NCBI GenBank assembly: GCA_007119795.1
Contig: SKOZ01000105.1
Location: 1 to 27,337, forward strand
DNA from: Planctomycetales bacterium
GTDB taxonomy: Bacteria; Planctomycetota; Planctomycetia; Pirellulales; Thermoguttaceae
Reading direction: 5' to 3'
DNA: 27,337 nucleotides
Shown here: positions 1-27,337 of the stretch, one piece after another
How the letters are laid out: each line of letters begins with the position of its first letter
Numbering within the stretch: position 1 is the first letter of the stretch
Program-made: the position numbers and the translations under genes
The notes under the pieces: generated by a model
Databases searched by the model: none
What the model saw: the letters and a program-made list of their open reading frames with translations, nothing else
What the model was told of the DNA's origin: nothing

Positions 1-439
1 CCGCCGCCGCTGCCTCGTCCCGCTTCGACGCACTCCATCGCCAGGGCCGGTAGTATCAACAAGGGTGCGGCCTCGTGCAGGTTTTTGTTCACGCCCGAGC
101 GGTATGTGCTCCCCCCCGCACCTGGACTCCGCCTCGGAAGCTGATACAGAATCAGCACTTGCGTCACCTGTTTATCTAATTTAACAGTTGCCGCGGTACG
201 CCACATCTCCAGCGTCGCACAATTCGCTTAAGCCTTTGGCCCACCACGACTTATCTTTTTTGGGCCAGGCAAAAGCGCGCCTTACCTCTGCGCGGTTGCC
301 GCAACCCCCTCAAACCTACCAATCGCAACCCCTTGCGCCACCGCTCTTTGCATTTATTGACCACCCCCCTTTTGCTATTGATCATCGCGCATTGGCGCTA
401 TTGCAACCAGTCTCAATAAGCCCCTCACTTTTCTCAGAG

Positions 440-481
440 CCCCCCCGTAGGTCAGGCACCCCGCGTCAGGCACCGAAGGTG
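440..481. repeat. 42-bp direct repeat, copy 1
   Basis: This copy matches 521-562 at 40 of 42 positions and begins with a run of C followed by GTAGGTCAGGCACC. It contains GTCAGGCAC twice (451-459 and 465-473). The exact reverse complement, GTGCCTGAC, follows at 496-504, so copy 1 can fold with its flank. It also holds the small palindrome CACCGAAGGTG (471-481). Two copies 81 bp apart do not make a CRISPR array. A dispersed, REP-like intergenic repeat is the more likely class. Confidence 0.7.
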
Positions 482-520
482 CATGGCCCGCGGGCGTGCC
501 TGACAGCCATCACCAACCCC

Positions 521-562
521 CCCCCCCGTAGGTCAGGCACCCCGCGTCGGACACCGAAGGTG
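521..562. repeat. 42-bp direct repeat, copy 2
   Basis: Second copy of the repeat at 440-481, with two substitutions (TCGGACACC in place of TCAGGCACC). It starts in the same C run and ends in the same CGAAGGTG. Part of the motif recurs in inverted orientation at 704-713 (GCCTACGGGG, the complement of CCCCGTAGGC). Confidence 0.7.
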
Positions 563-650
563 TGGACAATTCTCGCTGCGGGCCGTAGCGGCGGCGATGC
601 CAGGGAGCCGGTCTTCGTCCCCTGGTATCGTGGGGCCCAACCAACCCCAA

Positions 651-755
651 GGCCTGAAGGGCTGCGACCCCTCGCCCCCATGGAGGACGGATCGCCTGAT
701 CCGGCCTACGGGGTTCGGTCGCGGCACCCTTTCACGAGTCACGGCCCTTCAGGCC
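651..755. repeat. Nested inverted-repeat element
   Basis: GGCCTGAAGGGC (651-662) is exactly complementary to GCCCTTCAGGCC (744-755). Inside it, GCTGCGACC (661-669) pairs with GGTCGCGGC (717-725) with one G-T wobble. At the tip, GGATC (689-693) pairs with GATCC (698-702) around a 4-nt loop. The outer and inner arms share two bases, so not every pair can form at once. The element begins about 25 bp past the stop at 780 of the minus-strand secreted-protein gene. It could be a transcript 3' structure or a small dispersed repeat. There is no T run to make it a standard terminator. Confidence 0.55.
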
Positions 756-779
756 GGACGGATTCTTCGCGCCACCGTT

Positions 780-3700
780 CTAGTCGAAGATTAGATAGCC
801 GAAACCCTCGGGAATGACCTCGACGGCCGCGGGGGTCGAGAACGACTGGAAGCCGACGCCGGGAACCGTACGTTGCACGCCGAGTCCCCAGGCCGTGCCG
901 CTGCGGGGGGGCCGCCCGGTCAGTTCACTCAGCGGGATGGCCACCTCGGCCGTCCACGAGGTGTCGTCCTCTCCGGCGGCTACGTACCAAGTGGGGTCCC
1001 AACTGCGGTCGCCCCAGCAGTCTTCGGCGGTGAAACCGCGGTGGTCCACGGCGAAGCGGTAGTAGGTGCCGTAGTTGCGGTCCACGTCGAGAAGGATCTC
1101 CACGCGGTCGAAAGCGCTCAGGTCGCTGTCGCGTGGCCGCGGGCCGGCGGCCGGGGGGTAGCGAACTCCTGCGGCGCGGCGGCAGCGGACGGCTACGAAA
1201 AGATAATCGGCGTCGTAGGCGAAGCGCACCTCGGCCGGCCATTCGGCGTCGTCCTGGAAGGCGCTGTGCAGCGGCGCCGGCCGAGGCGACTGCCAGAAGG
1301 CCTCGTCGAGGTCCCCGTCGAGCAGGGGCCGGGTGCGCGCGGGGGCGGCATGCGCGAGTGGCTTGGGCGCGACGCCTTGACCGGCAGCGAGCCACTGCTC
1401 GCCGCGGGCGTTGTCCGACCAGGCGTCGCCGGCCGCCAGAGTCCGCTCCGCCTGGTAGAGGCGCTCGGCCTGCTGCCCCCTCCCCCGACGCCGTTCCATG
1501 GCTGCGAGGGCGAAGCCCACGGCCGGGTGGGCGTAGACGTCCGGCCGTGTCTGGGAGAGGTGCTGGGCGAAGTGCAGCGCCAATTCCGCACGGCGCTCCG
1601 CCCGGGCCCGGTTTTCGATGCCCGCGGCGCTCTCTCCCTCGTGCCCGTGGAGCAGCGCCGTCTGGCGGATCACCTCGGCACGCCCCTGCTCCACCCGCCA
1701 ATAGGCCTCTTCGCTGGTGTAATACCGCATCAGCCAGATGAGCGAGGCGTCGGCAACGGGGTGGTCGGCATGGCGCTCGGCGATCAGCTCCCGCACCCGG
1801 GCGGCCAATTCCCAACGCCCGGAGGCTTCGTAGCGGCGGGCGAGGTGGTCGAGAATGCGCGCCGCGCTTTCCGGGGAAGCGTCCCGCGTGAGCTCGCCCA
1901 CCTGCGCGAGGAGCTGTGCGCCGCCCCGGGGGTCGTCTTCGGTTCGCTCGAGGATGGCCCGGGTATTACGGTGCCGTTGGGAGAGCCGGGCGAGTAAGGC
2001 GGCCTGCTCCGAGGGTACCTGGCGCGGCGCGCGCCGCGCCTCGCCGCCGGCTTCGAGGACGATCCCCGTGAAAAAGCCGCCTCCCCCTTCCGTCTCGCTG
2101 TCGATCCGGCGGAAGGCGAGCGTCGCCGCCGGCTCTTCTGCGGCTCCGAGGAGAGCTCGGGGATGCTCGCTGATCTCGGCCAGCGAGGCCCCCAGCCCCG
2201 GGGCGAACGCCCCCCGGTCGATCGAGAGTCCACCCTCTGCGACATCGGCAGTGGAGGCGAAGACGCGGCGGACCTCCCACGGCTCCAGACCCGCCACGGT
2301 CATCTGGCCCAGATGGGCCGTAGGATCGGCCGCTTCGCGGACCGCCTCGCGGACGAGGCGGCCGAGGAGCACCGCCTCCTCGCCGTCGGTGGCGTTGGGC
2401 CCGTCGGTGATCACCACCTCGGGCCGCCAGAGGCGGATCTGGCGGACGAGGTGCTCGCGGAGCCGGTCGGTCCCCATGCCGTCGTTGGCCCCATCCCATC
2501 CGGCGGCGACCTGCGCCTCGCTTATCGCCAGCCCCGCCTGCCGCAAGGGAAACCGCCAGGCCGTGCGCCCTTCGCTGGCCCCCACGGAGACGAGGGCCTC
2601 GTGGAGGCGGTCGGCCTCGGTCGCTTCGCCGTAGCGTACCACTTCGACGTCCCGCCGACCGAGCACCTCGGCCACGCCGAGGTACCCGTCCTCGCCGCAA
2701 AGGCGGGCAAAAAGCTCCGCGGGGACCGTCTCGGCGGCGGCGAAGAGCCCCAAGAGGGCCGCCCGCCGGCCGCCCCCTCGCTGCCGACGCCAGGTCCGCC
2801 CTCCGTCGCTGGTGGCGAGGATCGTCCCCAGGGCACCGACTGCCCAGCCCCGCTCTTCGTCGGCAAAATGGAGGGCGTGGATCGGCAGCGACTGGCCGGT
2901 GGGGAGCAGCGCCCACGTCCGGCCGGCGTCGTCGCTGTGAAGTATCCGCGTCCCCGGTGAGCCGGCGATCCAGCACCGCGTCCCCCGAGCCGCCACGGCG
3001 GCGAAGTCGAACTGCTCGGCAACGCCCTCGGGGAGCGGACCGGGAGGCGTCTGCCAGGTGGCTCCCAGATCGCTCGTCATCATCACCAGGGCCTCGTCGC
3101 CCACCAGCCAGCCGAAGACAGGAGGGATCAGTTCGATGTGGGCGACGCCACGGAGCCCGAAGGGCGGCGTCCGCGCCGCCCGCAGGTCCGTCCCCCGCAG
3201 ATAGGCGGAGCTTCCCTGCACTCCCCCCACGGCGCCCCCCTCGGGGCCGAAGAAGTATGCGGCCTGCCAGCCGAGCCCCTTTTCGCCGGGGATACCCTTC
3301 CAGGTCCGGCCGCCATCGTCCGTAGTGAGGATTCCCGAGGGGTAGAGCGCCGTCGAGCTACCCGCGGCCCAGCCGGCGTTTTCGTCGAAGAAGCCGATCC
3401 GCTTCAGCGCGGGCAGGGCCGGCCCCCGGTTGCGGTGCCAGGTCTCTCCCCCGTCGCGGGTCGAGAGGAGAATTCCGATGGTGCTCTTCGTATGGGGCTG
3501 GGCCATCCCCCCCGCGATCCAGCCCCGCTGGCGATCGAGGAAGAACACCGCATTCAGCGCCGCCGAGACGCCCGACTCCCGAATCGTCCAGGTGCGTCCC
3601 CCGTCGGCCGTGGTGAGGATCGTACCCCGGTCGCCCACAGCCCAGCCCACACGGTGATCGAGGAAGACGACGTCGTTCAGGCGGGCGTCGGCCCGCATCT

Positions 3701-3839
3701 GCGGGCTGGTCAGGGGGTCGGCATCGATCTCGCCGAGAAACCGCGGCGGGCTCGCGGCCTGCGCCGTCGCGGAGATCATCGCCACCAGTGCCATCCCCAA
3801 CAGAGTCCTCGTGACCCGATGCGAGACGCCGTGGACCAT
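780..3839 (-). CDS. Secreted Ycf48-propeller / PIG-L-like / CBM9-like protein
   Basis: This 1019-aa exported protein has a signal peptide at residues 1-29 (basic start, hydrophobic core, cleavage near AQA-A). Residues 50-355 hold six or seven Ycf48/BNR-type propeller repeats (pattern GWAVG...GTILTTxDGGRTW). Residues 361-540 resemble the PIG-L deacetylase fold, with RLWRPEVVITDGP like the family's RPDVV strand. The expected HPDDE metal motif is absent (AAAET stands there), so activity is doubtful. Residues 600-830 are helical and TPR-like. Residues 838-1019 look like a CBM9/DOMON-type sugar-binding domain (LDGDLDEAFW, FAYDADYLFVAV, final GFGYLIFD). A GGAGG nine bases before the ATG supports the start. 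A role in binding or processing extracellular carbohydrate is inferred; the substrate is unknown. xerC lies 172 bp upstream on the same strand. Confidence 0.85.
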   Translation of the reverse strand: MVHGVSHRVTRTLLGMALVAMISATAQAASPPRFLGEIDADPLTSPQMRADARLNDVVFLDHRVGWAVGDRGTILTTADGGRTWTIRESGVSAALNAVFFLDRQRGWIAGGMAQPHTKSTIGILLSTRDGGETWHRNRGPALPALKRIGFFDENAGWAAGSSTALYPSGILTTDDGGRTWKGIPGEKGLGWQAAYFFGPEGGAVGGVQGSSAYLRGTDLRAARTPPFGLRGVAHIELIPPVFGWLVGDEALVMMTSDLGATWQTPPGPLPEGVAEQFDFAAVAARGTRCWIAGSPGTRILHSDDAGRTWALLPTGQSLPIHALHFADEERGWAVGALGTILATSDGGRTWRRQRGGGRRAALLGLFAAAETVPAELFARLCGEDGYLGVAEVLGRRDVEVVRYGEATEADRLHEALVSVGASEGRTAWRFPLRQAGLAISEAQVAAGWDGANDGMGTDRLREHLVRQIRLWRPEVVITDGPNATDGEEAVLLGRLVREAVREAADPTAHLGQMTVAGLEPWEVRRVFASTADVAEGGLSIDRGAFAPGLGASLAEISEHPRALLGAAEEPAATLAFRRIDSETEGGGGFFTGIVLEAGGEARRAPRQVPSEQAALLARLSQRHRNTRAILERTEDDPRGGAQLLAQVGELTRDASPESAARILDHLARRYEASGRWELAARVRELIAERHADHPVADASLIWLMRYYTSEEAYWRVEQGRAEVIRQTALLHGHEGESAAGIENRARAERRAELALHFAQHLSQTRPDVYAHPAVGFALAAMERRRGRGQQAERLYQAERTLAAGDAWSDNARGEQWLAAGQGVAPKPLAHAAPARTRPLLDGDLDEAFWQSPRPAPLHSAFQDDAEWPAEVRFAYDADYLFVAVRCRRAAGVRYPPAAGPRPRDSDLSAFDRVEILLDVDRNYGTYYRFAVDHRGFTAEDCWGDRSWDPTWYVAAGEDDTSWTAEVAIPLSELTGRPPRSGTAWGLGVQRTVPGVGFQSFSTPAAVEVIPEGFGYLIFD

Positions 3840-3897
3840 AAGACGCGGCCTCCATGCGAGACGGTCCGATTTCCCCCCCTCGAGAATCGTGCGAAGC

Positions 3898-3914
3898 GGT
3901 CGATTCTATCGACC
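3898..3914. repeat. Perfect hairpin between xerC and secreted-protein gene
   Basis: GGTCGAT (3898-3904) and ATCGACC (3908-3914) form a 7-bp stem with a 3-nt loop in the 172-bp gap between the xerC stop and the next start. There is no T run on either strand, so a standard intrinsic terminator is unlikely. An operator or RNA-processing hairpin is possible. Confidence 0.4.
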
Positions 3915-4011
3915 TCACCGGGAACCCCCAAGAGCAATGGGGCCGCGCCGAAATGGGGAGATTGGCAGAGGGGCGAGACTGGCCGTCGGGCGGCGGGGCA
4001 GCCGCTTCTCC

Positions 4012-4914
4012 TCAGCGGGCACGGGGATGCGCGCGCTCGTAGGCCTGCTTCAGACCGGCGGTGCTCACGTGGGTATAGATTTGCGTGGTCACCAGGCTCT
4101 TGTGACCGAGCAGTTCCTGGACGCTGCGGATGTCGGCCCCGCCGTCGAGGAGGTGGGTGGCGAAGCTGTGGCGGAGCGAGTGGGGCGTGGTGCGATCGTC
4201 CAGCCCGCAGCCGCGGAGGTGCTTCTCCAACATGCGTGCCACGCTGCGGGTGGTCAGGCGGCGGCCGAAGCGGTTGACGAAGACCGGGGCCGCCGTCCCG
4301 GTCAGCTCCTTGGGGCTCAGGCGCCGCTGGGCGAGCCAGCGCGAGAGGGCCCGCACCGCATAGGAGCCCACCGGGGCCAGGCGCTCCCGCCGCCCCTTGC
4401 CGCGGACGCGGACCACGCCCTCGGCCAGATCGAGGTCCCCGTCGCAGAGCCCTACCAATTCGCTGACCCGCAGGCCCGCCGAATACATCGTCTCCAGGAT
4501 GGCGCGGTCGCGGAGCCCCATGGGGGTGTCGGCGGGCGGGGCCGAGAGGAGGCGGCCGATCTCCTCGGCCGCAAGGACGTGGGGCAGCGAGCGGCCCCGG
4601 CGGGGATTGCGGAGCGGCTTGGCGGGGTTGTCCCGGGCCCAACCCTCGCGCCGGCCAAACCGGAAGAAGCTCCGCATCGAGGCCAGGCGGCGGGCGATGG
4701 TGCTCTTCGCGTAGCCCGCCTCGCTGAGCGCCGCCACGTAGCCCCGCAGATCGAGCGGCGTGATCGCCTCCGGCGGCGGCGTCTGACCGCCGTAGGCCTC
4801 GGTCAGGTATTCGACCAGCGCCGTGAGGTCCTCGCGGTAGCTCTTGAGCGTCAGCGCCGAGGCGTTCCGTTCCGCCTGCAGATACTTGAGGAAGCGGGCG
4901 AGCGCGGTCTGCAT
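4012..4914 (-). CDS. xerC: Tyrosine site-specific recombinase XerC/XerD
   Basis: This 300-aa recombinase is full length for the Xer family. Such enzymes resolve chromosome dimers at dif together with FtsK. Residues 1-90 form the SAM-like core-binding domain and 105-295 the catalytic domain. The expected catalytic residues are present: R149 (SAGLRVSEL), K173 (RGKGRRE), H245 and R248 (HSLRHSFATHLL), H271 (LLGHKS) and the nucleophile Y280 (TTQIYTHV). Its single-gene setting without phage genes argues for a housekeeping Xer rather than an integrase. I cannot separate XerC from XerD by eye, so the symbol is provisional. The gene lies 58 bp after the 82-aa gene on the same strand. Confidence 0.9.
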   Translation of the reverse strand: MQTALARFLKYLQAERNASALTLKSYREDLTALVEYLTEAYGGQTPPPEAITPLDLRGYVAALSEAGYAKSTIARRLASMRSFFRFGRREGWARDNPAKPLRNPRRGRSLPHVLAAEEIGRLLSAPPADTPMGLRDRAILETMYSAGLRVSELVGLCDGDLDLAEGVVRVRGKGRRERLAPVGSYAVRALSRWLAQRRLSPKELTGTAAPVFVNRFGRRLTTRSVARMLEKHLRGCGLDDRTTPHSLRHSFATHLLDGGADIRSVQELLGHKSLVTTQIYTHVSTAGLKQAYERAHPRAR

Positions 4915-4972
4915 GCGAAGTCGGTCAGGCGGTTTTAGAGAGGCCCGTGCCGCGTGGCAGATTCCACATGCC

Positions 4973-5221
4973 CTACGCCGGCGGCTCGTCCGTCTCGCTG
5001 GCCAAGGGCAGCTGGAAACGCCGGTAGACGGCGGCCTTCTGGCTCTCCTGGCGGATCTTCTGACTCAGTACGGCGGCGTCGTACCAGGTGAAGCTCAACT
5101 CGGGGTTCGAGGCATAGCGGCCCAGGGTCCGCAACGTCTCCGCCCGACTCGCGTCGTCGTAGAGGAAAACGTATCGTTCCGTGCCCTTGACCAACGCCAG
5201 CACGTTGATTTCCTCGCTCAC
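4973..5221 (-). CDS. Small conserved-looking protein, 82 aa
   Basis: I do not recognise this protein. It starts at a GTG (5219-5221) behind an AGGAG ten bases upstream and reads VSEEINVLALVKGTERYVFL, then ends in an acidic SETDEPPA tail. It looks globular and mixed alpha/beta: a strand (INVLALV), a strand (YVFLY), a helix around the ASRAETLRTLGRYA stretch, and a C-terminal helix rich in Q, K and R. There is no signal peptide or membrane segment. The frame stays open upstream to 5548, but that part is Arg/Pro-rich, overlaps the lipoprotein gene and looks non-coding. It sits between the lipoprotein (190 bp upstream) and xerC (58 bp downstream) and may be co-transcribed with xerC. Confidence 0.75.
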   Translation of the reverse strand: MSEEINVLALVKGTERYVFLYDDASRAETLRTLGRYASNPELSFTWYDAAVLSQKIRQESQKAAVYRRFQLPLASETDEPPA

Positions 5222-5411
5222 GATCCATCTTCTCCTGGTGGGATTTCTTCGATCGGGCGCCGCGGCGCACTCCCTCACCGCGCACGGGTGGTGGCACGGG
5301 ACCGTCTGGGAGAGTCGCGGGTTTCCTGCGGGCGCGCGTTGGAGGACCGCCTGGGGGCCTCGGTGCGCCTCGTACCGCCGACTCGCTCGACGCCGGGTGC
5401 CTGTTTCCCTC

Positions 5412-6440
5412 TTATCGGACTGCGGGCCACCGCCACACCACTCGCGATTCGCCGGCGCCGCCGCGGGCCCCGAGCATCTCCCAAATGTGCAGGTGGCAGC
5501 AAAAACGGATGAAATCCTCGCTCCGTTCCAGATAGGATTGCCAGCCACCGAAGCGGGCGTCGTCGCGGAAGTAGTGGTAGTTGGCCAAGGCCTCGGTGAA
5601 GTCGGGGTCGTGCCCGTTGAAGGTCCGCGTGTGCCGCATCACCGGGGCATCGCTGGGCCAGCACGTCGGCGGCGCCGCCGCCGGCGTCGGCGGGATGAAG
5701 CCCCGTGGATCGGGCCAGTCGGCGGGGAACTCCACCCCGCTCCCGGTCGCCGATCCCGAGACGACGATCGGCGTACCCGCCGCACCGGCTCTTTCTGCGC
5801 GATCCCCTTCGGGGCAACGCGGCGTTTGCGTCTTCATCTGCTCCCGCGCCAAGGCCATCTCGGCCTCGAAGATCAACGGTGCGGGGATCTCCCGCTCTTC
5901 CGGCGTCCCCCACGGAAGCCCATAACCCGGAGGAACGGGGTGGAACGCCGGGTTGGCCGCATACCACTCGACCTGCATTCCCAGCCGTGGGGGGTAATAG
6001 GGCGAATAGTCGGTCACGGCCCCCACCACGAGGGCATCGATGCCGAGGATCTGCGCCAGGCGGCGGGCATCCTCCGGGCTGCCGAGGAGGATGCTGTGGT
6101 CCTTCATAGCCCGTTCGACAACCCCCACCGGCACAACCTCATACCCGGGAACGAGCTGCAACTCGTTGTAGTACGCCAGCGCCAGGCGGCGGCCGTCCAG
6201 GGTAGGCTCATCGCTGAGGTTGAAGAAGGGGGCCACGGCCACCTTGGATATCTGCGGAAAGGGGTTGTGGAGCGTCGGCCGCCGCGAGACCTCGGGCAGC
6301 AGCGAACACCCCGCCCCGAGCAGGCAGAGCAGTAGCGGCAACAGCCGCCCCCCGGACACCACAACCCCCGGAGGAAGGGAACGCCCCAACGCGTGGCTGG
6401 AGGGCCCCGGCCAGAGTCGGTCTTGTCGGACAAGCGGCAT
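5412..6440 (-). CDS. CsgG-like outer-membrane lipoprotein
   Basis: This 342-aa lipoprotein has a hydrophobic stretch ending in the lipobox LLGAGC, with lipidation expected near residue 45. Residues 60-165 look like the CsgG/DUF799-type nucleotide-binding-like fold of periplasmic lipoproteins (SKVAVAPFFNLSDEP, then a helix with YYNELQLVPGYEVVP, then GIDALVVGAVTDYSPYYPPR). The second half contains a Pro/Ala-rich linker and an aromatic C-terminal region (YHYFRDDARFGGWQSYLERS) that I do not recognise. The ATG at 6440 gives a long 33-residue n-region, so a GTG near residue 27 may be the real start. A strong hairpin (6442-6477) abuts the ATG. The exact function is unknown; assembly or transport at the outer membrane is an inference from the fold. 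Confidence 0.8.
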   Translation of the reverse strand: MPLVRQDRLWPGPSSHALGRSLPPGVVVSGGRLLPLLLCLLGAGCSLLPEVSRRPTLHNPFPQISKVAVAPFFNLSDEPTLDGRRLALAYYNELQLVPGYEVVPVGVVERAMKDHSILLGSPEDARRLAQILGIDALVVGAVTDYSPYYPPRLGMQVEWYAANPAFHPVPPGYGLPWGTPEEREIPAPLIFEAEMALAREQMKTQTPRCPEGDRAERAGAAGTPIVVSGSATGSGVEFPADWPDPRGFIPPTPAAAPPTCWPSDAPVMRHTRTFNGHDPDFTEALANYHYFRDDARFGGWQSYLERSEDFIRFCCHLHIWEMLGARGGAGESRVVWRWPAVR

Positions 6441-6441
6441 C

Positions 6442-6477
6442 AAACGCCCCCGTTGGTCTTAACACCAACCGGCGTTT
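6442..6477. repeat. Two-tier inverted repeat at lipoprotein start
   Basis: AAACGCC (6442-6448) pairs with GGCGTTT (6471-6477), and GTTGGT (6452-6457) pairs with ACCAAC (6464-6469). The loop is CTTAAC and there is a small bulge of unpaired C. The structure lies directly upstream of the ATG at 6440, so in the mRNA it would occupy the ribosome-binding region. It could be an operator, a translation-blocking hairpin, or a sign that the true start lies further downstream. Confidence 0.5.
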
Positions 6478-7161
6478 CTCGAGGATTGGGAACAAGCCGT
6501 GCCACCCGCACGGCCGCGTTGCTCTCGTTTATCGGTAAACTCTACGCAGCCTATCCAGTCTTTCCGTCGCCCGTGCTGCCGCGGCGCTGCGACCCGTTCC
6601 TGCCTTGCTCGACGGGACTCCGGCCGACCGGAAGTCGTCTTCACCTGGGCCGAAAGAGGGAGACCACGAAACCGATTCCGCGATCTAAGGGTCCTGCGGT
6701 GTTTTTTTAAGGCATTGCCAGAGTGAGGCTTGCGGCACTATTCGATGCGCGAGGCACCCAAAGAAATCTAGCTATGTAGTGCCGTATTATGCGACTCTTA
6801 AGAACGGCATGCCTCCAACGAGGCCGGGCATCCTGCCTGGACCATTCCCAACTCCGCGCCGGATTCCTTAACCGAGGTGCACGCCCGCCGCGGCGAGCTG
6901 ACTGCTACCTCCCGGCCTATCTGAGACGGAGATTCCCAGATTGTTTGAGATGGTGAGAAGGGGGGCGGACGTAGATGTCTGCGTTGGGGAGGGGGGTAGA
7001 GCCGCCGGGGACTGGCCCCACCTCCGCGGCCCAGTTCAACAGGGTTTTGTCTGGCGCGCCCCCGCACGCCACGTACCCGCTGGCCGCCATCCCGGGAGCG
7101 GAGCAGATTAAACCCCGTACGTTATACGAGAACGGAATGGCTGCATCATTACCACATCATC
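6478..7161. other. Gene-free region
   Basis: This stretch of about 680 bp has no convincing coding frame on either strand. Base composition is lower in GC around 6690-6800, including a T7 run near 6702 and a small inverted repeat (CGGCACTA at 6733-6740 with TAGTGCCG at 6777-6784). I looked for tRNA T-loop signatures and found none. It probably holds the promoter of the minus-strand lipoprotein gene (start 6440), but I cannot place a promoter with confidence. Confidence 0.5.
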
Positions 7162-7305
7162 ATGGGGGCTTTGGTCGTCGTTGGCGCCGGTATAGCTACA
7201 GGCCTCGTGGTCGTGCGCGACGACCGCGACCGGCAGCGCTGGTTCGAGCTGTTGGACGGCGTTGTCAGACGATGCGGATGGCGCGTGTTCGATGCGGAGT
7301 TGTGA
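7162..7305 (+). CDS. Possible 47-aa single-span membrane protein
   Basis: The frame reads MGALVVVGAGIATGLVVVRD, followed by a charged amphipathic stretch (DRQRWFELLDGVVRR) and the end RVFDAEL. A hydrophobic helix of about 17 residues followed by a charged soluble tail is the usual form of a small inner-membrane protein. About three quarters of its codons end in G or C. There is no good ribosome-binding site, and a longer antisense frame covers the same bases, so this is a candidate only. Confidence 0.3.
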   Translation: MGALVVVGAGIATGLVVVRDDRDRQRWFELLDGVVRRCGWRVFDAEL

Positions 7306-7375
7306 GTCCGCCGCCGCCGTCGTCACGGGGACGACGCGCGGTCGGCGGCGATCTACTTGGCCCACCGGGTCACGG

Positions 7376-7594
7376 ATGAGGCAGAGGGTGCGAGTGGGGA
7401 CTTTTTTCGGCGGCGGGAGCTTGGCGGCCATTTCCAAGACGGTGGCGCGGGCGGAGCACCGACGCGGAGAGGATCGCGCCTGGGATCGGTGTCTGGCCAG
7501 ACAACCGGAACGCCTCCTGGCAACCGCAGCTGCCCAAGAGAGTTGCTTGTCGATCCCTGCCCCCAATCACCGCATCGGCGGTGCGGCAGGCTGA
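7376..7594 (+). CDS. Doubtful 72-aa ORF
   Basis: The frame starts at ATG 7376 (an alternative GTG is at 7394) and reads a Gly/Ala stretch (GTFFGGGSLAAIS), then a basic helix-like part (KTVARAEHRRGEDRAWDRCLARQ), then a low-complexity end. It overlaps the 3' end of the convergent parvulin gene by 28 bp. I do not recognise it. It may be a real small gene following the 47-aa ORF, the remnant of a gene joined to it by frameshift, or chance. Confidence 0.18.
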   Translation: MRQRVRVGTFFGGGSLAAISKTVARAEHRRGEDRAWDRCLARQPERLLATAAAQESCLSIPAPNHRIGGAAG

Positions 7595-8649
7595 GCCGTG
7601 CCGCTGCCGGCGATCTGGATCTGGGCTTCCGGCTTGTTCTCTTCGACGATCTCCGTCCAGAGCGCGTCCGCCGCGGCGGCGGCGACCTGGCTGCGGACCT
7701 CCTCGAACGGCTTGTCGCCCGGGCGCTGTTCGGTCACTTGGAGGAGGTGGATGCCGAAGGGGGTGCGGACCGGTTCGCTGATTTCGCCGGGCTCCAGTTC
7801 GAAGAGGGCCTCGGCCACCGGCTCGACGAGCGCGCCGTAGCGCGGAAAATGCCCCAAGCGCCCCCCCTGTGCGGCAGTCTGCGCGTCGGCCGAGTACCTT
7901 TGAGCTGCCTCGGCGAAGTCGAGCTCACCGGCCGCGATGGCCGCGCGGAGCTGTTCCGCCTGCGCCATGGCCGCCTGTTCGGCCTGGGGCGGAACCGTGC
8001 CGTCAGGCGCCGTCTCGGGCTCGAGGAGGATGTGCGAGGCGAGCACCTCGGTGCCGTCGAAATGCTCCGGGTGCTCTTCAAAGGTCTCGCGGATGCGCTC
8101 TTCATCGAGGTTCTCCTCCACGTACTGCTGCCAGGCCAGCGAGCCGGCAATGCGGCGGAGGAGCGATTCCTCGGTCTGGCCCTGCATGGCGAGGAACTGC
8201 TGCAAGGCGACCCCCTCTTCGGCCAACTGCTGCCGGACGCGCTGGACCACCGCCTCGACATCCTGCCGCGGGACATCGATCTCCCGGAGCAGGTGTTGCT
8301 CGACGAGGCGGCTTTCGATCAGGTCGTCTAGCATCTCCTCCTCGATCTGCTGGCGTGTCGCCGGATCGAGGTCGAGTCCCCGCGTGCGGGCTTCCATCTG
8401 GCTGCGGACCTCGGCGAGATGAATCGGCTCGTCGTTGACGGTGGCAACCACCCGGTCCTGCTGCGGGGGGCGTGGAGGTTGCGGTTGCGGCGGCTGGGGT
8501 TGTTGAGGAGGTTGGGGTTGCGGAGGTTGCGCCTCGGTGGGCGGTGGCGGGGCGGGGGCAGGTGGCTGCCCGAATCCCTGTCCCGCGGCCGGCGCCGCCA
8601 TGAAGAGTGCCGCTACGAGGGCAATCGTCGTGCTGCTACGGTTCATCAT
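7567..8649 (-). CDS. Periplasmic parvulin-type peptidyl-prolyl isomerase (SurA/PrsA-like)
   Basis: This 360-aa exported foldase would isomerise prolyl bonds in envelope proteins. A signal peptide covers residues 1-23 (cleavage near AAG-Q). Residues 26-64 form an extreme Pro/Gln tract. A SurA-N-like helical domain follows at 65-190 (VVATVNDEPIHLAEV, then EEEMLDDLIESRLVEQHL). The parvulin rotamase domain is at 200-308, with ASHILLEP, FAEAAQRYSAD, GGRLGHFPRYG, and TPFGIHLLQV at its end. The start chosen is the first ATG of an ATG-ATG pair, nine bases after AGGAG. It lies 48 bp behind the small lipoprotein gene, probably in one transcript with it. Its SurA/PrsA-type identity is clear; its clients are unknown. 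Confidence 0.92.
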   Translation of the reverse strand: MMNRSSTTIALVAALFMAAPAAGQGFGQPPAPAPPPPTEAQPPQPQPPQQPQPPQPQPPRPPQQDRVVATVNDEPIHLAEVRSQMEARTRGLDLDPATRQQIEEEMLDDLIESRLVEQHLLREIDVPRQDVEAVVQRVRQQLAEEGVALQQFLAMQGQTEESLLRRIAGSLAWQQYVEENLDEERIRETFEEHPEHFDGTEVLASHILLEPETAPDGTVPPQAEQAAMAQAEQLRAAIAAGELDFAEAAQRYSADAQTAAQGGRLGHFPRYGALVEPVAEALFELEPGEISEPVRTPFGIHLLQVTEQRPGDKPFEEVRSQVAAAAADALWTEIVEENKPEAQIQIAGSGTAQPAAPPMR

Positions 8650-8697
8650 GAGGAAGACTCCTTGGATTTCCACGTGAGAAATGGATTTTCGCGCGTT

Positions 8698-9003
8698 CTA
8701 GCCGCCCGGCATCGGGGGGCTGGTCGAATAGGCTTCACCTGCGGGGCCCGCGGAGGGCGACGCTGGCGCCGGGGCCGCTTCGCCCGGCGTCAGGACCGTG
8801 CCCTGCGATTGCGGCGTCGGGTTGGTCGGGGGGTGGTATGAGGGTTGTGGGGCGTGGGCAGGGGCGGGTTGCGGATGATACGAGTGTCCGCCCTGGTGGT
8901 AGCTGGGCGAGGGCTGGCAGCCACTCGCCGCCAGAGCCAGCACACCGGCCCCTACCGCGGTGCTCAGGTACGACCAGTACGAACCGCGCTGTTGGCTTTG
9001 CAT
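8698..9003 (-). CDS. Small His/Pro-rich lipoprotein, 101 aa
   Basis: The protein begins with a signal peptide ending in the lipobox LAASGC (lipid on Cys29). After it comes a low-complexity stretch of His, Pro, Tyr, Ser and Gln (SYHQGGHSYHPQPAPAHAP), then a Pro/Ala/Gly/Ser-rich end. A near-perfect Shine-Dalgarno AAGGAGG (9011-9017) lies seven bases before the ATG. The repeated His residues could bind a metal, but that is speculation. It sits 120 bp behind the pseudo-receiver gene and 48 bp before the parvulin gene, all on the minus strand. I recognise no family. Confidence 0.82.
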   Translation of the reverse strand: MQSQQRGSYWSYLSTAVGAGVLALAASGCQPSPSYHQGGHSYHPQPAPAHAPQPSYHPPTNPTPQSQGTVLTPGEAAPAPASPSAGPAGEAYSTSPPMPGG

Positions 9004-9032
9004 GAGACGACCTCCTTGTACGTGTAACTAGG

Positions 9033-9081
9033 GGATGGTTCCATCCAAGAAACGCGTGAATTCGCGGCGACCCCGCCGCGA
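9033..9081. repeat. Two hairpins between pseudo-receiver and lipoprotein genes
   Basis: GGATGG (9033-9038) pairs with CCATCC (9041-9046) around two bases. TCGCGGCG (9062-9069) pairs exactly with CGCCGCGA (9074-9081) around ACCC. The second hairpin is 43 bp past the pseudo-receiver stop and is strong, but no T run follows it. It may stabilise or pause the transcript; a factor-independent terminator is not well supported. Confidence 0.4.
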
Positions 9082-9123
9082 TCGACGTTTCGCCGCGGGA
9101 TTAGCCCCCATCGCCGTTGCCGG

Positions 9124-9549
9124 CTACGAGCCCGGCTCGTTGCTCTGCTCCGCCAAAACGCCGCGGACGCGATCGACGATTGCGGCGGGCGAGCAATCGC
9201 CGGCCGTCGTCAGCGATGTGAACGGCGCGGCCCCGAAATCGTCGGCCTGGACGGTGTCGGATTTGGCGACGACCACGGGGACCGAGGGGATGTCCGCGTG
9301 CTGCCACATCATGGCCAACACCCCTTCCCCCTGCCCCCAAGGGAGATCAGGGTCGAGGAGCAGTAAGTCCGGCTGGCGGTCGCGGAGCAGGTTGATGCAC
9401 TCCACTCCGCTAGTCGCCGAAACCACGTCCAGCCCCTCCTCGCTGAGGAGGTCGCGCGCCTCCCAAAGGGAGGAACTCTCGGGTGCGGCCAAGAGGACAC
9501 TCTGTTGCGACTCTCCCCTCCCGGCTTCGGACTCGTGATTCTGGGACAT
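9124..9549 (-). CDS. Stand-alone degenerate response-regulator receiver
   Basis: This 141-aa protein consists of one CheY-like fold (residues 16-135) and no output domain. The usual phospho-acceptor strand is present, with Asp66 in LLLLDPDLPWGQGEG. The acidic pair after the first strand is lost (LLAAPESS), and the conserved Lys near the end is not visible. VPVVVAKSD (90-98) is the fourth strand. Phosphorylation is therefore uncertain, and it may work as a protein-binding pseudo-receiver. A GAAGG lies eight bases before the ATG. A strong sigma-54-type promoter (9620-9635) stands about 60-85 bp upstream, which ties it to the neighbouring sigma-54 activator. It probably heads a transcript with the lipoprotein and parvulin genes. 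Confidence 0.85.
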   Translation of the reverse strand: MSQNHESEAGRGESQQSVLLAAPESSSLWEARDLLSEEGLDVVSATSGVECINLLRDRQPDLLLLDPDLPWGQGEGVLAMMWQHADIPSVPVVVAKSDTVQADDFGAAPFTSLTTAGDCSPAAIVDRVRGVLAEQSNEPGS

Positions 9550-9619
9550 CGGTTACACCTTCTCTCACACGAGGTGAGATCGTTGTGTAGGGAAAACGGA
9601 ATGTGGAAAGGAATTATGC

Positions 9620-9635
9620 TGCAAGAACGATGCCA
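9620..9635 (-). promoter_or_regulatory. Sigma-54 promoter candidate for the pseudo-receiver gene
   Basis: Read on the minus strand this is TGGCATCGTTCTTGCA. The -24 GG (9634-9633) and the -12 GC (9622-9621) are separated by exactly ten bases, as sigma-54 requires. Both elements are close to the consensus TGGCAC-N5-TTGCA, with only one base off in the first. Transcription would start near 9610, giving a leader of about 60 bases before the ATG at 9549. The NtrC-type activator gene ends less than 700 bp away. Confidence 0.7.
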
Positions 9636-9743
9636 CAGCGACGGTGGTTCTCGGATTTCGCGATCCGCAACGGAATAAAGTGAGCGATTGGCCCCCTCAG
9701 CGCAGCGACCGTTTGCGGCCTGCCGACCTTCCAACTGCTTCGA

Positions 9744-9772
9744 CTGGTCAGAATCTGGTCAGTGTTGTTCAG
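9744..9772. promoter_or_regulatory. Helically phased direct repeats, candidate activator site
   Basis: CTGGTCAG occurs at 9744-9751 and again at 9755-9762. A related TTGTTCAG (6 of 8 matches) is at 9765-9772. The starts are 11 and 10 bp apart, about one turn of the helix. The group lies 110-150 bp upstream of the sigma-54-like promoter at 9620-9635 and overlaps the stop codon of the FHA gene. This is the normal distance for an enhancer bound by an NtrC-type activator. Confidence 0.45.
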
Positions 9773-10136
9773 AAGCTGGCTCCCAAGAGATCGCAGGCGG
9801 TGATTCGCCTGGGGATTCCGTACCGGCCTGCTTCCCTCCCGCCGGGTGGGGTCGAGGATAGACCGCCCATGGCAGCGGGCCCAGTGCCAGTCGCTCGTAA
9901 ACCACCCGGAACGCCATATCTCCCACCTTCAAATGGTCGCCGGGGAGCAAGGGGCATTCCAGCACCCGGCAGCCGTTGACTCGCACCTCCCCCGTACCGA
10001 GGTCCCGGGCGACCAGTGTGCCGTCGATGACGTCCACGCGGCAGTGGCAGCCATCGGTGCCGAGGACTGCGGGGAAACGATCGACGAATTGCTTTCCTCC
10101 GCGGTGCCGATCGACTCGGATGAAGGCAGCCCGCAT
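9759..10136 (-). CDS. FHA-domain-like protein, 125 aa
   Basis: Residues 4-80 follow the beta-sandwich pattern of a forkhead-associated domain: a first strand (AFIRVD), VDVIDGTLVARDLGTGEVRVNG (residues 34-55) with the conserved Asn-Gly, and LLPGDHLKVGDMAFRV (63-78) with the usual L-x-x-G-D-x-L-x-V-G. The Ser-x-x-His that contacts phosphothreonine is not visible, so binding of phosphopeptides is uncertain. The last 40 residues are Pro/Gly-rich and probably disordered. A GAGGAG lies seven bases before the ATG. The gene sits 96 bp behind the sigma-54 activator gene and has its own sigma-54-like promoter candidate at 10201-10215. Confidence 0.82.
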   Translation of the reverse strand: MRAAFIRVDRHRGGKQFVDRFPAVLGTDGCHCRVDVIDGTLVARDLGTGEVRVNGCRVLECPLLPGDHLKVGDMAFRVVYERLALGPLPWAVYPRPHPAGGKQAGTESPGESPPAISWEPASEQH

Positions 10137-10200
10137 GAATCTCTCCTCAAGGGTGTGGCGACGGCGACCGCTCGACCGCCCGCGACGCCGTTATCACCCC

Positions 10201-10215
10201 TGCAAATCGTGCGCC
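10201..10215 (-). promoter_or_regulatory. Sigma-54 promoter candidate for the FHA gene
   Basis: On the minus strand the site reads GGCGCACGATTTGCA. The GG (10215-10214) and GC (10203-10202) are exactly ten bases apart. The -12 element TTGCA is perfect, while the -24 element CGGCGC differs from TGGCAC at two positions. The predicted start is near 10191, about 55 bases before the FHA start codon. It is weaker than the site at 9620-9635. Confidence 0.5.
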
Positions 10216-10232
10216 GAGGCAGCCCCTCGCGA

Positions 10233-11654
10233 TCACTCGCCGTCGTCACAGAACCCGAGCTGGTCGAGCTTGGCGCGGAGCGTGGTCCGCGACATCCCCA
10301 GCCGCGCGCTGGCGCGGACCTGGTTGCCCCCTTCGTGCCGGAGGACCTCGGCGACCACCACGCGGTCGATCTCGCCGCAGATGCGCCGGTAGAGGGAGGG
10401 TTCGGCGCGCTGGATGAGCCGGCGGACGTACTGGGCCACTTGGACCCTTTCCGGCTCGCTGAGGCCGTGCGCGTCCTCGTCGCCGGGGGGCCGGCGGCAG
10501 CTATCGGGAAGGCAGTCCGCCGTCACCACCTCGCCGACGGCGTGGACGACGGCGTACTTGACGACGCTGGCAAGCTCGCGGACGTTTCCCGGCCACTCGT
10601 AGGCGGCGAGTATCTCCAGGGCTTCGGGGGCGAAGGCCGCAGCGGGTCTGCGGACCTCCTGCCGGCAATGCTGGAGGAAATGCTCGACGAGCATCGGCAG
10701 GTCGTCGAGCCGCTCGCGGAGCGGAGGGACGCCGATGGAAAAGCCGCTCAGCCGGTAGAAAAGGTCGCAGCGAAAGCTCCCCTCGGCCATCTTCGCCTCC
10801 AGGTCCTGGTTGGTGGCGGCCAGCACGCGGACGTCGGTCTGGAGCGTCTCGTTGCCTCCCACGCGTTCGAAGCGGCCGTCCTGGAGGACGCGGAGCACCT
10901 TGGACTGGGTGGCGGCCGGCATGTCCCCCAGTTCGTCGAGGAGAATGGTCCCCCCGTGGGCCTGTTCGAATTTCCCGATCCGCCGGCGGTCGGCCCCCGT
11001 GAAGGCCCCCCGCTCGTGGCCGAAGAGCTCGCTCTCCAGAAGCGACTCGGGGATCGCCGCGCAGTTGATGGCCAGGAAGGGCTTCTCGCTGCGGCGGCTG
11101 TGGTGGAAGATGGCCCGGGCGACGAGCTCCTTGCCCGTGCCGCTCTCCCCGCAGACCAGGACATTAACGTCCTCCGGAGCAACGCGGCCGATGGCCTTGT
11201 AGACCTCCTGCATCGCCGCCGAGCGTCCCACGATGCGGTCGGCCGGCTGGACGGCCTCGGCGCCGTCGAAGACGGCGGGCACGTGCCGCAGGCGGCTTAC
11301 CTCCATGGCCCGCGCCACCGCCTCGCGGAGCTGGCCAATGTCCACCGGCTTGATCAGGTACTCGAACGCTCCCCGCTTCATCGCGTCGATGGCCGTCTCC
11401 GTGGTGGCGTAGGCGGTGACGACGATGACCGGGAGTCGCGGGTCGACGCGATGGATGCGTTCGAAGGCGTCCAGTCCCGAGAGGTCGGGCAGCCGCACGT
11501 CGAGGATCATTGCGTCGGGCGACTCCGCTTCGGCAAGGGCGATCCCCTCGGTGGCCGTCTCCGCGGTGAGCACGCGCAGCCCTTCGCGCCCCAGGTGCTT
11601 GCGGAAGGTGTGCAGGACGTTGGGCTCGTCGTCGACGATCAGCAGGGTAGGCAT
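10233..11654 (-). CDS. NtrC-family sigma-54-dependent response regulator
   Basis: This 473-aa activator has three full domains. The receiver (1-120) has D8/D9, phospho-acceptor D52, T80 and K102. The AAA+ domain (about 140-375) has Walker A GESGTGKE (169-176), the sigma-54 contact loop GAFTGA (216-221), Walker B TILLDELGD (236-244) and WPGNVREL near 354. A Fis-type helix-turn-helix is near the C-terminus (GNQVRASARLGMSRTTLRAKL). It should be phosphorylated by the adjoining kinase, form a ring, hydrolyse ATP and open sigma-54 promoters. The start at 11654 overlaps the end of the kinase gene by 16 bp, implying translational coupling. The frame stays open further upstream but is Arg-rich shadow sequence there. 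Confidence 0.95.
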   Translation of the reverse strand: MPTLLIVDDEPNVLHTFRKHLGREGLRVLTAETATEGIALAEAESPDAMILDVRLPDLSGLDAFERIHRVDPRLPVIVVTAYATTETAIDAMKRGAFEYLIKPVDIGQLREAVARAMEVSRLRHVPAVFDGAEAVQPADRIVGRSAAMQEVYKAIGRVAPEDVNVLVCGESGTGKELVARAIFHHSRRSEKPFLAINCAAIPESLLESELFGHERGAFTGADRRRIGKFEQAHGGTILLDELGDMPAATQSKVLRVLQDGRFERVGGNETLQTDVRVLAATNQDLEAKMAEGSFRCDLFYRLSGFSIGVPPLRERLDDLPMLVEHFLQHCRQEVRRPAAAFAPEALEILAAYEWPGNVRELASVVKYAVVHAVGEVVTADCLPDSCRRPPGDEDAHGLSEPERVQVAQYVRRLIQRAEPSLYRRICGEIDRVVVAEVLRHEGGNQVRASARLGMSRTTLRAKLDQLGFCDDGE

Positions 11655-13192
11655 GCTACGGTCCTCGGAGCGGACGGGAAGCGGACGGTGAACACGGCGC
11701 CGCCCGCGGCACCATCGGCCGCCTCGATGCGGCCCCCATGGGCGTCGACGATCCGCGAGCAGATCGACAGCCCCAGCCCCAGGCCGGTCTCTTTGGTACT
11801 GATGAAGGGATCGAAGATCCGCGCACCGAGCGACGCGGGGAGGCCGGGGCCGTCGTCGGAGACGCGGACGGCGACGGCCTCGTCCGGACCCTCGGGAGCC
11901 TCGGCGGCCCACGCCTCGGCTTCGCGGAACACCTCGACGCGGACGCGACCGCCGTTCTCCGCGGCGTCGAGGGCGTTGAGAACCAGGTTCAGGACGACCT
12001 GGCGGAACTGGACCGGATCGACTTCGGCAGCGGCGGAGTCCGGCGCCGGCTGGAAGTCGAGGGTGATGCGGCGGCGGGCGGCCCGGGGGCTCGCCAAGTC
12101 GACCGTCTGGGCGACGAGGGCGCTGAGGTCGACGCACCTCTTCTCCGGCTGCGGGGGGCGGGCGAAATCGAGAAACGTCTGCACCGACTTCTCCAGCCTC
12201 GCCGTCTCCTCCTTGAGGATGGCCAGATCTTTGGCGTCCAGATCGCCGGGTTCCGCGGCCGACTGCACGATCACCTTCATCGACGTGAGGGGATTGCGCA
12301 ACTCGTGGGCCAGACCGGCGGCGAGCTGACCGACGGCCGCCAACTGCTCGGCGCGGAGCGTCTCCTGCTCACTCCGCTGCAGGCGATCGACGATCGTGGT
12401 CACCCGCTGCGAGACGCGGGTGAGGACATTCTCCAGGTCGCGGAACTCGGGTTCCGCGGAGACGGCCACCGGTCCGACGACTTCGTTCAGCTTCCCCGCG
12501 ACGTCGCGGATCGGGAAGCTCAGTTGAACGATGGTGCGGCTCACGTAGCGGGCGATCCCATAGCCGGCGAGCAACCCCGCAACGCCGCCGCAGGTCCCCA
12601 GCAGGAGCAGCCCCAGCATCAGCCGGTTGGCCGTCTCTTCGTTGCGTCGGTTGCTCCGCAGCGCCTCTTGCTCGTTGAGGTGGATGTACTGGCGGGCAGG
12701 GGCGAGGATTTCGCTCGGAAGAACCTCGTCAGCGAGCGCGGCGATCCGCTGCGCCGCCTGAGGAGAGTCGATCTCCTCGGCGATGGAGGGCAGCTCCGAT
12801 TCGGCGCGGCGGAAGCCGTTGCGAATTCGCCCCAAGAGGGCCACTTCGTGGTCCGTGTTGGCCCGCTGCTCCGCTTCGCTGAGCCAGCGAATGCCCTCGG
12901 GCAGCAGTTCGGCATAGGCCGTCAGGTGGCGGGGGTTTTCCGTGCTCAAGTAACGCTTCAGCCGGTAACGCATCTCGCGGACCACCACGTCTACCCCCTC
13001 TGCGGAACGGATACTGGAGACGTTTTCGGCGAGGATATCGGTCCCCCGCTGATGGAGACGGTGTACCCGCCACGCCCCGTACACGCCCATTGCCAGCAGA
13101 AGCACGCCCACCGCGGCGATCGGGATCGTCATCCGCCAGAGAAGTCGCCCGCTGATACGGGAGCCCCCCTTTGCTGTCCAGGATTTGAACAT
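11639..13192 (-). CDS. NtrB-type membrane sensor histidine kinase
   Basis: This 517-aa sensor spans the inner membrane with TM1 (about 21-41) and TM2 (about 191-214). Between them is a helical periplasmic domain of about 150 residues with no Cys or PAS motif that I recognise. A HAMP-like linker is followed by the dimerisation helix with His296 (HELRNPLTSMK). The ATPase domain shows the N box (LVLNALDAAENGG, N406), DDGPGLP (446-452), an F box (FDPFISTKETGLGLGLSI) and a Gly-rich end. It should phosphorylate the NtrC-type regulator encoded directly downstream, whose start it overlaps. A GGAGG lies 14 bases before the ATG, a rather long spacing. The signal it senses is unknown; an envelope signal is inferred from the neighbours. 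Confidence 0.94.
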   Translation of the reverse strand: MFKSWTAKGGSRISGRLLWRMTIPIAAVGVLLLAMGVYGAWRVHRLHQRGTDILAENVSSIRSAEGVDVVVREMRYRLKRYLSTENPRHLTAYAELLPEGIRWLSEAEQRANTDHEVALLGRIRNGFRRAESELPSIAEEIDSPQAAQRIAALADEVLPSEILAPARQYIHLNEQEALRSNRRNEETANRLMLGLLLLGTCGGVAGLLAGYGIARYVSRTIVQLSFPIRDVAGKLNEVVGPVAVSAEPEFRDLENVLTRVSQRVTTIVDRLQRSEQETLRAEQLAAVGQLAAGLAHELRNPLTSMKVIVQSAAEPGDLDAKDLAILKEETARLEKSVQTFLDFARPPQPEKRCVDLSALVAQTVDLASPRAARRRITLDFQPAPDSAAAEVDPVQFRQVVLNLVLNALDAAENGGRVRVEVFREAEAWAAEAPEGPDEAVAVRVSDDGPGLPASLGARIFDPFISTKETGLGLGLSICSRIVDAHGGRIEAADGAAGGAVFTVRFPSAPRTVACLPC

Positions 13193-13719
13193 GACTGTTC
13201 AGAGTTCCTCCAGGGCGTTGTGGCGGCCACCCCCCGACAGACAACCCAGTCGCCGCAGACCACCTAAAAACACCGATTCATCGACACGGCCGGACCCGTG
13301 GGAGCGACGCAGCAACCCTTATTCTCCAGCGTATCCCATCGCCCGGAATGAGAAAACCGCGATATTGGCCCACCGAGACCGGAAGATCGTGGGGGAAGTG
13401 GGACGTACCGGGTGCTCTCGCGGCATGCGCAAGCAATCGGTGCTGTGGTGGAGGAGGACGTCATGGGGTAAGAGGTTTCTCTCGGGGTGGAGGGGGTCGT
13501 CCGTCCTCCCGTGCTCCTTTGCGGGAGGGATCGGGCGGTCCGTGGAGAAGAACAAACCCACGAAACCGGCTGGCCTGAGAGTAAAAAAACGGCTTCCGGC
13601 GCGCGCCTTGCATGAGAGAACCGCCGGTCCTCCCGCCTGCGGCGGCTGTCTTCCTCCCCGCCGGCCGCCGCGGCGGGAACGACCCCCAGTCACGCACTAA
13701 GAAACGCAGGAGCCAAGTC
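13193..13719. other. Divergent regulatory gap (527 bp)
   Basis: This gap separates the kinase gene (minus) from the acidic lipoprotein gene (plus). No frame in it looks coding. It holds a hairpin with a 7-bp stem (CCTCCCG at 13505-13511 with CGGGAGG at 13522-13528), a sigma-54-like promoter for the plus gene (13598-13613), and two further hairpins in the predicted leader (CCGCC 13633-13637 with GGCGG 13641-13645; CCCGCCG 13657-13663 with CGGCGGG 13671-13677). A single CTGTTCAG (from about 13196), close to the repeat found at 9744, lies next to the kinase start codon. I could not identify the promoter of the kinase operon. Confidence 0.5.
13598..13613 (+). promoter_or_regulatory. Sigma-54 promoter candidate for the acidic lipoprotein gene
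   Basis: The site reads GGCGCGCGCCTTGCAT. GG (13598-13599) and GC (13610-13611) are exactly ten bases apart and the -12 element is TTGCAT. The -24 element CGGCGC matches the one in the FHA candidate but departs from TGGCAC. The start would be near 13623, leaving a leader of about 97 bases that contains two GC-rich hairpins. The first ten bases form a palindrome, so a repressor or operator site is an alternative. Confidence 0.45.
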
Positions 13720-14361
13720 ATGCCAATCGCCACAACGGGCGTTCGCCGGGAGCGGCTTCACACCGCACGTTCATGGATGGGGCGGGTAGGGGCGATTCTT
13801 GCGGCCGCCATGATCGGAATCCTGGCCGGCTGCAACGGCGCCCCGCCCGCCGACCCGGTGCCCGAGCCGGGGCCCCCACCGCTCGATACGCCGGAGGCGC
13901 CGGAGGACCCGGACCCCATCGGCCTCCCGGAAGAGACCGGGGATCCGCTGGGCGGCCCGTTCGACCAGCAGCAGTTCGGCGAGCCGCAACTCGGCGAGCA
14001 GCAATTCGGCGAGCCGTGGGGCGACCCGGGCGACCCGGTCGAGTTGCCGCCTGTTGAGGAACCCGCCTGGCCCGACGAACCGGCCGACGATGATTTCGGC
14101 ATCGACTTCGGCGCCGAGGACACCCAGCCGTTGCCCGAAGTGGACGGCCCGGCCGGCGGGTTCGACTTCGATCCCGAGCCGCTGCCGCCTGCCGCAGACG
14201 ACAGCGGCGAGGAGGCTCCCGACGACGGCCTCGAGCCCGGCGCCTTCGACTGGCCCCTGGAAGAAGCGGAAGACTACGGCCAGGACCAGGAGTCGTCTTT
14301 CTCCGAGTTCGAGGGATCGAGTTGGTCGCTTCCCTCAGGGAGCGATTCGTTGCTCGAGTAG
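13720..14361 (+). CDS. Acidic proline-rich lipoprotein, 213 aa
   Basis: The protein has a basic n-region, a hydrophobic stretch (VGAILAAAMIGIL) and the lipobox ILAGC, with lipidation on Cys38. The mature part is almost entirely Asp, Glu, Pro, Gly and Gln, with a short repeat of the form Q-Q-F-G-E-P (residues about 87-112) and later FDFDPEP and DDGLEPGAFD segments. It is probably disordered, very acidic and surface or periplasm exposed. GGAG eight bases before the ATG supports the start at 13720 over one at 13777. I recognise no family. It is transcribed away from the kinase/regulator genes and has a sigma-54-like promoter candidate, so it may be a target of that pair. Confidence 0.82.
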   Translation: MPIATTGVRRERLHTARSWMGRVGAILAAAMIGILAGCNGAPPADPVPEPGPPPLDTPEAPEDPDPIGLPEETGDPLGGPFDQQQFGEPQLGEQQFGEPWGDPGDPVELPPVEEPAWPDEPADDDFGIDFGAEDTQPLPEVDGPAGGFDFDPEPLPPAADDSGEEAPDDGLEPGAFDWPLEEAEDYGQDQESSFSEFEGSSWSLPSGSDSLLE

Positions 14362-14390
14362 CCCGCCGCGCGGCACAGCACTTCCGCAGC

Positions 14391-14404
14391 GCCCCGTACG
14401 GGGC
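14391..14404. terminator. Perfect palindrome between convergent genes
   Basis: GCCCCGTACGGGGC is a perfect 14-bp palindrome in the 64-bp gap between the ends of the acidic lipoprotein gene (plus) and the reductase gene (minus). The position fits a shared bidirectional terminator. No T run follows on either strand, so termination would have to depend on a factor or on hairpin strength alone. Confidence 0.4.
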
Positions 14405-14425
14405 GGCCTGGTAAGGGTATTGGGG

Positions 14426-15277
14426 TCAGACGGCGCGCACGTGCTCGCCCAGGAACCGGGCGAGGGCCTCTTGCCAGGTGGGCATGGGGGGGGCGCCGTG
14501 GAGACGATGGTATTTCGTGGTGTCGACGACGCGCGAGATCCCCCACGCAGGCGGTGGTTCTTCACCACGTTGAGGCTCGATCGTCACGTCGCGGTCCAGT
14601 AGCCGGAAGAGCTCGCAGCCGAACTCGTACCAGCTCGACGCACCCCGGTTCACTACGTGATAGATCCCATAGGCCCCGGTGCCGATGAGGAAGCGCAGGG
14701 CGCGGGCCAGATCCAGCGTGCAGGTCCACGAGCTGCGGCGGTCGGCCGGAAGCCGCAGGGGCTGGCCTTCCTCGGCCTGCTGCAGCATGTCGTACAGGAA
14801 GCTGCGGCGGGCACGTGGACCGGCGGGCCCGTAAAGGCCGCTGGAACGGACAATGAAATGCTTGTCCCAGCGAGCCACGGTCTGCTCCGCCTCGTACTTG
14901 CTCTGGGCATAGGTGCCGCGGGGAGAGGGCGGATCGCTCTCGCGGTAGCCGGATTCGTTCTCGGGGTCGCCGAAGACAGCGGTGCTGCTGGCCAGCAGCA
15001 GCGGGCAGTCGAGTTCGACGCACGCCTCGACGACGTACCCGGTCCCCTGGACGTTAATTGCCCGGCATAGCTTCGGCTGCCGCTCGGCATTGGCCGCGTC
15101 CGTATAGGCCGCGGTATGAATCACCGCCCGCGGACGCAGGGCCACCAAGGTCTGCAAAACGGCGTCGCGCTCGATCATATCCAACACCGGCAGGTCGACC
15201 CCTACCACCTCGTCGCCGAGTTGGCGCGTCAGGGCCGTGCCGAGCTGCCCTTGGTAACCGGTAACCACGATCTTCAT
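14426..15277 (-). CDS. RmlD-type NAD(P)-dependent sugar reductase/epimerase
   Basis: This 283-aa member of the extended short-chain dehydrogenase family is closest in feel to RmlD (dTDP-4-dehydrorhamnose reductase). A Rossmann start KIVVTGYQGQLG (G7, G10, G13) binds the dinucleotide. LLLASSTAVFG carries the catalytic Ser/Thr region, and Y123-x-x-x-K127 (YAQSK) is the active-site pair. HTAAYTDAANAE is typical of the RmlD group. The C-terminal part (VVNRGASSWYEFG, then TWQEAL near the end) is the substrate domain. GGAGGGG eight bases before the ATG at 15277 fixes the start. It would act on a nucleotide-linked sugar for surface polysaccharide, but no other rhamnose genes are in the window, so the exact substrate is open. 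Confidence 0.88.
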   Translation of the reverse strand: MKIVVTGYQGQLGTALTRQLGDEVVGVDLPVLDMIERDAVLQTLVALRPRAVIHTAAYTDAANAERQPKLCRAINVQGTGYVVEACVELDCPLLLASSTAVFGDPENESGYRESDPPSPRGTYAQSKYEAEQTVARWDKHFIVRSSGLYGPAGPRARRSFLYDMLQQAEEGQPLRLPADRRSSWTCTLDLARALRFLIGTGAYGIYHVVNRGASSWYEFGCELFRLLDRDVTIEPQRGEEPPPAWGISRVVDTTKYHRLHGAPPMPTWQEALARFLGEHVRAV

Positions 15278-15367
15278 GACACGCCCCTCCATGGTTGTGG
15301 TCACCGCGAGGTGACCAGGACTTGCGGATGGATTTACGACTGCCTCCAGGGCGGCCTGCTGAACGCT

Positions 15368-15916
15368 TCAAGCCCAGGGCAGGCCCTCCCACACACGCTC
15401 CTGCCACTCTCGCTCTCGCCTTGGGGCCCGGACCACGTGGCCGACAGCTGCCTCGACCCAGGGATCGATGCGCCGCGGCGAGTCGATCCACCCCACGGCC
15501 CCCGCCTCCCGGAAAGCCCCCTCGAGCACGGCCAACTCCTCGCAGCCCGCCGCCGCCACCGCCGCGTGCGGGTATTCGCGCTCGGCGGCCAGGAGGCGAT
15601 CGAAGAGCGCCTCGGCATTCGCCGCCGTGACCTCCACAATCGCAAAACTGGCCGGGAAATGCCCGAGCCACGCACCCAAGCCGGCCAGTCCGGCCGCCGC
15701 CCGCAACGGCACCCGGCCCCGGAGGACTCGGCGCAGGGAACCTCCCCAACGCCCGCTGCTCTCGCAGAGGATCAGGCAGGCAGTCGCGGATCGATCGGAT
15801 GGCCGGGACCGGTTGGAATCGGTGTCAAGCACTAGCAAAATCGTAGAGATTGGCGCCGCGGCCGACAAGCGTCCCCGCGGCCGAAGGGTATCGGTGACAG
15901 CCACATTGACGGTCAC
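15368..15916 (-). CDS. Pseudo-receiver-like protein, 182 aa
   Basis: I do not recognise a named family. From about residue 46 the chain alternates strands and helices like a CheY receiver: ACLILCESSG, a helix (WGGSLRRVL), a strand (SFAIVEVT) where the phospho-Asp would be replaced by Glu, HAAVAAAG, then AVGWIDSPRR where the usual Lys-Pro would stand. It would thus be a non-phosphorylated variant. The GTG start at 15916 overlaps the upstream TGA by four bases (GTGA), which suggests coupling. A second GTG four codons on has a better-spaced GAGGAG. The first 45 residues are poorly conserved-looking, so the start is uncertain. It lies between the ceramidase-like and reductase genes. Confidence 0.65.
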   Translation of the reverse strand: MTVNVAVTDTLRPRGRLSAAAPISTILLVLDTDSNRSRPSDRSATACLILCESSGRWGGSLRRVLRGRVPLRAAAGLAGLGAWLGHFPASFAIVEVTAANAEALFDRLLAAEREYPHAAVAAAGCEELAVLEGAFREAGAVGWIDSPRRIDPWVEAAVGHVVRAPRREREWQERVWEGLPWA

Positions 15917-17316
15917 TCCTCACTGGATGCCAGTTCCTCGAGCATCTCGATGGCCGCCGCGACGAGCATCTCGCCACTTCCAGCGGCGACCCGCGAATTG
16001 ATCACCTCGTAGTCGCCCTGGGGGAATGCTTCCCGGTTGGGGATGTAGGCCGGGGCGTCGTTGGCCAACTCGACAATGAGCGTGGCCGGGAAGGGCGAGC
16101 CCGCCTTGATGTCCAAGCCCAGCTCGACGAACACCTCGCCGGGCAGCGTCACCAGGGCGGCCTGATCCGAAAGCCGGAAGACTTGAACTTCCAAGGGGTA
16201 CGTGTCTCCCCAACGCGCCCGCATCTCGGCGAGGGATCGGATCTTGGCAGCCCGCCGCTGCTGGAGGAAGACCCGCTCCTCGACCAGGGGCTCGCGGTTC
16301 TGCGGGTACGATTCGGCCCAAGCCAGCTCCTCGTCGGTATAGGTCTGCAAAGGGGCGTCGACGACTGTCTGCCGCACGGCGAGTACCGGCTGCGCGGGGA
16401 CGAGTTCGGGAAGGGCTTCGAGGATGGTCTCCCCGAGGGCCACGCCGATCTCGCGGGTGATCCCCTCGGGGCCCGGCGTCGGCGGCGGACCGGAGACGTC
16501 GAAGTGGTTCACGTTTCCGCAGGCACCCAATCCGAAGAGGGAGTCGAACGAGTCGCCCAGTTCGCGGCGCAGCGTCTCCTCAATGAAGTAGGGGTAGTCG
16601 GCGCTGTATTCGGTGCTGGCTACGGTGTCCAGATGCAGGGCGAACGAGATCAGCGACGCCAGCGGCTGCCGCGATGCAGGGTCGCGGAAGAGGACGATCC
16701 CGACCTCCGGATCGACCGGCCCTACCGCTTCGACGATGCCGGGATTCTGGAAACCCGGGTTGAATCGCACCGAGCCGTCCTTCATGAGGAAGCGGCGGTT
16801 GAAGGCCAGCCCTTCTTGCTCGGCGGTGCCCGCCGCGATCGCCATGGGCTTCGCTTCTTGCTGCGCGGTGCCGACCGCCGCGGCGATCTTGGCCATCGTC
16901 TCCTCCAGGCCCTCGGAGGCGAAGCGGCCGGTGTGCGTGTGGGTGGCGGCCACGGCGATGTGCTCGAGGGGGATTCCCGTCGCCTCCGCGGCGCGGCGGC
17001 GGATCGACTGCGCCATGTCGTAGCGGACGGAGATCACGTCGCAGAGTACGAACGCCGCTTCGACTTCGCCCTGGCGGAGGTAGAGAACCTTGGCCCAAAG
17101 GGGGTCGGCGACGGCGGTGCTTTGGCCGCGGTAGTGGGCGTCACCGACCGGCGGGGTGATGTTCAGGCGCGCCAGGCCCACCTCGAGCGGCGGCGCCGCG
17201 GGATCCTCAGCGCCGCGGAGTTCGGCGGCCGTCCCGGCGAGGGCCAGGAGGAGCACGACGCCGGGTAGTAGGGACAAGAACGGGCGTCGTGCCTGGCGGG
17301 GGAAAGTGCGGTTCAT
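15913..17316 (-). CDS. Neutral/alkaline non-lysosomal ceramidase-like hydrolase
   Basis: This 467-aa exported enzyme has a signal peptide at residues 1-36. It resembles the N-terminal domain of neutral ceramidase, a zinc amidase. Visible family features are GLARLNITPPVG (47-58), DVISVRYD, the zinc-binding THTHTG (125-130), a second His in FALHLDTV (H228), SADYPYFIE, the GACGNVNHF loop (264-272) and LPGEVFVELG (391-400). It is shorter than full ceramidases (about 650-700 aa) and lacks the C-terminal Ig-like domain, as do many bacterial homologues of unknown substrate. The ATG at 17316 is preferred over that at 17337 because GAGG lies nine bases before it. It faces glnE across a 250-bp divergent gap. 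Confidence 0.88.
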   Translation of the reverse strand: MNRTFPRQARRPFLSLLPGVVLLLALAGTAAELRGAEDPAAPPLEVGLARLNITPPVGDAHYRGQSTAVADPLWAKVLYLRQGEVEAAFVLCDVISVRYDMAQSIRRRAAEATGIPLEHIAVAATHTHTGRFASEGLEETMAKIAAAVGTAQQEAKPMAIAAGTAEQEGLAFNRRFLMKDGSVRFNPGFQNPGIVEAVGPVDPEVGIVLFRDPASRQPLASLISFALHLDTVASTEYSADYPYFIEETLRRELGDSFDSLFGLGACGNVNHFDVSGPPPTPGPEGITREIGVALGETILEALPELVPAQPVLAVRQTVVDAPLQTYTDEELAWAESYPQNREPLVEERVFLQQRRAAKIRSLAEMRARWGDTYPLEVQVFRLSDQAALVTLPGEVFVELGLDIKAGSPFPATLIVELANDAPAYIPNREAFPQGDYEVINSRVAAGSGEMLVAAAIEMLEELASSEE

Positions 17317-17565
17317 CGTGGGGTACCTCATCGTCACTCGTATGGCTCGGGGTGCCCGGCGAGGAGGAGTCGTGGGATTGGGAGGCCGGTGCCGGCGGAG
17401 CCTCTTCTCGCGCGGGAGCGCCCCCCATTGTAGACTGGTTGTGCGGCAAAAGGGACCAGGGGAAGCGCCCCGGCGAGCGGACGATGGACATTCCGCCGGC
17501 GGACGGCTACGATGACATCAACGATTGCCGTTCTGCGGAGGGGGCACCGTCATCGCAGCGCCTCG

Positions 17566-20500
17566 ATGGACATCGACGAACTTCGACGCTACCTCGACGA
17601 CCCCACCGCCGCGGCCGAGTGGCTGGGCCGCTGGAAGCTCGCCGATCCGCGGCGCGGGCGCGCCAGCCTGGTGCGGATGGCCACCGCCGGGGTCACGCTC
17701 GATCTCTTGGCCGCGATCGTCGATCAACTCGGCCGCCGCCTGCCGTTCTGTCCCGATCCGGACATGGCGCTGAACAACCTCGACCGCTTCGTGGCTGCGG
17801 CGCGCAACCCCCTGTCCGTGGGCACCCTCTTCGAGCGCGACCCGGAGGCACTCTCCACGCTGGTGCAGATATTCTCCACCAGCCAGTACCTGAGCGACCT
17901 CTTGGTTCAGGACCCGGAAAGCCTCGACCTCCTGCGGCTCACCGAGGGTCAGCCCGTAGCCCGCCAGGCCCTCGTCGACGAAATCGTCGCCGAGGTCGAC
18001 GCCCTCCAGCATGATGCCACGGTGCTCGCCGCCCTCCGCCGCTTCAAGCGCCGCGAGACGCTCCGCATCTCCTACGGCGACATCATTCGGCGCCAGGCCC
18101 TGGAGACGGTCACGCGGCAGATCTCCTTCCTCGCCGACGCCATTGTGGAAGCCGCCCTGCGGTCCGCCTGGCGGACGGTGGCCCAGCGGACGGGCAACCC
18201 CTCCGGCCCCGCCGGCGAAGCGGCCTCGATGGTCGTCCTCGGCCTGGGGAAGCTCGGCGGCGAAGAGCTCAACTACTCGAGCGACATCGACCTGGTCCTT
18301 CTCTACAGCGGCGAAGGGCAGACCGATGGGCGCAAGGCGATCGGCAACGCCGAGTTCTTTCAACTCGTGGCCCGCGAGATGGTGCGGCTGCTCACGGAGA
18401 CCTCCTACCTGGGAGCGGCCTACCGCGTCGACCTGCGGCTCCGCCCCGAGGGTCAGCGGGGGGCGATGGTCGTCGGCGTCGACTCGGCCCTGGCCTATTA
18501 CGAGGCCCGGGGGCGGACCTGGGAGCGGCAGGCCTTCATCAAGGCCCGACCCGTGGCCGGCGACCTCGTTCTGGGGCGGCATTTGCTCGAGCGGATGGCC
18601 CCCTGGATCTACCGGCGCTACTTGACGCGGGCCGACATCAGCGGCATCCAGGCGCTCAAGCGCCGCATCGAGCGGCGCAACCGCCGCGAAGGGGGCGCAG
18701 CCCGCGACGTGAAGACCGGCCACGGCGGCATCCGCGACGTCGAGTTCGCCATCCAGTTCCTCCAGCTCCTCAACGGCGCGGACCTCCCTCAACTTCGCAC
18801 GGGAAACACCCTGGAGGCGATCGGCCAACTGGAACGGGTCGGTTGTCTGAGCAGCCAAGAGCGGTCGTTGCTCACGGAAAACTACGTCTTCCTCCGCCGC
18901 ATCGAGCACCACCTGCAGATCATGTTCGATTTGCAGACGCACGTGATGCCCGAGGGGGCCGTGGAGCTCCGCAAGCTGGCCCTGCGGATGGGCTATGTCG
19001 AGAGGGCGGGCCGGCCGGCACTGGCGGCCTTCGAGGGCGACTACCGGCAACGCACGGCGATGAACCGGCGGATCCTCGACCACCTCCTCCACGACGCCTT
19101 CCGGGACGGCGCGGAGGTGGAGGCCGAGGTCGACCTGATCCTCGACCCCGACCCGCCGGAGGAACGGGTCTTTGAAGTCCTGGGCAAGTACGGCTTCGCC
19201 GACGTCCGGCAGGCCTACCGCAACCTGATGGCCCTTTCCGAAGAGAAGATCCGCTTTCTCTCCACGCGCCGCTGCCGGCACTTCCTGGCAGCCATCGCGC
19301 CGCAGCTCCTCGGCGCCATCGCGGCCACTCCAGATCCCGATGCGACTCTGGTGAACCTCGACCAGGTGAGCGCCTCGCTAGGCGGCAAGGGCGTGCTCTG
19401 GGAGCTCTTCAGCTCCAATCCCCCGTCGCTGCAGCTCTATGTCCGGCTCTGCGCGTACAGCCCTTTCCTTTGCAGCATCCTCACCAGCAATCCGGGGATG
19501 ATCGACGGGCTCATGGACAGCCTGGTCCTGGACAAGCTCCCCACGCCTGAGGCGCTGCGGAACACGCTGGCAGATCTGGTCCGCGCCGCAGAGGATTTCA
19601 CCCCCATCCTCCACAGCTTCAAGAACGACCAGCAACTCCGCGTGGGTGTCCGCGACATTCTCGGCAAGGAGGACGTGCAGGCCACCACCGCCGCCCTTTC
19701 CGCAATCGCCGAGACGTGCCTTGCAGAGATCGCCCACCACGAACACCGCCGCCTTGCGGCGAAGTTCGGCACGCCCCGCGTCGGCGAGGGACTCCGCCGC
19801 GGCGAGCCCTGCGAGATGGCGATCCTGGCCATGGGGAAGCTGGGCGGCCGGGAGATGAATTACCACAGCGACCTGGACATCGTCTTCCTCTACGAGGTCG
19901 AGGGGCACACGGCGGCGACCGGCCGCGGCGAGCGCACCACGAACCAGCACTTCTTCAGCGAGCTGGGCCAGCGGATCATCCAAAGCACCAGCCGGCTGGG
20001 GCCTTCCGGACGGCTGTACGAGGTCGACGCCCGCCTGCGGCCCACCGGCCGGAGCGGCTCGCTGGCCGTCTCGCTGGGCGAGTTCTCTCGGTATTTCGCC
20101 GAGGGAGACGGCCAGCTCTGGGAGCGGCAGGCGCTTTGCAAGAGCCGGGTGGTCTTCGGCTCGGACGGCGTCGCGGAGGCGGCGGCCACGGCGGTGGCGC
20201 GAGCGGCCTTCTCCCACCGCTGGCGGCGCAACGACGCCGAAGCCATCTGCCACATGCGGCACCGCCTCGAGCAGGCTGCCCCCCCCGGGGACGTGAAGCG
20301 GGGGGAGGGGGGCATCGTGGACATCGAGTTCGTCGTGCAGATGCTCCAGCTCAAGCACGGCCGCAGTCAGCCCGCAGTCCGCAACCCCAACACCCTGGCG
20401 GCTCTCGACGCGCTCCACGAAGCCGGATGCCTGACCGCGGCCGATTGGCGGCACTTCACCGAGAGCTATCGCTTCCTGCGGACGCTCGAGGGACGCCTGC

Positions 20501-20694
20501 GGCTGATCAGCACCACCGCCCGCGACCGCCTGCCCGAGGCCCCCACAGAACTGGCCAGACTGGCCCACCTGATGCATCTGGCCGATGGCTCCCAACTCAT
20601 CGAGGCCTGCGCCCGCCACACCGCCGAGAACCGCCGCCGCTTCGCGCGCCTCTTCGATCAGGAAGGGGACGCGAGACAGTCTAGCCGAGCCTAG
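17566..20694 (+). CDS. glnE: Bifunctional glutamine synthetase adenylyltransferase/deadenylase
   Basis: This 1042-aa enzyme adds AMP to and removes AMP from glutamine synthetase according to nitrogen status, signalled by PII. Both nucleotidyltransferase halves are present, each with a G-K-L-G-G and D-x-D signature: GLGKLGGEELNYSSDIDL (about residues 226-243, adenylyl-removing half) and AMGKLGGREMNYHSDLDI (about 755-772, adenylylating half). Each is followed by a GlnD-UR-like helical domain (RDVEFAIQFLQLL and IVDIEFVVQMLQLKHG). R-L-R-P-E/T-G motifs follow both. It is slightly longer than the E. coli protein (about 946 aa). The ATG at 17566 begins MDIDELRRYL; the ATG at 17512 would add 18 residues of non-typical composition. 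Neither has a strong ribosome-binding site. Confidence 0.95.
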   Translation: MDIDELRRYLDDPTAAAEWLGRWKLADPRRGRASLVRMATAGVTLDLLAAIVDQLGRRLPFCPDPDMALNNLDRFVAAARNPLSVGTLFERDPEALSTLVQIFSTSQYLSDLLVQDPESLDLLRLTEGQPVARQALVDEIVAEVDALQHDATVLAALRRFKRRETLRISYGDIIRRQALETVTRQISFLADAIVEAALRSAWRTVAQRTGNPSGPAGEAASMVVLGLGKLGGEELNYSSDIDLVLLYSGEGQTDGRKAIGNAEFFQLVAREMVRLLTETSYLGAAYRVDLRLRPEGQRGAMVVGVDSALAYYEARGRTWERQAFIKARPVAGDLVLGRHLLERMAPWIYRRYLTRADISGIQALKRRIERRNRREGGAARDVKTGHGGIRDVEFAIQFLQLLNGADLPQLRTGNTLEAIGQLERVGCLSSQERSLLTENYVFLRRIEHHLQIMFDLQTHVMPEGAVELRKLALRMGYVERAGRPALAAFEGDYRQRTAMNRRILDHLLHDAFRDGAEVEAEVDLILDPDPPEERVFEVLGKYGFADVRQAYRNLMALSEEKIRFLSTRRCRHFLAAIAPQLLGAIAATPDPDATLVNLDQVSASLGGKGVLWELFSSNPPSLQLYVRLCAYSPFLCSILTSNPGMIDGLMDSLVLDKLPTPEALRNTLADLVRAAEDFTPILHSFKNDQQLRVGVRDILGKEDVQATTAALSAIAETCLAEIAHHEHRRLAAKFGTPRVGEGLRRGEPCEMAILAMGKLGGREMNYHSDLDIVFLYEVEGHTAATGRGERTTNQHFFSELGQRIIQSTSRLGPSGRLYEVDARLRPTGRSGSLAVSLGEFSRYFAEGDGQLWERQALCKSRVVFGSDGVAEAAATAVARAAFSHRWRRNDAEAICHMRHRLEQAAPPGDVKRGEGGIVDIEFVVQMLQLKHGRSQPAVRNPNTLAALDALHEAGCLTAADWRHFTESYRFLRTLEGRLRLISTTARDRLPEAPTELARLAHLMHLADGSQLIEACARHTAENRRRFARLFDQEGDARQSSRA

Positions 20695-20873
20695 CCCCCT
20701 TTGGCGGGGAGGATGGCGGACGAGAACCGATCTCGCGACGAGGGCAAAGTCCGGGAAGCAGAGAAACGCTATGTCATCTGAACAAGCGGGGCGCATCTCA
20801 ATGGTCTGAGGCGGAAGACGGCAAGGAGAGGATCGGCGGACGGGAATGTCCGGCGTTGACCGAAACGTCCGGC

Positions 20874-22217
20874 CTAAGGGGAGAGGATCTCGCGGATGGC
20901 GGCGAGCAGCTCGGAGCCTTGGGACGAGAGGGCGACGTCTGTCTGGGTGCCGCGGGCGAGGTCCTTGACCTGGCAACGGGCCGCGGCGAACTCGTTTTCC
21001 CCGGCGATGACGGCGATGCGGAAGCCGCGGCGGTCGGCGTACTTGAGCTGCTGGCCGATCCGCTTCGGCTCCGGGTAGACCTCGACCCCCAACCCCGCCG
21101 CCCGCAGCAGGGCGGCCAGCCGAAGGTAGTCGTGGAGGCGGTCGGCGTCGAAAAAGGGGATGAAGACCTCGGCCGGCGTGGTCACCCGCTCGACCATGCC
21201 CAGTTCTTCCATGGCCGCCAGGAGGCGATCGAGCCCCAGCGAGGCGCCGACGCCGGGAAGCTCCTCCTTGGTGAAGAGGCCCGCCAGGTTGTCGTAGCGG
21301 CCCCCGGAGCAGACGCTGCCGATCTGGGGCAAGGCATCGAGGAAGGTCTCGTAGATGGTCCCCGTGTAGTAGTCGAGCCCGCGGGCGATGGAGAGGTCGA
21401 GGACGATCCGCTCCGCGGCCACGCCCGCCGCCCGCACCCCGGCGAGGACCTCCTCGAGCCGCGCCAGACCGCCCCGCCCCCGCTCGCTCCGGGCCACCAG
21501 GGTTGCAGCCTGGCGGAGGACCTCCTCGTTGCTGCCGGCGATCTCGGTCAAGGCCAGCACGTCGGCGGCCTGGGCAGCCGTGCAGCCGGCTGCATCCTCC
21601 ATCTCCGCGGCGACCTTCGCGGGGCCGATCTTCGCCAGCTTGTCGAGGGCCCGCAGGACCGCCGCGGCCCGCTCGGCCAGGCCCAGCGCATCGAGCAATC
21701 CGGTGAGCACCGCGCGGTTGTTGATGCGGATCGTGAAGTCGGCGAAGCCGATGGCCCGCATCAGGTCGTGGATCACCAGGGCCGTCTCGATGTCCGACAC
21801 CGGACTGCGGGTGCCGATGGTGTCGAAGTCGCACTGCATGAACTCGCGGTAGCGGCCCCGCTGCGTGTTCTCGCCCCGCCAGACCGTGGCGATGTGATAG
21901 CGCTTCAGGGGCGTGCCGAGACGGCCGATGTGCTGCGCGGCGAACCGCGCCAAGGGGACCGTCAGGTCGAAGCGGAGCCCCACCCAGCGGTCGCCGTGGT
22001 CCTGGAACTTGTAAAGCTGCTTGTCCGACTCCTCGCCCCCCTTACCGGCGAGAATCTCCAAGTATTCCAGCGCCGGCGTGTCGATGGGGCTGAAGCCGTA
22101 GGAGCGGTAGACCCGCCGCGCGGTCTCGATGAGCCGCTCGCGGGGGATCATGGCCTCGGGCAGGTAGTCGCGGAATCCCTTCAGCGTCCGCGGCGCGATG
22201 CGCGTCGTGTCGTTCAA
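20874..22217 (-). CDS. hisS: Histidyl-tRNA synthetase
   Basis: This 447-aa class II synthetase charges tRNA-His. The N-terminal RTLKGFRDYLP is the family's opening motif. Motif 2 is at about 112-135 (VWRGENTQRGRYREFMQCDF), the histidine-specific RGLDYYTGTIYE at 279-290, SGGRYDNLAG at 304-313, and motif 3 GVGASLGLDRLL at 322-333. The anticodon domain runs from about 346 to the end. No ATG precedes the opening motif. The best start is a TTG at 22215-22217, seven bases after GGGAAG. The cysteine-cluster gene ends 20 bp upstream, so the two form one transcript. The gene converges on glnE. Confidence 0.95.
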   Translation of the reverse strand: MNDTTRIAPRTLKGFRDYLPEAMIPRERLIETARRVYRSYGFSPIDTPALEYLEILAGKGGEESDKQLYKFQDHGDRWVGLRFDLTVPLARFAAQHIGRLGTPLKRYHIATVWRGENTQRGRYREFMQCDFDTIGTRSPVSDIETALVIHDLMRAIGFADFTIRINNRAVLTGLLDALGLAERAAAVLRALDKLAKIGPAKVAAEMEDAAGCTAAQAADVLALTEIAGSNEEVLRQAATLVARSERGRGGLARLEEVLAGVRAAGVAAERIVLDLSIARGLDYYTGTIYETFLDALPQIGSVCSGGRYDNLAGLFTKEELPGVGASLGLDRLLAAMEELGMVERVTTPAEVFIPFFDADRLHDYLRLAALLRAAGLGVEVYPEPKRIGQQLKYADRRGFRIAVIAGENEFAAARCQVKDLARGTQTDVALSSQGSELLAAIREILSP

Positions 22218-22237
22218 GGCGGCGCTTCCCTTGTTGG

Positions 22238-22696
22238 CTACACGAGCACGGCCAGCGGCTCGGGCCGCGGACTGCGGATGCTCCCCCCCGGCCGCGGGCC
22301 GAGCACCGCCTCCGCGTATTCCTCGACCTGCTCGGGCGTCTCCCAGTAGTGGTCGTAGACCCAGTCGTCTTCGTACTCGCAGTTTTCCGTGCTGTAGTCG
22401 CGGCAGATCTGCGGCCGGGTGGCGTAGATGCCGCAGCGGTTGTCGTCCCGGAGGTGGCGGCACTTCGTGTGGACCAGCAGGTACCAACATGCTTCTTCGA
22501 CGAACACGCTGGCGCGTTCGTGCAAGAGGTACCAGCGGATGAAGTCGAAGTCCTGCCACTCCGTGGGGGTTTCGATGGGCAGCGCGAAGTAGCGGCAGCA
22601 CTTGGCCGTGCAGTGGTCGCACAGGGAACCTCCGGCCGGCAGGTCTTCGCGGTGCGGCTTGGGGTGGATGTTCGTGGGGTGATAATGACCGCGCAT
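22238..22696 (-). CDS. YkgJ/UPF0153-type cysteine-cluster protein
   Basis: This 152-aa protein carries the CxxCxxxCC signature (CDHCTAKCC, residues 26-34), then CRHLRDDNRCGIYATRPQIC (79-98) with the family's C-x-Y-x-x-R-P-x-x-C pattern. Nine cysteines in all suggest a bound iron-sulfur or zinc cluster; YkgJ-family proteins are of unknown function. The C-terminal part is acidic and aromatic (YEDDWVYDHYWETPEQVEEY). A strong GGAGG lies six bases before the ATG. It is the first gene of a two-gene transcript with hisS. Confidence 0.88.
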   Translation of the reverse strand: MRGHYHPTNIHPKPHREDLPAGGSLCDHCTAKCCRYFALPIETPTEWQDFDFIRWYLLHERASVFVEEACWYLLVHTKCRHLRDDNRCGIYATRPQICRDYSTENCEYEDDWVYDHYWETPEQVEEYAEAVLGPRPGGSIRSPRPEPLAVLV

Positions 22697-23158
22697 GTTA
22701 TTCCTCCAAACGTCTTTATCATCGAGGTTACCAAAGCGTCTGCGGTTCGGCCAGCCGGCGGGGGTTGCCTCCCGCGCTGGCGGCGGACACCGTGGCCGTT
22801 AGCGTTACCACGAGGCCACCCCCCCCGACGGGAGTGGCTGCTGAACCGAACAGGGGTTGAAAAACCTCGGGGCGCGGGTATGTTGGGGCGGTGGGGCAGT
22901 GCGCGAGGATGGCGGTGCGCCCCCGACGGTCGGGGGACGCCAAACGTGCCGCAAGGTGCCTCGCCGGTTCGGTCCTCCGCTCCGGGCCCGCATCGATGCG
23001 GGGTTCGAAGGGGGAGAGCCGGCGTCGCTGGTTGCCAGGTTGCGCCGTCCGGCCGTTTGTGAGCCGCCCTTGGCGCTCTTCTCCATTTTTTTCTATTGTC
23101 CAATCCTCCGGGCAGCAGCTACCGCGGATTCTTTTCGAGCGGGAAACGGTTTCGGCCG
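22697..23158. other. Divergent gap with palindromes
   Basis: This gap of about 460 bp between the YkgJ-type gene (minus) and the membrane-protein gene (plus) has no convincing frame. It contains a perfect 16-bp palindrome, CCCGCATCGATGCGGG (22987-23002), and a hairpin CCCCCGA (22920-22926) with TCGGGGG (22930-22936) around CGG. An imperfect GCCAC/GTGGC pair encloses a C run near 22815. AT-rich bases near 23084-23100 may belong to the promoter of the plus-strand genes. I cannot assign exact promoter boxes. Confidence 0.5.
22987..23002. repeat. Perfect 16-bp palindrome
   Basis: CCCGCATCGATGCGGG is self-complementary over all 16 bases. It stands about 157 bp before the membrane-protein start and 290 bp before the YkgJ-type start, in divergent upstream sequence. 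This is what a dimeric regulator's operator would look like. With no central loop it is a better DNA-binding site than an RNA hairpin. Confidence 0.45.
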
Positions 23159-24463
23159 ATGGGAAACATCCTTGCTGGATACGAGATGAACCCGACGACA
23201 TGGGTCTACCTGTCGTCGCTGTTGATCATCGGTACGTACTTCAAGTTCCGCCGTTTCTGGAGCGTCCGCAACCTGGACCTCGCGCTCCTCCTGGGCCTCT
23301 CGCCGGGGCTGCTGCTGGTCGCCCACGACCTCGAAGCGTGGGGATTCGCGTGGCTCTTCGCCGTGGGCGCGTGCATCCTCTTGCGGCTGCTGCTCGACCC
23401 GCTGATGATCCGCCGGCCCCTCCTCGAACCGAACCTTTCGGCTGAGGGGCTGTTTTTCACGGGCATCGCGCTGCTCGTCTTCCTCACGGCCAACGTGATC
23501 ACGGGCAAGCTCACCGAGAGCGACCTCGAGGGGGCCCGCCGGCTCGACCAGATCCTCGCCCGCCGCGAGCTGCCCCCCGAAGAATCGGGCACGTCCTGGC
23601 ACGGTCCCGGTTACCCGCTCTTCTATCTCTTCGCCTCCTTCTCGAACAAGGCCCTCATTGCCGACGACGACACCCAGCCCGAGCACTACCAGCGGGCCAT
23701 GATCCGGGCCACCACGACGCGCACCACCGCGATCCTGGGGCATCTGGCCGTGGTCGCCGGCATCGTACTCATCGGCTACCGCCACTTCGACAATTTCCAG
23801 ATGGGGGTGGCCGCCGCCTCGCTCTACCTGCTCCTCCCGTACACCGCCCAGATGACGGCCCGCGTCGACCACGTCATTCCCGCGGCGCTCCTGGTGTGGG
23901 CCATGGCCAGCTACCGACGACCGGCCGTGGCGGGCATTCTCATGGGGCTCGCCATCGGCGTCATCTGGTACCCACTCTTCCTCCTGCCGCTCTGGGGCAG
24001 CTTCTACTGGCACCGGGGCCTGTACCGGTTTGCGGGCGCTGTCGCCGGGGCACTGCTGGCGGTCATCGCCTCCCTGGCGCTGACCTCCTCGACGCTCTCC
24101 TCCTTCTTCGCCCAGCTCATGCAGATGCTCGGCGGAACGATCCTCTCCATGGAAGGGGCGTCGGGCTTCTGGCTCTACCACGAGCCGGCCTTCCGCATCC
24201 CCATCCTTGCGGCCTTCGTCGTCATGAGCATCGGGCTGGCGCTCTGGCCGGCCCATAAGAATCTAGGCACCCTGCTGAGCTGTTCGGCAGCCGTGATGGT
24301 CGGCGTGCAGTTCTGGCACGCCCAGGAGGGTGGGCTCTTCATGGGCTGGTACCTGCCCCTGCTCCTCTTGACCGTCTTCCGCCCCAACCTCGAGGACCGC
24401 GTCGCCGAAATGGCCGTCATCGACGGCCGCTTCCCCTGGCGCCGGCTGGCCGCCGCCGCCTGA
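23159..24463 (+). CDS. Polytopic inner-membrane protein, unknown function
   Basis: This 434-aa protein has about ten to twelve hydrophobic segments spread over its length (such as LALLLGLSPGLLLVAHD, GLFFTGIALLVFLTANVITG, ILMGLAIGVIWYPLFLLPLW, FAGAVAGALLAVIASLAL). A hydrophilic loop between the fourth and fifth segments (residues about 115-170) contains ESDLEGARRLDQILARRELP and TSWHGPGYPLFYLF. The layout recalls membrane glycosyltransferases of the GT-C type, but I see no clear catalytic acidic motif, so no function is assigned. The start is uncertain: the ATG at 23159 or the ATG at 23186, directly before the first segment; neither has a strong ribosome-binding site. The permease gene follows after 11 bp, so the two are surely co-transcribed. 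Confidence 0.82.
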   Translation: MGNILAGYEMNPTTWVYLSSLLIIGTYFKFRRFWSVRNLDLALLLGLSPGLLLVAHDLEAWGFAWLFAVGACILLRLLLDPLMIRRPLLEPNLSAEGLFFTGIALLVFLTANVITGKLTESDLEGARRLDQILARRELPPEESGTSWHGPGYPLFYLFASFSNKALIADDDTQPEHYQRAMIRATTTRTTAILGHLAVVAGIVLIGYRHFDNFQMGVAAASLYLLLPYTAQMTARVDHVIPAALLVWAMASYRRPAVAGILMGLAIGVIWYPLFLLPLWGSFYWHRGLYRFAGAVAGALLAVIASLALTSSTLSSFFAQLMQMLGGTILSMEGASGFWLYHEPAFRIPILAAFVVMSIGLALWPAHKNLGTLLSCSAAVMVGVQFWHAQEGGLFMGWYLPLLLLTVFRPNLEDRVAEMAVIDGRFPWRRLAAAA

Positions 24464-24474
24464 CGCGCTGGGGG

Positions 24475-25218
24475 ATGATGGACCATACGCTCACCGCTCT
24501 CCTCTTCGGCACCGCGGCCGCCTTCATGGCCGGAATGTCCAAAACGGGCGTGCCCGGGGTCTCCCTGCCCGCGGTCGTCTTCATGAGCTACGCCTTTGCG
24601 GGCAACGCCAAGGACTCCGTCGGCGCCCTCCTGCCCGTCCTCATCATCGGCGACTGCATCGGTGTGGCCATCTACCGCCGCCACGCCGACTTCCGCCAGA
24701 TCGCCCGCCTCTTTCCCTGCGTCGCTCTAGGGATGATCCCCGGGGCCCTGGTCCTCAATTCCACCAGCCACGCCCAGTTCAAGCTCGTCCTGGGTTGGAT
24801 GGTCTTGATACTTCTGGTGCTGGAGATCGGCCGGCAGTGGTTCGGCTGGACCCGTCTCTCGGAGCGACGGTGGTTCGTCGCCGTCATGGGGGTGCTCGCC
24901 GGCTTCGGGACGACGGTGGGCAACGCCGCCGGGCCGGTCATGGGCATCTACCTGGTGGCCCACAGCCTGCCGAAGAACCAGTTGATGGGCAACTGGGCCT
25001 GGTTCTTCCTGATCGTCAATTCCGTCAAGGTGCCCATCTACCTCGGCCTGGGGACGATCACGACGACCACCCTGGAGTTCTCGGTCCTGGTGATCCCCGC
25101 CGTCCTCCTGGGGACGCTCGCCGGCCGGCGGCTCTTCCTCTGGATCTCGCAGGACCTCTTCGACCCGCTGGTGCTCACCCTCGCCGGGATCGCCGCCCTG
25201 CGGCTCGTCGTGCCCTGA
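24475..25218 (+). CDS. TauE/SafE-family anion permease
   Basis: This 247-aa protein has about seven to eight transmembrane segments in two repeats, normal for the TauE/SafE family (sulfite, sulfoacetate or related organic-anion export). It starts ALLFGTAAAFMAGMSKTGVPG, with the family's Gly-rich first repeat motif, and shows the matching GVLAGFGTTVGNAAGPVMG in the second half. The last part ends with ALRLVVP after a hydrophobic helix. GGGGG stands directly before tandem ATG codons. It is 11 bp behind the polytopic membrane-protein gene, suggesting a shared task. The transported anion cannot be told from sequence. Confidence 0.9.
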   Translation: MMDHTLTALLFGTAAAFMAGMSKTGVPGVSLPAVVFMSYAFAGNAKDSVGALLPVLIIGDCIGVAIYRRHADFRQIARLFPCVALGMIPGALVLNSTSHAQFKLVLGWMVLILLVLEIGRQWFGWTRLSERRWFVAVMGVLAGFGTTVGNAAGPVMGIYLVAHSLPKNQLMGNWAWFFLIVNSVKVPIYLGLGTITTTTLEFSVLVIPAVLLGTLAGRRLFLWISQDLFDPLVLTLAGIAALRLVVP

Positions 25219-25253
25219 ACGGTCGGAAGAGGCCTCGCCGCCGATGAGCGCCC

Positions 25254-25346
25254 CTACTCGAGCGCGCTTTCGACGGCCGACTTCAGGGCAGCCTCGGCCT
25301 GCGATCGATAGCGATGACCGGCAACCGCCCTCTGCGCCGGGTCCTT
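25254..25346 (-). other. In-frame open extension after the glycoside-hydrolase-like stop
   Basis: Directly after the TAG at 25347-25349 the same frame stays open for 30 codons until a second TAG (25254-25256). It reads KDPAQRAVAGHRYRSQAEAA, then LKSAVESALE, an amphipathic helix-like peptide. About three quarters of codons end in G or C, as in the coding regions around it. No start codon lies inside. It may be a readthrough tail, the remains of a longer protein after a stop mutation, or chance. Confidence 0.3.
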
Positions 25347-27337
25347 CTACCAGGCGATCGTCAGGCGGCCGGTGACGCCGGTGACCTGGTAGCATGGGCC
25401 GATATCGGCGGGGCCCGTCTCGAAGGGGATGCGGCCGCTGCGCCAGGGATAGTTGGCGTTCAGGTAGACGCGGATGTTTTCCTCCCGCGCCTCGCTGCCC
25501 GGGTAGAAGACGACGGTGGCATCGGCCAGCCCGTCCACCTCGAGACGCCGCACCACGCCCCGCACGCCCGAATGGCGTTCGTTACAGCCCACGCGGCCGC
25601 CGCTGGGCTGGGTGACGAAGACGCGGCATTCGCGGTGCCAGCCGCGGGGCTGTTGGTAGGTGGAGCACCCCTCCTCGAGCACCGTTTCGTAGCCCAACAG
25701 CAGCGGCGCACCCTGCGGGAAGCGGAAACGCTGCTTCACGGTGGTGTCGGGCGTGTACCCGGAGAAGTAGAAGCCGTTGTTGCAGCGGGCCACGCAGACG
25801 ACCGGGCTTCTCGCAGCCGGCCGCAAACGTTCCTGCAGGAAGGTGTAGCCGAACTCGCCGAGCGCGTAGCGCATCAGCAGCGTGCCATGGAAGAACTCCT
25901 CGGGGTTGTCGGGCGTGAGCAGCCGGCCGCCGACGTAGCGGTTCGAATGCGTGCCGCGATAGTAGATCACTTTGCCGCCCCGCCAGTCGTCCCGGCTCCG
26001 CGCGACCAGCACGTGGCGCGCCCGGTCGCCCTGCTTCATGGTGGCCAGCACCCGCGTCGCGGCGTCCTGGCGGTCGGCGACCACCGGCTCGACGCCCCCG
26101 CCGTTGACCAGCGGGTCGTGGCGGACCTGCGCCGGGGCCTCGGCCTGCGTGAAGGCATCGCCGGGGACAGAGTAGTCGAGGTCGAAGGTGCCCTCCAGAG
26201 GCTCGTCGGGGCGGAGGTTGAGGAAGTCGAGGAAGGCCGAGCCGGCATGGGCCAGGGGTCCGTAGACCATCAGTTTGCCGCCGCCGCGGACGAAGTCCAT
26301 CAGCGCCGCCTCCACCGCCGAGCCGCTCTCCGGCGCGATGGTCACCAGGACGGTGCCCCGGTAAAGATCCGGCTTCCGCTTCAGCGAAGCCACCAGCCCG
26401 GCGGTGGAGACGACGGTGTTCAGCGGGAACCCGCCGTTGATCGCCTGGCGGATCACCCAGTCGCCGCTGAAGATCTCGCCCAGCCGCTCGGGAAAGCGGT
26501 AGGCCCAGTCGTGGTATTCGTCGAAGGGATAGACCCAGACGAACGGGCCGGGGGCATCCGGGGCGTTGTAGCGGCCCTCGAGGATGTGCGGGGTGACTTC
26601 GTTGGGGACCTGGACGGGCATGTTCCCGAAGGAGTCGTCGATGGAGAGGAAGTTCAGGTGGGCCGGATGGACGACCTCGCCCTCGCGGTTCACCCGCGCG
26701 CAGGCCAGCGGCAGGTAGATGTCATGGGGGGAGCGCCCATAGCGGTCGAGCCAGGGGCTGTTGATCCACCAGGGGTCGTGGGTATAGAAGCGGAAGATGT
26801 AGTCCTCGTCGGGGAGCTCGGCCATGCGAGAGAGGTAACCGGTGAGCTCCAGGCCGAAATCGCCGTCGAGCGCGGCCCAGGGCGAGTTGGGCGGCGGCAG
26901 GAGGTTGAAGCCGCCGCGGTAGATGGCGCGGAGGTCGACGCCGTCGCGGGCGAGGTCGATGCCCGTGGCCAGGTTGGTGCCGCGGGTCTCGACGCGGAAC
27001 TCGGGGCACTCGCGGCGGAAGAGCCGCCAGAAGTCGATCACCAGCTCCCGCGTCTGCCGCAGCTTCTCGCCATCGAAGCTCTTGCCCGTGAAGATGGCCC
27101 CCGTCGAGGACCAGGGCTCCAGGCCGAAGCCGAAGCCGTTGGAGAGCCAGATGTAGTCGTAGCCCAGGTCGGTGAGGAAGTGCTGGACCTGCCGTCCGAA
27201 GAAGGTGCCGAAGGGGGTGCCTTCGGGAATGCCCTCGGGAAAGCCCGCGTACGGCTCGTCGTCGCCGTGGAGCACGGCGTAGCAGCAGACGAAGGTCTTC
27301 TCGCCCATCGTGGCGCCCATGAGGATCTCCGGGTGCC
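25347..27337 (-). CDS. Glycoside-hydrolase-like protein (5' end outside window)
   Basis: At least 657 residues are encoded. The frame is open to the window edge, and the apparent ATG at 27320 is preceded in frame by HPEIL, so the true start is probably outside. Residues 1-290 look like a TIM-barrel hydrolase of the GH-A type (YDYIWLSNGFGFGLEPW, DEDYIFRFYTHDPWWINSPW, FVWVYPFDEYHDWAYRF). Around 310-385 a glutamine-amidotransferase-like fold (DFVRGGGKLMVYGPLAHAGS) recalls the trimerisation domain of GH42 beta-galactosidases. The C-terminal part is beta-rich. I cannot name catalytic residues or a substrate. It is probably intracellular or exported depending on the missing start. The stop is TAG, followed by an in-frame open tail. 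Confidence 0.75.
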   Translation of the reverse strand, partial: HPEILMGATMGEKTFVCCYAVLHGDDEPYAGFPEGIPEGTPFGTFFGRQVQHFLTDLGYDYIWLSNGFGFGLEPWSSTGAIFTGKSFDGEKLRQTRELVIDFWRLFRRECPEFRVETRGTNLATGIDLARDGVDLRAIYRGGFNLLPPPNSPWAALDGDFGLELTGYLSRMAELPDEDYIFRFYTHDPWWINSPWLDRYGRSPHDIYLPLACARVNREGEVVHPAHLNFLSIDDSFGNMPVQVPNEVTPHILEGRYNAPDAPGPFVWVYPFDEYHDWAYRFPERLGEIFSGDWVIRQAINGGFPLNTVVSTAGLVASLKRKPDLYRGTVLVTIAPESGSAVEAALMDFVRGGGKLMVYGPLAHAGSAFLDFLNLRPDEPLEGTFDLDYSVPGDAFTQAEAPAQVRHDPLVNGGGVEPVVADRQDAATRVLATMKQGDRARHVLVARSRDDWRGGKVIYYRGTHSNRYVGGRLLTPDNPEEFFHGTLLMRYALGEFGYTFLQERLRPAARSPVVCVARCNNGFYFSGYTPDTTVKQRFRFPQGAPLLLGYETVLEEGCSTYQQPRGWHRECRVFVTQPSGGRVGCNERHSGVRGVVRRLEVDGLADATVVFYPGSEAREENIRVYLNANYPWRSGRIPFETGPADIGPCYQVTGVTGRLTIAW

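Follow-up and report, generated by a model that had tools for sequence, protein, structure and literature searches.

The question raised by this locus is whether a two-component pair acting through sigma-54 controls the envelope genes that surround it. In the reading that we favor, on computational evidence and at a probability of about three in four, the block would constitute a planctomycete envelope-stress regulon that is local, depends on sigma-54 and has the wiring of ZraPSR. Such a block would offer a concrete envelope-stress candidate for planctomycetes, comprising one pair, predicted promoters at recurrent positions and named targets. The window referred to below is the whole stretch of DNA analysed (27,337 nucleotides).

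Gene content of the block

Every gene named by the initial annotation was found where it had been placed, as judged by open reading frames, translations and domain searches. The membrane histidine kinase (11639..13192, minus strand) carries HisKA and HATPase_c domains and an extracytoplasmic N-terminal region, and its end is overlapped by the gene for a sigma-54 activator (10233..11654, minus strand) with receiver, Sigma54_activat and Fis-type HTH (HTH_8) domains. These domains, together with an intact GAFTGA motif read directly in the translation, bear out the proposed NtrC type, and phosphorylation of such activators by their kinases is established for the family. The activator scored below the curated NR(I) cut-offs (494.9 versus 558.6 for TIGR01818; 401 versus 620 for NF008176). 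For the kinase, called NtrB-type in the same annotation, the HisKA/HATPase_c architecture stands, but the NtrB label is loose, the top scores being those of AtoS and ZraS. Kinase homologues numbered 3497 at E<=1e-20 (7995 candidates scored), several of them carrying the JGI name HydH. Eight weak kinase relatives were seen on viral contigs and were set aside. In a tree built without seven loci having no nearby activator or full kinase, and without genomes G538 and G497, the window pair clustered with those of G001 and G002. The rpoN gene was present in 13 of 15 relatives, in favor of sigma-54 control; the search gave none in the 4.3-Mb drafts G001 and G002, which counts against a local regulon.

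Downstream on the minus strand lie a degenerate FHA-like protein of 125 amino acids (9759..10136), recognized by its translation and similarity to FHA proteins; a stand-alone degenerate receiver (9124..9549; PF00072) of the WGGGDGV family, in which the window version reads PWGQGEGV; a His/Pro-rich lipoprotein of 101 amino acids (8698..9003), with a lipobox seen in translation; and a secreted SurA/parvulin PPIase (7567..8673, likely start ATG 8646), with Rotamase and SurA_N_3 matches, assigned SurA_N and PPIC domains by Pfam and with a signal peptide seen in translation. Divergent from the kinase, an acidic, proline-rich lipoprotein is encoded on the plus strand (13720..14361), its lipobox likewise seen in translation; the mature part contains 28% Asp+Glu, 0% Lys+Arg and 20% Pro. 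Neither lipoprotein meets a Pfam cut-off, and for the His/Pro-rich one no convincing Pfam family and no matches in 289 loci were found.

The FHA-like label holds by homology, with 46% identity over 48 residues and 38% over 104 to two PF00498-matching proteins, but the protein itself lacks PF00498 and other Pfam matches, as its relatives P0122 and P0123, on contigs of 1149 and 1367 bases, lack PF00498, and its structure model is poor (pLDDT 40). Its homologues in loci L208 and L209 match PF00498, and the translations show that it is without the GR and NGT stretches of its FHA relatives. A protein search gave three relatives, one of them 99% identical, which also counts against a local regulon. 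Rfam and tRNA scans gave no matches. A plasmid DNA search returned 423 matching records, none covering >80% of the query; five plasmid records among the matches listed covered 20-23% of it.

Sigma-54-like sites in the window and beside related pairs

Sites were scored over 12 positions, with only GG-N10-GC allowed. All three candidate sigma-54 promoters proposed earlier were present: CGGCGCACGATTTGCA (10201..10216, minus strand, 9/12) ahead of the FHA gene, TGGCATCGTTCTTGCA (9620..9635, minus strand, 10/12) ahead of the receiver gene and CGGCGCGCGCCTTGCA (13597..13612, plus strand, 10/12) ahead of the divergent lipoprotein. The gaps (976 nt, both strands) held three sites of 9 or more against 0.41 expected from 500 Markov-2 shuffles; the corresponding values were four against 1.7 at 8 or more, and five against 4.7 at 7 or more.

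Strong sites also flank window-like pairs in relatives, well above control levels, in agreement with a sigma-54 pair that has local targets. Sites of 10 or more occurred within 500 nt upstream of the kinase in 20/42 loci, compared with 10/166 matched upstream regions of other genomes (P = 1.3e-9), and downstream of the activator in 9/38 loci (P = 0.0025), the window being left out of both counts and the related loci not being independent. These counts began from 44 loci; L201 was excluded, and the upstream and downstream sets comprised 43 and 39 loci (42 and 38 without the window), since the remainder had too little flanking sequence or no activator close by. All ten downstream sites, counting the window's site inside the FHA gene, point in the same direction as the pair. 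Within 700 nt of the pairs, 35 sites of 10 or more fell in 60.3 kb, compared with 60 in 573.8 kb beyond (45 loci, window included), and in seven of nine further window-like loci a site of this strength lay no more than 700 nt upstream.

It is very improbable that these sites merely reflect the composition of a GC-rich genome, with no sigma-54 control of the block. GG-N10-GC is common, with 688 occurrences in the window, and two of the five sites scoring 10 are distant from the block; moreover, at 11 or more the enrichment in relatives was not significant (3/42 upstream and 2/38 downstream versus 5/166 controls). Against an artefact stand the enrichment at 10 or more, which held over shuffles as well as over the matched regions, the perfect sites at the divergent position in G538 and G497, and the intact GAFTGA activator within the block itself.

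Candidate targets and relation to ZraPSR

The claim that the pair controls this envelope gene set was upheld in part. In the four closest genomes examined, the gene divergent from the kinase encodes an acidic, proline-rich lipoprotein (three genomes) or a SurA-like protein (one), behind a site in each case. In their mature parts, the lipoproteins of G001, G002 and G538 contain 21-23% Asp+Glu, 22-32% Pro and 0% Lys+Arg; counterparts of the window lipoprotein were recognized by position and composition at loci L126, L127 and L303. In G001 and G002, which have the block in common, the lipoprotein follows a 9/12 site; in G538 a 12/12 site is followed by the lipoprotein and then a SurA-like gene, and in G497 a 12/12 site by a SurA-like gene as the divergent gene. 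The contigs of G001, G002 and G497 end shortly past the start or stop of their divergent genes. The SurA-like proteins of G538 and G497 share 39-43% identity with the window SurA/parvulin and are without the PPIase domain. Gene order, by contrast, is not conserved: FHA, receiver and His-rich lipoprotein genes were not found beside the pairs of relatives. The initial annotation had named such a lack of shared neighbours as evidence against its regulon, and for those members this is what was found.

An alternative that we consider unlikely is that the pair regulates stress responses of planctomycetes in general and that its neighbours vary by chance; only the divergent lipoprotein would then be its target, and the FHA, receiver, His-rich lipoprotein and SurA/parvulin genes would be expressed independently, from other promoters or by read-through. 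It would account for the variety of genes behind the same positions in other lineages (Usp, SulP, HlyD, trehalose-6-phosphate synthase, Sbt_1, CsrA and DoxX), a variety that makes "envelope" suitable for this clade and not for the whole family, and for the FHA and receiver genes being unlinked to window-like pairs elsewhere. Relatives of SurA/parvulin at ten loci of other lineages (10 of 25 genomes with matches) likewise had no sites of 8 or more upstream; the idea that SurA/parvulin lies outside sigma-54 control, prompted by these distant loci, is weakened by the arrangement in G538 and G497, where a SurA-like gene comes after, or instead of, the lipoprotein behind perfect sites. Also against the alternative, the FHA and receiver genes are each preceded, in a short gap, by a site of their own (9 and 10 of 12, respectively), enrichment of such sites is seen across the receiver family, and no sigma-70-type promoter-like sites were detected between 6500 and 15500, where 0.5 were expected, other promoter types being outside the scan.

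A local regulon remains our preferred reading, with two further observations counting against it: no sites of 7 or more lie upstream of the window kinase on its own strand, and no common activator-binding dyad exceeded shuffles. Under a local regulon, the kinase would use its extracytoplasmic region to sense a signal from the envelope and, by family precedent, would phosphorylate the activator, which would open RNA polymerase-sigma-54 promoters adjoining its own genes. One such promoter would drive the divergent acidic lipoprotein, a second the FHA gene and a third the receiver, His-rich lipoprotein and SurA/parvulin genes, which probably form an operon, given their shared orientation and spacing of 120 and 24 nt. 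Given the SurA_N and PPIase domains, the products may bind exported proteins that have been damaged, or help them to refold. The response would also include synthesis of the FHA-like protein and the degenerate receiver; we tentatively suggest that these two most likely serve as protein-binding adaptors or feedback elements, and not as phosphorylation switches.

ZraP is a zinc-binding chaperone, and the signal of ZraPSR is zinc. ZraPSR (HydHG) of E. coli and Salmonella is a sigma-54 two-component pair of envelope stress with divergent sigma-54 promoters, the divergent gene encoding the periplasmic chaperone ZraP (PMC4987338, PMC7657598). The statement that no described system has the make-up of the window was therefore too strong, ZraPSR being wired alike (PMC4987338). 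Both systems pair a GAFTGA sigma-54 activator with a membrane kinase, and in the window and its relatives, as far as sequence can tell, a divergent sigma-54-like site precedes an exported-protein gene. Because the genes around the pair encode envelope proteins that are exported, and similar promoters are retained next to it in relatives, the block looks like a planctomycete counterpart of enterobacterial ZraPSR. The two differ in that zraSR is under a sigma-54 promoter, whereas the window pair has no such site (many relatives, G001 and G002 included, have one on the kinase strand); in that the predicted targets are an acidic lipoprotein and SurA/parvulin; in the added FHA-like and receiver genes; and in that kinase and activator fall below the curated cut-offs for ZraS (162 versus 479 bits, NF007688) and ZraR (367 versus 760 bits, NF007689).

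In planctomycetes, a sigma-54 regulon was reportedly predicted for Pirellula sp. strain 1 by Studholme and Dixon in 2004. Predicted sigma-54 promoters are enriched before CsrA in Planctomycetia, before NtrC-type regulators of Planctomycetota, which are compared with ZraR in that work, and before universal stress proteins and chaperones; CheY-like receivers are named across classes, Planctomycetia among them (PMC12316311). The available text of that article does not describe the window locus, a lipoprotein-SurA pair or a CsrA-receiver fusion, and "FHA" and "peptidyl-prolyl" have no occurrences in its main text. Searches of the open-access literature, as far as it was accessible, brought up no two-component system described as acting in envelope stress in Planctomycetes.

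The degenerate receiver and its family

The stand-alone degenerate receiver was corroborated by a PF00072 match (32.5 bits, cut-off 30.2), a structure model showing the receiver fold and partial loss of catalytic residues: the acceptor Asp is kept, the acidic pair and conserved Lys are absent, and the protein falls outside the canonical receivers. Aspartate-less and pseudo-receivers similarly have the fold without catalytic residues, the window receiver differing by its retained Asp (PMC4395418, PMC12632262). The available text of these two papers has no match to CsrA and a single one to planctomycetes, a legend abbreviation in PMC4395418. As a precedent for CsrA fusion, PMC8523701 was set aside, since the part available describes separate PpoR and CsrA proteins.

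The receiver family is planctomycete, is marked by the WGGGDGV motif and includes members fused to CsrA. The acceptor residue is often replaced, Glu being among the replacements, and the family may thus be a natural case for how pseudo-receivers work. Sites of 9 or more lay upstream of 11/45 family genes (window included) versus 16/274 control ORFs (P = 3e-4); 45 of 48 loci were counted, L262, L279 and L283 being left out for lack of the motif. A tentative and somewhat doubtful proposal is that planctomycetes possess sigma-54-induced WGGGDGV receivers, the phosphorylation site lost in many (often to Glu) and some CsrA-fused, which link sigma-54 pairs to a post-transcriptional or protein-binding layer, the window receiver being a CsrA-less adaptor or feedback recruit of the envelope-stress pair. 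Its probability is slightly lowered by Asp, not Glu, being the commonest acceptor among the 43 genome members aligned (L251-L253 are near-identical, and L252 and L253 were excluded).

Linkage of the receiver to window-like pairs elsewhere was rejected, with none in 50 loci among the best 60 rows (five repeat another locus's contig and one is a B locus) and none in nine further loci; genome G294 yielded two loci. A constant association of the receiver with the other (B) pairs was rejected as well, since it was present in 0/11 further B loci. The WGG motif was absent from 12 loci examined, drawn from 16 genomes with window-like pairs, and all 16 genomes had some receiver match at E <= 1e-10. A related kinase, of the B type, was found near the receiver-family gene in 9/44 loci.

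Gene block and predicted promoters in the window

The window has a G+C content of 68%, homologue names for its genes pointed to Planctomycetes, and its glnE protein reached a best identity of 70% among the genomes compared. The gene set claimed in the initial annotation was located in full. Six of its members are minus-strand genes, coding for a membrane kinase (13192-11639), the NtrC-type activator (11654-10233), the FHA-like protein (10136-9759), a stand-alone receiver (9549-9124), a lipoprotein rich in His and Pro (9003-8698), and a SurA_N-parvulin protein (8673-7567); an acidic lipoprotein is encoded divergently on the plus strand (13720-14361). Codon-position G+C of these genes matched that of neighbouring clear genes, most weakly for the small lipoprotein.

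Sigma-54-like sites were searched for with GG-N10-GC mandatory and 12 consensus positions scored, and the gaps of the block held three sites of 9 or more, compared with 0.41 in shuffles. These predicted sites fall where three candidate promoters had been proposed: before the FHA gene (9/12, 64 nt from the start codon), the receiver gene (10/12, 70 nt), and the divergent lipoprotein gene (10/12, 107 nt). Upstream of the kinase, no site of 7 or more was found on its own strand in the window, so autoregulation is not seen here. A further 10/12 site at position 9961 (minus strand) lies within the FHA coding sequence, over a conserved ECPLLPGD stretch. At the end of the FHA gene (9745-9779), about 110-145 nt upstream of the receiver promoter, a near-direct repeat, TGGTCAGAATCTGG / TGTTCAGAAGCTGG, is a possible activator site.

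Three homologues of the FHA-like protein (99, 73, and 64% identical) were found, with an invariant C-terminal PASEQH. Homologues at loci L208 and L209 matched PF00498 and carry GR and NGT or HGT stretches; when translations were compared, the window protein had none of these stretches and was shorter there. Judged by its sequence, it is FHA-derived and unlikely to bind phosphothreonine as FHA domains normally do.

Sigma-54-like sites around the pair in other genomes

The kinase was matched at E ≤ 1e-95 in 47 of the 297 genomes of the class. Forty wide stretches were fetched, 38 from those 47 genomes and two from another genome set, and the activator adjoins the kinase in 35 of them. Across 45 loci (window included), sites of 10 or more occurred at 0.58 per kb within 700 nt of the kinase–activator pair versus 0.105 per kb farther away. 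Because this contrast mixes gaps and coding DNA, it was repeated with control regions taken upstream of further long ORFs at these loci. Excluding the window, a 10+ site was present upstream of the kinase in 20/42 loci and downstream of the activator in 9/38, compared with 10/166 control regions (P = 1.3e-9 and 0.0025, respectively, values that are guides only because the loci are related); at 11+, no significant difference was seen (3/42 upstream and 2/38 downstream, against 5/166). The upstream regions held 23 sites of 10+, against 1.8 in shuffles, and seven of nine later-fetched window-like loci had such a site within 700 nt upstream. With the window included, the upstream sites divide into 13 that face the kinase (autoregulation) and 11 that face the divergent gene, while the downstream sites, 10 in number, are all oriented along the pair.

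The closest relatives of window glnE (17512-20694) and of the pair (10233-13192) disagree. A window-like kinase was found in few of the 38 genomes whose glnE is most similar (about 62-70%), and genomes G001 and G002, which have the closest kinases, are not closest by glnE (61% for G002). We read this mismatch as loss or transfer of the pair.

Genes behind the sites and a proposed working

In the four searched genomes with the closest kinases (G001 and G002, 55-56% identity to the window; G538 and G497, 53% each), the targets are exported proteins. A 9/12 site common to G001 and G002 leads to a divergent acidic, proline-rich lipoprotein gene, within which the contig stops in both. In G538, a perfect 12/12 site precedes the gene of an acidic, proline-rich lipoprotein, with a SurA-like gene next in line, and in G497 a perfect site on a 3.8-kb contig leads directly to a SurA-like gene. 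Both SurA-like proteins share 39-43% identity with the window SurA/parvulin protein and are without the PPIase domain; those at L303:3363-4181 and L294:223-1017 retain the SurA_N part and miss the entire parvulin domain. Thus, two neighbours of the pair in the window, the acidic lipoprotein and the SurA-type protein, recur behind the pair's sigma-54-like sites, but in a different arrangement. The acidic lipoproteins are of low complexity, with mature parts of 21-28% Asp+Glu, practically no Lys/Arg, and 20-32% Pro; their putative kinship rests more on position, lipobox, and composition than on the alignment (36% over 105 residues, composition correction off).

At the same positions in other lineages, genes for Usp, SulP, HlyD, trehalose-6-phosphate synthase, a bicarbonate transporter, CsrA, DoxX, and others were found; the wiring of the pair is therefore kept across lineages while its targets change. 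Relatives of SurA/parvulin at 10 loci of other lineages had no sigma-54-like site of 8 or more upstream. Trehalose-6-phosphate synthase-like genes, preceded by sites of 9-10 of 12, are divergent from window-like kinases in L152 (Pfam) and in L149, L151, L153, L156, and L159 (read from sequence). An Sbt_1-type transporter is present in L154, and in L143 and L163 by similar sequence.

Phosphotransfer is established for these kinase and regulator families, GAFTGA activators activate sigma-54, and SurA acts as a chaperone. Alongside the observed genes, predicted sites, site enrichment, and recurrence, we propose a working in which the kinase would detect envelope trouble, presumably its signal, and the activator would open adjacent sigma-54 promoters, giving lipoproteins and a SurA-type folding factor as output. 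The receiver, lipoprotein, and SurA genes would form one operon, with the receiver and FHA-like protein as putative adaptors.

In its working, the pair may be likened to ZraPSR. According to PMC4987338, ZraR controls the divergent sigma-54 promoters of zraSR and zraP, and ZraP acts as a periplasmic chaperone; PMC7657598 lists zraP, zraR, and zraS as targets and discusses envelope stress. Since the window proteins fall short of the curated ZraR, ZraS, and NtrC cut-offs, ZraPSR membership is not claimed. PMC12316311 reports that predicted sigma-54 promoters are over-represented upstream of CsrA in Planctomycetia and upstream of ZraR-like regulators in Planctomycetota, which agrees with the window picture and reduces its novelty.

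The receiver family

Among 40 genomes (38 of the nearest by glnE plus G001 and G002), the receiver was matched at E ≤ 1e-8 in six, as one longer receiver and five CsrA-receiver fusions, assigned by Pfam (L195:9796-10431 and L197:5311-5916) or read from sequence (L196:7535-8197, L199:5423-6055, and L200:1450-2103). Within the open-access literature searched, and the part of its matching papers that was examined, no described CsrA-receiver fusion was found. A class search gave matches at E ≤ 1e-16 in 91/397 genomes, some outside the WGG family; a WGG-type motif (family motif WGGGDGV, PWGQGEGV in the window) was present in 45 of the 48 receiver loci examined (window included). A 9+ site lay 20-220 nt before the receiver start in 11/45 cases (10/44 without the window) versus 16/274 control ORFs (P = 3e-4), and best scores before WGG-type receivers reached 12/12. 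A full-length related kinase was nearby in 9/44 receiver-family loci, accompanied by an NtrC-type activator in eight of the nine; chance expectation, roughly estimated, is below 1%. A tree of uncertain rooting places these receiver-linked pairs outside the window-like group, and further pairs of this kind had a WGG receiver alongside in 0/11 cases, so the link is not universal.

Among the best 120 of 710 protein homologues, WGxG[DE]G was present in all 120, a CsrA-like N-terminal start in 36, and the acceptor residue was Glu in 103 and Asp in 15; in 43 genome-search members it was Asp in 20, Glu in 14, and others in nine. The window receiver keeps the Asp; its acidic pair and conserved Lys are absent, and it is therefore unlikely to act as a normal phosphorylation switch. 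Foldseek matches to its model, in which residues 106-116 are not confident, were receivers. In L200, a trehalose-6-phosphate synthase (GT20) gene starts about 30 nt after the CsrA-receiver fusion.
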